This document shows, in pieces, positions 1 to 64,000 of a stretch of DNA of 64,000 nucleotides. The position numbers were made by a program, and so were the translations under genes. Positions within the stretch are counted from its first letter, which is position 1. Each line of letters starts with the position of its first letter. The stretch is from Acinetobacter sp. XH1741 (lineage in GTDB: Bacteria; Pseudomonadota; Gammaproteobacteria; Pseudomonadales; Moraxellaceae), in assembly GCF_041021895.1 (NCBI RefSeq), contig NZ_CP157428.1, forward strand, positions 682,001 to 746,000, given 5' to 3'. A model generated the notes under the pieces. It made no database searches. It saw only the letters and a list, made by a program, of their open reading frames with translations, and had not been told where the DNA came from.

Positions 1-1
1 T

Positions 2-736
2 AAAGAAGTAGCAGCTCATGAAGTCGGTGAAATCTGGTTAGCAGGTGAGAGTGTTACAGCAGGCTACTGGCAAAAGCCAGAGGTCAATCAGGAAACCTTT
101 GAAGCAACTATCATTGATGAGGCCGGTCAGCCGAGTCAAGTGAATTACTTAAGAACAGGGGATATGGGCTTTGTCAAAGACGGAGACCTGTATGTGACTG
201 GTCGCCTTAAGGATGTGATCATCATCCGCGGCAAGAACTACTATCCGCAAGATATCGAGTGCTCGGTTGAAATGGCACATCCTGCTGTTCGTAAAGGTTG
301 TGTTGCAGCAGTGAATTTCGCTGATTCTGATGGAGTCACGGTTGTACTCGAAATCAAGAAGAAGTCATTAGATAAGACTCTTAATTTTGAAACCATCAGA
401 ACTCAGGTCAAAGAACAAGTGGCGGCTGATATTGGTTTGCCCGTAGAAGGTGTTTATTTATTACACCAAGGCCGAATAAATAAAACTACGAGCGGCAAAA
501 TTAGAAGAAGAAAAATTAAAGAACAGATTGAGCGCGGTCAGCTGGTCTGTTTAACCCATCCAAACCGTAGAACGGTGATTGCACGAAATTATGTCAAAAA
601 CGGCTTAGAAGTCATCCGTGATCGTGAGCAGCGGGGGCAGTTGATTCGTTATAGCTCCAATCTACTCAACTCAATGATCAAGGAACGTGAAGTACGCACA
701 CTGATTTTTAATCGTCTGAAAAGTGCTTTGTTTTAA
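2..736 (+). CDS. Fatty-acyl-AMP ligase, 3' part (5' end outside window)
   Basis: The reading frame is open from base 2 and continues left of the window, so only the C-terminal part (about 244 residues) is seen. It shows the late core motifs of the ANL adenylating superfamily: GEIWLAGESVTAGYW, then YLRTGDMGF, then GRLKDVIIIRGKNYYPQDIE, then TTSGKIRR near the C-terminus with the catalytic lysine. Known role of the family: activate a free fatty acid as acyl-AMP and pass it to an acyl carrier protein. The free ACP two genes downstream is the obvious acceptor. It corresponds to the first gene of the acinetin-type lipopeptide cluster. A plain acyl-CoA synthetase is less likely, because the cluster has its own carrier protein and NRPS. 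Confidence 0.85.
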   Translation, partial: KEVAAHEVGEIWLAGESVTAGYWQKPEVNQETFEATIIDEAGQPSQVNYLRTGDMGFVKDGDLYVTGRLKDVIIIRGKNYYPQDIECSVEMAHPAVRKGCVAAVNFADSDGVTVVLEIKKKSLDKTLNFETIRTQVKEQVAADIGLPVEGVYLLHQGRINKTTSGKIRRRKIKEQIERGQLVCLTHPNRRTVIARNYVKNGLEVIRDREQRGQLIRYSSNLLNSMIKEREVRTLIFNRLKSALF

Positions 737-768
737 CCCTTACCCTTTAGTCATTTGAGTGAAAATCC

Positions 769-2562
769 ATGTCACTTACGTCCAATTTGCGGCAGTTTCA
801 AACTGCTGCTCGTCTGGAGCAAATTTTAGGCTCCGTACATGATACCAATAATGATTTTTCTTGGTCTGCTGCCATCGAGCGTGATGAAAAGGAGCAATAC
901 CCGCAGCGCGCTGTTGATTTTCTAAATGCCGTAGGTATGAACCGTTTTTATGTACCTTCAGAGCTTGGAGGTCGCATGGAAATTGGGGAAGAGCTTTTAT
1001 ATCTGCATCGCGTGCTGGCACGACGTGACCTAACCATCAATTCGACTTATAGCACCAATGCGTGGTCTGTAATTGTGTGGATTGGTGGAAATCCTAATCA
1101 ATGCCAAAACATCGCTAGTCGGATATTAAGTGGTGCTGCACCAGCGCTGGCTTATAGCGAAAAAGCGCATGGTGCCGATCTTTTATCTAGTGAAGTAACT
1201 GCACAATCTACCGAGAGTAAATATGTCTTAAATGGTGAAAAATGGTCGATCAATCGCGCTACATTGGGTGACTCCTTAAGCTTAATTGCTAAAACATCGA
1301 ATGATCGTGGACCGCGCAGTCTAAGCGCATTTTGGCTCGATAAGCGTCACATGGCTTCTAAAGGTACATATAGCCTGAGCCGCTTGCCAACGGTAGGTAT
1401 GCGTGGGTTGGATATCAGTGGTATCGGCTTTAACAATGCTGAAATTCACAAAGATGCCTTGATTGGTGAAGAAGGTCAGGGGTTAGAGCTTGGACTCAAG
1501 ACGCTACAAGTGACGCGTGCATATTGCAGCAGCTTCTCTTTGGGTGCAGGCGACACAATGCTACGTATCGCGACTGAATTTGCGATTGAGCGCGAGTTGT
1601 ATAACAAAAAAGTAATTAACATTCCGTTGGTACGTGAGCAACTCGCTACAGCCTATGCCTACCTATTAGCGGCTGAGGTGCTATCACTCGTTGGTGCACG
1701 TGGCTTACACGTCTGTATCAATCAGTTCAGCACATGGTCACCAATCATTAAGGTTCTGGTACCTGAGTATGTAGAGTCTCTTGCCAAGATTACCTCTTCG
1801 GTGTTGGGATCACGTTTCTTCTTAAGAAATGCCTATGCCGATGGAATGTATCAGAAAGCCTTCCGTGATCATTTGATTGTTAGTGTCTTTGACGGTAGCA
1901 GCACCGTCTGTCTAGACAGCCTAAGTTTTCAGCTCAAATCTGCCAATAAGGGTCGTAGCAAAAAAGCCGACCACCTCAATCAAGCCGAAGCTAAAGCACG
2001 CTATCGCCAGTTATATGACTTGCAGGTAGAGACGGATGCTATTGATTTTCGTGAGCTTGAAATTTTCAACCGAGACGGTGACTTGGTGATGGAGTCACTA
2101 GGGACAGTCATCGAGATGTTTGATGATGCTCATGTCACAGCAGGATTGTCTGCTGAGACACTATCTACCCTACGTAAACGTGCAGATCAGCTTCTCGTCG
2201 AGCAGCGTAAGTTGGATCAAAAAATTCAAGATTATTTCTCAAATTCAGAAACAAGCAAAGAGTTTGAAACATTACGTTTTAGTCTCGCCCGTGACTATGC
2301 CGAACTATTTGCCCGCATTGCAGTACTGGGTTTTTGGGTATTTAACCGTCATGGCTTAAGACCTGCTTTACAAAATGGTGCATGGCTGATCATTTTCCTA
2401 AATACGGCTGAAGGTCAGTCATCCCCTCCTATGACATCACTGCGTGAAAGCACATTGGCAGATCTGCTGGACCGAATTTCAACCAACCATATGTTATCTG
2501 TTATCGATTTTGCATTGGCACCGCGTGATGCCAAACCAGTTAAAGAGGAGATTACCCCATGA
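769..2562 (+). CDS. Acyl-CoA/acyl-ACP dehydrogenase-like protein with long C-terminal extension
   Basis: 597 residues. Residues about 40-400 follow the acyl-CoA dehydrogenase fold: an FAD/substrate segment around EKAHGADLLSSEVTA, NGEKWSINRA, and a helical C-terminal domain with RAYCSSFSLGAGD. The family oxidises acyl thioesters at the alpha-beta bond. Lying between the acyl-AMP ligase and the ACP, it probably desaturates the ACP-bound chain (inference). Two oddities: ordinary members have about 380-400 residues, and this one has roughly 190 extra; and the segment aligned with the usual YEG catalytic-Glu motif reads FDG (Asp375). It starts 32 bases after the upstream gene and overlaps the ACP gene by four bases (ATGA), so it is co-transcribed. 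Confidence 0.85.
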   Translation: MSLTSNLRQFQTAARLEQILGSVHDTNNDFSWSAAIERDEKEQYPQRAVDFLNAVGMNRFYVPSELGGRMEIGEELLYLHRVLARRDLTINSTYSTNAWSVIVWIGGNPNQCQNIASRILSGAAPALAYSEKAHGADLLSSEVTAQSTESKYVLNGEKWSINRATLGDSLSLIAKTSNDRGPRSLSAFWLDKRHMASKGTYSLSRLPTVGMRGLDISGIGFNNAEIHKDALIGEEGQGLELGLKTLQVTRAYCSSFSLGAGDTMLRIATEFAIERELYNKKVINIPLVREQLATAYAYLLAAEVLSLVGARGLHVCINQFSTWSPIIKVLVPEYVESLAKITSSVLGSRFFLRNAYADGMYQKAFRDHLIVSVFDGSSTVCLDSLSFQLKSANKGRSKKADHLNQAEAKARYRQLYDLQVETDAIDFRELEIFNRDGDLVMESLGTVIEMFDDAHVTAGLSAETLSTLRKRADQLLVEQRKLDQKIQDYFSNSETSKEFETLRFSLARDYAELFARIAVLGFWVFNRHGLRPALQNGAWLIIFLNTAEGQSSPPMTSLRESTLADLLDRISTNHMLSVIDFALAPRDAKPVKEEITP

Positions 2563-2819
2563 ACAAGGATAAAGCTTACTGGAGCGCGATCATTCGTAAG
2601 CTCGTAGCTAAAGAAATGCGTGTAGAGCCTGAGACGATTGATCCAGAGCAAAAATTTACGAGTTATGGTCTTGATTCGATCGTTGCTTTGTCTGTGTCTG
2701 GGGACTTAGAAGATCTAACAAAACTGGAACTTGAGCCGACATTACTATGGGATTACCCAACAATTAATGAGTTGGCTGAATATCTTGTTTCTGAGTTGCA
2801 ACAGGGAGTTGCTTCATGA
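2559..2819 (+). CDS. Acyl carrier protein
   Basis: 86 residues, the usual size of a free carrier protein. The motif YGLDSIVAL puts the phosphopantetheine-bearing serine at residue 40. Helix-rich and acidic. It overlaps the genes on both sides by four bases, so translation is coupled. The likely role is to hold the acyl chain delivered by the ligase at the window start, through oxidation by the dehydrogenase, and present it to the condensation domain of the following NRPS. It would be activated by the PPTase encoded at the end of the cluster. Confidence 0.93.
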   Translation: MNKDKAYWSAIIRKLVAKEMRVEPETIDPEQKFTSYGLDSIVALSVSGDLEDLTKLELEPTLLWDYPTINELAEYLVSELQQGVAS

Positions 2820-5800
2820 ACAACATTGCACACTTAGAACCAAAAGTTCTGTCGCGTCACGCGATTTCTGCAGAACAGCTTGGTATTTGGTATATCCAAC
2901 GCCTTGAGCCAACTTGCAGTGCCTACAATATGGTGGTGGCCTTTGATGTAAAGGTAAACCAATCATTAGGCAACAAGCCGATGGAGATTTTAGAAGCAGT
3001 GATGCATGACTATCCGTTACTACGTGTAAGCATGCCTGCTAATGATCAGGGGATTGAGCAACTCATTTGGGATCGCGTATATCCTAATATTATTTTCTCT
3101 GATGCTCGTCATGTTGAAGCTTCTGATTTGACGCAATTGGTTGAACAAGATACCAAGCAACCATTTGACCTGACTCATCCACCATTGTGGCGTATTCATT
3201 GTTATGAGCGTGGTCAAAATCACTATGTGATTGCAGTTGTGATTCACCATGCCTTAATGGATTTCTGGTCGATTGGTTTGTTACTTCGTGATATCTGCAA
3301 GCGTTTTGGACTGATTACAGAGTCAAATGTAGTGAACGGAATCGAGTTCGCTCAGTATGCAGATAAGCAAAAGAGCAATGTGATTGATGATGCCGATGAA
3401 AGCTTACTCTTTTGGAAAAATGCGTTAAAGCATGCTCCACATGTGCATAGTATTCCGCTTGATTATCCACGTCCAGCTGTGCAGCAACATAAAGGCAGTT
3501 CGGTAATTTTTCGCGTGCCTGAGTCAGTATCGTCTGGTCTGGTGAACTTGGCGAAAGACTATGAAATTACGTTGTTCGGTCTTGTATTATCTGGTTTCTA
3601 TATTCTGCTGAACAAACTATCGAATGAAAATAATCTAGTCATTGCCACAGCAGTAGCCGGTAGACTTGAACGTTCTTTACGCAATGCGTTAGGACAGTTT
3701 GTCAACACAATTGCTCTGCATATAGACATAGATGCTGATCAGACCTTACGCCAATTTACACAGCAAGTACAGGAACAATTAAAACAGAGCCTCAAGCATC
3801 AAAAAATTGCTTTTTCTAAAGTGGTTGAAGCTGTCTCACCAAAGCGTGATGGCAGTATTAACCCATTGGCTCAGGTGGGAATGTTCTGGGAACGTCTAGG
3901 TGGTCTGGATGAGTTTAAAGAATTACTTTTACCAATCCAGAATTCAGCTACTTTAGCTGGTCAAGACCTGACGCTAGGAAGCTTTCCGGTTCGCCAGCAA
4001 GAAGGTCAATTAGATATTATGCTGGAAATGGGCGGTGAATATCAGGGCGAACTGGTTGGTGTACTAAAATACAACTCCGAAATATTTTCTGCGGAGTCTG
4101 CCGAGAACATGGTGCAACTACTGCAAGTTGTACTATCAGAAATGGTGGCTCATCCTGAACGTAAGCTCGTTGAGTTAAATATCACACCTGATTATGCGAA
4201 TAGCATCCAGCTAGGTTACCTACGTGGTCAGGTTACTGACTATTCTAGACATGATCTGCTGGAAATGATTCTGAAGCAGATTGATGCACGTGGTGATAAC
4301 CACGCTATGACTTCTAGAGATCATGCTGTCACTTATCGTGAGTTAGGTCAGCATATCGCTGGGATCGCTGAATATTTACGTGCACAGGGTATTGCCAATG
4401 GCGATCGCGTCGGTCTGATGTTAGACCGCACTGTACTATTGCCTGCGGCAGTTATCGGCATCTGGGCGGCAGGAGCAGCCTATGTACCTTTAGATCCTAG
4501 TTTCCCAAAAGAACGTCTACATACTATCGTAGAAGATGCTGCCCCTAAAGTGATCTTGACTCAAACTGAGTTGATGGATGCTCTTAACGTTTCTGTACCA
4601 CTTTTAGATATCAATCAAGCTGGTGTTGTGCCACTTGAGCAAGTGCGTGAGCGACTTGCCTTTGGTGATACTGCTTATGTGATGTATACCTCAGGTTCGA
4701 CAGGCAAGCCTAAAGGTGTGCGTATTGGGCATCCTTCAATGGCTAATTTCTTGCTGTCTGTGAATGATAGGCTACAAGCAACTCCCGATATGCAGTTATT
4801 GGCGATCACGACTTATGCCTTTGATATTTCGGTTGTTGAGCTACTGATTCCGTTGATGTACGGCGGTGTAGTGCATGTCTGCCCACGTGAGGTATCGCTA
4901 GATGGTAACTTGCTGGTGGACTATATGCAGGCGAAGTCGATCAATATTATGCAGGCAACACCAGCCTCTTGGAAAATGCTTTTAGATAGCGACTGGAACG
5001 GTATTCCGGGTATGGCTGCAATTAGCGGAGGCGAGGCACTCGATCCTATACTTGCAGAAAAACTTTTGGGCAAAGTGAGTTGTCTCTGGAATATCTATGG
5101 CCCGACCGAAACTACGGTATGGTCAAGTGCAGCCCACATCACCGATGCAAAATTGATTGATTTAGGTCAGCCAATGGCGAACACCCAGCTCTATGTTCTT
5201 GACGAACAACAGCGGTTGGTCCCACGCGGTGTTATGGGAGAGCTCTGGATTGGAGGAGATGGCCTAGCAATTGATTACTGGCAACGACCTGATTTAACAG
5301 ATGCACAATTCAGAACCTTACCATCTCTACCAAATGCTGGTCGACTCTATCGTACCGGAGATAAAGTCTGTTTGCGTATGGATGGACGTTTGACCCATCA
5401 CGGACGTCTGGACTTCCAAGTCAAGATCCGTGGATTCCGTATTGAACTGGGTGAAATTGAGAATGTTCTCAAACAGATCGACGGTATTACAGATGCAGTA
5501 GTGTTGGTTAAGACCACAGCCGACAACGATCAGAAACTGGTGGCCTATGTGACAGGGTCTGAGATTGATATGGCCGGTTTGAAAAAGACCCTGCAAATCC
5601 ATCTCCCAGCTTATATGGTGCCAAGTACGTTTATCCGGTTGGATGAATTTCCAATGACGGGTAGTAACAAAATAGATCGTAAGGCGTTCCCTGAGCCAGT
5701 GTTTGAACATAACAATGATTATGTTGCACCACGCGATTCGATCGAAATCGAGCTATGTACGACTTTTGAGCAGATCTTGTCAGTCAAGCGAGTGGGTATA

Positions 5801-6775
5801 CATGATGATTTCTTTGAGTTAGGCGGACATTCGTTACTGGCAGTAAAGCTTGTCAATCATCTCAAGAAAGTATTTGGTACTGAATTATCAGTTGCCTTGC
5901 TGGCTCAGTATTCTACCGTAGAGAGTTTGGGTGAGATCATTCGTGAAAATAAAGAAGTCAAACCTTCTATCGTAATCGAACTGCGCCGTGGAACCTATGA
6001 GCAACCACTGTGGCTGTTCCATCCGATCGGTGGCAGTACCTTCTGTTATATGGAACTCTCGCGTCATCTCAATCCAAACCGTACCTTGCGTGCTATTCAG
6101 TCTCCTGGGTTGATTGAAGCAGATGCTGCTGAAGTGGCGATTGAAGAAATGGCGACGCTCTATATTGGTGAAATGCAAAAGATGCAGCCTGAGGGGCCTT
6201 ATTTCCTCGGTGGTTGGTGCTTTGGTGGTGCAATTGCATACGAGATTAGTCGTCAGTTGCGTCAAATGGGGCAGCAGGTAACGGGCATTGTCATGATCGA
6301 TACGCGTGCTCCAATTCCAGAAAATGTGCCTGAAGATGCCGATGATGCCATGCTTTTGTCTTGGTTCGCTCGCGATTTGGCTGTGCCTTATGGCAAAAAG
6401 TTGACGATTCCGGCGCAATACTTACGTGAATTGAGTTCAGATCACATGTTCGAGCATGTGCTTAAAGAAGCTAAGGCGATCAATGTCATACCTCTAGATG
6501 CTAACCCATCAGATTTCAGACTTTATTTTGATACTTATTTGGCGAATGGCGTTGCCCTCCAGACCTATTTCCCCGATCCAGAAGATTTCCCAATCCTCTT
6601 GGTTAAGGCGAAAGATGAGTCTGAGGATTTTGGGGAAAGCCTCGGTTGGGATCACCTGATCAAAGACACGCTTACACAGGTGGATCTGCCTGGTGACCAT
6701 TCATCGATTATGTTCGCCGAGAACGTCGTGGCTGTGGCCCAGACAATTGATCAAATGTATCCAGTTCCTGCATAA
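2816..6775 (+). CDS. Single-module nonribosomal peptide synthetase (C-A-T-TE)
   Basis: 1319 residues. Condensation domain about 15-450, with HHALMD at 144-149. Adenylation domain about 480-970, with TSGSTGKPKG at 625-634, NIYGPTETT, YRTGD, and an FRIELGEIE region, ending at NKIDRKAFP. Thiolation domain about 985-1060, with GGHSLL and the pantetheine serine at 1006. Thioesterase about 1075-1319. A condensation domain at the N-terminus, next to a loaded ACP, is what a lipo-initiation module needs: it would join the fatty acyl group to one amino acid. The pocket residues I can align (D-I-V-A-I-G-I-V-W) resemble glycine-type codes; this is a weak reading by eye. The thioesterase motif is GWCFGG, so the nucleophile position is Cys1135 instead of serine. 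One module means one added residue unless the enzyme iterates. Confidence 0.93.
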   Translation: MNNIAHLEPKVLSRHAISAEQLGIWYIQRLEPTCSAYNMVVAFDVKVNQSLGNKPMEILEAVMHDYPLLRVSMPANDQGIEQLIWDRVYPNIIFSDARHVEASDLTQLVEQDTKQPFDLTHPPLWRIHCYERGQNHYVIAVVIHHALMDFWSIGLLLRDICKRFGLITESNVVNGIEFAQYADKQKSNVIDDADESLLFWKNALKHAPHVHSIPLDYPRPAVQQHKGSSVIFRVPESVSSGLVNLAKDYEITLFGLVLSGFYILLNKLSNENNLVIATAVAGRLERSLRNALGQFVNTIALHIDIDADQTLRQFTQQVQEQLKQSLKHQKIAFSKVVEAVSPKRDGSINPLAQVGMFWERLGGLDEFKELLLPIQNSATLAGQDLTLGSFPVRQQEGQLDIMLEMGGEYQGELVGVLKYNSEIFSAESAENMVQLLQVVLSEMVAHPERKLVELNITPDYANSIQLGYLRGQVTDYSRHDLLEMILKQIDARGDNHAMTSRDHAVTYRELGQHIAGIAEYLRAQGIANGDRVGLMLDRTVLLPAAVIGIWAAGAAYVPLDPSFPKERLHTIVEDAAPKVILTQTELMDALNVSVPLLDINQAGVVPLEQVRERLAFGDTAYVMYTSGSTGKPKGVRIGHPSMANFLLSVNDRLQATPDMQLLAITTYAFDISVVELLIPLMYGGVVHVCPREVSLDGNLLVDYMQAKSINIMQATPASWKMLLDSDWNGIPGMAAISGGEALDPILAEKLLGKVSCLWNIYGPTETTVWSSAAHITDAKLIDLGQPMANTQLYVLDEQQRLVPRGVMGELWIGGDGLAIDYWQRPDLTDAQFRTLPSLPNAGRLYRTGDKVCLRMDGRLTHHGRLDFQVKIRGFRIELGEIENVLKQIDGITDAVVLVKTTADNDQKLVAYVTGSEIDMAGLKKTLQIHLPAYMVPSTFIRLDEFPMTGSNKIDRKAFPEPVFEHNNDYVAPRDSIEIELCTTFEQILSVKRVGIHDDFFELGGHSLLAVKLVNHLKKVFGTELSVALLAQYSTVESLGEIIRENKEVKPSIVIELRRGTYEQPLWLFHPIGGSTFCYMELSRHLNPNRTLRAIQSPGLIEADAAEVAIEEMATLYIGEMQKMQPEGPYFLGGWCFGGAIAYEISRQLRQMGQQVTGIVMIDTRAPIPENVPEDADDAMLLSWFARDLAVPYGKKLTIPAQYLRELSSDHMFEHVLKEAKAINVIPLDANPSDFRLYFDTYLANGVALQTYFPDPEDFPILLVKAKDESEDFGESLGWDHLIKDTLTQVDLPGDHSSIMFAENVVAVAQTIDQMYPVPA

Positions 6776-6799
6776 AAATTATAAGAAGGTAGAACCACT

Positions 6800-9700
6800 A
6801 TGGTGACCATAGAACATGCTTTCCTCATACCGGGCGATATTAATAAGGTTTTTAAATATCTTGCAAACCCGGGTCATGATGCAAGCTGGCAATTGTCATG
6901 TAAACATTCTGAGCTACTAGACAATACTCCGCGTGTGGGTAGTAAGTATGAAATCGGTTTGAGCTTTGCTGGTCGTGAGTTGGCCTTTAAAGGTGAAATT
7001 ACACATCTGGTACCGAACGAATTGTATGCCTTTCAAGTGCTAGAAGGGCCCTTCATTTATAAGGGTACTTACCACTTCAAACCACATCCTGAAGGCACAT
7101 GGATTGAGTGGCTCTTTGAGGCAGAACCAGGCGGTTTTTTTGGTGTATTTCCCGATGCACTGCTAAAAAAGATGGTTCTTGCCCAGTTCAAGAAAGATCT
7201 TATTAATCTCCAAGCACTGGCTCAGAAGGGTGGAACCTATGAGGCAGTGAGTCTGCAAACGCAAGAGATCGAACAACCATTGCAAGAAGTTGAAAAGCTA
7301 TCGCAGGAGATCAAACAACCATCACAGGAGATTGAACCACTATCGCAAGAGATCGAACCACCATCACAAGAGATCGAAAAACCAGTTCAAAAGAGCCATC
7401 CAATGATGGAGCAATATGCGCGATGGATTCTTAGACATCGCCGTATTGTACTGACTGTAGTCATGCTCTTGACGATTGCGCTGGCATATCTTGCATCTGG
7501 CGTAAAAATTATTATTGATCCGGGTGCACTTGCACCGAATGGGCATCCTTATATCACCTCGACCAAGCTGATCGAAAAAAAATTCGGTTCCAAATATATG
7601 GTCGTGATCGGTATTACACCGAAGCAAGGTGATATTTATCAGCCGCAAGTTTTGGAAAAAGTTAAACGTATTACCGAAGAAGTTGACAATGCGCCAGGTG
7701 TGGTTCGTTCCACTATGATGAGTCTGGCTGCGCGTCAAGCGAAAGGGATTATGGCTAACTCGGAAGGGTTTGAAGCCAAGAAGCTGTTGCCGACCAGTTC
7801 TGTCACTCAAGATGATATTGATCACTTGAAAAAACTGTTGGCAATGAACCCAACCTATATGAATTCGGTGGTATCTAAAGATCACAGAACTGCTGCGATT
7901 TTGCTTGAGCTTGAGGAAAGTCCAGAAGGCTTTCAGAAAATGATGGCTCCAATCAACAAAATTGTAGAGAGCGAACAATCTAAAGATATGACCCTCAGTG
8001 TTGGTGGTAATCCTGTCTATTTAGATAAAGCTGAAGATTACTCTAAGCGTATCAATATCTTGTTCCCGATTGCCGTATTGGTCATTGGTTTATTGCACTT
8101 TGAAGCATTTCGTAGCAAGCAAGGTTTGATCCTGCCATTAGTGACAGCTCTACTGTCTGTGGCATGGGGTATGGGCATGATGGGCCTATTCAAACAGCCG
8201 ATGGATATTTTTAACTCTCCTACACCTATTCTGATTTTAGCCATTGCAGCAGGGCACGCCGTGCAGTTGCTCAAACGCTACTATGAAGACTTTGATCGTC
8301 TGATTGCTCAAGGTATGGAGCCTAAAGCTGCCAATAGTGAAGCTGTGGTTCAGTCTTTGGTTCGTGTTGGTCCGGTTATGATATTGGCTGGTGGAATTGC
8401 AGCAGCAGGTTTCTTCTCTCTGTTGACCTTTAACATTCCGACTATTCGTTCATTTGGTATTTTTACAGGAATCGGGATCATCAGCACGCTGGTGATTGAA
8501 ATGACGTTCATCCCGGCACTGCGCTCAATGTTGCCACCACCTTCGGCGACCAAGGTTAAGCGTAAAGGGTTACCGATTTGGGATTGGATCCCAAGCCGTA
8601 TTGGTGACGCCATTTTATCAGTTCGTCCGCGAATGATATTAATGACTGCAATTGCGGCAGTGGGTGTGTTTCTTGCTATCGGCACCAGCCGTATTGTGGT
8701 GGATAACGATAGCCGGAACTTCTTCTCGCGCGATCTACCAATGCAGCAGGATGACAGATTCTTGAATCAGTCTCTTGGTGGCACAAACAGCCTTTACATT
8801 ATGGTCGATACGAAGGTTCGCGATGGTATTGAAAACCCTGAAATTCTAAAAGCGATTGATAATACAGAGAAGTTCGCCAACTCAATTCCAGAGGTCGGTA
8901 AAACCATCTCTATCGTGGACTATATCAAACGCATGAATCAGGCAATGAATGCTGATCAGCCGCAGGCATTTCAGGTTCCTGCAACCAAAGATGTTGTTGC
9001 TCAGTATCTGCTGTTGTATTCAATGTCTGGTGAACCGACCGATTTTGATTCATACATTGATACTACTCAACGATATGCCAAGATCACAATCCTGATGAAA
9101 ACGGGCAGTAATCATCGCATCAAAGAAATTCTTGAGTCGCTAAAAACATATATGGCGGGACAATTGGGCGATAAGGCTGTCATGAGTTTTGGTGGGGATG
9201 TGACCCAGACCATTGCTTTAACTGAAACAATGGTTCACGGCAAACTCATGAACATATTACAGATTTCATTTGCCGTATTCTTTATTTCAGCGCTGGTCTT
9301 CCGTTCGGTTTCAGCGGGAATGATAGTCCTGACACCACTTTTATTCTCAATTCTTGCGATCTTTGGTGTGATGGGCTGGCTCAACATTCCGCTCAATATT
9401 CCAAATTCCTTGATCTCAGCCATGGCTGTGGGTATTGGCGCAGACTATGCCATTTACTTCCTCTATCGCTTGCGTGAAATCTTGCGCGATGAAGAGGGTG
9501 ATATCAAAGATGCTATTCGTAAAACTTTAAGTACTGCTGGTAAGGCTTCTCTTTTTGTCGCGACTGCTGTTGCTGGTGGTTATGGTGTGCTGGCCTTATC
9601 GCAAGGCTTCCATGTACATCAATGGCTAGCGATGTTTATTGTGATTGCGATGCTTTTCAGTGTATTTGCAACTTTAATTATGGTGCCTACAATGATTCTA

Positions 9701-10546
9701 ATATTGAAACCTCGTTTTATTTTTCCCTCAAACAAGAAGAACATTTCCGTTGCACAAACTGTCGTGACTAGCCTTTTGTTGGGTACGGCACTCACCATGT
9801 CAATGCCTAAAACATCTTATGCAGATGAAGTTCAAGACATTGTGAGCCGTAGTGATGATGCCTCTAAATTTTTGTCTTCAACTGCGAGTGCCAAATTTAT
9901 TTTGACTTCTAAAAATGGCGAGCAACGTGTACGTCTGACTAAAAACATGACGAAGCTGGCTGGAAATACCCAGAACAATATGCGTTTGACCGAATTCATC
10001 TCACCTGCCGATGTACAAGGAACCACAACGCTATTAATCGAGAATGCAAAAGGCAGTGATAGCATGTTTGTCTATTTGCCTGCATTGAAAAAAGTACGCC
10101 GTCTTGCATCGGCGAATAAAGGTGATGCTTTTATTGGTACGGACTTCAGTTATGGTGATGTACTGGGCTATAAGCTAAGTGACTGGAAATACACGAAACT
10201 GGCAGATGGCAAATTTAATGGCAAAGATTGCTACATGATTGAAGCAACACCGATCAATAATACGGTGAAGAGTGACTTTGGTTATAGCAAACGTCGTATG
10301 TGCATAATGAAAGACAACTTTGTTACAGCAACTATCGACATTTGGGATACCGCAGGTAAGCCATTAAAGCATATTGAGTTCACGGATATTCGCGCTTATG
10401 GCAAGGTGAAACCAAGATGGCAGGCCATGAAGTCTATGGCAAAAAATTTGCAAACTCAGCATATGACACAAGTGATCGTCAACGATTTTGTCGCGGAGAA
10501 AACCTTATCTGATAAGCTGTTCTCACCGCAGAGTCTTGAAAAATGA
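6800..10546 (+). CDS. SRPBCC-MMPL/RND transporter-LolA-like triple fusion
   Basis: 1248 residues in three parts. Residues 1-145 look like an SRPBCC (START-like) ligand-binding domain. After a repetitive Gln/Glu/Pro linker (about 154-198) comes an MMPL/RND-type permease (about 205-980) with two sets of transmembrane helices and two large periplasmic loops. A hydrophobic stretch followed by MSMPKTSYADE (about 985-1009) looks like a signal peptide inside the protein. The last 240 residues match the LolA-like lipoprotein-sorting fold, with FVYLPALKKVRRLA as a landmark. Proton-driven MMPL proteins export lipids and lipopeptides, so this is the probable exporter of the cluster product. The LolA-like part could carry it across the periplasm to the barrel encoded next. 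It overlaps that gene by four bases. The annotation as an exporter is inference from family and position. Confidence 0.85.
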   Translation: MVTIEHAFLIPGDINKVFKYLANPGHDASWQLSCKHSELLDNTPRVGSKYEIGLSFAGRELAFKGEITHLVPNELYAFQVLEGPFIYKGTYHFKPHPEGTWIEWLFEAEPGGFFGVFPDALLKKMVLAQFKKDLINLQALAQKGGTYEAVSLQTQEIEQPLQEVEKLSQEIKQPSQEIEPLSQEIEPPSQEIEKPVQKSHPMMEQYARWILRHRRIVLTVVMLLTIALAYLASGVKIIIDPGALAPNGHPYITSTKLIEKKFGSKYMVVIGITPKQGDIYQPQVLEKVKRITEEVDNAPGVVRSTMMSLAARQAKGIMANSEGFEAKKLLPTSSVTQDDIDHLKKLLAMNPTYMNSVVSKDHRTAAILLELEESPEGFQKMMAPINKIVESEQSKDMTLSVGGNPVYLDKAEDYSKRINILFPIAVLVIGLLHFEAFRSKQGLILPLVTALLSVAWGMGMMGLFKQPMDIFNSPTPILILAIAAGHAVQLLKRYYEDFDRLIAQGMEPKAANSEAVVQSLVRVGPVMILAGGIAAAGFFSLLTFNIPTIRSFGIFTGIGIISTLVIEMTFIPALRSMLPPPSATKVKRKGLPIWDWIPSRIGDAILSVRPRMILMTAIAAVGVFLAIGTSRIVVDNDSRNFFSRDLPMQQDDRFLNQSLGGTNSLYIMVDTKVRDGIENPEILKAIDNTEKFANSIPEVGKTISIVDYIKRMNQAMNADQPQAFQVPATKDVVAQYLLLYSMSGEPTDFDSYIDTTQRYAKITILMKTGSNHRIKEILESLKTYMAGQLGDKAVMSFGGDVTQTIALTETMVHGKLMNILQISFAVFFISALVFRSVSAGMIVLTPLLFSILAIFGVMGWLNIPLNIPNSLISAMAVGIGADYAIYFLYRLREILRDEEGDIKDAIRKTLSTAGKASLFVATAVAGGYGVLALSQGFHVHQWLAMFIVIAMLFSVFATLIMVPTMILILKPRFIFPSNKKNISVAQTVVTSLLLGTALTMSMPKTSYADEVQDIVSRSDDASKFLSSTASAKFILTSKNGEQRVRLTKNMTKLAGNTQNNMRLTEFISPADVQGTTTLLIENAKGSDSMFVYLPALKKVRRLASANKGDAFIGTDFSYGDVLGYKLSDWKYTKLADGKFNGKDCYMIEATPINNTVKSDFGYSKRRMCIMKDNFVTATIDIWDTAGKPLKHIEFTDIRAYGKVKPRWQAMKSMAKNLQTQHMTQVIVNDFVAEKTLSDKLFSPQSLEK
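7255..7395 (+). repeat. In-frame tandem repeat coding a QEIE-x-P linker
   Basis: Inside the transporter gene, seven-residue units of the type S-Q-E-I-E-x-P/L are repeated about six times (DNA unit 21 bases, imperfect). The repeat joins the cytosolic SRPBCC-like domain to the first transmembrane helix. It is probably a flexible or helical spacer. Copy number may vary between strains by replication slippage. Confidence 0.8.
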
Positions 10547-11814
10547 CGCAAGGTGCCTATTGGGTATTTGCATGCTGCAGTGGCTTTATGCTACTGCAGC
10601 ATGCTTATGCGGAAGACAGCGAAATGAGTTTTGTGAGCCAGAACTCAGCTAGGCTTGATGTGTGGTCATCTGATCGTGACTTAAGTTCGTTAAAAAACAT
10701 TGGACAAGCAAGTTTCTGGTCCAATGGTACCCTCAAGTTTAACCCCGCGTTTAAGATCCATTACGACATTAGTATTGGTGATGAAACGGACCATACTGTA
10801 AACCCAGATCATGTGACTAAAGTGAATCGCAACTTACGTGAGTTGTATGCGTCTTATAACTGGGATCAGACCTTCTATCTCGACTTTGGCCGGCAGATTG
10901 TCGTCTGGGGGAGAGCTGATGGGATTAATCCAACAGACAATCTATCGCCGCGTGACTATACACGTCTAGTGCCTGATGAGACAGATCAGCGTCTTGGAAA
11001 TGATGCACTCAAATTAACGTATATTCCTGAATCTGGAACCAACAAATGGACCGCATTGTGGTATCCGCGTAGCCGTTCAGATGTAATTCCACTACGTCAG
11101 GTTGCTGGTGTTCAATATGAAATAGATCGTAAGAGCCGTCCTGCCTTTGCCATGCGTTGGGATTATTCCGTAGATGGTCTAGATATAGGTGCATCGTATT
11201 TTTCAGGTTTAGATCACATGCCTGATCTGTCACTACAATCATTATCTCCGACAGGTGCAACATTACAGCTGAAAAATAATCCTATGTCTGTTTATGGTGT
11301 GGATTTCAGTTATAACCATAACGATATCGTGTGGCGAGGGGAAGCTGCGTATACAAAGACTGACTCGGATGGCAGTGAAGATATTACGCATAAGCAAAAT
11401 AATTTAACTGTGGTCATGGGTCCAGAATGGTCATTAAAGAATTCCACGCTGAGTTTAGTAGGTGTCTACAAGCATACGGAAGATGTAAGGTCTGCCGATA
11501 GCTTAACAGATCCATTATTGAGAGAAGTTTATCGTTATCAGCAAACGATCAGTGATCAATATCAGCAGAATCAGTATGGAGCTATGCTGCGTTATGCGCT
11601 GAACCTACTGAATGACAACCTAAAGCTCGAGGTAACGGGATTCTATTTTGCACCGAAACCTAATGAATTATTAAGAGTACGTATTAATTATAACCTCAAT
11701 GATCACTGGCAGTTGAATGCAGGTGGTGACCGTTTCTGGGGTCCAAATGATACGGTGTTTGGACAATTTAAAGATAACAATTTGGTGTACGCACAGGTTC
11801 GATACAATTTTTAA
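10543..11814 (+). CDS. Outer-membrane beta-barrel protein (DUF1302-like)
   Basis: 423 residues. The N-terminus has a signal peptide ending at HAYA|ED. The rest is rich in alternating polar/aromatic strands, contains DFGRQIVVWGRADG, and ends in a terminal aromatic (ARYNF-type, YAQVRYNF), as expected for a Bam-inserted barrel. The arrangement of strands and motifs resembles DUF1302/alginate-export-like barrels, often encoded beside MMPL proteins and LolA-like proteins. In this operon it is the natural outer-membrane exit for the lipopeptide (inference). It starts by a four-base overlap with the transporter gene. Confidence 0.75.
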   Translation: MTQGAYWVFACCSGFMLLQHAYAEDSEMSFVSQNSARLDVWSSDRDLSSLKNIGQASFWSNGTLKFNPAFKIHYDISIGDETDHTVNPDHVTKVNRNLRELYASYNWDQTFYLDFGRQIVVWGRADGINPTDNLSPRDYTRLVPDETDQRLGNDALKLTYIPESGTNKWTALWYPRSRSDVIPLRQVAGVQYEIDRKSRPAFAMRWDYSVDGLDIGASYFSGLDHMPDLSLQSLSPTGATLQLKNNPMSVYGVDFSYNHNDIVWRGEAAYTKTDSDGSEDITHKQNNLTVVMGPEWSLKNSTLSLVGVYKHTEDVRSADSLTDPLLREVYRYQQTISDQYQQNQYGAMLRYALNLLNDNLKLEVTGFYFAPKPNELLRVRINYNLNDHWQLNAGGDRFWGPNDTVFGQFKDNNLVYAQVRYNF

Positions 11815-11867
11815 GATCATTCGCTCCAAAGCAATGTTGGAGTTTGCAGTCCCTAATAAGGTGATAT

Positions 11868-13733
11868 ATGGATAATTTAAATAACGCAAAAAAAGATAAT
11901 TTTTCACAAAAGACCATATTAGTAACAGGTGCAGCAGGGTTTATTGGCAGCAGACTGATCGTTGAACTTTTACGTGAAGGTCATCAAGTGATTGCTGCAC
12001 TGCGTAATGCTGCAACCAAGAAAAACAAATTGTTAGGCTTTATTGCAACACAAGGGTTGGCTAATCCATCTATTTCTTTTGTCGAATATGATTTGAGTCG
12101 AGACTTTGAGCTAGGCGCTCTACTCTCGGATGCTCAGGCCAAAATCCATGTTGTGTATCATCTTGCTGCATCATTTAATTGGGGTATTGATAAAGCTGAA
12201 GCTCATCTTACGAATGTCAAATCCGGTCTTGCTTTGATTGAATGGGCAGCGACATTGAAGCAGCTTGAGCGATTCATCTGGATCGGTGGGTATCGCATGA
12301 CTATTCCACCGCAAGAATCGGCTGATGAGTTATATCGCAAATACGGTGGTTATGAAGCTTCGAAATTTTTGGGTCATCAAGCTTTCATTGAGGCCTGTAA
12401 GCGTTTAAATGTGCCATGGACTGCACTACATCCTGCAACCGTTATTGATGGTTTTTATACGTATGGCGATATGCAATATATTGGTATTGCCGAAATGATT
12501 GATAAGTTATATCAGGGGCGTCTACGGGTACTTCCTGGTGGAAGTGATACTTTCTTACCACTATGCAATATGCAGTATATCGTGAGCTTTCTAATTCGAA
12601 CGATGTTTTATTCTGAAACCATTGCTCAAGAGTATATATTGCTTGATCCTGCGACACCGAAATTTCATCACTTAATTCATCTGGCTGCTGAGTATTTAGG
12701 CGTTAGCACACCACAATTACAACTACCTAAAGTTTTGCTCGAGAAATTGCCTGAGGCATTGCTTGATAGTTCTAAAGAGCAACTGGCCTTCATTTCTAAT
12801 GAGCACTACCATGTCGCTGATACAGAGAGTATGGCCGCGAAGATGGGCATTGCAGACCTGATCAATATTAGTCCATATTTCTCTCATTGGATTGATCGTC
12901 TGGTGCTGACACGCTTTGGTCGTATGCAGGTATCGACACCGAATCTTTTTAGCTATCAAAATCGATACTGGACAGAAATTTATACGAAACAGCCGGTTGA
13001 CTCGGAAAAATCGTCTGCATTATTTTTACATGGAATTCCATTCGATAGCACATGCTGGTCTCCAATCATCAATAGAATCACATATGATCAGGTCGCTATG
13101 ATGGATTTGCCGGGGCTGGGCCGTTCAGGTAGTTATGAAATGTTGGAAGATAATAACCATCAGTTCATTGAGACCGCTTCAAAACTTTTAGCTCCAAACA
13201 GTGTTGTTATTGCACACTCATTAGGCTGTTTCTTTGCCTTGAATCTTGCAAAGAAATATCCAGATAAAGTTGCACGCATTATCCTTATATCGCCTTATTT
13301 TGTTCAGGTACAAGCCGCTAAAATGTTTAGAATACAAGCGGTATCCAATCTGATTTTCCGTTTTGTACCAAAAGATGTGATTGCTAAAGATTTACATCCA
13401 GATGGACAAAAAAATCTATCAGTGGGATATGCGATGGACTCATTACATCGTGTGTCGGTATCTAAGCATATTAGTGAATATATGCACCACGTTAATTTGC
13501 CACAGCAGCGTGCAATTCAGATCGCTTTGCTAAACGAGCTTCGATCTAAAGTTGAAATTATTGTGGGAGAAAAAGACCCAATTGTTAGCACAATCAGCTC
13601 TGATATTCCTGTACATATCATCGCTGGTGCAGGTCATAATCCACACATTACCCATGTAGAAGCGGTTTATGACTACCTCACACCAGTTCTGACAAAGTAC
13701 ATCAGCACTACAGCACAGCTTAGTGATGTCTGA
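11868..13733 (+). CDS. NAD-dependent epimerase/reductase fused to alpha/beta hydrolase
   Basis: 621 residues with two enzymes in one chain. Residues about 15-345 form an extended-SDR domain: TGAAGFIGSRL binds NAD(P), and the catalytic pair may be in YGGYEASK (Tyr-x3-x-Lys spacing not exact). Residues about 360-610 form an alpha/beta hydrolase: FLHGIPFD is the oxyanion region, AHSLGC the nucleophile elbow with serine, and GAGHNPH carries the catalytic histidine. In the lipopeptide cluster it could reduce and/or hydrolyse the product or an intermediate. No activity can be assigned from sequence alone. It follows the barrel gene after 53 bases with an RBS (AAGGTG). Confidence 0.8.
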   Translation: MDNLNNAKKDNFSQKTILVTGAAGFIGSRLIVELLREGHQVIAALRNAATKKNKLLGFIATQGLANPSISFVEYDLSRDFELGALLSDAQAKIHVVYHLAASFNWGIDKAEAHLTNVKSGLALIEWAATLKQLERFIWIGGYRMTIPPQESADELYRKYGGYEASKFLGHQAFIEACKRLNVPWTALHPATVIDGFYTYGDMQYIGIAEMIDKLYQGRLRVLPGGSDTFLPLCNMQYIVSFLIRTMFYSETIAQEYILLDPATPKFHHLIHLAAEYLGVSTPQLQLPKVLLEKLPEALLDSSKEQLAFISNEHYHVADTESMAAKMGIADLINISPYFSHWIDRLVLTRFGRMQVSTPNLFSYQNRYWTEIYTKQPVDSEKSSALFLHGIPFDSTCWSPIINRITYDQVAMMDLPGLGRSGSYEMLEDNNHQFIETASKLLAPNSVVIAHSLGCFFALNLAKKYPDKVARIILISPYFVQVQAAKMFRIQAVSNLIFRFVPKDVIAKDLHPDGQKNLSVGYAMDSLHRVSVSKHISEYMHHVNLPQQRAIQIALLNELRSKVEIIVGEKDPIVSTISSDIPVHIIAGAGHNPHITHVEAVYDYLTPVLTKYISTTAQLSDV

Positions 13734-14487
13734 TCTAGCCCAAGTGCAGGTTTATATTTGCCCAGTTTCACGGGTGCCACAAGACTACTTGATCTTGAGT
13801 CATTATCTCAACTTTCTCAGCCCAGCAGAAAAGTTGAGATATGATCAATATCATCCTCATGCTGCACGTCTTTTCTTAATTTCTCGTGTCTTAACAAAAT
13901 CAGTCTTAGCAGATCAGCTGGGTATTTCACCGCATAAGATCAACATTCAATTACAACCTAATGGCAAGCCTTTTATTCAAGGGCGTAAGCCTGTGTATTT
14001 TAATCTGAGTCACTCAGCGGATGTTATTGTCCTTGCTGTGTCTGAAGATGGAGAAATAGGAGTCGATGTTGAACGTGTAGATCGTGAGTTCGACTGGATG
14101 CGTGTCGATAGTGTGTTAGCCCTAAGTGAAATTGAATGGATTCAAGAAAATGAACAGATTGATCCATTTGGTGTATATCAGCGATTTTTTCAAATATGGA
14201 CTTTAAAGGAAGCCTATATTAAATGTACGGGTCATGGGATGAGCAGTCATTTAAAGAAGCTCAACTTTCATGTGTCGCCTGAACATATACAGTTTTCAGA
14301 TTCAACCAAGAATTCTCAAAATGCAGAGCAGTATCATTTTCAAAGTTATATTTATGATTGCAATTTTATCTTTTCTATATGCTTACAGCAGGGACAAAGC
14401 TTAGAAAGTTTTAACTTGGATTTTTTTCAATTATTACCTTGTATATCGCAGCATCAGATAACTCCAGTACCGTGTACATATCACTAG
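13723..14487 (+). CDS. Sfp-type 4'-phosphopantetheinyl transferase
   Basis: 254 residues. It shows the two signature motifs of the Sfp/AcpS-like superfamily: GVDVERVD (magnesium and CoA binding) and WTLKEAYIK. NLSHSADVIVLAV precedes them as usual. It transfers phosphopantetheine from CoA to the serine of carrier proteins; the free ACP and the NRPS thiolation domain of this cluster are the obvious substrates. It overlaps the upstream gene by 11 bases. ATG codons at 13723 and 13726 are both possible starts. It is the last gene of the operon. Confidence 0.93.
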   Translation: MMSDLAQVQVYICPVSRVPQDYLILSHYLNFLSPAEKLRYDQYHPHAARLFLISRVLTKSVLADQLGISPHKINIQLQPNGKPFIQGRKPVYFNLSHSADVIVLAVSEDGEIGVDVERVDREFDWMRVDSVLALSEIEWIQENEQIDPFGVYQRFFQIWTLKEAYIKCTGHGMSSHLKKLNFHVSPEHIQFSDSTKNSQNAEQYHFQSYIYDCNFIFSICLQQGQSLESFNLDFFQLLPCISQHQITPVPCTYH

Positions 14488-14624
14488 GCTAAATCATTAT
14501 GATTAATGACTTAAAATCTGAATCTGGTATGAAGTAGCAAATCTATATTTGGCCTTGAGCCGAGTTATTCTCAATAAAGTATACGGTGTATCGATGATCC
14601 GTAAAAATTATGAATCATTAGAAA

Positions 14625-14658
14625 GAAAAAAGCCCCAGTCTTTCGACTAGGGCCTTTT
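14625..14658 (-). terminator. Rho-independent terminator of tRNA-Gly
   Basis: On the minus strand a stem GGCCCTAGTC / GACTGGGGC with a GAAA tetraloop is followed by TTTTTT. It lies five bases after the 3' end of the tRNA gene. Confidence 0.85.
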
Positions 14659-14663
14659 AAATT

Positions 14664-14739
<76 letters not shown>

Positions 14740-14748
14740 GTGCCGCTT

Positions 14749-14776
14749 ATAATACATTAAGCAAAACAAGGGTCAA
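14749..14776 (-). promoter_or_regulatory. tRNA-Gly promoter
   Basis: On the minus strand TTGACC and TATTAT are separated by 16 bases, ending about 10 bases before the mature tRNA 5' end. The GC-rich bases just after the -10 box (AGCGGC) are typical of stringently controlled stable-RNA promoters. Confidence 0.8.
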
Positions 14777-14969
14777 CAACTTTATGCAAATAATTATGCT
14801 GATTGCATAAAATAAAAACAGAAATGAGTATTTAGAGCTATTTTTATTGATAAGTTGCCGAATAAATAGACATTTTGTTTGAAGTCAAAGCATACAAGAG
14901 CAACTTTTGTTTGTGTGTAGACAGGGTATACTAGGTCTAAATATACGAATAATCGTAAAAGGAAAAGCT

Positions 14970-15278
14970 ATGAGCCTTGAACAACAGTTAATTGAACGGT
15001 TACAAACCCTTGCACCTAGCCATCTAGAAGTTATTAATGAATCTGCTGGTCACGGCGGTTATTTTCCAGGTAAAGAATCTCATTTTAAAGTGATTATAGT
15101 GAGTGACGAATTCAACGGATTACGTTTGGTTCAACGTCATCAAAAAGTTTATGCCTTGGCTTCTGATTTAATGAATCCGGGACAAATCCATGCTTTAGCT
15201 ATCCACGCCTATTTGCCAAGTGAGTGGCAAGGTCAAGCGCCTGCGAGTCCAGAATGTGCACATGCACCTAAAAGCTAA
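14970..15278 (+). CDS. BolA/IbaG-family protein
   Basis: 102 residues from the ATG at 14970, which has AAGGAAAAG in front of it; an upstream in-frame start at 14907 lacks this. The class II KH-like BolA fold is recognisable: NESAGHGGYFPGKESHFKV, then RLVQRHQKVYALASDLM, then IHALAIHAYLP. BolA proteins pair with monothiol glutaredoxins in iron-sulfur trafficking and stress responses. An internal His and the absence of an IbaG-specific feature leave the subfamily open. Its stop is 11 bases from the SirB-like gene, so the two form one transcript. Confidence 0.85.
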   Translation: MSLEQQLIERLQTLAPSHLEVINESAGHGGYFPGKESHFKVIIVSDEFNGLRLVQRHQKVYALASDLMNPGQIHALAIHAYLPSEWQGQAPASPECAHAPKS

Positions 15279-15289
15279 GGGCTAATTTC

Positions 15290-15682
15290 ATGGATGCACA
15301 TTTACTCACTAAAATTATTCATATGACTGCGGTAGCAGCTGCACTTATGGTATTTGTTTTACGCGCTTCTACACTTTTTATTGGTGTACAAGGCCAACAA
15401 CCTAACCCAGCAGGGCGTAAAGCATTAGTTGCTTTACAGCATTTATCTTTTACTGTGGTTTTTATTACTGGTGCAATTTTACTGGTGATGAAGAACTTTC
15501 AAGTTCAACCATGGTTTTACGCTAAAATTATCCTGTTTTTAGTGCTGTTATCGTCATTGATGAAAGCGTTTAAAAAGGATGACACCATTTTGCTGGCTCA
15601 GCGTCGTGCAGGTTTAGCCATTAGTGCGATTGCATTTATTGCCATTATTATTTTGGTTATTGTGAAACCGGTTTTTGCTTAA
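15290..15682 (+). CDS. SirB2-like inner-membrane protein
   Basis: 130 residues with four hydrophobic helices (about 7-26, 46-66, 75-92 and 106-126). The order LLTKIIHMTAVAAALMVFVLR at the start and small loops resembles the SirB family of short membrane proteins, whose biochemical role is unclear. It is co-transcribed with the bolA-like gene upstream. Confidence 0.7.
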   Translation: MDAHLLTKIIHMTAVAAALMVFVLRASTLFIGVQGQQPNPAGRKALVALQHLSFTVVFITGAILLVMKNFQVQPWFYAKIILFLVLLSSLMKAFKKDDTILLAQRRAGLAISAIAFIAIIILVIVKPVFA

Positions 15683-15758
15683 TTGTTCTACATTCTTTGC
15701 CTTTTTGATTAAGCTCTAGGTTAAACTGCATACAATAAAAAAATATGCAGAGGGAAAC

Positions 15759-16601
15759 ATGTTAACTCGTGTGGTGTTTAACCAAAAAGGCGGTGTAGGG
15801 AAATCAAGTATTACTGTAAATTTGGCTGCAATTAGTGCCAAACATGGCTTTAGGACCTTGGTTATCGATCTTGATCCTCAAGCCAACTCTAGCCAATACC
15901 TTTTAGGCGAAGAAGCAACCTATGCTGCTGATAAAACAGTTTTAGAACCAAATATTGAAAACTTTTTTGAAGATGTGTTGGGGAACAATCAACAAAAAGG
16001 CTTAATTGGTAATGCAATCGGCTCAATTTTAAAAGCACCTCGTAACAAAGATATTGACAGTTTTGTACATTCCACACCGTTTGCAAAATTAGATGTGCTT
16101 CCTGCAAGCCCAACACTTGGTTCTCTTGAGCATACACTTGAAAGTAAACATAAAATTTATAAATTACGTGATTCAATTCAAAGTCTAGTCGGACGATATG
16201 ATCGTATTTATATAGACACACCACCTGCATTTAACTTTTTTACTTTGTCGGCTCTAATTGCCGCAGATAAAGTCTTGATTCCTTTTGATTGTGATGTCTT
16301 TTCAAAGCGCGCGTTACAAACATTGATTGAAAATGTTCTCGAAACGCAAGATGATCATAATGATCGCTTGGAAATTGAAGGGATTGTAGTAAATCAATTC
16401 CAATCCCAAGCAAAACTACCTCGGGAAGTGGTTCAACAATTAAAAGATGAGGGGTTACCCGTACTGAACAGTATGTTACCACCTTCAATTTTAATGAAAG
16501 AATCGCATCAGAAAAATTTACCTTTGGCTCATTTGGCACCAGAACATAAATTGACTCAGTCTTATGAGGCATTGTTTGGCGAAATTGAACCAAAACGATA
16601 A
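15759..16601 (+). CDS. Orphan ParA/MinD-type ATPase
   Basis: 280 residues. The deviant Walker A motif KGGVGKSS is at residues 8-15, with LVIDLDPQANSS (Walker A') and IYIDTPPAF (Walker B) following. Such ATPases position DNA or protein cargo by nucleoid-bound gradients. The main chromosomal parA is normally followed by parB; here no parB or centromere-like repeat is visible, and the next gene encodes a lipoprotein. The cargo is therefore unknown. The RBS is AGAGGGAAAC just before ATG. Confidence 0.85.
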   Translation: MLTRVVFNQKGGVGKSSITVNLAAISAKHGFRTLVIDLDPQANSSQYLLGEEATYAADKTVLEPNIENFFEDVLGNNQQKGLIGNAIGSILKAPRNKDIDSFVHSTPFAKLDVLPASPTLGSLEHTLESKHKIYKLRDSIQSLVGRYDRIYIDTPPAFNFFTLSALIAADKVLIPFDCDVFSKRALQTLIENVLETQDDHNDRLEIEGIVVNQFQSQAKLPREVVQQLKDEGLPVLNSMLPPSILMKESHQKNLPLAHLAPEHKLTQSYEALFGEIEPKR

Positions 16602-16611
16602 GAGAAAAACG

Positions 16612-16998
16612 ATGAAAGGCTTATACATTGTGCCTTTGGCAGTAGCCACTTTACTATTGGGCGCTTGTGCCACAACGGTAAAACCGACTTATGTGTCTCC
16701 GACACAGTATCAATCTTTAAGCTGCCAACAGCTACAAAGTGAATATAACCGTATTCAACAATATATCGACAATGGTGTACAGACTCCAAAAAGTACAGGT
16801 ATGGGCGTTGGGCTTGGACTTGGTGGTGGCTGGGGACGAGGTGGTTGGGGATTCGGTCCATCCATTTCTGTAAATATGGGACAATCTTCTTCAACCAAAA
16901 ATACAGAACTCTCACGTGTTTTAGGTCAACAAGAAGCAATTGTTCAGGCTGCTCAGTTTAAGAATTGCCCAATAATTGTTCGTAAAAAGACGAATTAA
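16612..16998 (+). CDS. Small Gly-rich lipoprotein of unknown function
   Basis: 128 residues from the ATG at 16612; longer in-frame starts overlap parA. The signal peptide ends in a lipobox LGAC with Cys19. It continues with a short helical part around SCQQLQSEYNRIQQYID and a glycine/tryptophan stretch (GLGGGWGRGGWGFG). No family is recognised. It starts 10 bases after the ParA gene, so they are likely co-expressed. Confidence 0.75.
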   Translation: MKGLYIVPLAVATLLLGACATTVKPTYVSPTQYQSLSCQQLQSEYNRIQQYIDNGVQTPKSTGMGVGLGLGGGWGRGGWGFGPSISVNMGQSSSTKNTELSRVLGQQEAIVQAAQFKNCPIIVRKKTN

Positions 16999-17212
16999 TA
17001 GTCAAATTTTCATCACAATATGCTAACTAAGGTATATTGTGATGAATAAAGTTTAGCAAAATGTTTCATGATAAAATAAATAAAAATCAATAACTTTTTA
17101 AAAATTAAACTTAGTGTGAGCTGTATTTTTTCTAATCACAAGTCTCTATAAACTTGCTATATTTTGCCTATTTCGTTTAAGGTGGCCGCATCTTTACCAA
17201 TGTGGAAACTTT

Positions 17213-17803
17213 ATGATTGAAAGCTGGTTTTTTGTATTAGCAATGTTGGCTGTTTTGCTTATCCCGGGGCCGACTAACGCATTACTTGCAACCGCAGCTC
17301 ACTCACAAGGTTTATCTAAAACATTCTGGCTTATTCCAATGGAATGGTTGGGTTACGCCTACGGCATAAGTTTTTGGGCCGTGTTCATCCATTTGGCTGC
17401 TCCGGTTTGGCCTGCGTTACTGCTTATTTTGCATATCACTAGCGTGTTATATGTGTTCTGGATGGCATTTCGTTTATGGAAAACCACACACTTACAACAA
17501 TTTAGTCAAAACCACCGTAATATTCGTCCACGCCAACTTTTCTTCTCAACCTTAAAAAATCCAAAATCTTTACTTTTTGCAGCCGGTATTTTCCCAGCCG
17601 AAACATGGAATTCACCTGAGAACTTTCTCATGGTATTTGGAGCATTTACATTGACGCTCATTCCAGCAGCAAGTTTCTGGATGATTTTTGGACGTGCTTT
17701 ATTAACAGGTTCAATGAAAAAAATAAAAGCCGATCATTTGTATAAAGGATCGGCCATGTTGCTGATTTTATGTATGCTTCCGGTGGTCTTTCGTTTCTTC
17801 TAA
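17213..17803 (+). CDS. LysE/RhtB-family membrane exporter
   Basis: 196 residues with about six hydrophobic segments. The N-terminal signature is present: LIPGPTNALLATAA corresponds to the conserved PGP of LysE/RhtB amino-acid exporters. The substrate is not predictable. It is convergent with the DedA gene (gap of eight bases). Confidence 0.8.
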   Translation: MIESWFFVLAMLAVLLIPGPTNALLATAAHSQGLSKTFWLIPMEWLGYAYGISFWAVFIHLAAPVWPALLLILHITSVLYVFWMAFRLWKTTHLQQFSQNHRNIRPRQLFFSTLKNPKSLLFAAGIFPAETWNSPENFLMVFGAFTLTLIPAASFWMIFGRALLTGSMKKIKADHLYKGSAMLLILCMLPVVFRFF

Positions 17804-17811
17804 ACTTAGTC

Positions 17812-18459
17812 TTAAACGTTTGTTTTGGCTTTACGATTCTTTAGTTTTTCACGGATAAATCCAATAATACCCGGTAGAATACTAATAATAATGATGCCGA
17901 AAATAAGATGAGTAAAGTTGTCTTTAACCACTGGCATATTTCCAAATAGATAGCCTAGCGTTACAAAAGAAGCAACCCAACCTAATGCACCAATGAGGTT
18001 GTAGGTGATGAAAAATTTATAATTCATACTACCGGCACCTGCCACAAAAGGGGCAAAGGTACGAGCAAATGGAATAAATCGAGCAAAGATAATTGTTTTG
18101 CCACCATGGCGGGCAAAGAATTCTTGAGTTTTGGTTAAATGCTGTTTGTTAATGAGTCGCGAGTTCATTTCAAACACACGTGGCCCGATAAAACGGCCAA
18201 TGTGATAGTTCACTGTGTCGCCTAGAACTGCTGCAAGGAAGAGTAGCGTACCCAGCAACCATGGATCCATCTTACCTGTAGACGCAGCTAAAGCACCTGC
18301 TGCAAATAATAAACTGTCACCTGGTAAAAATGGCATAACCACTAAACCAGTCTCGACAAAAATAATTAAAAATAAAATGCCATAAATCCAGGTCCCGTAA
18401 TTTGTAATAAAATCGGCGAGATGCTGGTCAACGTGTAGAATAAAATCAAGAAGTTCCAT
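17812..18459 (-). CDS. DedA-family inner-membrane protein
   Basis: 215 residues. It shows DedA/SNARE-associated landmarks: FVETGLVVMPFLPGDSLLF, FFARHGGKTIIFARFIPFAR with the functional arginines, and FVAGAGSMNY. DedA proteins act as lipid scramblases, including recycling of the undecaprenyl-phosphate carrier, and affect envelope stress and polymyxin response. No operon partner. Confidence 0.9.
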   Translation of the reverse strand: MELLDFILHVDQHLADFITNYGTWIYGILFLIIFVETGLVVMPFLPGDSLLFAAGALAASTGKMDPWLLGTLLFLAAVLGDTVNYHIGRFIGPRVFEMNSRLINKQHLTKTQEFFARHGGKTIIFARFIPFARTFAPFVAGAGSMNYKFFITYNLIGALGWVASFVTLGYLFGNMPVVKDNFTHLIFGIIIISILPGIIGFIREKLKNRKAKTNV

Positions 18460-18653
18460 GAGATGACTAAGTGGTAAACCGTGCTCAAATCGTAGCAGTG
18501 AGCCTATAGAAAGTCAGTATAAAACATCAAAAATATACAAATTGATCATCCTATTTGTGCAACGATATATATGGATTTTGAGTATTTAATTATCAATGTC
18601 CCAAACCTAGAATGAGTTCATCAACAAATAAGCATTTAAATAAAGGTGGCTGT

Positions 18654-19091
18654 ATGTTTAATCCAAATGTGGTGGTCAAAAATATCGTAACGCAACCAGG
18701 CGCAGACAGTTTTATTAGTCTTGTTGCTCGTCTTCTTATTGCGTATATCTTCCTTGTTGCTGGCTGGGGGAAAATTACTGGTTATGCAGCAACTGTAGGG
18801 TATATGGAAGCTATGGGTGTTCCGGGTGGAATTCTACCATTAGTCATTTTGGTTGAGTTCGGTGGTGGTTTGGCGTTGTTATTTGGTTTCCAAGCACGTT
18901 TTGCAGCTTTTGGTCTTGGAATCTTTAGTATCTTGACTGCGTTCTTGTTCCACCAAGGTGGTGCTGATGCCGCAGCGCAATATAACAATGGCATCCATTT
19001 TATGAAAAACTTTGCAATGGCTGGTGGTTTATTCTTCTTGATGCTTCACGGCGCGGGACGTATTAGCCTAGACCATGCAATTGAAAAATAA
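18654..19091 (+). CDS. DoxX-family membrane protein
   Basis: 145 residues from the ATG at 18654, with AAAGGTGG in front; an upstream ATG at 18612 is less well placed. Four hydrophobic helices are present, with LLIAYIFLVAGWGKI and a central GGGLALLFG segment as in DoxX/YphA proteins. These are redox-linked membrane proteins whose role in bacteria is poorly defined. It ends at a strong terminator. Confidence 0.8.
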   Translation: MFNPNVVVKNIVTQPGADSFISLVARLLIAYIFLVAGWGKITGYAATVGYMEAMGVPGGILPLVILVEFGGGLALLFGFQARFAAFGLGIFSILTAFLFHQGGADAAAQYNNGIHFMKNFAMAGGLFFLMLHGAGRISLDHAIEK

Positions 19092-19107
19092 TATTCAAGA
19101 CAAAATA

Positions 19108-19140
19108 AAAACCGGATGATTAATTCATCCGGTTTTTTTT
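19108..19140. terminator. Bidirectional terminator between doxX-like and DUF445 genes
   Basis: AAAACCGGATGA-TTAA-TTCATCCGG followed by eight T on the plus strand. The minus strand also has a T-rich 3' side. It serves the two convergent genes. Confidence 0.88.
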
Positions 19141-19159
19141 CATCTCTAGGATTGTAAAG

Positions 19160-20389
19160 TTAGAGCATGAACTGGATTTGTAATTCCCCAACAACAAAAC
19201 CAAGTACTGCACCCACAGCAATGAGTGCCCACTCATCTTCTTTGAACGCAGGACGTAACATGCCTTCAAATTCGGAAGGGGTTAATTTTTGCATACGTTC
19301 AATTAAAGTACTGCGAATATTCATGGCGTCTTCTGCATAAGACTCAACATATTTCATCGTCTCTGGCAGCTGTTGCATAATACGTTCTGCAACCTGTGTT
19401 TTCATATTCTGGTACTTTTCTCCACCAATTGCGTAAACAACAAGTGGTCGAATTACACCAGCTTGCATGTCAATTTCCTGTTTAACATGGCGGTTAACCA
19501 GTTCAATCACGCGCGCAGAGTGAGTACCAGAAAACAATTCTTCCATCATATGACGTGAAGTTAAAAGTTGTTTGGAAATTAAGGCAGCATAGTCAGCTGC
19601 TACTTCATTTTGACGTTTAATAAATAGACCTTGCCATGTGTAGCCCAATATCTTTTTAGGATAGAGTGGTCTAAACATCATTTGCAGAGCAATCCAGTCA
19701 CTGAAAAATCCTACAAATCCACCAAAAAGTGGCAACATCCAAGGATATTTGCCTTGAGTGACAATCCAGCACAGCATTTGGATGACACCAATACCAAAGC
19801 CAAATACGAAACCAACGTTACTGAAAAATTTAAACTCCTGTTTGCCAACACGTTTAAAAATATTGTTCAGTAGACGTTTATCTTTAAGCAAGTTGCTAAT
19901 CACTAAGTGCTTAATATCAAAATATCGGTTCACATCACGTTGCACTTCTCTCATGATGTGTTCAACAATTTCCGGTGCTTTTGACTGCACGCGACGGATC
20001 AGCCTTTGACGTGCAAACTCAGGCATACCTTCCCATAAACCGGGTTGGTACTCCTGCGCGACTTCACGCGTAATATCTTCTGCTGCTGCCATTAATGGTT
20101 TTTCAATTTCTTTGGCGATACGCTTTGGGTCAAGGCGAGCAAAAATTTCTTCGGGCTTAATCAGTTTGGCTGTCATTAGTTCAACAGCGATGGTTGCCAT
20201 TTTTTCGGCTTTACGAGGCACAATACCTTGCCAGCCAAAAAACGGTTTAATACCTTTAAATTCAAGTGGTGAAAACATCATTTGAATGGCAATCACTTTA
20301 GTGACATAGCCAATTAAACCACTCATGAAAGGAATAGAGACATACAACCAAAAATGTTGCTGGAAATCTGCAATCATAGTTTGAAGCAT
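19160..20389 (-). CDS. DUF445-family membrane protein
   Basis: 409 residues. A transmembrane helix at about 15-33 is followed by a conserved region with IQMMFSPLEFKGIKPFFGWQ, and a similar second copy near 240 (LQMMFRPLYPKKILGYTWQG). This duplicated pattern defines DUF445/YjiN-type proteins. The middle is helical, and two membrane segments close the chain. The function is unknown. The start has AAGGAACAAC in front. It is a monocistronic unit. Confidence 0.85.
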   Translation of the reverse strand: MLQTMIADFQQHFWLYVSIPFMSGLIGYVTKVIAIQMMFSPLEFKGIKPFFGWQGIVPRKAEKMATIAVELMTAKLIKPEEIFARLDPKRIAKEIEKPLMAAAEDITREVAQEYQPGLWEGMPEFARQRLIRRVQSKAPEIVEHIMREVQRDVNRYFDIKHLVISNLLKDKRLLNNIFKRVGKQEFKFFSNVGFVFGFGIGVIQMLCWIVTQGKYPWMLPLFGGFVGFFSDWIALQMMFRPLYPKKILGYTWQGLFIKRQNEVAADYAALISKQLLTSRHMMEELFSGTHSARVIELVNRHVKQEIDMQAGVIRPLVVYAIGGEKYQNMKTQVAERIMQQLPETMKYVESYAEDAMNIRSTLIERMQKLTPSEFEGMLRPAFKEDEWALIAVGAVLGFVVGELQIQFML

Positions 20390-20764
20390 TGTTGTTCCTT
20401 AGATTTCTATTGATTTTGATATGGGGCAACAAGCCATAAAAAACGGACCACTGTTTAAGGACAGACAAATATCGCTTAATGGTATTTACCTTTCCATGGT
20501 AATGCCTGTTTTATCGGGTCATCTTAACATCAAATTCATAAGGATGTTGCATAGAATGTGATGAATTTATCAATGTAGGTGAAGATTTTAATGGGTATAC
20601 AGTACATTGATAAATATAAATAAATTTAGATTTATGTCGATCAATCTAAATATAGAAATGATTATAATATGAAAAAAACAAGATATATGCTGATTTGCGG
20701 TGCGCCGAAGCGTGAAAAATGTTAAAATGGCGCGCTTAATTCTTTTGCCATTTAGTGGTTTGTC

Positions 20765-22333
20765 ATGACTACCAATACTCAAATTACTGAAGATCGTATC
20801 CTGATCCTGGATTTCGGCTCTCAATATAGTCAGCTCATTGCACGTCGTGTACGTGAAGCTGGTGTTTACTCTGAAATGTATGCCTTTGATATGTCTGAAG
20901 AAGACATTCGTGCTTTTAATCCAAACGGTATTATTTTGTCAGGTGGACCTGAGAGTGTGCATGAAGAGGGCAGCCCACGAGCACCACAGGTGGTGTTTGA
21001 GTTAGGCGTTCCAGTATTGGGTATTTGCTATGGTTTACAAACCATGTCTGAACAGTTAGGCGGTAAAGTTGAGCCGGGTACTGTACATGAGTTTGGTTAT
21101 GCCGAAGTTGATATCGTTAAACGTGACCAACTTATTGGTAACTTACAAGACCGTGAAAACCAGTTACACGTTTGGATGAGTCACGGCGACAAAGTGAGCC
21201 AGATTCCAGAAGGTTTTACGATTACTGCAAGCACACCAAGCTGTCCAGTTGCTGCTGTAAGTGATGAAGCGCGTCGTTTCTATGGCGTGCAATTCCACCC
21301 AGAAGTAACGCACACGGCAAAAGGTGAAGAGTTACTTGCAAACTTCGTTCATAAAATTTGTGGATGTGGGGGTCTTTGGACACCTGAACACATCATCGAT
21401 TTACGTGTAGAACAACTACGTGAACAAATCGGCGATGAAAAAGTTCTTTTAGGCCTTTCAGGTGGTGTTGATTCATCTGTTGTTGCTGCGCTTTTACATA
21501 AAGCAATTGGCGACCAGTTAACATGTGTATTTGTTGATAATGGCTTACTTCGTTTAAACGAAGGTGACCAAGTAATGCAAATGTTTGCTGAAAACATGGG
21601 TATTCGTGTGATTCGTGCAGACGCTGAACAACGTTTCCTAACTGCATTGGCAGGTGAAGTTGATCCAGAGAAGAAACGTAAGATTATTGGTCGTGAATTT
21701 ATCGAAGTATTTGCTGAAGAAGCACGTAAACTTGATGGCGTGAAATTCTTGGCTCAAGGTACGATTTACCCAGACGTAATCGAATCTGCTGCAAGCAAAC
21801 AAGGTAAAGCACACGTTATTAAATCTCATCACAACGTGGGTGGTTTACCTGACGATTTAGAGTTTGAATTGGTTGAGCCTTTACGTGACTTGTTCAAAGA
21901 TGAAGTACGTAAATTAGGTACTACACTTGGCTTGCCTCACAGCATGATCTACCGTCATCCATTCCCAGGCCCAGGCTTAGGTGTTCGTATTTTGGGTGAA
22001 GTGAAAAAAGAATATGCAGATATTCTTCGTCTTGCTGATGATATCTTTATGCAAGAGCTTCGCGACAGTGGTTGGTATGACAAAACAGCTCAAGCATTTG
22101 CTGTGTTCCAACCTGTTAAGTCAGTTGGTGTAGTAGGTGATGGCCGTCGTTATGCATGGGTGATTGCTCTTCGTGCTGTTGAAACAGTTGACTTTATGAC
22201 AGCTCGTTTTGCACATTTACCATACGAACTAGTTGATAAAATCTCAACGCGTATTATGAATGAAATTAAAGATGTATCACGTGTTGTATACGACGTGTCA
22301 TCTAAACCACCAGCAACGATTGAGTGGGAATAA
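20765..22333 (+). CDS. guaA: GMP synthase (glutamine-hydrolysing)
   Basis: 522 residues, the normal size. The class I glutamine amidotransferase domain (about 8-205) has [12 protein letters not shown] with the catalytic Cys and [10 protein letters not shown] with the His-x-Glu pair. The ATP-pyrophosphatase domain (about 210-400) starts with the P-loop [14 protein letters not shown]. The C-terminal dimer domain ends in PPATIEWE. It converts XMP, glutamine and ATP to GMP in purine biosynthesis. No guaB is adjacent. Confidence 0.98.
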
Positions 22334-22357
22334 TTTTTCCCCAACTTGTTGGTAAAG

Positions 22358-22384
22358 AAAAGGACGCATTAGCGTCCTTTTTTA
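22358..22384 (+). terminator. guaA terminator
   Basis: AAAAGGACGC-ATTA-GCGTCC followed by seven T, about 25 bases after the guaA stop. Confidence 0.9.
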
Positions 22385-22757
22385 TTACTTACATTTTTTA
22401 AAATAAAATTAATTTCAATAAATATCAAAAGTATAAGATTAAGCATATGATTTATATCTATTAAAATATATCTTGATAAGCATATTAAAGAAATAAGTGA
22501 TTTGGTGGGTATGATAGCTATAATCCAAGTGCAGGTATAATTTGGCCAATTTATGAAAAACTTAAAACAACTTGTTAAAACTTAATCCTCTTAAGAAGTT
22601 ATGTTATCTAGCTTTAATCATTTTCTATAACTAAAAAGCAGATTGTCTCATTCATAGCACCCTGTGTATTACTAAAAGACTATATTGAATAATGAGTGTA
22701 TTGTTAAGATCAGTACAACGACTCATTGCAAAAGCATAGGTAAAAGAGAGTAATATC
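22385..22757. other. AT-rich intergenic region upstream of the pirin gene
   Basis: 373 bases with no coding potential, no tRNA and no clear hairpin. It ends in GAGAG, a plausible RBS, in front of the pirin ATG. I see no confident promoter. Confidence 0.6.
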
Positions 22758-23705
22758 ATGAGCAATAATAATGATTACGATATTTCTGATTCAAAGGATT
22801 GTGAGAAATTTGCCAATCAGTTTATTCAAGAATTTCCAATTCGCTCTGCTGAAATTGGACAGGGGACAGTCATTAAGCGGGCTTTACCTAGCCGACAAAA
22901 GCGAATGATTGGGGCATGGTGTTTTCTAGATCATGCAGGGCCAGTAACGTTTCCTGCGGGTAATGGTTTAGATGTAGGCCCACACCCGCATATCGGTTTG
23001 CAAACCTTCACTTGGATGATTGAAGGGACCATGATGCATACCGATAGCTTAGGCTCAAAACAACTCATTCGACCTAAGCAAGTGAATTTGATGACAGCAG
23101 GTCATGGTATCTCTCATACCGAAGTTGCACCTGATACAGAAACCCAGATGCACGCTGCACAGCTCTGGATTGCCTTACCTGATGATAAGCGCAATATGGA
23201 TCCGAAATTTGAACATTATCCTGAGCTGCCTGTTGTTGAAAAAGACGGTCTAGAATTTACTGTTCTTGTTGGTGAGTATTTAGCAACTACTTCTCCAGTG
23301 GTCGTGCATACGCCGTTAGTTGGTGTTGATTTAATTGCTACCCAAGATACTAAAACACGTATTCCTTTAAATCCTGAATTTGAATATGGTTTTATGGCAT
23401 TAGACGGCGTAGCGCATGTGAATGGCCATGAACTCACTGCTGACAATATGGTGGTTTTAGATACTGGACTGAACGAAATTGAGATTGAAATCAAAAAAGG
23501 TAATCGTGTGCTATTAATTGGCGGTGAACCTTTTGAAACTCCAATTTTGCTATGGTGGAATTTTGTGGCACGTACAATGGATGATTTAAAAGAAGCACGT
23601 GAACAGTGGATTAATCATGATGTGCGTTTTGGGGAAATTCCCGATTATGTAGGTGCTCGTTTAGAGGCACCAGTTCTTCCTGAACAAATGAGGGCCTCAA
23701 AATGA
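22758..23705 (+). CDS. Pirin-family bicupin
   Basis: 315 residues. The N-terminal cupin has the pirin motif: GPHPHIGLQTFTWM followed by MTAGHGISHTE, which supply the iron-binding His residues. A second cupin follows. Pirins are iron proteins, some with quercetinase activity, others acting as protein partners. It overlaps the OsmC-like gene by four bases, suggesting a shared role in redox/electrophile stress. Confidence 0.9.
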   Translation: MSNNNDYDISDSKDCEKFANQFIQEFPIRSAEIGQGTVIKRALPSRQKRMIGAWCFLDHAGPVTFPAGNGLDVGPHPHIGLQTFTWMIEGTMMHTDSLGSKQLIRPKQVNLMTAGHGISHTEVAPDTETQMHAAQLWIALPDDKRNMDPKFEHYPELPVVEKDGLEFTVLVGEYLATTSPVVVHTPLVGVDLIATQDTKTRIPLNPEFEYGFMALDGVAHVNGHELTADNMVVLDTGLNEIEIEIKKGNRVLLIGGEPFETPILLWWNFVARTMDDLKEAREQWINHDVRFGEIPDYVGARLEAPVLPEQMRASK

Positions 23706-24109
23706 CAGTAGTAATTGCGAGTAGTAAAGCCAAGCCTCTTGCTGAACAGTGGAAAGGCGAGATTACCAGTGGTCGCCATCAATATTTTTGTGATGAGCCG
23801 GAAAAGCTAGAAGGGCATGATCAAGGGCCAGCTCCTTATGATTTGCTTACCGGAAGCTTGGCAGCTTGTACACTTATTACTTTAAGAATGTATGCAAAGC
23901 ATAAAGATTATGACTTTGGTGAATTCTCGATTGAAATTGACTTTCATACCAATCGGGAGCACGAAGAACATATCGAGCGTCGTATTGTTTTTAAAGAACT
24001 ACCAAATGAAGAACTTCAACAAAAAATCTTAGCGGTATGTAGTAAAACGCCGGTAACAAAAACTTTGTTACGTAGTTTAGACATTCATACTGTGCTTGTT
24101 ACAGCATAA
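23702..24109 (+). CDS. OsmC-family peroxidase-like protein
   Basis: 135 residues. The family reduces organic hydroperoxides with two cysteines. The first is in LTGSLAACTLITLRMYAKHK and the second in LAVCSKTPVTKTL; both are present. ATG overlaps the pirin stop. It is followed by a terminator. Confidence 0.9.
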   Translation: MTVVIASSKAKPLAEQWKGEITSGRHQYFCDEPEKLEGHDQGPAPYDLLTGSLAACTLITLRMYAKHKDYDFGEFSIEIDFHTNREHEEHIERRIVFKELPNEELQQKILAVCSKTPVTKTLLRSLDIHTVLVTA

Positions 24110-24162
24110 AAATGCTATTTTGTTGGGGTGGATGATTTTATATCCATCCCACAAATGGAATA

Positions 24163-24189
24163 AAACAGCATGATCACATGCTGTTTTTT
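24163..24189 (+). terminator. Terminator of the pirin-osmC operon
   Basis: AAACAGCATG-ATCA-CATGCTG followed by TTTTTT. A second, weaker stem (GGGTGGAT / ATCCATCCC) lies just before it. Confidence 0.85.
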
Positions 24190-24222
24190 ATGTAAAAAAG
24201 AAAAATAAAAGCAGGCAATAAC

Positions 24223-24891
24223 ATGATTAGTGTACACCACCTGGAATGTTCGCGATCGTTTCGAATCTTATGGGCTTTAGAAGAGTTAGGCTTAGATTAT
24301 GATATTCATTATTATCAACGTCTTCCCAACTATTCAGCACCAGAAACATTGAAATGTATCCATCCGCTCGGCAAAGCACCGATTTTGACAGATGATGAAC
24401 AAGTCATTGCAGAATCCGCTGTCATTTTAGAGTATTTGCAGCAGCGTTATGATCAGAAGCAACAATTTAAGCCTAAGCAATCTCAGGATTTGCAGCAGTA
24501 TATTTACTGGATGCACTATGCTGAAGGTTCACTTATGCCCCTATTGGTGATGACTTTGGTCATGAATAACGTGAACAAACATGTACCTTGGTTAATTCAG
24601 CCTGTGGCAAAAAAAATTACAGAAGGGGTTAAGGCAAATTTCGTACGTCCACGTATGAAAGACCATATTAGTTTTTTAGAAAACTATTTGTCAGAGCATG
24701 AATATTTTGCTGGAGAGTTTTCATTTGCTGATATTCAAATGAGTTTTCCTCTAGAAGCCCTACAGTCACGTCTTCAAGGGAAATATCCGCATATTCAAGC
24801 ATTTTTATATCGGATTCAACAAAGACCAGCTTTTCAAAAAGCAAGACAAAAAGGCTTGGGTTCAAACGAAAGGAACTGTGCTGATATTTAA
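24223..24891 (+). CDS. Glutathione S-transferase family protein
   Basis: 222 residues. The N-terminal thioredoxin-like domain contains CSRSFRILWALEELGLDY, PLGKAPIL (cis-Pro) and AESAVILEYL (Glu-Ser that binds the glutathione gamma-Glu). An all-helical C-terminal domain follows, with a conserved FSFADIQMSF box. Substrates are unknown; it probably conjugates or reduces electrophiles. It sits alone between terminators. Confidence 0.9.
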   Translation: MISVHHLECSRSFRILWALEELGLDYDIHYYQRLPNYSAPETLKCIHPLGKAPILTDDEQVIAESAVILEYLQQRYDQKQQFKPKQSQDLQQYIYWMHYAEGSLMPLLVMTLVMNNVNKHVPWLIQPVAKKITEGVKANFVRPRMKDHISFLENYLSEHEYFAGEFSFADIQMSFPLEALQSRLQGKYPHIQAFLYRIQQRPAFQKARQKGLGSNERNCADI

Positions 24892-24894
24892 AAG

Positions 24895-24922
24895 AAAAGG
24901 AACAAATATTTGTTCCTTTTTT
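24895..24922. terminator. Bidirectional terminator between GST and SPOR genes
   Basis: A palindrome of AAAAGGAACAAA and TTTGTTCCTTTT around a central TAT region, with T-tails on both sides, lies between convergent genes. Confidence 0.85.
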
Positions 24923-24934
24923 ATTACTTACGCT

Positions 24935-25558
24935 TTATTTGCGTTTAATCACAATAGAGTCAATGCCGCTATGCTGTAATGTTTGTTGAGCAGCAAGCGC
25001 AGCATCTTGAGTATCATATGGACCAGAAATAACACGGTACCAAGTCTTACCATTCTCTGAGCTTTTAATTACATCAGCCGATAAGCCATTTAAAATGATT
25101 TCTGCGCGTCGAGCATCTGCTTGATCAGGATCGGCATAGCTACGGACTTGTAAAATGTAATTTGGTTGTTGAGGTGCAGCAGCTGTAGAGTCCGTATTGT
25201 CATCAGTACTAGCAACAGCTTCTGATGCAGCAGGTTGAGCTGTGCTAGGTGCCTCTACAATCATAGCGGTGCCTTGGTTTTTGCTCTCTGGAACGGCCTG
25301 TTCTGGAATAGGGGTAACTTGTTGCTGAGGCAGTAGGTCATAAAAGCGGTAGTCTTTATTGGTTTCTTCTTCTTTATAGTGATCGGAAGTAATCTGATTT
25401 TTTGAAGAAACTGGTTGCCACGGTTTCCATAGCATGAGCATTACTGCGATACATAAGACCGCTAAAATAGCGACAAGTGTCCCTAGCCATTTAGGAATTA
25501 AAGGCTTTTTAGGCTTATTCGGTCTTTCAGATACACCGCGCTGCGTTTTGCCAAACAC
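24935..25558 (-). CDS. SPOR-domain membrane protein
   Basis: 207 residues: a short basic cytosolic part (about 1-23), one membrane helix (about 24-46), a Pro/Gln/Ser-rich periplasmic linker, and a C-terminal SPOR domain (about 130-207, starting NYILQVRSYADPDQADARRA). SPOR domains bind denuded glycan strands at the septum, as in FtsN. It is too short and diverged to call FtsN with confidence, although FtsN is often encoded beside argS. It follows argS on the same strand after a hairpin. Confidence 0.88.
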   Translation of the reverse strand: MFGKTQRGVSERPNKPKKPLIPKWLGTLVAILAVLCIAVMLMLWKPWQPVSSKNQITSDHYKEEETNKDYRFYDLLPQQQVTPIPEQAVPESKNQGTAMIVEAPSTAQPAASEAVASTDDNTDSTAAAPQQPNYILQVRSYADPDQADARRAEIILNGLSADVIKSSENGKTWYRVISGPYDTQDAALAAQQTLQHSGIDSIVIKRK

Positions 25559-25605
25559 GTGGATTATTCCTCTGTCTTTTGATTGTTCTATTTCGAGTTT
25601 ACTTT

Positions 25606-25653
25606 AAAATAACGCTTTGTATGGGTTTTTTCCCTTACAAAGCGTTATTTTTA
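25606..25653 (-). terminator. Hairpin between argS and the SPOR gene
   Basis: AAAATAACGCTTTGTA and TACAAAGCGTTATTTT form a 16-bp stem with a 14-nt loop, followed by T-rich sequence on either strand. It probably limits read-through from argS. Confidence 0.7.
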
Positions 25654-25698
25654 CATCATGCTTGAGTATGTTGCTCTGCTAGATACCCAAGCATTTAA

Positions 25699-27489
25699 TT
25701 ACATGGCTTCAGGTGCAGAAACACCGAGTAATTCTAAGCCATTACGCAACACTTGTTGTACATTCATTGAAAGTAATAAGCGTGCTTGTGTAAGTTCAGC
25801 ATCATCACCTAAAACTTTATGTTCATTGTACCAACCATGGAATAGTGCGGCTAATTCTTTTAAGTAGTTACCTACTTGGTGCGGTTCATATGCATTAGCA
25901 GCACGTAATACTGCGTCTGGATATGCAGCAAGTTTAGCAAGAATTTCAGTTTCTGCATCAAGTGATAAACGTGCAGCGTGTGAACGAGCAGCACTTACTT
26001 CAAATTGTAAGCCAGTGCTTGCTGCTTTTTCTAGCATACGGCAAATACGTGCATGTGCATATTGAATATAATAAACCGCATTGTCTTTGCTTTGTGACAC
26101 AGCAAGATCTAAGTCAAAGTCAATGTGTTGTTCGCTCTTGCGCATTACATAATAAAAACGAGCAGCATCGTTACCAACTTCTTTACGTAAGTCGCGTAAA
26201 GTCACGAACTGACCTGAACGAGATGACATTTGAACCATCTCGCCACCCCGCCATAAGCTTACGAATTGAACTAAAAGCACAGTTAATTTTTTAGAGTCAT
26301 AACCCATTGCATCAATCGCAGCTTTTACGCGAGAGATATAACCGTGGTGATCAGAACCCCAAATATCAACAAGATCGGTGTAACCACGTTGTAGTTTATT
26401 TAAGTGGTAAGCAATGTCAGATGCAAAGTAAGTCGTTTGACCGTTACGACGTTTTACAACACGGTCTTTTTCATCGCCAAATTCAGTCGATTTAAACCAG
26501 ATATTGCCATCTTTTTCATAAAGGAAGCCGCGTTGATCAAGTGTTTCTAACGCTTCGTCAATTTTGGCACTCAATGATGCTTCGCTAAACCATTGATTAA
26601 AGGTTACGCCGAAGTCAGCAAGGTCATCTTTAATGTCATCTAAAATCGCATGAAGCGCTGCTTGATGGAAAACGCGGTAGCCTTCACCTAATAACTGTTG
26701 TGAATTGGCAATAAGACCATCAATGTGTTTTTCTTTATCACCAGAGAGTACAACTTTATTGCCTTCGCTATCGAGTTCGTCTGCGTATTGCACATCTTCT
26801 GGCACATCTTTGTATACATCTGCCACATCACGTACATATGCATTTTTATCTTTATCAATAATGCTTTGGGCAATCTCTTTAACGTAGTCGCCTTGATAAG
26901 CATTTTTTGGGAATACAAGGTTTTGACCCAATAATTCTAAATAACGTAAAAAGGTAGAAGTCGCCAAAATATCCATTTGACGACCAGCATCATTTACATA
27001 ATATTCGCGATCAACTTTAGCACCTGTTGCTTCAAGCAAGTTTGCAACAGTCATACCATAAGCAGCACCACGACCATGACCTACGTGTAGGCTAGAAGTC
27101 GGGTTCGCAGAAACGAACTCAACTTGAATCTTTTTAGCTGCATTTGATTGGCTACGACCAAAGCTTTCTTTTTGAGCTTGAATTTGGTCAAGAATCGCAA
27201 AACGCTGATCTGCATTTAAAAAGAAATTGATAAAACCAGGGCCTGCGATTTCAGCTTTACTGATGTCTGCAACTTCTGGTAATGCTGCAAGAATTTTCTC
27301 AGCTAAATCACGTGGTTTCATACCAGCAGCTTTAGAGCCGATCATGGCAATATTAGAAGCAAAGTCGCCATGGCTTCGGTCTTTGGTGCGCGTTAAATTG
27401 CTTGAATTATTCCAATCCGAAGGAAGCACACCTTCTTGCTGAAGGGTTTGCACTGCATGGTCGAGAGCTGCTTGTATTGCCGTATTCAT
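25699..27489 (-). CDS. argS: Arginyl-tRNA synthetase
   Basis: 596 residues. The N-terminal tRNA-binding domain (about 1-110) is followed by the class I signature NPTSSLHVGHGRGA (HIGH box). VEFVSANPT and WGSDHHGYISRVKAA are typical ArgRS segments. The KMSKS loop is degenerate (MSSRSG), as is usual for ArgRS. The C-terminal anticodon-binding helical domain ends in GLELLGVSAPEAM. It charges tRNA-Arg and needs tRNA for activation. Confidence 0.97.
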   Translation of the reverse strand: MNTAIQAALDHAVQTLQQEGVLPSDWNNSSNLTRTKDRSHGDFASNIAMIGSKAAGMKPRDLAEKILAALPEVADISKAEIAGPGFINFFLNADQRFAILDQIQAQKESFGRSQSNAAKKIQVEFVSANPTSSLHVGHGRGAAYGMTVANLLEATGAKVDREYYVNDAGRQMDILATSTFLRYLELLGQNLVFPKNAYQGDYVKEIAQSIIDKDKNAYVRDVADVYKDVPEDVQYADELDSEGNKVVLSGDKEKHIDGLIANSQQLLGEGYRVFHQAALHAILDDIKDDLADFGVTFNQWFSEASLSAKIDEALETLDQRGFLYEKDGNIWFKSTEFGDEKDRVVKRRNGQTTYFASDIAYHLNKLQRGYTDLVDIWGSDHHGYISRVKAAIDAMGYDSKKLTVLLVQFVSLWRGGEMVQMSSRSGQFVTLRDLRKEVGNDAARFYYVMRKSEQHIDFDLDLAVSQSKDNAVYYIQYAHARICRMLEKAASTGLQFEVSAARSHAARLSLDAETEILAKLAAYPDAVLRAANAYEPHQVGNYLKELAALFHGWYNEHKVLGDDAELTQARLLLSMNVQQVLRNGLELLGVSAPEAM

Positions 27490-27985
27490 ATCAATCGAAA
27501 ATAGATGTCGCAGAAAAACGTCAAATATAGCAAATTTCCTATGAGTTAGGGGAGTGCATTTAGCGCTTTCATTGAATTTCTTTCTTGAAGTTTCGTATAA
27601 CTATTTTTTTTGTAAATATCAAAAAATGAATATGACTAAAATCTAAAAATACGTAAATATAGGCTTTTTGGGCAATATTTTTAAAATTATAAGATAGTAA
27701 AACACTAGGTATTTTTTATGAAAATGTAAGAGGGTATTAAAATATAAGAATGTAAGTCGGATATGACCTTAAGAAAGAATGGTTTTTAAAAATATTAAAA
27801 ACATAAGTTATTAATATTTAATAATTATTTTATTACATGTATTTACTAAATAGTGTTTAATTTTAATATCACAGTTTAAAATACCTATTTCGTATCAAAT
27901 AGTCTTAAGCTTACACATACACCGAGCTTTAGAGAGTACTGAAACGGTACTTTTTGGAGTTCTAAGCTGGAAAATGAGATAGGCA
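27490..27985. other. Long AT-rich divergent intergenic region (argS/maeA)
   Basis: Nearly 500 bases between two divergent genes. No ORF, tRNA or stable hairpin is seen. It holds runs of A/T and a short imperfect direct repeat around AATGTAAG (about 27724-27758). The right end includes the maeA RBS (GAGATAGG). It must carry both promoters, but none stands out. Confidence 0.6.
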
Positions 27986-29683
27986 ATGATATCAGGACAC
28001 CCAAGTAAACACCCACTTTATATCCCTTATGCAGGCTATACACTTTTAGAGTTACCCCTTTTAAATAAAGGGTCCGCTTTCACTCAAGAAGAAAGAAGTA
28101 ACTTTAACTTACATGGGTTACTTCCACATATTATTGAAACTATTGAAGAGCAAAGCCAACGCTCTTATCAGCAATACTGCGCTTTCAATGATGATATTAA
28201 TAAGCACATCTATTTGCGTAATATCCAAGATACAAACGAAACTCTGTTCTACCACTTAATTGAAAATCATCTTGAAGAGATGATGCCAATTATTTACACC
28301 CCAACGGTGGGTGAGGCATGTCAACGTTTCTCTGATATCTATCGCCGTCACCGTGGTGTTTTCATTTCATATCCAGATCGCGATGTAATTGATGATATTT
28401 TGCAGAACGTAAATAAAAATAATGTCAAAGTCATCGTGATTACTGATGGCGAACGTATCTTGGGTCTTGGTGACCAAGGTATTGGTGGTATGGGTATTCC
28501 AATTGGGAAACTCTCACTTTATACCGCATGTGGCGGTATTAGCCCTGCTTACACATTGCCAATTACAATTGATGTAGGGACGAATAACCCTCAATTATTA
28601 AATGACCCGATCTACATGGGATGGCGTCAACCACGTATTAGTGGTGATGAGTATTACGATTTTGTTGATATGGTGATTGAAGCTGTAAAACGTCGTTGGC
28701 CAAAAGCACTCATCCAGTTTGAAGATTTCGCGCAAAAAAATGCGATGCCACTTTTAGAAAAATATCGCGATAAAATTTGTTGTTTTAACGATGATATTCA
28801 AGGAACGGCAGCGGTTTCTGTGGGTAGTTTAATTGCTGCAAGTCGTGCAGCAGGCAAACAGTTAAAAGATCAGAAAATTGCTTTCTTAGGTGCAGGTTCG
28901 GCTGGTTGTGGTATTGCCGAGCAAATCGTTGCACAAATGATTGCTGAAGGTCTAACTGATGCTGAAGCACGTGCTCGAGTTTATATGGTAGACCGCTTTG
29001 GTTTGATCACTGAAAATCAGCCAAATCTATTAGACTTCCAACGTAAGTTGGCACAAAAAGCGGAAGTGGTAGATCAGTGGGGCAATATTGAAAAAGTGAT
29101 TTCACTCCTTGATGTTGTTAAAAATGCTAAACCTACAGTGTTAATCGGTGTTTCTGGTCAACCGGGTCTATTCACCGAAGAAATTATTAAGACTATGGCT
29201 GCCAATTGTGAACGACCAATTGTGATGCCGTTATCTAACCCGACTTCACGTGTAGAAGCAGTACCTGCTGATATTGTGGAGTGGACTGAAGGGAAAGCAT
29301 TAATTGCAACGGGTAGCCCATTTGCACCTGTAAATCATCACGGCAAGCTTTACAATATTTCGCAGTGTAATAACTCGTATATTTTCCCAGGCATAGGTTT
29401 GGGTGTAGTGGCATCAGGTGCTAAACGCGTTACAGAAAACATGCTTATGGCATCAAGTAGTGCTTTAGCAGACTGTTCGCCGTTACTCAACGATCCACAA
29501 GCTGACTTATTGCCACCTTTAGGCGAAATTCAACAAGTCTCTAAAGTGATTGCATTTGAAGTGGCAAAAGCTGCAATGGCAGACGGCGTGGCTGTAACTA
29601 TTAGCGATGATTTGTTACAGCAAAAAATTGATCAATCATTCTGGAAACCAGAATACCGTAAATATAAGCGTATTCCTTTCTAA
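27986..29683 (+). CDS. maeA: NAD-dependent malic enzyme (oxaloacetate-decarboxylating)
   Basis: 565 residues, as in SfcA/MaeA. Landmarks: [49 protein letters not shown] with the metal-binding acidic pair, and a [10 protein letters not shown] nucleotide loop followed by an acidic residue (VYMVD), which fits NAD. It decarboxylates malate to pyruvate with NADH formation. The start at 27986 is chosen for its RBS. Confidence 0.96.
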
Positions 29684-29696
29684 AATCTTGGATGTG

Positions 29697-29726
29697 TAAA
29701 AAGGGAGTAAAATGCTCCCTTTTTTA
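29697..29726 (+). terminator. maeA terminator
   Basis: AAAAGGGAG-TAAAATG-CTCCC followed by TTTTTT, directly downstream of maeA. Confidence 0.88.
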
Positions 29727-29920
29727 TTAACTTAATTTGGATATAAAGGCTTTTAAATCTTCTAAAAATAAAATAGATGATTCACTTTTATAAAATATTA
29801 CTAATCTAAAATGATAAGTTATTTGTAAGTTTTGCTTCAGTTAATATTAGATATACTTGCTAGGTAATGACTTTAATTAAGATCAATTTTTAAATAACAC
29901 ATAATTATGAGTACTTTTTC

Positions 29921-30358
29921 ATGAAAAATATTTATATTTTAATTTTTATAGGCGCTTTAATGGCTTGTAGTGATAAAAGTCCAGATAAAACTCAACATGA
30001 TGCTCACCATAAGTCAAATGTGATGCAGGTGGATGAAAATCAATCAGGCTCTGCTGTAAGTGAAAAGAAAGAGAGTGCGGATAAGGCGGTTAAAACAGTT
30101 GATCAAGCGGGGGAAATCTCTTGTTCAAATCCAAATATTACGCAATGGTATGGTTTTAATGAAAGTGTTGCTGAGCCTAAATGTGAAGTCGTAAAGAACT
30201 TTCAACTGTCAGCTTATAAGTGTGATATTTCTAAAAACGCCTTTGGTGAAAATAAAGATGCCATTTTGCTAGAAAATCAAGATAAACGAATTTTTGTTTA
30301 TTCAACTTCTAAAGACTGTAATGAAATGCTTGAAATAAGAAATGCGAATGGGCCTTAA
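29921..30358 (+). CDS. Small lipoprotein of unknown function
   Basis: 145 residues. A short hydrophobic leader ends in LMAC (Cys16). A charged linker rich in Lys, Asp, Gln and Ser follows, then a compact C-terminal half containing four cysteines (in SCSNPN, PKCEVV, YKCD and SKDCNE), probably paired in disulfides. No family is recognised. It stands alone. Confidence 0.65.
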   Translation: MKNIYILIFIGALMACSDKSPDKTQHDAHHKSNVMQVDENQSGSAVSEKKESADKAVKTVDQAGEISCSNPNITQWYGFNESVAEPKCEVVKNFQLSAYKCDISKNAFGENKDAILLENQDKRIFVYSTSKDCNEMLEIRNANGP

Positions 30359-30456
30359 ATTTATATTTAAGAGTAATTTTTATTAATTTATAAAGGTAAA
30401 GATAATATCTTTGTAAAATGTCAAAGTACTTGTTTTTTTGTTCTTTGGGTTTAAAT

Positions 30457-30489
30457 AAAAAAAGTAGCTACCGTGATAGCTACTTTTTA
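30457..30489. terminator. Bidirectional terminator (lipoprotein / Dyp peroxidase)
   Basis: AAAAAAGTAGCTA-CCGTGA-TAGCTACTTTTT between convergent genes. Confidence 0.85.
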
Positions 30490-30495
30490 AAAAAC

Positions 30496-31416
30496 TTAAC
30501 CTTCTAAAACTTCCTCTAATAATTCTTCGCTTGGCGCAAAGTAATATGCGCCGTCTAGTGGCGTCACGAAATGCAAGAGGCGGTCATGAATGCCATCGCC
30601 ACTTGTACCAAACATGCGTTTTAACATGGCATCAATAATGGTGAGATCTTTAGTGTAGGCAATAAAAAATAGACCTTGATCACCTTTACCATCGCCATAA
30701 GGTAGGCTGTGGCGTAAAATTTCCATTTCTTCGCCTTCATCATCTTCAACAACAGTACGAGCGACGTGAGCATTTTGTGGTTTAACATCATCATTTAATT
30801 CAATAGATTCAAGCTTGGTACGTCCCATCACATTTTCTTGTGCATCAACTTTAAGTTTTTTCCATTTTTCCAAGTCATGTGCATAGCGCTGCGCAAATAT
30901 GAAACTACCATCTGCAAATACTCCAGCACTTTCTGGGAGAAGAGCTGTTTCCGCGCGGTCATCCGGAAATTGAGGGTTTTCAGTACCATCTATAAAGCCA
31001 GTAATATCGCGACCATCAAAATAACGGAAGCAAACACGCTCATCCAGAACTTCAACTTTATCTTGAATTCCCTCAAAAAATGCTTGGCTTAATGCAAAAC
31101 AAATATCTGAACGCATACTGGCAATGTGAATAAGCACATCGGCTGGTACGACAGGCATGTTGAATGCGCCATTTTCTGGCTCAAGTTGTTTGAAGCCCAT
31201 AGGAGTTTGGCTATAAAGCTGTTTCCAAAGTTCTGGACCAAAAGCGACTGCTGTTTTGATTTGCGCGTCTGAATGCTGAGTAATGAGACGGTCACGTGTT
31301 TCGAATAAAGCTTCGAGTTGTTCTTTTAATTCAGCAAGTGTTAAATCTTTTAAACGAAGAACAATAAAACGGGCATGATCAGATGGTAATGGCAAAATGA
31401 CAGATTGAGCAGTCAT
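30496..31416 (-). CDS. Dyp-type (dye-decolourising) haem peroxidase
   Basis: 306 residues from the ATG at 31416, which has GAGGAGATACC in front; a TTG start further left is less likely. The family motif FIDGTENPQFPDDRAETALL (GxxDG, distal Asp) is at about residue 150, and RHSLPYGDG and FIAYTKDL follow. The proximal His is likely the one in ENAHVARTV. Such enzymes oxidise bulky substrates with hydrogen peroxide. No encapsulin targeting tail or encapsulin gene is nearby. Confidence 0.93.
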   Translation of the reverse strand: MTAQSVILPLPSDHARFIVLRLKDLTLAELKEQLEALFETRDRLITQHSDAQIKTAVAFGPELWKQLYSQTPMGFKQLEPENGAFNMPVVPADVLIHIASMRSDICFALSQAFFEGIQDKVEVLDERVCFRYFDGRDITGFIDGTENPQFPDDRAETALLPESAGVFADGSFIFAQRYAHDLEKWKKLKVDAQENVMGRTKLESIELNDDVKPQNAHVARTVVEDDEGEEMEILRHSLPYGDGKGDQGLFFIAYTKDLTIIDAMLKRMFGTSGDGIHDRLLHFVTPLDGAYYFAPSEELLEEVLEG

Positions 31417-31573
31417 TGGAAGGTATCTCCTCAATTATAATTTAGTATGAGCTTCAATTATTGTGCCTGATGCAAACAGCCGTTAGTAGTCTATTTATTG
31501 ATTTTATTGTTTGAATTATCGCCGCGATAGTTTTATAAAGCGGTATAATTCCACTTTTATTGTTTATTTCACT

Positions 31574-32200
31574 ATGTCTTTGCAAGTTTGGTTTGCTTAT
31601 ATGCTGGCCTGTTGGGTCATTAGTATTTCTCCGGGAGCGGGGGCGATTGCCTCTATGTCGAGTGGTCTAAATTATGGCTTTAGACATGGTTACTGGAATG
31701 CAATCGGTTTGCAAATTGCTTTGTTAATTCAAATCATGATTGTAGCGGCGGGTGTGGGTGTTTTATTTGCAACGACACCGTTAGCTTTTCAAGTCGTTAA
31801 ATGGTTTGGTGTTGCCTATTTATTGTATTTAGCCTATTTACAGTGGACAGCACCTATAAAAGATATAGAAATTCAACATGAAAAAAAGAATAAGTCTATT
31901 TCTGCGCTGTTGTTAAATGGCTTTGTAGTTAATATTAGTAATCCTAAAGCTATCGTATTTTTATTGGCGGTTTTGCCGCAGTTTTTAGATTTGGGCAAGC
32001 CTCAATGGGTACAATATCTCATTATGGCAGTGACTATGATTACGATTGATTTAATTGTAATGGCAGGATATACGGGACTAGCTTCAAAAGTTTTAAGATT
32101 ACTTCGTTCGCCTAAACAGCAAAAATATTTAAATCGTGGTTTTGCTGTCATGTTTAGTTGTGCAGCTTTATTGCTAAGCACAGTTCATCAAGCGACCTAA
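31574..32200 (+). CDS. LysE/RhtB-family amino-acid exporter
   Basis: 208 residues from the ATG at 31574; the longer TTG start adds an unlikely polar leader. The signature ISPGAGAIASMSSGLNYGFR and a conserved NISNPKAIVFLLAVLPQF fit the RhtB type. Six hydrophobic helices. It ends one base before the convergent znuB stop. Confidence 0.85.
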   Translation: MSLQVWFAYMLACWVISISPGAGAIASMSSGLNYGFRHGYWNAIGLQIALLIQIMIVAAGVGVLFATTPLAFQVVKWFGVAYLLYLAYLQWTAPIKDIEIQHEKKNKSISALLLNGFVVNISNPKAIVFLLAVLPQFLDLGKPQWVQYLIMAVTMITIDLIVMAGYTGLASKVLRLLRSPKQQKYLNRGFAVMFSCAALLLSTVHQAT

Positions 32201-32201
32201 C

Positions 32202-33011
32202 TTAGGCCGCTTGAGTTTGGTTTTTAATTTTTTGAAGCATAAAAATAAGAGCAAAACTTAAAGCCATGCATAAAACAATACTGAGACCAGTTGAGATATT
32301 GAGTGCTGCGCTTGACCAAAGGCCAACACTGACACCGAGTTGAGCTAAAACAAAAGCCCAAATAACCATTTGCTTTGGTGAATGAGCAAGTAGACGAGCG
32401 CTCAATGCTGGAATAACGAGTAATGCGCCCATTAATAGTGAACCTACTGCACGTAAAGCTAATACTGTAAATAAGGCTAGCAGTAACATAAAAATGAGGC
32501 GCTGCCATTTAGCATTCACGCCTTCACTAATCGCAATGTCCGGATCAATTGCAATTTGGATTTGCGGCTGCCAAAAGCGATAAAGAATGACCAGTGATAC
32601 CGCAATAATTAATGTAAAAACAGGTAAGTCTGGCCAGTCAATACTCAGCAAGTCGCCAAACAAGTAACTTAAAAGTTCTGGTCTTAAGCTTGGAACATGC
32701 TGAATAAATAGAAGTCCGCTACATAATAATGTCGCTGAACATAAGGCAAGTAGGGCATCGTTTGGCAAACGATTGTCATGTAAGGCCCACAAAATAGCGA
32801 CTAATAAAATAGCCGTACCTGCCACACCCAGCCAGAGAGGAAGGCTTAAAGCGCCCGCAATAGCTACCCCAAGTAAGGTTCCATGCGCCATGGTGTCTGC
32901 AAAAAAAGACATACGTCTCCAGAGCATGAGACAACCAAGCGGTGCGGTCAAAAAGACCAATAGGGTTCCCATAATCCATGCGGGCAACAATAATTGTAAC
33001 CATTCCATCAT
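32202..33011 (-). CDS. znuB: Zinc ABC transporter permease
   Basis: 269 residues with about eight membrane helices. ABC-3 family landmarks: SFFADTMAHGTLLGVAIA near the start (coupling with the ATPase) and GSLLMGALLVIPALSARLLA in the middle. It forms the channel of ZnuABC, which imports zinc from the periplasm. Only three bases separate it from znuC. Expected to be repressed by Zur with its operon. Confidence 0.93.
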   Translation of the reverse strand: MMEWLQLLLPAWIMGTLLVFLTAPLGCLMLWRRMSFFADTMAHGTLLGVAIAGALSLPLWLGVAGTAILLVAILWALHDNRLPNDALLALCSATLLCSGLLFIQHVPSLRPELLSYLFGDLLSIDWPDLPVFTLIIAVSLVILYRFWQPQIQIAIDPDIAISEGVNAKWQRLIFMLLLALFTVLALRAVGSLLMGALLVIPALSARLLAHSPKQMVIWAFVLAQLGVSVGLWSSAALNISTGLSIVLCMALSFALIFMLQKIKNQTQAA

Positions 33012-33014
33012 GGC

Positions 33015-33803
33015 TTAAGCTTCCGGTTCAGGGTGAATGTGAGGTCTACTATTGTGAGGGCAGGGGTGTGCCGCATCACCATGCGCACAGTGGTCATGAT
33101 GATGTTGATAAAAGACTCTTTGGGTTCCAAATATTGCCTGATATTCAGGATGCTGCTGAATATTTTCAGGTAATCCGCTGCAACATATATGTTTGTTTAA
33201 GCAAACAACTCTATGGGTGCCTTGCATAACCCATTGTAAGTCATGAGAAACAATTAAAATGGCGCATCCATAACGCTCAGGTAAACTGCGAACATACTCA
33301 TAAAGCTCAGCTTCTGATTGAATATCCAGACCTTGCATAGGTTCATCAAGAACGAGAATGTCTGGTTTTCTGAGTAGGGCACGTGCCAATAGTACGCGTT
33401 GGCGTTCACCACCAGAAAGCTGTTGTACTTTTGATTGTTGTAACTTCGCAATGCCCGTATCTTGAATAATTTCTTGGCGTAGGGCAGGGCTGCATTTTTC
33501 GAGATCTAATAGATCTTGAACACGTAAAGGAAGGCTATGAGAGGGATTAAATTTTTGAGGGACATAAGCCATTTTTAGATTTTTATTACTTATGACGCGT
33601 CCGCTACTTGGCTTTAAAATTCCAAGTAGAACTTTTATTAAAGTCGACTTACCTGCACCATTGGGACCAATTAAAGTCACAATTTCATTTTGATGCAGAT
33701 CAAAATCGACTTTCTTTAATATATCCCGATCATCACGGTGAACATAAACCTGTTCAAGCTGAATTAATACAGGATTTAGCGAGCTGTGCGGCACTGCTGG
33801 CAT
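33015..33803 (-). CDS. znuC: Zinc ABC transporter ATPase
   Basis: 262 residues. Walker A GPNGAGKST, signature LSGGERQRVLLARALL and Walker B ILVLDEP are intact. The C-terminus is rich in His (YQHHHDHCAHGD through HPEPEA), which may bind zinc. The ATG at 33803 overlaps the end of zur by 28 bases, so translation is probably coupled; no later ATG fits. Confidence 0.95.
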   Translation of the reverse strand: MPAVPHSSLNPVLIQLEQVYVHRDDRDILKKVDFDLHQNEIVTLIGPNGAGKSTLIKVLLGILKPSSGRVISNKNLKMAYVPQKFNPSHSLPLRVQDLLDLEKCSPALRQEIIQDTGIAKLQQSKVQQLSGGERQRVLLARALLRKPDILVLDEPMQGLDIQSEAELYEYVRSLPERYGCAILIVSHDLQWVMQGTHRVVCLNKHICCSGLPENIQQHPEYQAIFGTQRVFYQHHHDHCAHGDAAHPCPHNSRPHIHPEPEA

Positions 33804-34273
33804 TTCCCCGAAATTTCAATAATGCTGTGTTGTGCTGTGAAGTCATCTAAAGCTGCAAGTTGGTCGAGTTGTTGAGTCAGACCTTGCGAAGATGCTTCTT
33901 TAACAGTATGACATTCCGTACAAATCAAAAATGCAGCCTGATGCCCTTCACGTGGATGACAACATGGAATATAAGCATTAATAGATGTTAAGCGATGAAT
34001 TAGACCTTTTTCTAATAAGAAGTCTAAAGTTCTATAAACAGTAGGCGGAGCGGCAGGACGATCTGTTTGACTTTTAATACGTGCTAATAAATCGTAAGCA
34101 CCCATTGGGCCTGAAGCATTTAAAATGAGTTCAAGAACTTCTTTGCGCAAAGGCGTAAGACGTGCACCAACCGCAGAACATAAAGTTTCTGCTTCAGCTA
34201 AACGACTTGCGACATTATGGTGATCATGTACACCATGCAAAGAATCATGATGTTCATGCGTGCAAGAACTCAT
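33776..34273 (-). CDS. zur: Zinc uptake regulator, Fur family
   Basis: 165 residues. The N-terminus is His-rich (SSCTHEHHDSLHGVHDHHN). A winged helix (GARLTPLRKEVLELI, PTVYRTLDFLLEKG) is followed by the dimer domain with CTECHTV and a final CQQC, the structural zinc cysteines of Zur. With zinc bound it represses uptake genes. The palindrome at 34354-34368 in front of this gene and of znuA is the expected operator, giving autoregulation. Confidence 0.95.
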   Translation of the reverse strand: MSSCTHEHHDSLHGVHDHHNVASRLAEAETLCSAVGARLTPLRKEVLELILNASGPMGAYDLLARIKSQTDRPAAPPTVYRTLDFLLEKGLIHRLTSINAYIPCCHPREGHQAAFLICTECHTVKEASSQGLTQQLDQLAALDDFTAQHSIIEISGKCQQCRTAR

Positions 34274-34353
34274 AGAAATAACCTCAAATTTTTAATGGAA
34301 TATTAGCATGAAGCAGTGCTTCATTCGATTAATCTTAGGTATTTTTGTAACTT

Positions 34354-34368
34354 TGTTATATTATAACA
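34354..34368. promoter_or_regulatory. Zur box in the zur/znuA divergent region
   Basis: TGTTATATTATAACA is a perfect 7-1-7 palindrome lying between the divergent zur-znuCB and znuA. Its TGTTATA..TATAACA form is that of gamma-proteobacterial Zur operators. It overlaps the likely -10 regions, so one site could control both transcripts. Confidence 0.85.
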
Positions 34369-34400
34369 TGCTTCGAGCTATTACTAATTGATGGTCTGTC

Positions 34401-35240
34401 ATGTTCCGCGTTTTTGTTTTCAGTATGTTCTCACTTTTGAGTACGTTAGGTTGGAGTCAGGGTTTGGTTGTCTCTACACACCCAATCTATTTGATTGCAA
34501 AAGAAATTACCAAAGGCGTTGAAGAGCCACAGTTATTACTGCAAGGGCAAAGTGGGCATGACGTTCAACTCACCCCAGCACATCGTAAAGCAATTAATGA
34601 TGCTTCTTTAGTAATCTGGTTGGGAAAAGCCCATGAAGCTCCGCTAAACAAATTGCTGAGTAACAATAAGAAAGCAATTGCCTTATTAGATAGTGGTATT
34701 CTTTCTGTTTTGCCACAGCGTAATACGCGTGGTGTTGCTTTATCAAATACTGTAGATACACATGTTTGGTTAGAGCCAAACAATGCTGTGCGTATTGGTT
34801 TTTTTATTGCAGCTTTACGTTCGCAGCAGCATCCTGAAAATAAAGCGAAGTATTGGAATAACGCCAATGCATTTGCTCGGAATATGTTACAGGCAGCTCA
34901 AGCTTACGATAGCTCAAGTAATGGTAAACCTTATTGGTCTTATCATGATGCTTATCAATATTTGGAACGTTCGCTTAATTTAAAGTTTGCCGGTGCTTTA
35001 ACGGATGATCCGCATGTTGCTCCTACAGCGGCTCAAATTAAGTATCTTAATGATAATCGACCAAAACCTCAGATGTGCTTACTTGCAGAAAGTTTCACAA
35101 CAAAGGGTCAATATCAGAAATTAGGTACTATTACCTTCCAACCCGTTGATGAAAGTATGAATAATGAGGACGATTTTGTAACAGCATGGAAGAAACTGGC
35201 TATAAAAACCGATAAATGTGTATTAAATACGCAAAAGTAA
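34401..35240 (+). CDS. znuA: Zinc ABC transporter periplasmic binding protein
   Basis: 279 residues with a signal peptide (about 1-19, ending LGWSQG). Cluster A-I binding-protein landmarks: STHPIYLIAKEIT, SGHDVQLTPAHRKAI (first zinc His) and THVWLEPNN (second His), with SYHDAYQYLE (third). The long His/Asp-rich loop found in many ZnuA proteins is absent, so this is a short form. It delivers zinc to ZnuB and is divergent from zur. Confidence 0.92.
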   Translation: MFRVFVFSMFSLLSTLGWSQGLVVSTHPIYLIAKEITKGVEEPQLLLQGQSGHDVQLTPAHRKAINDASLVIWLGKAHEAPLNKLLSNNKKAIALLDSGILSVLPQRNTRGVALSNTVDTHVWLEPNNAVRIGFFIAALRSQQHPENKAKYWNNANAFARNMLQAAQAYDSSSNGKPYWSYHDAYQYLERSLNLKFAGALTDDPHVAPTAAQIKYLNDNRPKPQMCLLAESFTTKGQYQKLGTITFQPVDESMNNEDDFVTAWKKLAIKTDKCVLNTQK

Positions 35241-35258
35241 GATAAAAATTAAACAAAG

Positions 35259-35314
35259 GCTGACTGTAGCGTCAGCACCACCTGTCACGAAAAACCCCGA
35301 CTAAAGTCGGGAAA
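35259..35314. repeat. Two hairpins between znuA and the atp promoter
   Basis: GCTGAC-TGTAGC-GTCAGC (35259-35276) and CCCCGAC-TAAA-GTCGGG (about 35295-35311). The T-rich 3' side of both lies on the minus strand, although znuA is on the plus strand. They may stop znuA read-through imperfectly or end a minus-strand transcript. Confidence 0.6.
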
Positions 35315-35317
35315 AGA

Positions 35318-35346
35318 TTGCATGTTCAGGGGTGTAACTCTATAAT
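35318..35346 (+). promoter_or_regulatory. atp operon promoter
   Basis: TTGCAT, 17 bases, then a perfect TATAAT. Transcription would start about 35353 and leave a leader of roughly 58 bases before atpI. Confidence 0.85.
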
Positions 35347-35410
35347 GCCTGCGATTAAAAGCGATCATCAGCTAAACTTGTCAAGCATTTATGCTGTGAG
35401 TGGATAAATA

Positions 35411-35809
35411 ATGAGCCAAACTAGTCGCTTGATTGACCGACGATTAGCAAAAGCTTTGGTCTTCTTACAAGCATGCATGATCCCTGTTTCCGCACTCGTG
35501 GCGTGGAGCATAAAAGACATGACAGCAGCATTAAGTGCGGCACTTGGTGCATTGGTCTGCTGGCTTGCTACGAGTTATTTTGCGTGGCAATCCTTCAGGA
35601 CGGCAGGTGCGAGAGCATCTAAACAAGTGCTGTCTAACATGTATAGGGGCATGTTAGGTAAATTTGCAATTATGATCGTTGGATTTATTTTGATTTTGAG
35701 CAATGTTAAACCTTTATCACCGTTAGCATTGCTGTTTGGTTTTATCCTCGTTCAAGCGATGTCGTGGGTTGCTCCTTTTTGGGTTTCACGTCTACAAAAA
35801 CGAGTATAG
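35411..35809 (+). CDS. atpI: ATP synthase accessory protein I
   Basis: 132 residues with four membrane helices. It is the first gene of the atp operon, where atpI helps assemble the c-ring. ATP-synthase protein I members are poorly conserved; the call rests on size, topology and position. Confidence 0.85.
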   Translation: MSQTSRLIDRRLAKALVFLQACMIPVSALVAWSIKDMTAALSAALGALVCWLATSYFAWQSFRTAGARASKQVLSNMYRGMLGKFAIMIVGFILILSNVKPLSPLALLFGFILVQAMSWVAPFWVSRLQKRV

Positions 35810-35910
35810 AAACAAGAAGAATTGAAGATTTTTTGGAGGGTGGCGAGATATCGACAGTACGCCGATGTTCGTTTCCCTTCTTTTTAGTAATTGACATTGA
35901 CCAGGTGTGA

Positions 35911-36789
<879 letters not shown>

Positions 36790-36840
36790 TGGTATTGCCT
36801 AACTATCAAATGATGGTTGGGCTGAATTTTTTTAATTTAA

Positions 36841-37119
<279 letters not shown>

Positions 37120-37157
37120 TCATCTTAATTCCTAAATCCACTATTTGAGGAATTGCA

Positions 37158-37628
37158 ATGAATATCAACCTCACATTGATTGGTCAAGCGATTGCATTTG
37201 CGTTTTTTGTCGCATTCTGCATGAAGTTTGTTTGGCCACCACTAATCAATGCGATTAGTGAGCGTCAGCGTAAAATCGCTGATGGCTTAAATGCAGCAGA
37301 AAAAGCGAAAGCTGACCTTGCCGATGCACAAGCGCAAGTAAAGCAAGAGCTTGATGCAGCTAAAGCACAAGCGGCTCAATTGATCGAACAAGCGAACCGT
37401 CGTGCAGCGCAATTGATCGAAGAAGCTCGTACTCAAGCTGCGGCTGAAGGTGAGCGTATTCGTCAACAAGCTAAAGAAGCTGTTGATCAAGAAATCAATT
37501 CTGCTCGCGAAGAATTACGTCAACAAGTAGCTGCCTTGGCAGTAACTGGTGCAGAAAAGATCCTGAACCAACAAGTTGACGCAGAAGCTCATAACGCCAT
37601 GCTGTCTCAGCTGGCTGCTAAACTTTAA
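37158..37628 (+). CDS. atpF: F0F1 ATP synthase subunit b
   Basis: 156 residues: one N-terminal membrane helix (about 5-26) and a long Ala/Gln/Lys-rich coiled coil that forms the peripheral stalk. The order in the operon (after c, before delta) agrees. Confidence 0.97.
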
Positions 37629-37640
37629 GCGAGGCGAATT

Positions 37641-38177
37641 ATGGCTGAACTCTTGACGTTGGCACGTCCGTATGCCAAAGCAGCATTTGCTTATGCTTCT
37701 GAGCAAGGTGCAACAGACAATTGGTCGAATGCGTTACAAGTGCTCAGTGCTGCGGTGCAAGACGAAGCATTTTCCGCTTATTTAAATCGCCCTGAACTTA
37801 CTCCTGCGGAGCAAGTGAAGCTTTTTGCTAAAGTTTTAGGTGAAGATCAATCTCAAGCGGTGTCTAACTTTTTGACACTTCTTGCAGATAACGATCGCTT
37901 AGTGTTGTTACCTGAAATTGCAGCAGAATATGAACAGCTTAAATCACAGAATAACAATACGGTTGATGTCGTGATTGAATCGGCGTTTCCGTTAACTTCT
38001 GTTCAGGAACAATTGCTTGCACATGCGTTAGAAAAACGCTTCAACGCAGCAGTTAATGTTTCTGTAGAAGTTAATCCTGCGCTTATTGCAGGTGTTGTAA
38101 TTCGTGCAGGCGATCAAGTGATAGATGATTCTGCGCTTAACAAGCTTGAAAAAATGCGTACTCGTCTTCTTGCATAA
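37641..38177 (+). CDS. atpH: F1 ATP synthase subunit delta
   Basis: 178 residues. It begins with the typical [13 protein letters not shown] and ends with [19 protein letters not shown] and a short helix. It connects the b-stalk to the alpha3beta3 head. 12 bases after atpF. Confidence 0.97.
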
Positions 38178-38223
38178 TGCAAATGATGAAGACTGAACTA
38201 ATAAAAGATTGAGGAATAGCGCA

Positions 38224-39768
38224 ATGCAACAACTGAATCCATCCGAGATCAGTGCGCTCATTAAACAGCGTATCGGAGATCTGGACACCAGCGCGACCGC
38301 TAAAAACGAAGGTACCATTGTTATGGTATCCGACGGTATCGTGCGTATTCACGGTCTTGCTGATGCAATGTACGGTGAAATGATCGAATTCGACGGCGGC
38401 TTATTTGGTATGGCACTGAACCTAGAACAGGATTCAGTGGGTGCCGTTGTTTTAGGTAACTACCTAAGCCTTCAAGAAGGTCAAAAAGCTCGTTGTACAG
38501 GTCGTGTTTTAGAAGTTCCAGTTGGTCCTGAACTTCTTGGCCGTGTAGTAGATGCTTTGGGTAACCCAATTGATGGTAAAGGCCCAATTGATGCAAAATT
38601 AACTGATGCTGTTGAAAAAGTAGCACCAGGCGTAATTTGGCGTCAATCTGTAGACGAACCTGTTCAAACTGGTTATAAATCAGTTGATACCATGATTCCT
38701 GTGGGTCGTGGTCAGCGTGAGTTGATTATTGGTGACCGTCAAACTGGTAAAACAGCAATGGCGATCGATGCGATTATCGCTCAGAAAAACTCTGGCATTA
38801 AATGTGTATACGTTGCGATTGGTCAAAAACAATCAACAATTGCAAACGTTGTACGTAAGCTAGAAGAAACTGGCGCTATGGCGTATACAACTGTTGTCGC
38901 TGCTGCGGCTGCTGATCCTGCTGCAATGCAGTATTTAGCTCCGTACTCTGGCTGTACAATGGGTGAATACTTCCGTGACCGCGGTGAAGATGCTCTTATC
39001 ATTTATGATGATTTGTCTAAGCAAGCTGTTGCTTACCGTCAAATTTCATTGCTTTTACGTCGTCCACCAGGTCGTGAAGCGTATCCGGGTGACGTATTCT
39101 ATCTTCACTCACGTCTTCTTGAACGTGCTTCTCGTGTATCTGCTGACTACGTTGAGAAATTCACTAATGGCGCAGTAACTGGTCAAACTGGTTCTTTAAC
39201 TGCATTGCCAATTATTGAAACTCAAGCAGGTGACGTATCTGCATTCGTACCAACGAACGTAATTTCGATTACTGACGGTCAGATCTTCTTAGAAACATCA
39301 TTATTCAACGCAGGTATTCGTCCTGCTGTGAACGCGGGTATCTCTGTATCTCGTGTTGGTGGTTCTGCTCAAACTAAGATCATCAAAAAATTGTCTGGTG
39401 GTATCCGTACCGCTTTAGCACAATACCGTGAATTGGCTGCGTTTGCTCAGTTCGCTTCTGACCTTGATGAAGCAACTCGTAAGCAACTTGAACATGGTCA
39501 ACGTGTAACTGAGTTAATGAAGCAAAAACAATATGCTCCTTACTCAATTGCTGACCAAGCTGTTTCTGTTTATGCATCTAACGAAGGCTATATGGCTGAC
39601 GTAGAAGTTAAGAAAATCGTAGACTTTGATGCTGCGTTAATTGCTTACTTCCGTTCAGAATATGCTCCGTTGATGAAACAAATCGATGAAACTGGTGATT
39701 ATAACAAAGACATCGAAGCAGCAATCAAAGCAGGTATTGAAAGCTTTAAAGCGACTCAAACTTACTAA
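38224..39768 (+). CDS. atpA: F1 ATP synthase subunit alpha
   Basis: 514 residues from the ATG at 38224, which has GAGGAATAG in front; an in-frame TTG at 38209 lies inside this RBS and is unlikely. The P-loop is GDRQTGKTA. The non-catalytic subunit features and the [20 protein letters not shown] segment are intact. Confidence 0.98.
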
Positions 39769-39845
39769 GTTCAGTTTTAGTTAAGTTTGGTTCACGGATC
39801 AACCTTCGGAAGCTCGAAAGGGCTTTCGAATACTAGGTTAAGCGT

Positions 39846-40715
39846 ATGGCAAATTTAAAAGAAATTCGCGCCAAAGTAGCTAGTATCAAGAGCACGCAAA
39901 AGATTACTCGCGCGATGCAAATGGTAGCTGCTTCTAAAATGCGTCGTGCGCAAGAGCGCATGGCTCAAGGCCGTCCGTATGCCGATAATATGCGCCGTGT
40001 AATTGCTCACTTGGTACAAGCAAACCCTGAATATAAACACCGTTATATGGTTGACCGCCCAGTTAAGCGTGTTGGCTATATCGTAGTGTCTTCAGATCGT
40101 GGTTTGGCAGGTGGCTTGAACATTAACTTGTTCAAGAAAGTTGTGCAGCATGTCAAAGCACAACAACAGCAGTCAATTGAAGTTGAATTTGCTTTAATTG
40201 GTCAAAAAGCGGTTTCGTTTTTTAAGAATTACGGCGGTAAAGTGCTTGGTGCAACTACCCAACTTGGCGACGCGCCGAGTTTGGAACAGTTAACTGGCTC
40301 AGTGCAAGTTATGCTTGATGCATTTGATAAAGGCGAATTAGATCGTATCTACCTCGTATCAAATGGTTTCGTTAATGCAATGACTCAGCAGCCTAAAGTA
40401 GAACAACTTGTTCCTTTAGCACCAGCAGAAGAAGGCGATGATCTCAACCGTACTTATGGTTGGGACTATATCTACGAACCAGAAGCAGAAGAATTGTTAA
40501 ATGGTTTGTTGGTTCGCTATATCGAGTCTATGGTTTATCAAGGTGTGATTGAGAACGTTGCATGTGAGCAGTCAGCTCGTATGGTCGCAATGAAAGCAGC
40601 GACAGACAACGCAGGACAATTGATTAAAGACCTACAACTCATTTACAACAAGCTGCGTCAAGCCGCGATTACTCAGGAAATTTCCGAGATCGTTGGCGGT
40701 GCCGCTGCCGTTTAA
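39846..40715 (+). CDS. atpG: F1 ATP synthase subunit gamma
   Basis: 289 residues, the rotor shaft. Both terminal helices are recognisable: [20 protein letters not shown] at the start and [20 protein letters not shown] at the end. In between is the Rossmann-like part with [15 protein letters not shown]. Confidence 0.98.
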
Positions 40716-40730
40716 CATTATTAAGTTTGA

Positions 40731-42140
<1,410 letters not shown>

Positions 42141-42157
42141 TTTAAGGAGATCATCTC

Positions 42158-42577
42158 ATGGCGACTATGCAATGTGATATCGTAAGTGTTAAAGAGTCAA
42201 TTTACTCTGGCGCAGTAACGATGTTAATCGCGAAAGGTGCAGGTGGTGAACTTGGTATTTTACCAGGACACGCTCCACTTGTTACTTTGCTTCAACCGGG
42301 CCCAATTCGTGTTCAGTTGGAAAATGGTACAGAAGAAATCGTCTATGTATCTGGCGGTGTTTTAGAAGTTCAACCTCATGTGGTAACGGTTCTTGCAGAT
42401 ACTGCAATCCGTGCTGACAATTTGGATGAAGCTGCAATTTTAGAAGCACGTAAACATGCTGAACAATTGCTTGCAAACCAAAAGAGTGATTTGGACTCGG
42501 CTGCTGCTTTGGCATCTCTTTCAGAGATCTCAGGCCAGCTTGAAACAATCCGTAAAATCAAAAACCGCGCTCAATAA
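42158..42577 (+). CDS. atpC: F1 ATP synthase subunit epsilon
   Basis: 139 residues. The beta-sandwich contains the typical GELGILPGHAPLVTLL, and a C-terminal helical hairpin follows. It is the last gene of the operon, 17 bases after atpD, and ends at a terminator. Confidence 0.97.
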   Translation: MATMQCDIVSVKESIYSGAVTMLIAKGAGGELGILPGHAPLVTLLQPGPIRVQLENGTEEIVYVSGGVLEVQPHVVTVLADTAIRADNLDEAAILEARKHAEQLLANQKSDLDSAAALASLSEISGQLETIRKIKNRAQ

Positions 42578-42594
42578 GACGCGGTTCGAGATTG

Positions 42595-42624
42595 AAAAAG
42601 CCACCGTTAAGGTGGCTTTTTTTA
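42595..42624. terminator. atp operon terminator
   Basis: AAAAAGCCACC-GTTAA-GGTGGC followed by seven T; it can also act for the convergent lipoprotein gene. Confidence 0.92.
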
Positions 42625-42636
42625 TAAGTAGATTTC

Positions 42637-43236
42637 TTAAGAATCAGTTTTTGAATCTGATTTTTCATCTCCTGCCATAATTAGGGCAGCGAGTTTAACC
42701 ATATCCATTTGGATGGTATTAAGTTGCTTTTCAATTTGATCAAAATCAATTTGTTCTAATTTTCCATTTAATAAAGGCATGCTTAAAGCTTGTTGGTTTG
42801 CTTCTAGCAAGTTTTGACGAATACTTTCAACTTCCTCAGTTTTGATATCTAAAGAGAGTAGCGCTTGATTTAAGCCTTTGAGTTGCTGTTTTAAGGTCGC
42901 CACAGTTGTTTTTAGCTCACCCTGATCTTGATCTTGAATAGCTTGCTCAACATCAAGTTGAGTGTCTTTAAGCTTCTCGATATAGTCACCAGTTTTTAAC
43001 TGTAGGTTAGCCGCGTCACGAACAATATAAAAAACATTACCGCTTTTTAACTCAGCTTTATTTTTGGTAGGTGGGGTTTCTTGTTGAGAATCATCAGTTT
43101 GCTCTGATACTTGGTCATTAGTTTGAGCAGACTCTTGTTCCTTAGCATGGTCCTGTGCCTGATCGCATCCAAGTAACAACATACCGGAAGCAAAAATCAC
43201 AAATGGAAATAAGGCGCCTTGTAAAACTTTTTTCAT
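42637..43236 (-). CDS. Lipoprotein with coiled-coil body, unknown function
   Basis: 199 residues from the ATG at 43236 (MKKVLQGAL); an upstream in-frame ATG adds a hydrophobic segment without an RBS. The lipobox is LLGC (Cys24). A Gln/Glu/Asp-rich linker leads to a helical region with heptad-like repeats (about 75-185). No family is recognised. Confidence 0.7.
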   Translation of the reverse strand: MKKVLQGALFPFVIFASGMLLLGCDQAQDHAKEQESAQTNDQVSEQTDDSQQETPPTKNKAELKSGNVFYIVRDAANLQLKTGDYIEKLKDTQLDVEQAIQDQDQGELKTTVATLKQQLKGLNQALLSLDIKTEEVESIRQNLLEANQQALSMPLLNGKLEQIDFDQIEKQLNTIQMDMVKLAALIMAGDEKSDSKTDS

Positions 43237-43335
43237 AACTACAAACAATACCAAGTAAAGCAAGTGCGTACTATATGCATAAAATATGTAGAAATAAGGT
43301 ATTGTTGCAAATGAACAACATTTTGACCAGACAAT

Positions 43336-43364
43336 AAAAAAGAGTGCTGTAGCACTCTCTTTTA
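43336..43364 (-). terminator. Terminator of the glutathione peroxidase gene
   Basis: On the minus strand AGAGAGTGCT-AC-AGCACTCT followed by TTTTTT, about 20 bases past the stop. Confidence 0.82.
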
Positions 43365-43381
43365 TTAAATTGCTATAAAAA

Positions 43382-43927
43382 TTATTTAGCTAACTCTGCT
43401 TCAACTGCTTTTACAATCTGTTCGTCGTCTGCTGTTAAGTTTGGTGCAAAACGAGCAACAACTTCACCATTTTTATTAATTAAGAATTTTTCAAAGTTCC
43501 ATAAAACTTCTGGTGCTGGGTTAGTTGGAATACCTAAGCCTTCCAAACGCTCGCGGAAAGGACCTTCACCAACGCGTTCTGGTTGAGCTGTTGTAAGCGC
43601 TTGATAAAGTGGGTGCTTATCTTCACCAGCTACAGAAATTTTAGAGAAAAGTGGGAAATGAACATCGTAGTTTAATGAACAGAACTGCTGAATTTCTTCA
43701 TCCGAACCAGGTTCTTGCTCTTTAAAGTTATTTGCAGGGAAACCTAAGATTTCAAGGCCTTGATCTTTCTTTGCTTGATAAAGCTTTTCTAAGCCTTCGT
43801 ATTGTGGAGTTAAACCACACTTAGATGCTGTATTTACGATTAATAAAACCTTACCTTTATATTGGTCAAGGTCAACCGCTTCGCCTGAAATGGCTTTTAC
43901 TGGGATGTGATATACAGATTGAGTCAT
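43382..43927 (-). CDS. Glutathione peroxidase-family peroxiredoxin
   Basis: 181 residues from the ATG at 43927 with AGGAAAG in front. NTASKCGLTPQYEGLE holds the peroxidatic cysteine (Cys instead of Sec), LGFPANNFKEQEPG the Gln of the active site, and WNFEKFLI the Trp/Asn. Bacterial members mostly use thioredoxin rather than glutathione. Probably cytosolic. Confidence 0.93.
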   Translation of the reverse strand: MTQSVYHIPVKAISGEAVDLDQYKGKVLLIVNTASKCGLTPQYEGLEKLYQAKKDQGLEILGFPANNFKEQEPGSDEEIQQFCSLNYDVHFPLFSKISVAGEDKHPLYQALTTAQPERVGEGPFRERLEGLGIPTNPAPEVLWNFEKFLINKNGEVVARFAPNLTADDEQIVKAVEAELAK

Positions 43928-44049
43928 TAGTCTTTCCTGAAGATTGTAATTGATATCAAGTAACGCATTTGTTTTAACTGCTATTCTTGAGTAGTGCAAT
44001 AATATTCGTGTTCAAAAAATAAAAAGATATGAAAAAGCAGCTTTGTTCT

Positions 44050-44814
44050 CTAATTGTTTCTGATTTGAACAGGTGTTTGACCTGTATACCTTTTAAAAAA
44101 TTCAATAAAACTCGAACTGTGTTGATAGCCGAGGTCGTATGCTAAACGCTTGATCGGCGTACCTTGGCGAATCTGATGAAGGGCATAAACAATCTTGGCT
44201 CGATTACGCCATTCGGATAAAGAGAGTTGTAACTCTTGCTGACTTAAACGCAATAAATGACGATCACTGACTGAAAAATTCTGAAGTAACTGTTGTAGAG
44301 AGTGGTTAAAGAGCAGTGGATCTGAAAGCTTTTCCAAAATTGGCAGTAAAACCGGATGGCGCGTCTGTGGTAAGTAATGAGAATATGCAGGAGCTTGTTG
44401 TAATTGGTCGAATAAAACTTGTAAAAGATGTTCTAAATATTCCGGTTTTCCATTTTGTTTTTGCTGTTCTAATATTTGTAAAACTAAGGTTCGGAAGAAA
44501 GGCTGAATACTAAAGCATTTACAGACATCCCCTAAAATAGAACATAGGCGAGGGTGTAGTCGAATACAAATATAGTGAATTTCATGGTCAATATCTGTTG
44601 ATTGATGGACAGTTTGAGGTGGAATCCAAAGCCCGTAACTCGGAGGAGACAAGTATATTTGTTCCTCTACCTGCATTTCCAAAATACCATTTAAACTAAA
44701 ATTAAAATCTCCCCAAAGTGAGGCATGAGGACGAACAATATCTTCTTTTTCATATAGAAATTCATGAACTTCTATATCGTTCAATAAGGAAAATTGCTGG
44801 TCCTCATTTTTCAT
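44050..44814 (-). CDS. AraC-family transcriptional regulator
   Basis: 254 residues. The N-terminal cupin-like effector domain (about 20-110) includes a LWIPPQTVHQS stretch. The C-terminal double helix-turn-helix (about 150-254) has RLAYDLGYQHSSSFIEFFKR and the closing GQTPVQIR. It lies 21 bases downstream of the MFS gene on the same strand, so it probably comes from the same transcript and may control that exporter. Confidence 0.9.
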   Translation of the reverse strand: MKNEDQQFSLLNDIEVHEFLYEKEDIVRPHASLWGDFNFSLNGILEMQVEEQIYLSPPSYGLWIPPQTVHQSTDIDHEIHYICIRLHPRLCSILGDVCKCFSIQPFFRTLVLQILEQQKQNGKPEYLEHLLQVLFDQLQQAPAYSHYLPQTRHPVLLPILEKLSDPLLFNHSLQQLLQNFSVSDRHLLRLSQQELQLSLSEWRNRAKIVYALHQIRQGTPIKRLAYDLGYQHSSSFIEFFKRYTGQTPVQIRNN

Positions 44815-44835
44815 CTATTTACTCTGAATAATATT

Positions 44836-46050
44836 TTAATTTTCACAAGTCGCTTTAGGATTATTTAAGCCTTTGGCAAAGGTAAATGTACTAATTAATG
44901 CTAAAGCAACGAAGCTTAATACGCCATAAATTAAAGTATTTTCATTGAAATGATCAACTACATAACCACCTAATAATGAACCTGTAGCAATCATGACTTG
45001 GAACATACCAACAAAGAGCGGCATACCTTTTTCTACTGCATTTGGCGCATGAACAAACATCCAAATATTGGCAGAAGTAGGAAAAGCACCAAATGCGAAG
45101 CCCCATAATGCAGTCAGCACGATAGCACCAAACTCATGAATAGCAAAAATTGGAAAGCCGAAAAATACGATTGCAAAACATGTTCCAACAAATGCGAGTG
45201 TGTAACGGACATTTAAATTGCCGCTATATCCTGCAAATGCGTTTCCAAAAATACCAGCAATTCCGTAGAGCAATAATAGGGAACTAATAGTTGTACCGTT
45301 GAATCCTGCAATATTTTTAAAGAAAGGTGCCAAGTAACTATAAGCACAGAAGTGAGCAAGACCAATTAATAAAACAATGAGCATACCGCTACGTGCTTTA
45401 GGTGTGCGCAATAATGCAGGCAAATCACGAATATGAATTGCCGAATCTGGTATGAGTTTAGGCAAGAAAATAAGTTGAAGAACCAATACCACCAGACCAA
45501 TTACTGCTGTAATTCCAAAAGCACTACGCCATCCATAAAACTCGCTAAGCCATGTTCCAATCGGGACCCCTAGTACAGTTGCAAACGTTACACCAGCCAT
45601 GACTACAGCAGTTGCCTTGGCAATAGGTAAATGTGGTGGTGCGAGCTTACCGCTTAAGGCAATCGCTGTTGCCCAGAACCCACCGATTGAGATACCTAAA
45701 ATGAGGCGGCTGAGTAACAAAACATGGAAGTTTTCAGCAAAGGCAGTAATGGTATTGGCAATTACCATAATTGCAGTCAGTAAAATAAGAACATAACGAC
45801 GGTCAAGTTGTTTTACTGAAACAGGTAATAGTGGGGCGGCAATCGCTGCCATAATGCCGGGCACAGTAATAATAAGACCAGCTGTACCTACAGAAATATG
45901 CAAATCAGCTGCAACGCTATTTAAAACACCAACAGGTAAAAATTCACTTGTTACTAGTGCAAATGCTGCAATGGCAACGGCCAAAATGGCAAACCAGCTC
46001 CCTTGAGTGGAGGTCGTGGGTCGCGCTTTAGAGGTAGTAGATTGGTCCAT
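44836..46050 (-). CDS. MFS exporter (DHA1 type)
   Basis: 404 residues from the ATG at 46050 with AGGATTTCTT in front. Twelve hydrophobic segments; motif A region is PVSVKQLDRRYVLI and motif C is around VTFATVLGVPIGTWLSEFYGWR, which suggests a drug:proton antiporter-type exporter. The nearest types by eye are sugar/arabinose efflux and multidrug exporters. A divergent TetR gene and two operators control its promoter region. Confidence 0.9.
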   Translation of the reverse strand: MDQSTTSKARPTTSTQGSWFAILAVAIAAFALVTSEFLPVGVLNSVAADLHISVGTAGLIITVPGIMAAIAAPLLPVSVKQLDRRYVLILLTAIMVIANTITAFAENFHVLLLSRLILGISIGGFWATAIALSGKLAPPHLPIAKATAVVMAGVTFATVLGVPIGTWLSEFYGWRSAFGITAVIGLVVLVLQLIFLPKLIPDSAIHIRDLPALLRTPKARSGMLIVLLIGLAHFCAYSYLAPFFKNIAGFNGTTISSLLLLYGIAGIFGNAFAGYSGNLNVRYTLAFVGTCFAIVFFGFPIFAIHEFGAIVLTALWGFAFGAFPTSANIWMFVHAPNAVEKGMPLFVGMFQVMIATGSLLGGYVVDHFNENTLIYGVLSFVALALISTFTFAKGLNNPKATCEN

Positions 46051-46104
46051 AAGAAATCCTGACTTGGCTAAATTCGAAGTGAAGAAAGGCAATTTTTTAA
46101 TTAA

Positions 46105-46118
46105 ATAACGATCGTTAT
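46105..46118. promoter_or_regulatory. TetR operator 1
   Basis: ATAACGATCGTTAT, a perfect 14-bp palindrome in front of the MFS gene and 77 bases before the TetR start. The cores of both sites share the ATAACGA half. Confidence 0.8.
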
Positions 46119-46161
46119 GAAAATAAAATAGTTGATAAAAAATCGAACGTCAATTAATTTA

Positions 46162-46175
46162 ATAACGATTGTTAT
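46162..46175. promoter_or_regulatory. TetR operator 2
   Basis: ATAACGATTGTTAT, one mismatch from operator 1, centred 57 bases from it and 20 bases before the TetR start. Confidence 0.75.
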
Positions 46176-46194
46176 AAAAATAGATGTGATCTTT

Positions 46195-46839
46195 ATGACA
46201 AATAGGTATGAAACAGATCTTGCTGTTAATGAGGACACGCTGAAAAAGAAGCGTGGACGCCCTAAATGCTTTGATGAGCAACAAGTGTTAGAGAAGGCAA
46301 TGTTACTCTTTTGGGAACATGGCTATGAGGCAACATCTATTAGTGACTTAACGCAGGCTCTCGAAATTACAGCGCCGAGTTTATACAGTACTTTTGGTGA
46401 TAAGGCAGGTTTGTTTTATAAGAGTATTGACTATTATTTAGCTCATGAAGCATGTCCTATTGAAACGATCTTTTTAGAAGCTAAAACTGCAAAAATTGCT
46501 TTTGAGTTATATCTTTATGACAATGTGAAACGACTAGTTCAACCCAATAAACCCGCTGGTTGTATGTTGGTTGTCGCTGCTATGAATTGTTCTGACGCAA
46601 CGCAAGATGTACAGCAAAATTTATTAGATAAGCGCATAAAGACCAAAGAGAAATTATTAAAGCGTCTAGAGCAAGGTGTAGAGCAGGGTGATTTATCTAC
46701 TGGTGCTCCTCTACAGGAAATCACAGATTTTTATGCAACTGTCATTCAAGGTCTCACTATTCAAGCGAGAGACGGTGCGACTACCGAGCAATTACATAAA
46801 GTGGTAGAACATGCCATGAAAGCTTGGACATTATTTTAA
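46195..46839 (+). CDS. TetR-family repressor
   Basis: 214 residues from the ATG at 46195; an in-frame start at 46132 would cover operator 2. The N-terminal helix-turn-helix region reads KKRGRPKCFDEQQ, then HGYEATSISDLTQAL and SLYSTFGDKAGLFYKSI. It is divergent from the MFS gene, with two palindromes in between, so autorepression and control of the exporter are likely. Confidence 0.92.
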   Translation: MTNRYETDLAVNEDTLKKKRGRPKCFDEQQVLEKAMLLFWEHGYEATSISDLTQALEITAPSLYSTFGDKAGLFYKSIDYYLAHEACPIETIFLEAKTAKIAFELYLYDNVKRLVQPNKPAGCMLVVAAMNCSDATQDVQQNLLDKRIKTKEKLLKRLEQGVEQGDLSTGAPLQEITDFYATVIQGLTIQARDGATTEQLHKVVEHAMKAWTLF

Positions 46840-46944
46840 AAAATTAATGATGTCCTAAGTTCAATATCAATGTCGGAAATACGATATTTCAATTTATTAA
46901 GACATTCTTCAAAATAAAATCTCTTTTGTAGAAGGTGTATTACT

Positions 46945-47865
46945 ATGAGTCAGGTCATGAAATATCATAAATGGGCATTTATCTTTCCCATTTTGGCAGT
47001 ACTGATTTGGTCATTAAATATTGTAGTCACCCGCTATGTCTCGGATTATATCTCTCCTGTCAGCATTAGTTTTTATCGGTGGTTAATCGCCTTTATTATT
47101 TTGACCCCATTTATGTTCTTGCAAGTTTGGAGACAAAGACAACTGGTAAAAGCCTATTTACCTAAACTTGCTGTGCTAAGTGCGTTTGGAATGGTGCTTT
47201 ATCAAGGCCTTGCTTATACGGCAGCCCATTATACCAGTGCAACCAATATGGGTATTGTTAATGCATTCATTCCCGTTTTTACTATTTTTGTTTCTCTTGC
47301 CATTTTAAAAGATGTACCTAACAGATATGCAGTTTTTGGCAGTATTTTGTCTTTCGCAGGTTTGTTATATGTCATGTGTCAGGGCGACATTAACCAGTTA
47401 TTAAGTGCTGGCGGCCATCTTGGTGATGCACTCATGATTGTTGCTGTGTTCTTCTATGCATTTTATGGGGTTTTCCTTAAAAAATGGCAGCTTCCACTTC
47501 CAATCATGACAAGCCTATATGTTCAGATTGGGTTTTCTGTGCTGTTCCATCTTCCTTTAATTTTCTGGTTTGGTCTTGATGGTTTAAATGCACAAAATGC
47601 GCCAAGTGCAATTTATGCAGGTGTATTTGCTTCTTTAATTGCGCCGTTAGTTTGGATGTTAGCAGTACAACAACTTGGGCCAAATAGAACCAGTATTTTT
47701 ATGAACCTTGTACCTGTTTTCACAGCCATTATTGCAAGTATCTGGTTATCTGAGCAATGGACGATCTATCACACTTTAGGCGGAGTTATGATTTTGGTCG
47801 GTATTATCATGGCACAAAAGAAGGTAAATACTAAAAAAGTAGGTCTATTACCCGAGCAAAACTAA
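46945..47865 (+). CDS. EamA-family (DMT) transporter
   Basis: 306 residues with ten helices in two EamA repeats. The first starts LIWSLNIVVTRYVSDYISP; the second ends in VFTAIIASIWLSEQWT. These are metabolite or drug exporters; the substrate is unknown. The RBS is AGAAGGTG. Confidence 0.9.
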   Translation: MSQVMKYHKWAFIFPILAVLIWSLNIVVTRYVSDYISPVSISFYRWLIAFIILTPFMFLQVWRQRQLVKAYLPKLAVLSAFGMVLYQGLAYTAAHYTSATNMGIVNAFIPVFTIFVSLAILKDVPNRYAVFGSILSFAGLLYVMCQGDINQLLSAGGHLGDALMIVAVFFYAFYGVFLKKWQLPLPIMTSLYVQIGFSVLFHLPLIFWFGLDGLNAQNAPSAIYAGVFASLIAPLVWMLAVQQLGPNRTSIFMNLVPVFTAIIASIWLSEQWTIYHTLGGVMILVGIIMAQKKVNTKKVGLLPEQN

Positions 47866-47882
47866 GAGTTATGAAAAAACCA

Positions 47883-47927
47883 TGGCATATTTTGAAAAAA
47901 ACTAATGAAAATATGCCAGTTTTTTCT
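47883..47927 (+). terminator. Terminator of the EamA gene
   Basis: TGGCATATTTT and AAAATATGCCA form an 11-bp stem with a 14-nt loop, followed by GTTTTTTC. Confidence 0.75.
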
Positions 47928-48073
47928 TAGTTAAAGTTTTTCTATATGATTTATAAATAGTTTATAAAAATAGGTTGAAATATAAATATTAAAAAAGCCG
48001 AGTAAAAATATTAATATAATTTTAATTTATCTGCTAAAAATGGCAAAATCTCTACACTTTTCATGCTTTTTTT

Positions 48074-48247
48074 AGAGAAATAATATATTTCTCTCCTTTA
48101 GACTGTTGCCACATAATAGCGACCACTACGGAAGACGCTATTTTAAGAAATTTTTCTTTCGTTCCAGAGATATCCAAACCCTCTGGATGTGGTATATACC
48201 CATCCTTTTTTATGCTCAGTTATCCCTATATAACTGAGCTTTTTTTT
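48074..48247 (+). ncRNA. Probable small RNA with two terminators
   Basis: No ORF lies between the EamA terminator and tsaC. From left to right there are a 9-bp hairpin (AGAGAAATA / TATTTCTCT, 48074-48094), a hairpin AATAGCG / CGCTATT with a 14-nt loop (48115-48142), a stem GGATG..CATCC followed by T6 (48185-48211), and a stem GCTCAGTTAT / ATAACTGAGC followed by T8 (48214-48247). Two U-tailed terminators in a row with no gene in front argue for a plus-strand noncoding transcript. The 5' end is unknown. I considered 6S RNA but saw no convincing match. Confidence 0.5.
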
Positions 48248-48255
48248 GTCTAAAA

Positions 48256-48825
48256 TTACGAACGAATGACTTCACCAGTTAAGGCATTAATGATTCGGCT
48301 TGGCTGCTGACTTTGCCCTAAATCACCATTAAGATAGTTTAATTGTGAACCAAAGTATTGGCAGGCATCTTGTAATGAATGAGCAGGCTCTTGTCCACTC
48401 GGGTTAGCACTTGTCGATACAATGAAACCATGAAAAGCATTGCATAAAGCCACACATAAAGGATGTGTTGTGACTCGTACCGCAACAAGAGGGTGTTCGC
48501 CTTTAATCCATGAAGGAATGTGTTGATCAGCCGGTAATAGCCAAGTTGTCGCTCTTTCTGATGGTTGATGGTTAGACCAGCCATCAATAATTTCTTGTTG
48601 AGTTGCTTCTGGTAAAGAAGTAAGTAAATGCTCGACTTGACTAATATGTCCTGCTAATAAAATGACGCCCTTTTCAATAGGGCGCTGTTTCAACTCAAGT
48701 ATTTTTTGAAAAGCTTGCTCATTAAATGGATCGCAACCTAGTCCCCAGACTGCCTCAGTTGGGTATGCCAAAACTTGGCCTTGTTGTAAACATTCGGCTG
48801 CTTCGGTCACTGAGGTCGTAATCAT
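48256..48825 (-). CDS. tsaC: Threonylcarbamoyl-AMP synthase (TsaC/YrdC type)
   Basis: 189 residues, short form without the Sua5 C-terminal domain. QVLAYPTEAVWGLGCDPFNE, ILELKQRPIEKGVILL, and FIVSTSANPSGQEPA are signature segments. It makes the threonylcarbamoyl-adenylate used for the t6A modification of ANN-decoding tRNAs. It follows dprA on the minus strand. Confidence 0.95.
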   Translation of the reverse strand: MITTSVTEAAECLQQGQVLAYPTEAVWGLGCDPFNEQAFQKILELKQRPIEKGVILLAGHISQVEHLLTSLPEATQQEIIDGWSNHQPSERATTWLLPADQHIPSWIKGEHPLVAVRVTTHPLCVALCNAFHGFIVSTSANPSGQEPAHSLQDACQYFGSQLNYLNGDLGQSQQPSRIINALTGEVIRS

Positions 48826-48875
48826 GGTAATACTTTCCTTTCAATCAAACAGAATTGCTATTGTGCGCCCTAATA

Positions 48876-50039
48876 CTAAGAACGACAACGTAAATACAGT
48901 CCTGATTGTTGCATACATAAACCAAGTAGTTCTAGTTCCATAAGTGAAGAAGTGAGTTCAGAAACAGGAACATGATGTTGAATCACGAGTTGGTCAATAT
49001 CTTGTCCCACCCAATCTAAGGACTGATAAAGACCAATTAAATGCTCTGGGATTTCTGGAGTATTCACATTAACTTCAACTTCATCAGTTTGGTTTTGTTG
49101 CTGACTTTGCCATTGGGTTGGCAAGGCAAGATCTTCAATAATCTGTTCAGGATGATCGACTAAAATTGCTCCCTCGCGAATAAGTTGGTGACAACCTTGA
49201 TGAAACTCACTGTAAATATGGCCGGGAATTGCAAATACGGTTTTACCTTGTTCAGCAGCTTTATTAGCAGTAATAAGTGAGCCACTTTTTAAAGTTGCTT
49301 CTACAACTAATACGCCTAAACTTAGGCCGCTGACAATTCGGTTTCTACGTGGGAAATGCTGTTGTAACGGTGGTGTCCCCGGTAAAAACTCGCTAATGAT
49401 GGCGCCGTTCTGAGCCAAGATATGTTCTGCAAGGTTTTTATTTTGAGCTGGATAGGTACTGTCTAGGCCTGTTCCCGTCACTGCAATTGTGCGTTGATGT
49501 GCTGAAGCTCCTTGATGGGCAGCTTCATCAATCCCATAAGCTAAGCCGCTACTGACATAAAAACCTTTTTCACTTAAATAATATGCAAAATCATAAGCCA
49601 CCTGACGTCCATGCGGACTGGGTTTTCGACTACCGACAATCGCGATTTGAGGTTGTAATAAAGCTTGTGCTTGGCCTTTTCCAAAAATAATCGGCGGGTG
49701 ATCTGTATAAGGTAGTAATTGAGTAGGGTAGCCTGAGTCATCGGGTGTCAAAATAAAGTCAGTATGCTGATGAACTTGCTGCACAAGCTGTTCAAACTGA
49801 GCCTGACCTTGGGCGGTTTGAAACTCGTTTACACGTTTTAAATGATTAGCATGTAGCCCAAGAGAGGGCCACTCTGTTAATCCATGAGGTTGAGTTGCTT
49901 TTTCACAGTTTCCAAAATAATCAATAATTTTTTTAAAGCTAACTAAAGAGTGCTGCACCAAATACCACACTTTAAGGGTGTGGTAGTGGTGTGAAGAAAG
50001 TTGGGTGAGCATCGTAAAAGGTACACCCGCATTAATCAT
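48876..50039 (-). CDS. dprA: DNA processing protein DprA (Smf)
   Basis: 387 residues if started at the ATG at 50039, which overlaps the end of the LysM gene by eight bases; ATG at 50012 is an alternative. The Rossmann-like core has VGSRKPSPHGRQVAYDFAYY, SSGLAYGIDEAAH and FPRRNRIVSGLS. A C-terminal winged-helix-like part follows. DprA loads RecA on incoming single strands in natural transformation, which fits the competence of Acinetobacter. Confidence 0.93.
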   Translation of the reverse strand: MINAGVPFTMLTQLSSHHYHTLKVWYLVQHSLVSFKKIIDYFGNCEKATQPHGLTEWPSLGLHANHLKRVNEFQTAQGQAQFEQLVQQVHQHTDFILTPDDSGYPTQLLPYTDHPPIIFGKGQAQALLQPQIAIVGSRKPSPHGRQVAYDFAYYLSEKGFYVSSGLAYGIDEAAHQGASAHQRTIAVTGTGLDSTYPAQNKNLAEHILAQNGAIISEFLPGTPPLQQHFPRRNRIVSGLSLGVLVVEATLKSGSLITANKAAEQGKTVFAIPGHIYSEFHQGCHQLIREGAILVDHPEQIIEDLALPTQWQSQQQNQTDEVEVNVNTPEIPEHLIGLYQSLDWVGQDIDQLVIQHHVPVSELTSSLMELELLGLCMQQSGLYLRCRS

Positions 50040-51186
50040 TAAAACGAGGTGGTTGAATGCTTGAACCGATTTTAATAGGTAAATCACTTTCTAGAACATA
50101 GGCATAACTCAACTGATCAAAAGTTCTAAAAACCATTAGACTACCAATTTGTTGACCCGGTAGTTGAATTGCTTCTTTTGTTTTAGGGTCACGAATGGTT
50201 TCACCTTGTTGGTTAATGTCAAAAACTTGACCTACCTGAACACCTTGTGCTGTACCACGGTCTAAAGTCACAACACTATTTTTTGCAGCTCTGCCAATTG
50301 AACCCATTACACGGATAATTTTGCCGCCATCTAGCACTTGTTTGGCATCTACTGGATAAAATAATGTAGGTAATGTTGCTTGTTCTTCAGGCATAACACG
50401 ATCACCGCGACGTACTTCAGCGTTATAACTATCTGTAAGTTCTAGATTCGTGATGTCTTTTTCAGAAGAGACTGCAATACCTGAGGCAACCTGTAATAAC
50501 TCAATACCTAAGCTATGCTTTTTACCTTTGCTATCTGTGAAATAGTAAGGTTCACCTTCACGATAAACTGCATAACGTTGACCATCAACCAAGCCTTTTC
50601 CTCGTGCATAGATCATCTGACCTTTTGCAGCAAGTACACGTTGATCAGCTGTACCAACAATATAAGGCGTATTAGTAATTGCGTCGGCTGGTAAAATAGT
50701 ACTGTTTTCTAACCACTGTTTAATATGTTCAAGTGGAATAACTGGCACACTATTATTTAATGCTTCGACGCGAACTTGTGGTTGCAAGTTTGTGGTTTGA
50801 CCCGTGTAACGACGGATAATCCCTACACAGCCATCTCCCTCATCTTTACCGACTAACGGGCGTCCATCTAAGCTACATAACAGTAATCGGTCACCTGGAT
50901 AGATCCAGTGCGGATTTTTTACATGTTGATTGCTTGCCCAGATTTCAGGCCAACGCCATGGTTTATTTAGAAAATGTCCTGAAATATCCCATAGGGTATC
51001 CCCACGTTTTACAATGTACACATTCGGTGCATTGCTTTTAAGTGAAGGAGGATTATGGTTTGGGCTGGCAGCATGAACCTCTGCTACTGTACCAAATGCA
51101 ACCCCTGTACAGAGTGCTAAAGCAAGTAAATGCTTCTTTATCCCCAAAGCATGAAATTGAACCATGCCGTCAAAAACCTTTTTCAT
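50032..51186 (-). CDS. LysM-domain envelope protein
   Basis: 384 residues. A signal peptide (about 18-40, ending VHAASP) is followed by a LysM domain (VYIVKRGDTLWDISGHFLNKP) that binds peptidoglycan. The remaining 280 residues form beta-rich repeats with VGQVFDINQQGE, seen in proteins encoded beside dprA and def. Its start has AGGAATT in front. It overlaps dprA, so they are coupled. The role is unknown beyond binding peptidoglycan. Confidence 0.88.
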   Translation of the reverse strand: MKKVFDGMVQFHALGIKKHLLALALCTGVAFGTVAEVHAASPNHNPPSLKSNAPNVYIVKRGDTLWDISGHFLNKPWRWPEIWASNQHVKNPHWIYPGDRLLLCSLDGRPLVGKDEGDGCVGIIRRYTGQTTNLQPQVRVEALNNSVPVIPLEHIKQWLENSTILPADAITNTPYIVGTADQRVLAAKGQMIYARGKGLVDGQRYAVYREGEPYYFTDSKGKKHSLGIELLQVASGIAVSSEKDITNLELTDSYNAEVRRGDRVMPEEQATLPTLFYPVDAKQVLDGGKIIRVMGSIGRAAKNSVVTLDRGTAQGVQVGQVFDINQQGETIRDPKTKEAIQLPGQQIGSLMVFRTFDQLSYAYVLESDLPIKIGSSIQPPRFND

Positions 51187-51308
51187 TATGATAATTCCTA
51201 AAAATTATGCGTGCAGATGCGTTATAATAGGCGGCTAACACACAATTTTTCGATGAAGTATTTCCTTCATTTGGTTTTTTAATCAATGGCATAAGTGAGG
51301 ACGTCAGT

Positions 51309-51839
51309 ATGGCCTTATTACCTATTTTAAGTTTTCCTGATCCCCGTCTTCGTACCATTGCTAAGCCTGTTGAAGAAGTTACTGATGAAATTCGTCAACT
51401 TGCAGCAGATATGCTTGAAACCATGTATGCGGCACCAGGTATTGGTTTAGCAGCTTCTCAGGTCGATCGTCATATTCAGCTTATCGTCATAGATTTGTCT
51501 GAATCTAAAGATGAACCTTTGGTTTTCATTAACCCCAAAATAACTCCACTGACTGAAGAGACGCAGCCGTACGAAGAAGGCTGTCTATCAGTGCCCCAAA
51601 TATACGACAAAGTTGATCGCCCGTCACGTGTGAAAATCGAGGCAATTAACCTTGAAGGTCAAGCATTTGAGATAGAAGCTGACGGACTTCTCGCTGTTTG
51701 TATCCAACATGAAATGGATCACTTAAAAGGCAAATTGTTTGTGGATTATTTGTCGCCACTTAAACGCCAGCGTGCCCGTGAAAAAGTCGAAAAGATTGTT
51801 CGCCAACGCGAGCGTGAGAAAGTTGCGGTAAAACGTTAA
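51309..51839 (+). CDS. def: Peptide deformylase
   Basis: 176 residues. The three metal-site motifs are intact: [18 protein letters not shown] and QHEMDHLKG. It removes the formyl group from new proteins using Fe2+. It is divergent from the LysM-dprA-tsaC set; fmt is not next to it. Confidence 0.97.
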
Positions 51840-51875
51840 AAGTTTTCAAACATCAATATAGTGTGGATGTGATTT

Positions 51876-52304
51876 TTGGTTTTTCGTAGTGGTCTGTTAC
51901 TCGCATGTGTAGCAGTGTTTTTGCAGATTGCGGTATTTCTACAACCGCTATTACCGAAGCAATATCAAATTGCTCCGGTCTGTGAAACTATTACCCGTGC
52001 TTTGCTTAAACCCAAAGCACAGACGGAAACCATGTCACATGCCATGCACCATTCACATCACGAACATCATATCGAACAGGCACAAGTACCTGAACATCAT
52101 GACCACCATGATGCAAACCACCAGTGTCAATATTGTACCGTCTATGCCAATTTGGTTTTACCACCTGAATTTGGTGTAAAAGAAGTACTTGTTCGTATAC
52201 AAGTTCGCTTAGTCGCCTATCAACAAGCATTTCGACATGTTTATTTTGCGCTACAGCGACTTTTCTTACTCCCGCAAGGGCGTGCGCCGCCTCTATTTGC
52301 ATAA
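51876..52304 (+). CDS. His-rich DUF2946-like small protein
   Basis: 142 residues from a TTG at 51876; the frame is closed by a stop just upstream and no ATG is available near it. A membrane or signal segment (about 4-24) precedes a His-rich region (HHSHHEHH and HHDHHD) and then CQYC. Such DUF2946-type proteins lie beside copper receptors and may bind copper in the periplasm. It precedes a copper-type receptor gene by 74 bases. It could be exported through the signal, with the start codon still unsure. Confidence 0.65.
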   Translation: MVFRSGLLLACVAVFLQIAVFLQPLLPKQYQIAPVCETITRALLKPKAQTETMSHAMHHSHHEHHIEQAQVPEHHDHHDANHQCQYCTVYANLVLPPEFGVKEVLVRIQVRLVAYQQAFRHVYFALQRLFLLPQGRAPPLFA

Positions 52305-52377
52305 ATAAAAGCAATTTTTTGTTGGGGTCTTCATTGACTTCAATATCACTTTATTTATGTTTTAGAGCGTATAAAAA

Positions 52378-54492
52378 ATGCCACATTCTAAATTCTTATT
52401 ACAACCTTTATGGGTTGCGATGCTTGCTGTCTCTCATTCGGGTTTAGCTTTTGCTGATTCGGATAAAAATGATGCCGATACAAAATCATTTCATTCATTA
52501 GCCCCTATTGTTGTTACAGCACAACAAGGCAACGATACAAATGGCTTGATTGTGCATGCAGATCCAAAGCAGCCAATTCAGCCAGTACCTGCAACTGATG
52601 GCGCAGACTACCTACAAAGTATTATGGGTTTTAACTCGATAAAAAGTGGTGGAACCAATGGTGATGTGACATTCCGAGGTATGTTTGGTTCACGCATCAA
52701 AATTTTGACAGATGGAACTGAAAATCTAGGTGCCTGTCCAAACCGAATGGATGCACCAACTTCTTATATTTCGCCAGAAAGTTATGATCGTATTTCTGTC
52801 ATTAAAGGTCCGCAAACAGTTCAATATGCTAATACTGGGTCGGCAGCAACCGTACTTTTTGAACGTCAACCTGAAAAGCTCACCTCAGATAAGCCTTATC
52901 GTGGGCAAGCAAGTGTATTATTAGGGTCCTATGGGCGTATTGACCATAATGTTGAAGCAGCAATTGGTGATGAAAAGAAATATATCCGTTTAAATGCCAA
53001 CCGTTCAGAATCCAACAGTTATCAAGATGGTGATGGCAATACTGTGCCTTCAGCATGGAAGAAATGGAATGCTGATGTAGCACTCGGTTTTACTCCAGAT
53101 GAAGACACTTGGATCGAACTCACAGGCGGAAAATCTGATGGAGAATCGCTTTATGCTGGACGCTCTATGGATGGCTCTCAATTTGCTCGCGAAAACTTAG
53201 GTCTACGGTTCGAAAAGAAAAATATCACTGATGTGATTAAGAAAATTGAAGGGCAGGTGAACTACAGCTATAACGACCATATTATGGATAACTTTAGCTT
53301 GCGCACACCGCCATTAGTGGAAATGACACATGGTGGTATGACCATGCTGATGCCGAATGCTATGGCAATGCAAGTAACGCGCCGTACACTAAACTCGCGC
53401 TTAGCCATGACCTCTGAATGGAATAAGTGGAGTTTGATTACAGGTGTAGATTCTCAATTCAATAAACATGGCGGTAGCATGTCATCGCCAAATATGCCCT
53501 CTATGAATATTCCATATCGTCAAGATATGCGTTTTCAATCATACGGTGCTTTTGGTGAGCTTGGTTACCAGTGGAATGATCTCAATAAACTAGTTACAGG
53601 TGTACGTTTAGATCGAGTAACAGTTGAAGATGAACGTGCTGATTCCCAAGCAAAAGGTTTTAATACTAAACTTGACAAGACTTTACCGAGTGCCTTTGTA
53701 CGCTGGGAAAATCAACATCCTGAGCATGATCTAAAAAGCTATATCGGTTTAGGTTATGTGGAACGTATGCCCGATTATTGGGAGCTTTTCTCGCCTAAAC
53801 ATGGAAATGCTGGCTCGACCAATACATTTAACGGGGTGAAGCCTGAGAAAACATTGCAGTTAGATCTGGGCTTCCAACAAAAACATGGTGCTTTAAGTAC
53901 TTGGGCTTCTGCTTATGCTGGTTTAGTTGATGATTACATTTTAATGAGTTATCACCATCACCCAAGCATGGGAATGGATGGGCATGATATGAGCCATGAT
54001 ATTACTGCGGGAGCTAAGAATGTCGATGCAACTATCGCAGGAGCGGAAGCTGGTATTGGCTATCAATTTACTGACCATATTCAGGCAGATTTGAGTGCTA
54101 TGTATGCATGGGGTAAAAACACTACAGATGACAAACCACTGCCTCAAATTTCACCTTTAGAAGGTCGCCTAAATATTCGTTATGTGGCTGATAAATATAA
54201 TTTAGGTTTGCTGTGGCGAGCGGTTGCTGAGCAAAACAGTGTGAGTCTACATCAAGGTAACATCGTGGGTTACGATCTAGGTCCAAGTAAAGGTTTTTCA
54301 ACCCTTTCTTTAAATGGCAGTTATAACCTGCGTAAAGATATTGATGTCTCTGTCGGTATCGATAATGTCTTAGATAAGACTTATACCGAGCATTTAAACA
54401 AAGCGGGTAGTGCAGGCTTTGGATTTGCGAGTGAAGAGCAGTTCAACAATATCGGAAGAAATTACTGGGTTCGTATGAGCATGAAGTTTTAA
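52378..54492 (+). CDS. TonB-dependent copper receptor (OprC type)
   Basis: 704 residues. The signal peptide ends around LAFADS. The plug (about 40-165) includes VTFRGMFGSRIKILTDG and the segment GACPNRMD, in which Cys120-x3-Met124 matches the CxxxM copper site of P. aeruginosa OprC (numbering of the precursor). The barrel ends in an aromatic residue (NYWVRMSMKF). Met- and His-rich loops (for example MTHGGMTMLMPN and HHHPSMGMDGHDM) support copper. It imports copper ions across the outer membrane using TonB. A His-rich protein lies upstream and a short membrane peptide downstream. Confidence 0.9.
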   Translation: MPHSKFLLQPLWVAMLAVSHSGLAFADSDKNDADTKSFHSLAPIVVTAQQGNDTNGLIVHADPKQPIQPVPATDGADYLQSIMGFNSIKSGGTNGDVTFRGMFGSRIKILTDGTENLGACPNRMDAPTSYISPESYDRISVIKGPQTVQYANTGSAATVLFERQPEKLTSDKPYRGQASVLLGSYGRIDHNVEAAIGDEKKYIRLNANRSESNSYQDGDGNTVPSAWKKWNADVALGFTPDEDTWIELTGGKSDGESLYAGRSMDGSQFARENLGLRFEKKNITDVIKKIEGQVNYSYNDHIMDNFSLRTPPLVEMTHGGMTMLMPNAMAMQVTRRTLNSRLAMTSEWNKWSLITGVDSQFNKHGGSMSSPNMPSMNIPYRQDMRFQSYGAFGELGYQWNDLNKLVTGVRLDRVTVEDERADSQAKGFNTKLDKTLPSAFVRWENQHPEHDLKSYIGLGYVERMPDYWELFSPKHGNAGSTNTFNGVKPEKTLQLDLGFQQKHGALSTWASAYAGLVDDYILMSYHHHPSMGMDGHDMSHDITAGAKNVDATIAGAEAGIGYQFTDHIQADLSAMYAWGKNTTDDKPLPQISPLEGRLNIRYVADKYNLGLLWRAVAEQNSVSLHQGNIVGYDLGPSKGFSTLSLNGSYNLRKDIDVSVGIDNVLDKTYTEHLNKAGSAGFGFASEEQFNNIGRNYWVRMSMKF

Positions 54493-54546
54493 TAAGCTGT
54501 CACGAATTAAATGAACTGAATAAATTAATTTAATGAGAGAAATGAA

Positions 54547-54753
54547 ATGACAAATAAATTATCGCCTGAACAATCTTGGTGGGGATGGAAGTTACTTATT
54601 GTGGCTTCTATCTTGGCTTTATTGTTTATGCTTATTTTTTACTGGGCAATTAACAATGAGCCTGACTACATGCCTAGTCAAAAGAATAAACAGATGATGG
54701 AGTCACCTGAGCAAATGAATCACGCTGAAATGCATAGTTCATCAGCTCAATAA
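54547..54753 (+). CDS. 68-residue single-helix membrane peptide
   Basis: 68 residues with one hydrophobic helix (about 14-36). The C-terminus is rich in Met and His (PSQKNKQMMESPEQMNHAEM), which suggests copper or metal contact. It starts 54 bases after the receptor gene with GAGAGAAATG in front, and a terminator follows. No family recognised. Confidence 0.65.
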   Translation: MTNKLSPEQSWWGWKLLIVASILALLFMLIFYWAINNEPDYMPSQKNKQMMESPEQMNHAEMHSSSAQ

Positions 54754-54768
54754 ATTCCTTAATATTTG

Positions 54769-54806
54769 AAAATGGAAGTCTGGTTAACAGGCTTCCATTT
54801 TTAGTT
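54769..54806 (+). terminator. Terminator of the copper-receptor transcript
   Basis: AAAATGGAAGTCTG-GTTAA-CAGGCTTCCATTTT followed by T; a 14-bp stem with one G-U pair. Confidence 0.85.
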
Positions 54807-55263
54807 TTTAAGTACCGAAAATTATTAATCCAATACTCGCCAAGGTTTTTACCTTGCCTCAACAAAGCTTTAAACCAAGTTTTTGTATATTGCGGCCTGA
54901 TTTGAATAAAAACTTTTCAAGTATGCTGAAAGCTTCGTAGAACTATTTGAGGTAATGAATTACACAATCGGATAATAAGCAAAACATGAGACAGGCTACT
55001 CAGACAATCCAGATAGTTCCATTTATTCCTTATCAATAAATCCTTTATAACTATTAACGACACGCTTTTTACAATGATGCGCTATGTAAGACATAATAAT
55101 TTTCTGATGTTAAAACAATAGCTTAGGTGATAAATACACAGCATAGTGCTGGTATATTTAAGTTAAAAATAAAAAATAAAAATAATTAATGATATAAAAC
55201 AATGTGTTATTTATTATGTTGATTTAAAATTAAACGCTCGGTTCACTAGTTTTAAATTTTCAC
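54807..55263. other. Intergenic region upstream of the rrn promoters
   Basis: About 450 bases of AT-rich DNA. No convincing ORF, hairpin or tRNA. A 63-residue minus-strand ORF near its left end is too short and badly placed to call. Confidence 0.6.
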
Positions 55264-55291
55264 TTGCAAAGGGTTAGTAATCCTCTATAAT
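55264..55291 (+). promoter_or_regulatory. rrn promoter, upstream copy
   Basis: TTGCAA, 16 bases, TATAAT, followed by a GC-containing discriminator. The second rrn promoter lies 160 bases further. Confidence 0.75.
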
Positions 55292-55427
55292 GCACATCCA
55301 TCGGCGGTGATGCAGATAGAAACTTGTTGAAAAACAGTTACTTGTGATTAAGTTGGTTGCGTTAAGTGATGAATTTGATGATGAGATGGTTTAGAAAATA
55401 AGTTTTAAAAAATATCGAAATTACCTG

Positions 55428-55455
55428 TTGACTTTTAAGAGATTAAGAGTAATAT
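55428..55455 (+). promoter_or_regulatory. rrn promoter, downstream copy
   Basis: TTGACT, 16 bases, TAATAT, then AGCCGACC. The A/T-rich stretch in front may act as an UP element. It gives a leader of about 200 bases. Confidence 0.8.
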
Positions 55456-55507
55456 AGCCGACCTAGCTTGCTGGTGACGAACCAGGAAGAAGATCATTAA
55501 GAGAATT

Positions 55508-55533
55508 GAAGAACAACTTGTGTGGATTTTTAC
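55508..55533 (+). other. 16S RNA processing stem, 5' arm
   Basis: This 26-base arm is complementary to 57221-57247 on the other side of the 16S gene, with one extra base and one G-U pair, so the precursor folds into a long stem for RNase III. Confidence 0.8.
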
Positions 55534-55665
55534 TGATTGATTAATCGAAATAATTTTCATTGATTGATTGGTTTAAATTACTCGAAGTTTATTTGAGCGA
55601 ATTTAAGTCAGTAATTGATGAGCCAGAATTGGCACCTTGTCTTTAAATAAGGTGCAAAATGATTT

Positions 55666-57202
<1,537 letters not shown>

Positions 57203-57220
57203 ACGAAAGATTGACGATTG

Positions 57221-57247
57221 GTAAGAATCCACAACAAGTTGTTCTTC
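57221..57247 (+). other. 16S RNA processing stem, 3' arm
   Basis: It pairs with the arm at 55508-55533. Confidence 0.8.
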
Positions 57248-57261
57248 ATAGATGTATCTGA

Positions 57262-57338
<77 letters not shown>

Positions 57339-57394
57339 TGACTTTGACTGGTTGAAGTTATAGATAAAAAGATACATGACTGATGATGTAAGCT

Positions 57395-57470
57395 GGGGAC
57401 TTAGCTTAGTTGGTAGAGCGCCTGCTTTGCACGCAGGAGGTCAGGAGTTCGACTCTCCTAGTCTCCACCA
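57395..57470 (+). tRNA. tRNA-Ala (TGC)
   Basis: 76 nt, GGGGACT ... AGTCTCC-A-CCA (one G-U pair in the acceptor stem), anticodon TGC, in the 16S-23S spacer. CCA is encoded. Confidence 0.97.
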
Positions 57471-57830
57471 GAACTTAAGAGAAGTTCGGATTACAGAAAT
57501 TAGTAAATAGAGATTGAGATCTTGGTTTATTAACTTCTGTGATTTAAGTATCACGGTATTAAGCATGACCTGACGAAGGCATGTTTATTCATTAACAGAT
57601 TGGCAAAATTGAGTCTGAAATAAATTGTTCACTCAATAACAAAGAGAGATGAAGTAATTCTGATCTTGGAGTTAATTGAGAACTAGCAAATTAACTGAAT
57701 CAAGCGTTTTGGTATATGAATTTAGATTGAAGCTGTACAGTGTTTAAGTACACAGACAACAGATAGTAGCGATGAAGAATCGCACGGACAACACTCACTT
57801 GTAGGTGTTGACGACTGTTTGGGGTTGTAT
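57471..57830 (+). other. Spacer between tRNA-Ala and 23S
   Basis: 360 bases. It has no gene; it contains leader sequence for 23S processing, whose stem starts at 57815. Confidence 0.8.

Positions 57831-57837
<7 letters not shown>
57815..57837 (+). other. 23S RNA processing stem, 5' arm
   Basis: It pairs with 60714-60737 over about 23 bp with a single bulged A, bracketing the 23S gene. Confidence 0.85.
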
Positions 57838-60713
<2,876 letters not shown>

Positions 60714-60722
<9 letters not shown>

Positions 60723-60737
60723 ACAACACCCAAGCAG
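60714..60737 (+). other. 23S RNA processing stem, 3' arm
   Basis: It pairs with 57815-57837. Confidence 0.85.
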
Positions 60738-60899
60738 TTGTATATAAAGCATCAATCGATTCATTATCATACTAAGTAACTTGATTTAGTTATTCCACTA
60801 GTTAAAATGAACAAGTTCAGATTCAATCAGCCCATCTGTAAAGATTTGGAAAACGCATTGGCAGACAATAAGACCAAGGCAAGTATCCATAACAGTTGT

Positions 60900-61014
60900 G
60901 CTGGCGACCATAGCAAGAGTGAACCACCTGATCCCTTCCCGAACTCAGAAGTGAAACCTCTTAGCGCTGATGGTAGTGTGGGGTTACCCATGTGAGAGTA
61001 AGTCATCGCCAGCT
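60900..61014 (+). rRNA. rrf: 5S ribosomal RNA
   Basis: About 115 nt, from GCTGGCGACCATAGC to GTCATCGCCAGC; the ends pair as helix I. CCGAACTCAGAAGTGAAAC in the middle is typical. Confidence 0.95.
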
Positions 61015-61025
61015 CATTATTCAAA

Positions 61026-61061
61026 CACCCCAATCTCAAAAGAGATTGGGGTGTTTTTTTA
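61026..61061 (+). terminator. rrn operon terminator
   Basis: ACACCCCAATCTC-AAAA-GAGATTGGGGTGT followed by T7. Confidence 0.93.
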
Positions 61062-61181
61062 TGCCTGAAAAACATTAAATTCAATCTAATAAATATCTCA
61101 TTTCTTATGTTTTTAAAAAAACATTTCATAATATTCCAATCTTTGCTTAATCTATAAATAGCTAAAATTGAGTTTTCATCT

Positions 61182-61724
61182 ATGCAGTTCAAAATTATTG
61201 CAGCCCAAGATCTAGATAAAAAGCAACGTCAGCAAATTGCTGAGTTAAGTTTTGCTGCTTTTGAGGAAGATCCTTGGAGCCAATATGCCTTTATGCAAAA
61301 AGCTATCCATGTCGTCGGTATATTGAATGAAAAAATTGTTTCACATGCTTTATGGACAGATAGAATTTTCACCATAAATGGCAGTGTTAGTGTAAAAACT
61401 GCTTATGTAGAATATGTGACTACCGATTATGAGATGAGAGGTAAAGGGCTTGCATCACAATTATTAAGATATTTAGCTGATGCATTAACTGACTTGGAAT
61501 ATGGGCTTGCGGCATTGCAACCGGAAGATGAGGCATTTTATAAAAAATTAGGCTGGACTACTTGGTGGGGGGACTTGTACATCAAACAAGATGCTTCTAC
61601 TTATCTAACTGATGATTATGAAATTATGCTATATCCTTTGAGCACTAAAGTGAAAAAATTGCTATCACATAGTTCAGAGAAGGATACTATTTGTGCGGAT
61701 TGGCGAGAGGGTGAACCTTGGTAG
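61182..61724 (+). CDS. GNAT acetyltransferase similar to AAC(2')-I
   Basis: 180 residues. The acetyl-CoA loop RGKGLASQLLRY follows a beta strand AYVEYVTTDYEM. Several features resemble aminoglycoside 2'-N-acetyltransferases of the AAC(2')-I family: the FAAFEEDPW start, the YxxLGW segment (FYKKLGWTTWWG) and the ending CADWREGEPW, comparable with CDWRAGDVW in the M. tuberculosis enzyme as I recall it. The natural substrate in Acinetobacter is unknown; enzymes of this type are often chromosomal with a housekeeping role. It lies next to an rrn operon with its own short leader. Resistance is not implied by the sequence alone. Confidence 0.75.
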   Translation: MQFKIIAAQDLDKKQRQQIAELSFAAFEEDPWSQYAFMQKAIHVVGILNEKIVSHALWTDRIFTINGSVSVKTAYVEYVTTDYEMRGKGLASQLLRYLADALTDLEYGLAALQPEDEAFYKKLGWTTWWGDLYIKQDASTYLTDDYEIMLYPLSTKVKKLLSHSSEKDTICADWREGEPW

Positions 61725-61956
61725 TATTAACTACATGATTTTTAATCTTGCATAAAGATAAGCTTTTTCAGCCAAAATATGAGTACTGTAAAGATATAAA
61801 TATATGTTTTATATTATCTTTAATTTAGAGGCTCTTATTTTATTTTCACGCTGGTCTATATTTATCGAGTTAGTAAATTAAATCAACATGATACTAATAT
61901 AAGGGTCTTTTTTATATTGCTTAATTTTTTCTACTTTCTTGTTTATTTGACAAGCC

Positions 61957-61962
61957 TATAAT
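61957..61962 (+). promoter_or_regulatory. Probable cysK -10 element
   Basis: A perfect TATAAT 36 bases before the ATG. No good -35 element is seen at 16-18 bases, so an activator may be needed. Confidence 0.45.
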
Positions 61963-61998
61963 GGTTCAGAATCATTCCAAATCTAATAAGGATATAAC

Positions 61999-62997
61999 AT
62001 GTCTACTGATCAGCAATTCCCGACACCAAACAATCTAGGTATCGCAGTTTATTCCAATAATGCTGAGGCTATTGGTAATACTCCTTTAGTACGCATTAAT
62101 CGTTTAATTAAAACAGGTGCTACTGTATTAGCAAAAGTGGAAAGCCGTAACCCTGCATTTTCTGTAAAATGTCGTATTGGAGCAGCACTTATTGCAGATG
62201 CAGAAAAACGTGGTGTATTAAAAGAAGGCATGCATATTGTTGAGCCAACCAGTGGTAATACTGGTATTGCATTGGCATTTGTTGCTGCGGCAAAAGGTTA
62301 TCCAATTACTCTAACTATGCCTGCAAGTATGAGTCTTGAACGTAGAAAAGTATTAAAAGCTCTTGGGGCTAATTTGGTTTTAACTGAACCCGCTAAGGGA
62401 ATGAAAGGAGCAGTTGATGAGGCTGTACGCTTAGCTACTGAACAGCCAGATCTTTATTTCTTGCCACAACAGTTTGAAAACCCAGCGAATCCTCAAATTC
62501 ATGTAGACACAACTGGTCCTGAAATCTGGCAAGCTACAGGTGGGCAAGTCGATATTTTAGTGGCGGGCGTTGGTACTGGCGGTACGATTACGGGTATTTC
62601 TCGTTATTTTGAACAGGTTCAAAATAAACCTTTGTATTCAGTAGCAGTTGAACCTGCTGAATCTCCAATTATTACGCAAACTAAAAATGGTGAGAGCATT
62701 ACGCCTGCACCCCATAAAATTCAGGGAATTGGTGCAAACTTTATTCCAAAGAATCTTGATTTGGACCTTGTGGATGAAGTTTTACCAGTGAGTAGTGAAG
62801 AAGCAATTCAATGGGCGAGAAACTGTGCAACCCAAGAAGGTATTTTAGTGGGTATTTCAAGTGGAGCTGCATTGGCAGCCGCTGCAAAGATTGCAGAGCG
62901 TCCTGAAAATGCTGGTAAAACGATTGTTGTTATTCTGCCAGATAGTGGTGAGCGCTATTTATCCTCTGTGTTATTTGAAGGTTTATTCGACGAATAA
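61999..62997 (+). CDS. cysK: Cysteine synthase (O-acetylserine sulfhydrylase)
   Basis: 332 residues. The PLP lysine lies in [11 protein letters not shown], the substrate loop is [12 protein letters not shown], and the glycine-rich PLP-phosphate loop is [19 protein letters not shown] and [11 protein letters not shown] complete the fold. It makes cysteine from O-acetylserine and sulfide. CysK and CysM are close relatives; length and motifs favour CysK. The RBS is AAGGATATAAC. Confidence 0.95.
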
Positions 62998-63010
62998 AAT
63001 TAATTGTATA

Positions 63011-63040
63011 AAAAAGCCCATCTAGTGATGGGCTTTTATT
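63011..63040. terminator. Bidirectional terminator (cysK / lytic transglycosylase)
   Basis: AAAAAGCCCATC-TAGT-GATGGGC followed by TTTTATTT, between convergent genes. Confidence 0.88.
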
Positions 63041-63049
63041 TAATCTCAT

Positions 63050-63631
63050 TTATAGCGCACTTTTTAAATTCTTTTGATGATGTTTAATAGATCGAGCATA
63101 TTTTTTTGCTTTGTGACGTGTCCAGAAACTTCTCTCATAACCAGTTGGCCCAACATTATAATAAGCCGTGGCTTTGAACCAACTATCTGCGGTTTGATAG
63201 TAATGATTTAAAATATAAGCACCACATTGGATATTAGTAGATTCATCATATAAATTACCAGCGCAAGTTTGCTGCCAATAGCTTGGAATAATTTGAGTTA
63301 GTCCAACAGCTCCAGTTGGAGAACGGGCATTACTATTGTAGTTAGACTCTTGTCTGATGACTGCCGCGAGTAAAAGTGGAGGAACATTATATTTGTCAGC
63401 ACTTTGGATAATCAGTGGAGATAATCGATTCGCTGTACTCGGTGGAACGGAATAAGCTTTTTGTAAACCAGATGAGAGCTTATTTGAACGCCAAGAAAAT
63501 GAGCCGCTATTGGGACCTAAGCTTGTGCATCCCGTCATTATTGTCATTAAGGCAATAATAAAAAATTTGAGACTAAAGATGTGTAATTGTGTTGGTTCAA
63601 AACGATTTTGGGTTAAAGATGGGATAAGCAA
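63050..63631 (-). CDS. Lytic transglycosylase (SLT domain) lipoprotein
   Basis: 193 residues from a TTG at 63631. No ATG lies upstream before an in-frame stop, and the next ATGs (M29, M32) leave too short a leader. The lipobox is IMTGC (Cys35). The SLT domain (about 80-180) has VIRQESNYNS with the catalytic Glu, SPTGAVGLTQIIP, and KATAYYNVGPTGYE. It cleaves the glycan chain of peptidoglycan to form anhydro ends. Small size suggests an EmtA- or Slt-like accessory enzyme. Confidence 0.85.
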   Translation of the reverse strand: MLIPSLTQNRFEPTQLHIFSLKFFIIALMTIMTGCTSLGPNSGSFSWRSNKLSSGLQKAYSVPPSTANRLSPLIIQSADKYNVPPLLLAAVIRQESNYNSNARSPTGAVGLTQIIPSYWQQTCAGNLYDESTNIQCGAYILNHYYQTADSWFKATAYYNVGPTGYERSFWTRHKAKKYARSIKHHQKNLKSAL

Positions 63632-63752
63632 AATACAAAACCAATAATCAAGTTTTAAATGAAATCAATGGTATTTAGGCATTACAATCAGATCAATATC
63701 AGTTCTGTTGCTCAGCACATCTAAAAAGTAAGAATTTTGTATAACTGAAATG

Positions 63753-63871
63753 AAAAAACCCCGACATCCTGTCGAGGTTCCTTCGTATTCAGCTTTATGT
63801 AGCTAACTCCTGTCAACTACCGCTTCCTGCGTTCTTATTCTTCTTCAATGAGACATCCTGTCTCTCTATGA
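63753..63871 (-). ncRNA. Candidate CsrA/RsmA-binding small RNA (Rsm type)
   Basis: About 119 nt on the minus strand, with no ORF. Five GGA motifs occur: (1) in the loop of GAGACA-GGA-TGTCTC (63850-63864); (2) in CGC-AGGAA-GCG (63821-63831); (3) in an AGGA tetraloop on a 9-bp stem GTAGTTGAC / GTTAGCTAC (63799-63820); (4) in a single-stranded part (63779-63781); (5) in the loop of the terminator stem AACCTCGACA-GGA-TGTCGGGGTT followed by T6 (63753-63778). Motifs 1 and 5 read ACAGGATGT, the core of the known CsrA target. The -10 is probably CATAAT or TAATAT near 63877-63884. Size, motif number and terminator fit RsmY/RsmZ-like sponges. The 5' end is inferred. Confidence 0.72.
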
Positions 63872-63904
63872 TTCATATATTATGAAAAAATACTAAAGCT
63901 GAAT
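63787..63904 (-). repeat. 11-bp inverted repeat bracketing the small RNA core
   Basis: ATTCAGCTTTA at 63787-63797 and its complement TAAAGCTGAAT at 63894-63904. The outer arm lies near the -35 region, so it is only part of the RNA if transcription starts earlier than I place it. Confidence 0.6.
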
Positions 63905-63926
63905 ATCCGCAAATTACCGCAAGTTT

Positions 63927-63944
63927 TGTAGGTTTTTACTTACA
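63927..63944 (-). promoter_or_regulatory. GacA-type upstream activating box
   Basis: On the minus strand TGTAAG-TAAAAA-CCTACA, one base from the published GacA consensus TGTAAG-N6-CTTACA. It is centred about 64 bases before the inferred start of the candidate Rsm RNA. Confidence 0.7.
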
Positions 63945-64000
63945 GAGATACCCTTTTTAGCTTTCTTAAATACGATGTTGACTCGTTACTGAGTTATAAG

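Follow-up and report, generated by a model that had tools for sequence, protein, structure and literature searches.

A putative GacA-activated decoy RNA of the Csr/Rsm type and its multi-copy family in Acinetobacter

The small RNAs RsmX, RsmY and RsmZ of Pseudomonas and CsrB and CsrC of Enterobacteria are untranslated, carry GGA motifs in hairpin loops, end in a terminator and are preceded by a box of the GacA/UvrY type. A locus near the end of a 64,000-nucleotide stretch of the Acinetobacter sp. XH1741 genome (here called the window) raises the question of whether such an RNA is also encoded in this genus, as an initial sequence-only reading had proposed. In A. baylyi a growth phenotype caused by loss of gacA requires csrA, and RNAs that sequester CsrA have been proposed as the link, with none named in the accessible text (PMC12455638). 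CsrA is necessary for growth of A. baumannii on rich medium (PMC12802169), and in the same species GacS/GacA influences metabolism, plasmid transfer and virulence, the effects of GacA being ascribed to direct promoter binding on the basis of in vitro work (PMC10746170).

Layout of the locus and chance expectation

The locus is read from the minus strand, and its features are collected in Table 1. No open reading frame of at least 60 amino acids overlaps positions 63753-63869 in the list of open reading frames, which makes this segment a stand-alone candidate non-coding gene. The downstream neighbour (63050-63631, minus strand) encodes a transglycosylase SLT domain, with a Pfam score of 75.6 bits against a cut-off of 21.3, and the upstream neighbour, just outside the window, is a flavodoxin/FMN-reductase-like gene (L005, 6174-6734, minus strand). 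Five GGA motifs within about 119 nt, four of them in loops, had been described from the sequence alone, and they are indeed present at RNA positions 12, 43, 60, 89 and 101, the four in predicted loops each occurring as CAGGA. The same is true of the two copies of ACAGGATGT, located at 63861-63853 and 63772-63764, of the U-tailed terminator carrying a GGA in its own loop, and of the upstream box with the pattern TGTAAG-N6-CCTACA.

Table 1. Predicted features of the small RNA locus, in window coordinates
Feature	Position	Strand	Remarks
Candidate small RNA, about 117 nt	63753..63869	minus	5' end assumed 7 nt past the -10 element; 3' end placed at the U run
GacA-type upstream box, TGTAAG-TAAAAA-CCTACA	63927..63944	minus	centre some 66 nt before the assumed start
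Weak -35-like hexamer, TATTCA	63900..63905	minus	17 nt before the -10 element; position inferred from the promoter profile
-10 element, TAATAT	63877..63882	minus	44 nt after the box
Hairpin 1, loop ACAGGATGT, GGA at 63858-63856	63850..63864	minus	predicted fold; helix 1 covaries
Small hairpin 2, loop AGGAA, GGA at 63827-63825	63821..63831	minus	predicted; absent from the family consensus structure
Hairpin 3, CAGGA in loop, GGA at 63810-63808	63799..63820	minus	predicted; helix 2 covaries
Rho-independent terminator hairpin, loop ACAGGATGT, GGA at 63769-63767	63753..63783	minus	U-tailed
Fifth GGA, foot of the terminator stem	63781-63779	minus	poorly conserved

The densest CAGGA cluster of the window is found at this locus, with four copies within 100 nt, a number that none of 200 shuffles of the whole window and none of 5000 shuffled versions of the RNA attained. 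The occurrence of two ACAGGATGT in the window was equalled in 4 of 100 shuffles. The folding z-score is -6.5 for a segment of 143 nt and -4.7 for one of 110 nt, and the terminator supplies much of this signal. Other features are less distinctive. Among segments of 117 nt, 0.9% have five GGA, at least five appear in about 42% of cases when the RNA is shuffled, and the densest GGA run of the window sits elsewhere, near position 5356 on the plus strand; the bare GGA count was rejected as evidence, since base composition readily yields five. A lone match to the box was rejected likewise, since a box with one mismatch was present in 21 of 100 shuffles. The number of GGA motifs and a single box being unremarkable, the case therefore rests on comparison between genomes, where the combined evidence of promoter layout, covariation of predicted stems and loop conservation exceeds chance.

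A multi-copy family with a fixed promoter layout

A DNA search revealed three similar stretches in the same genome. The box pattern gave 11 rows, representing 10 places, against 1 for the reversed control, and led to four further genes with the same layout, whose boxes begin at C1:641110, 642291, 643039 and 297259. All five copies have a TANNAT-like hexamer (TAATAT, TATTAT or TATGAT) 44 nt downstream of the box. A covariance model built from the five transcripts, with the promoters left out, recovered the five genes at E<=6.1e-17, the next match in this genome being at 0.012. Three very similar copies lie within about 2 kb of each other (C1:640907-642964, equivalent to L009 4908-6965, minus strand), with two short ORFs between them.

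In a sample of 149 genomes of the genus, including that of the window, the model found matches in 146 at E<=0.01 and in 143 at E<=1e-5. The number of matches per genome has a median of 6 and a maximum of 15, with at least four in 129 genomes and at least ten in 23, although these counts run high, some matches lying on the opposite strand at the palindromic terminator; in one genome (G120) 12 matches were obtained at E<=1e-9. Three genomes of this sample (G032, G050 and G076) had no match and two others (G026 and G148) had matches at chance level only, while a laxer search of eight genus genomes yielded one match at 0.0019 in G050 and none in G076. The model itself accounts for at least part of this apparent absence, because G014 and G097, the two genomes with few or weak matches whose box sites were read, carry RNAs with the box and CAGGA motifs that are too diverged for it. 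A GacA of at least 261 bits is retained in the three genomes lacking a match as well as in four with few or weak matches (G014, G026, G097 and G148), and joint loss of the RNA and GacA was sought in these seven genomes and not found.

Beyond the genus, 40 of the 119 genomes of the family sample had matches, 24 of them Acinetobacter, and the 16 matching genomes from other genera reached a best E of 9.5e-4, which is about chance under a rough calibration. At E<=1e-4 the order sample was matched by the window's own genome alone (1 of 145) and by none of the 144 others, in searches that, like all those covering more than 40 genomes, used stricter filters by which weak matches are lost. The RNAs very probably constitute a genus-specific, multi-copy family, new within the known class of CsrA decoys. 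The sequence-only reading had supposed that homology searches easily miss such RNAs; within the genus this proved incorrect, the family being found both by DNA search and by the covariance model.

The promoter analysis used 98 of 111 matches (the 13 weakest were dropped) together with the window; 96 of these copies had 140 nt of upstream sequence, all distinct. A box with at most three mismatches in 12 positions was present in 92 of the 96, always 55-57 nt before the model start, among loci that are mostly best matches and under-sample weak copies. This distance is independent of the model, which saw no promoter sequence, and one of the four copies lacking such a box is masked sequence. When upstream sequences were shuffled as a control, 6.4% of 4800 had such a box at any position. 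The control with 140 nt of downstream sequence was not clean, 13 of 93 having a box with at most three mismatches and two having one with zero. A profile derived from 53 non-redundant promoters consists of a strong -10 element, a weak -35 element at a spacing of 17 nt and conserved linker positions, and on this profile the window's site, itself part of the training set, ranks first in the 64 kb by a wide margin (38.9, the next being -11.5). The exact box pattern was more frequent than its reversed control in 22 of the 24 genomes searched, with a small margin in G026, G097 and G102, and it did not exceed the control in the remaining two of these 24, G098 and G149.

The conserved linker of the family profile spans positions 20-35 after the start of the box, between the box and the -35 element, and suggests a second half-site or an additional protein contact. 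Outside the family, the sequence following the boxes at 926916 and 1005108 fits the promoter profile, with none of 2000 shuffles as good, and the fit of the box at 927364 is weaker, being equalled by 11 of 2000 shuffles. Two further boxes of the same genome, at 3309080 and 2942014, were dropped as candidate RNA promoters, having no fit to the profile.

The structure alignment comprised 35 transcripts, namely that of the window and 34 of the 38 selected. In the stems 14 of 23 pairs vary on both sides, and 98.0% of the cells are paired. On each of five pairing measures none of 500 shuffles was as high, and slid structures pair at 34-56%; these values carry a favourable bias, the structure having been predicted on the same alignment on which it was tested, and relatedness of the rows alone can beat such shuffles. 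The loops proved to be conserved in this alignment, with the GGA retained at loops 1 to 4 in 35, 35, 33 and 32 of the 35 aligned copies, respectively; among 10 close orthologs only 4 retain the fifth GGA. Free variation of the loops beside conserved flanks, named at the outset as evidence against a decoy, was not seen among close relatives.

Gene order is also informative. Among 15 loci fetched via the transglycosylase gene, the RNA lies upstream of this gene in 13, and no RNA match was found beside it in the other two (L056 and L060). In ten of the 13 the RNA is located 120 nt from the transglycosylase gene and has four CAGGA motifs and a matching box; among these close loci the transcripts are nearly invariant and the sequence upstream of the box drifts. 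In three distant syntenic loci, all on the plus strand (L057 2950-3074, L058 2971-3088 and L059 2964-3087), the RNA is about 0.9 kb from the transglycosylase gene and has a GGA at loop 1 and at one other place, with loops 3 and 4 lacking it, and no matching box was found; the features of these three RNAs suggest decaying or altered copies.

Partner proteins and competing explanations

The residues at the start of CsrA and R44 are of recognised importance for this protein. A single CsrA match, over the cut-off, was found in the window's genome; it starts with MLILTRRVGETLMIGD and has R44. The best GacA match contains a receiver domain and a LuxR-type domain and scores 267 bits (the NCBIfam cut-off is 280), against 82 for the next regulator of this genome. 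Scores of at least 261 bits were obtained in all 18 Acinetobacter genomes and of at least 245 bits in 23 of 24 genomes overall, the exception being a genome of another genus (G149, 104.5 bits). The best BarA/GacS match reaches 565 bits, with a curated cut-off of 890.

Taken together, the locus very likely encodes a GacA-activated decoy RNA of the Csr/Rsm type that titrates CsrA, and that is one of several additive copies. From these sequence features we infer GacA binding, CsrA binding and titration, as follows. Phosphorylated GacA would bind the TGTAAG-N6-C[CTG]TACA box, which lies some 66 bp before the start, and activate a sigma-70 promoter whose -35 element is poor; the resulting short, terminated RNA would present about four CAGGA loops, bind CsrA dimers and so free CsrA-controlled mRNAs. 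The decoy dose is probably the sum over several promoters, because five similar copies are present in the genome. The Acinetobacter counterpart of the Rsm/CsrB RNAs envisaged by the sequence-only reading has thus gained covarying stems, a fixed promoter and the presence of CsrA-, GacA- and GacS-type proteins, and differs from the original proposal in comprising five genes instead of a single one.

Three other explanations were weighed against a GacA-driven CsrA decoy. The RNA could be a CsrA decoy whose box is bound by some other response regulator of the LuxR/NarL type, and several further response regulators weakly match the GacA profile in each genome. This is nevertheless improbable, as the box agrees with the GacA consensus of Pseudomonas and the best GacA homologue scores far higher than any other regulator and is found throughout the Acinetobacter genomes searched. 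It is also conceivable that the transcript is a base-pairing sRNA of the Hfq type, in which the CAGGA loops would pair with CU-rich sites of mRNAs and any role of CsrA would be unimportant. Such a function is suggested by the box-bearing ABUWs076/sRNA99 of the same genome, which is strongly tied to Hfq, and by the promoter of Aar, the activity of which was 1.4-fold down in a gacS mutant of AB5075 (PMC11472050), so that GacS touches other sRNAs too. Four CAGGA loops on changing stems, one of them in the terminator, together with multiple genes, are however better suited to a protein decoy, and among six ABUWs names only ABUWs076 appears in the accessible main text of the Hfq RIL-seq study; base pairing as the main function is accordingly considered unlikely.

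The occurrence of several similar hairpin-rich copies in each genome would also be expected of a dispersed palindromic repeat that makes no regulatory product. Yet the layout of the promoter is fixed among the copies, which also have a terminator and compensatory changes and stay beside the same gene in close species. In addition, the family members of AB5075 are reported as expressed transcripts, which contradicts this explanation if ABUWs081 corresponds to the window locus, and a mere repeat is hardly credible.

Published transcripts and known systems

The RNA-seq study of AB5075 placed ABUWs005, 061, 081 and 083 in Group 3, a structural group of four members, and left ABUWs081 (also art75; 137 nt) without an assigned function; the terms csr and rsm have no occurrences in the accessible main text of that work (PMC5320573). 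ABUWs081 is very probably the window locus, a correspondence drawn from gene spacing and strand and not from sequence. It was placed there because the gaps between the ABUWs genes agree with the window genome: 195 kb in AB5075 against 181 kb here from 077 to 081, 97.8 kb against 102.9 kb from 081 to 083, and 345.6 kb against 345.8 kb from 083 to 005, the last value using what we take to be the length of the AB5075 chromosome. By the same gaps and strands ABUWs005, 081 and 083 very probably correspond to members of the family in the window's genome, and no counterpart of ABUWs061 was found there. The correspondence is not exact, as ABUWs081 was published with 137 nt against about 117 nt at the window locus, and one Group 3 transcript is listed for AB5075 where the window genome has three copies (the C1:640907-642964 area).

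Further transcripts of AB5075 coincide with GacA-type boxes outside the family. Two RNAs with such boxes (C1:926916 and 927364, or L010 at about 4917 and 5365, plus strand) follow recD and match ABUWs077 and ABUWs076; the Northern probe of the former fits with 1 mismatch and that of the latter with 2. The pair is flanked by recD (TIGR01447, over the cut-off) and a gene with a beta-lactamase-family domain, and similar pairs of boxes are present in all five other Acinetobacter genomes fetched for the recD gap. ABUWs076 (sRNA99) was the most prevalent sRNA in Hfq chimeras (PMC12802169). A predicted sRNA with unknown function, encoded between recD and ACIAD0400, was struck by mutations or lost by deletion in evolved A. 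baylyi (PMC11426457), and would be the same RNA as in the recD gap here. The ABUWs074 counterpart, a longer GGA-rich RNA, is located at C1:1005108 (L011, about 4109, plus strand), and the ABUWs074 Northern probe matches C1:1005253 exactly. This match, together with nearest named records from A. nosocomialis at 95% protein identity in a search from which close records may be missing, suggests that the window's species is probably A. baumannii. Northern blots of ABUWs074, 077 and 076 showed bands at the expected size (PMC5320573).

Like the family, ABUWs074 has a GacA-type box, a promoter fitting the same profile and a CAGGA terminator loop, and it carries eight GGA in 210 nt; unlike the family, it is longer and belongs to a separate sequence family missed by the covariance model. 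Counterparts with 8-9 GGA were found in G014 and G097, and RNAs of this type possibly represent a second, CsrB-like class of decoys. A wider proposal, which we hold tentatively and at somewhat less than even likelihood, is that GacA drives a dose-additive array of RNA promoters, comprising up to about a dozen CsrA decoys, ABUWs074 and the recD-gap pair including sRNA99. If so, post-transcriptional control by CsrA and by Hfq would both be set by one signal, and a large part of the effects attributed to direct promoter binding by GacA would be indirect. The RNAs described here supply candidates, promoters and a genus-wide model for the missing step from Gac to CsrA, and invite an explanation for the retention of decoys in so many copies.

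The sequence-only reading knew of no such RNA named in the genus. This remains valid as regards function, since no assignment of the RNA to the Gac/Csr circuit was found in the literature searched, coverage of which was partial, and no printed copy of any of three 13-letter pieces taken from the RNA or related RNAs was found in it. It probably does not hold for the transcripts themselves, since ABUWs081, very probably this RNA, had been listed and CsrA-regulating sRNAs had been predicted in A. baylyi. Two RsmA-regulating sRNAs, spanning 119 and 139 nt, were predicted in Acinetobacter ADP1 in 2017, in a study that cites an earlier prediction, from 2006, of CsrA-regulating sRNAs in A. baylyi (PMC5568370). 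The ADP1 predictions concern the same genus and the same proposed role as the RNA described here; they are given as gene numbers (ACIAD0018/0019 and ACIAD2750/2751), so that the comparison with the window locus is by description only, and the accessible text presents them without promoter, copy-family or genus-wide analysis (PMC5568370). A figure legend on A. baylyi also depicts a CsrB-like RNA binding CsrA (PMC12442408).

High copy number is not unique to Acinetobacter: although Pseudomonads are credited with four Rsm RNAs in a review (PMC8395346), Table 2 of PMC5568370 predicts 9 loci for P. putida and 10 for P. syringae. While the search of published lists returned ABUWs081, very probably the window locus, the search of Rfam revealed no sRNA family at the gathering cut-off in the window or in nine related loci, and relaxed thresholds gave nothing useful. 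The score of 10.4 bits with the Rfam RsmY model (RF00195), against a cut-off of 57, places the RNA outside that sequence family. Thus, unlike RsmX/Y/Z and CsrB/C, the RNA has no Rfam match and no strong relative outside its genus in the samples searched, whereas it shares the tested sequence features with RsmX, RsmY and RsmZ of Pseudomonas and with CsrB and CsrC of Enterobacteria.
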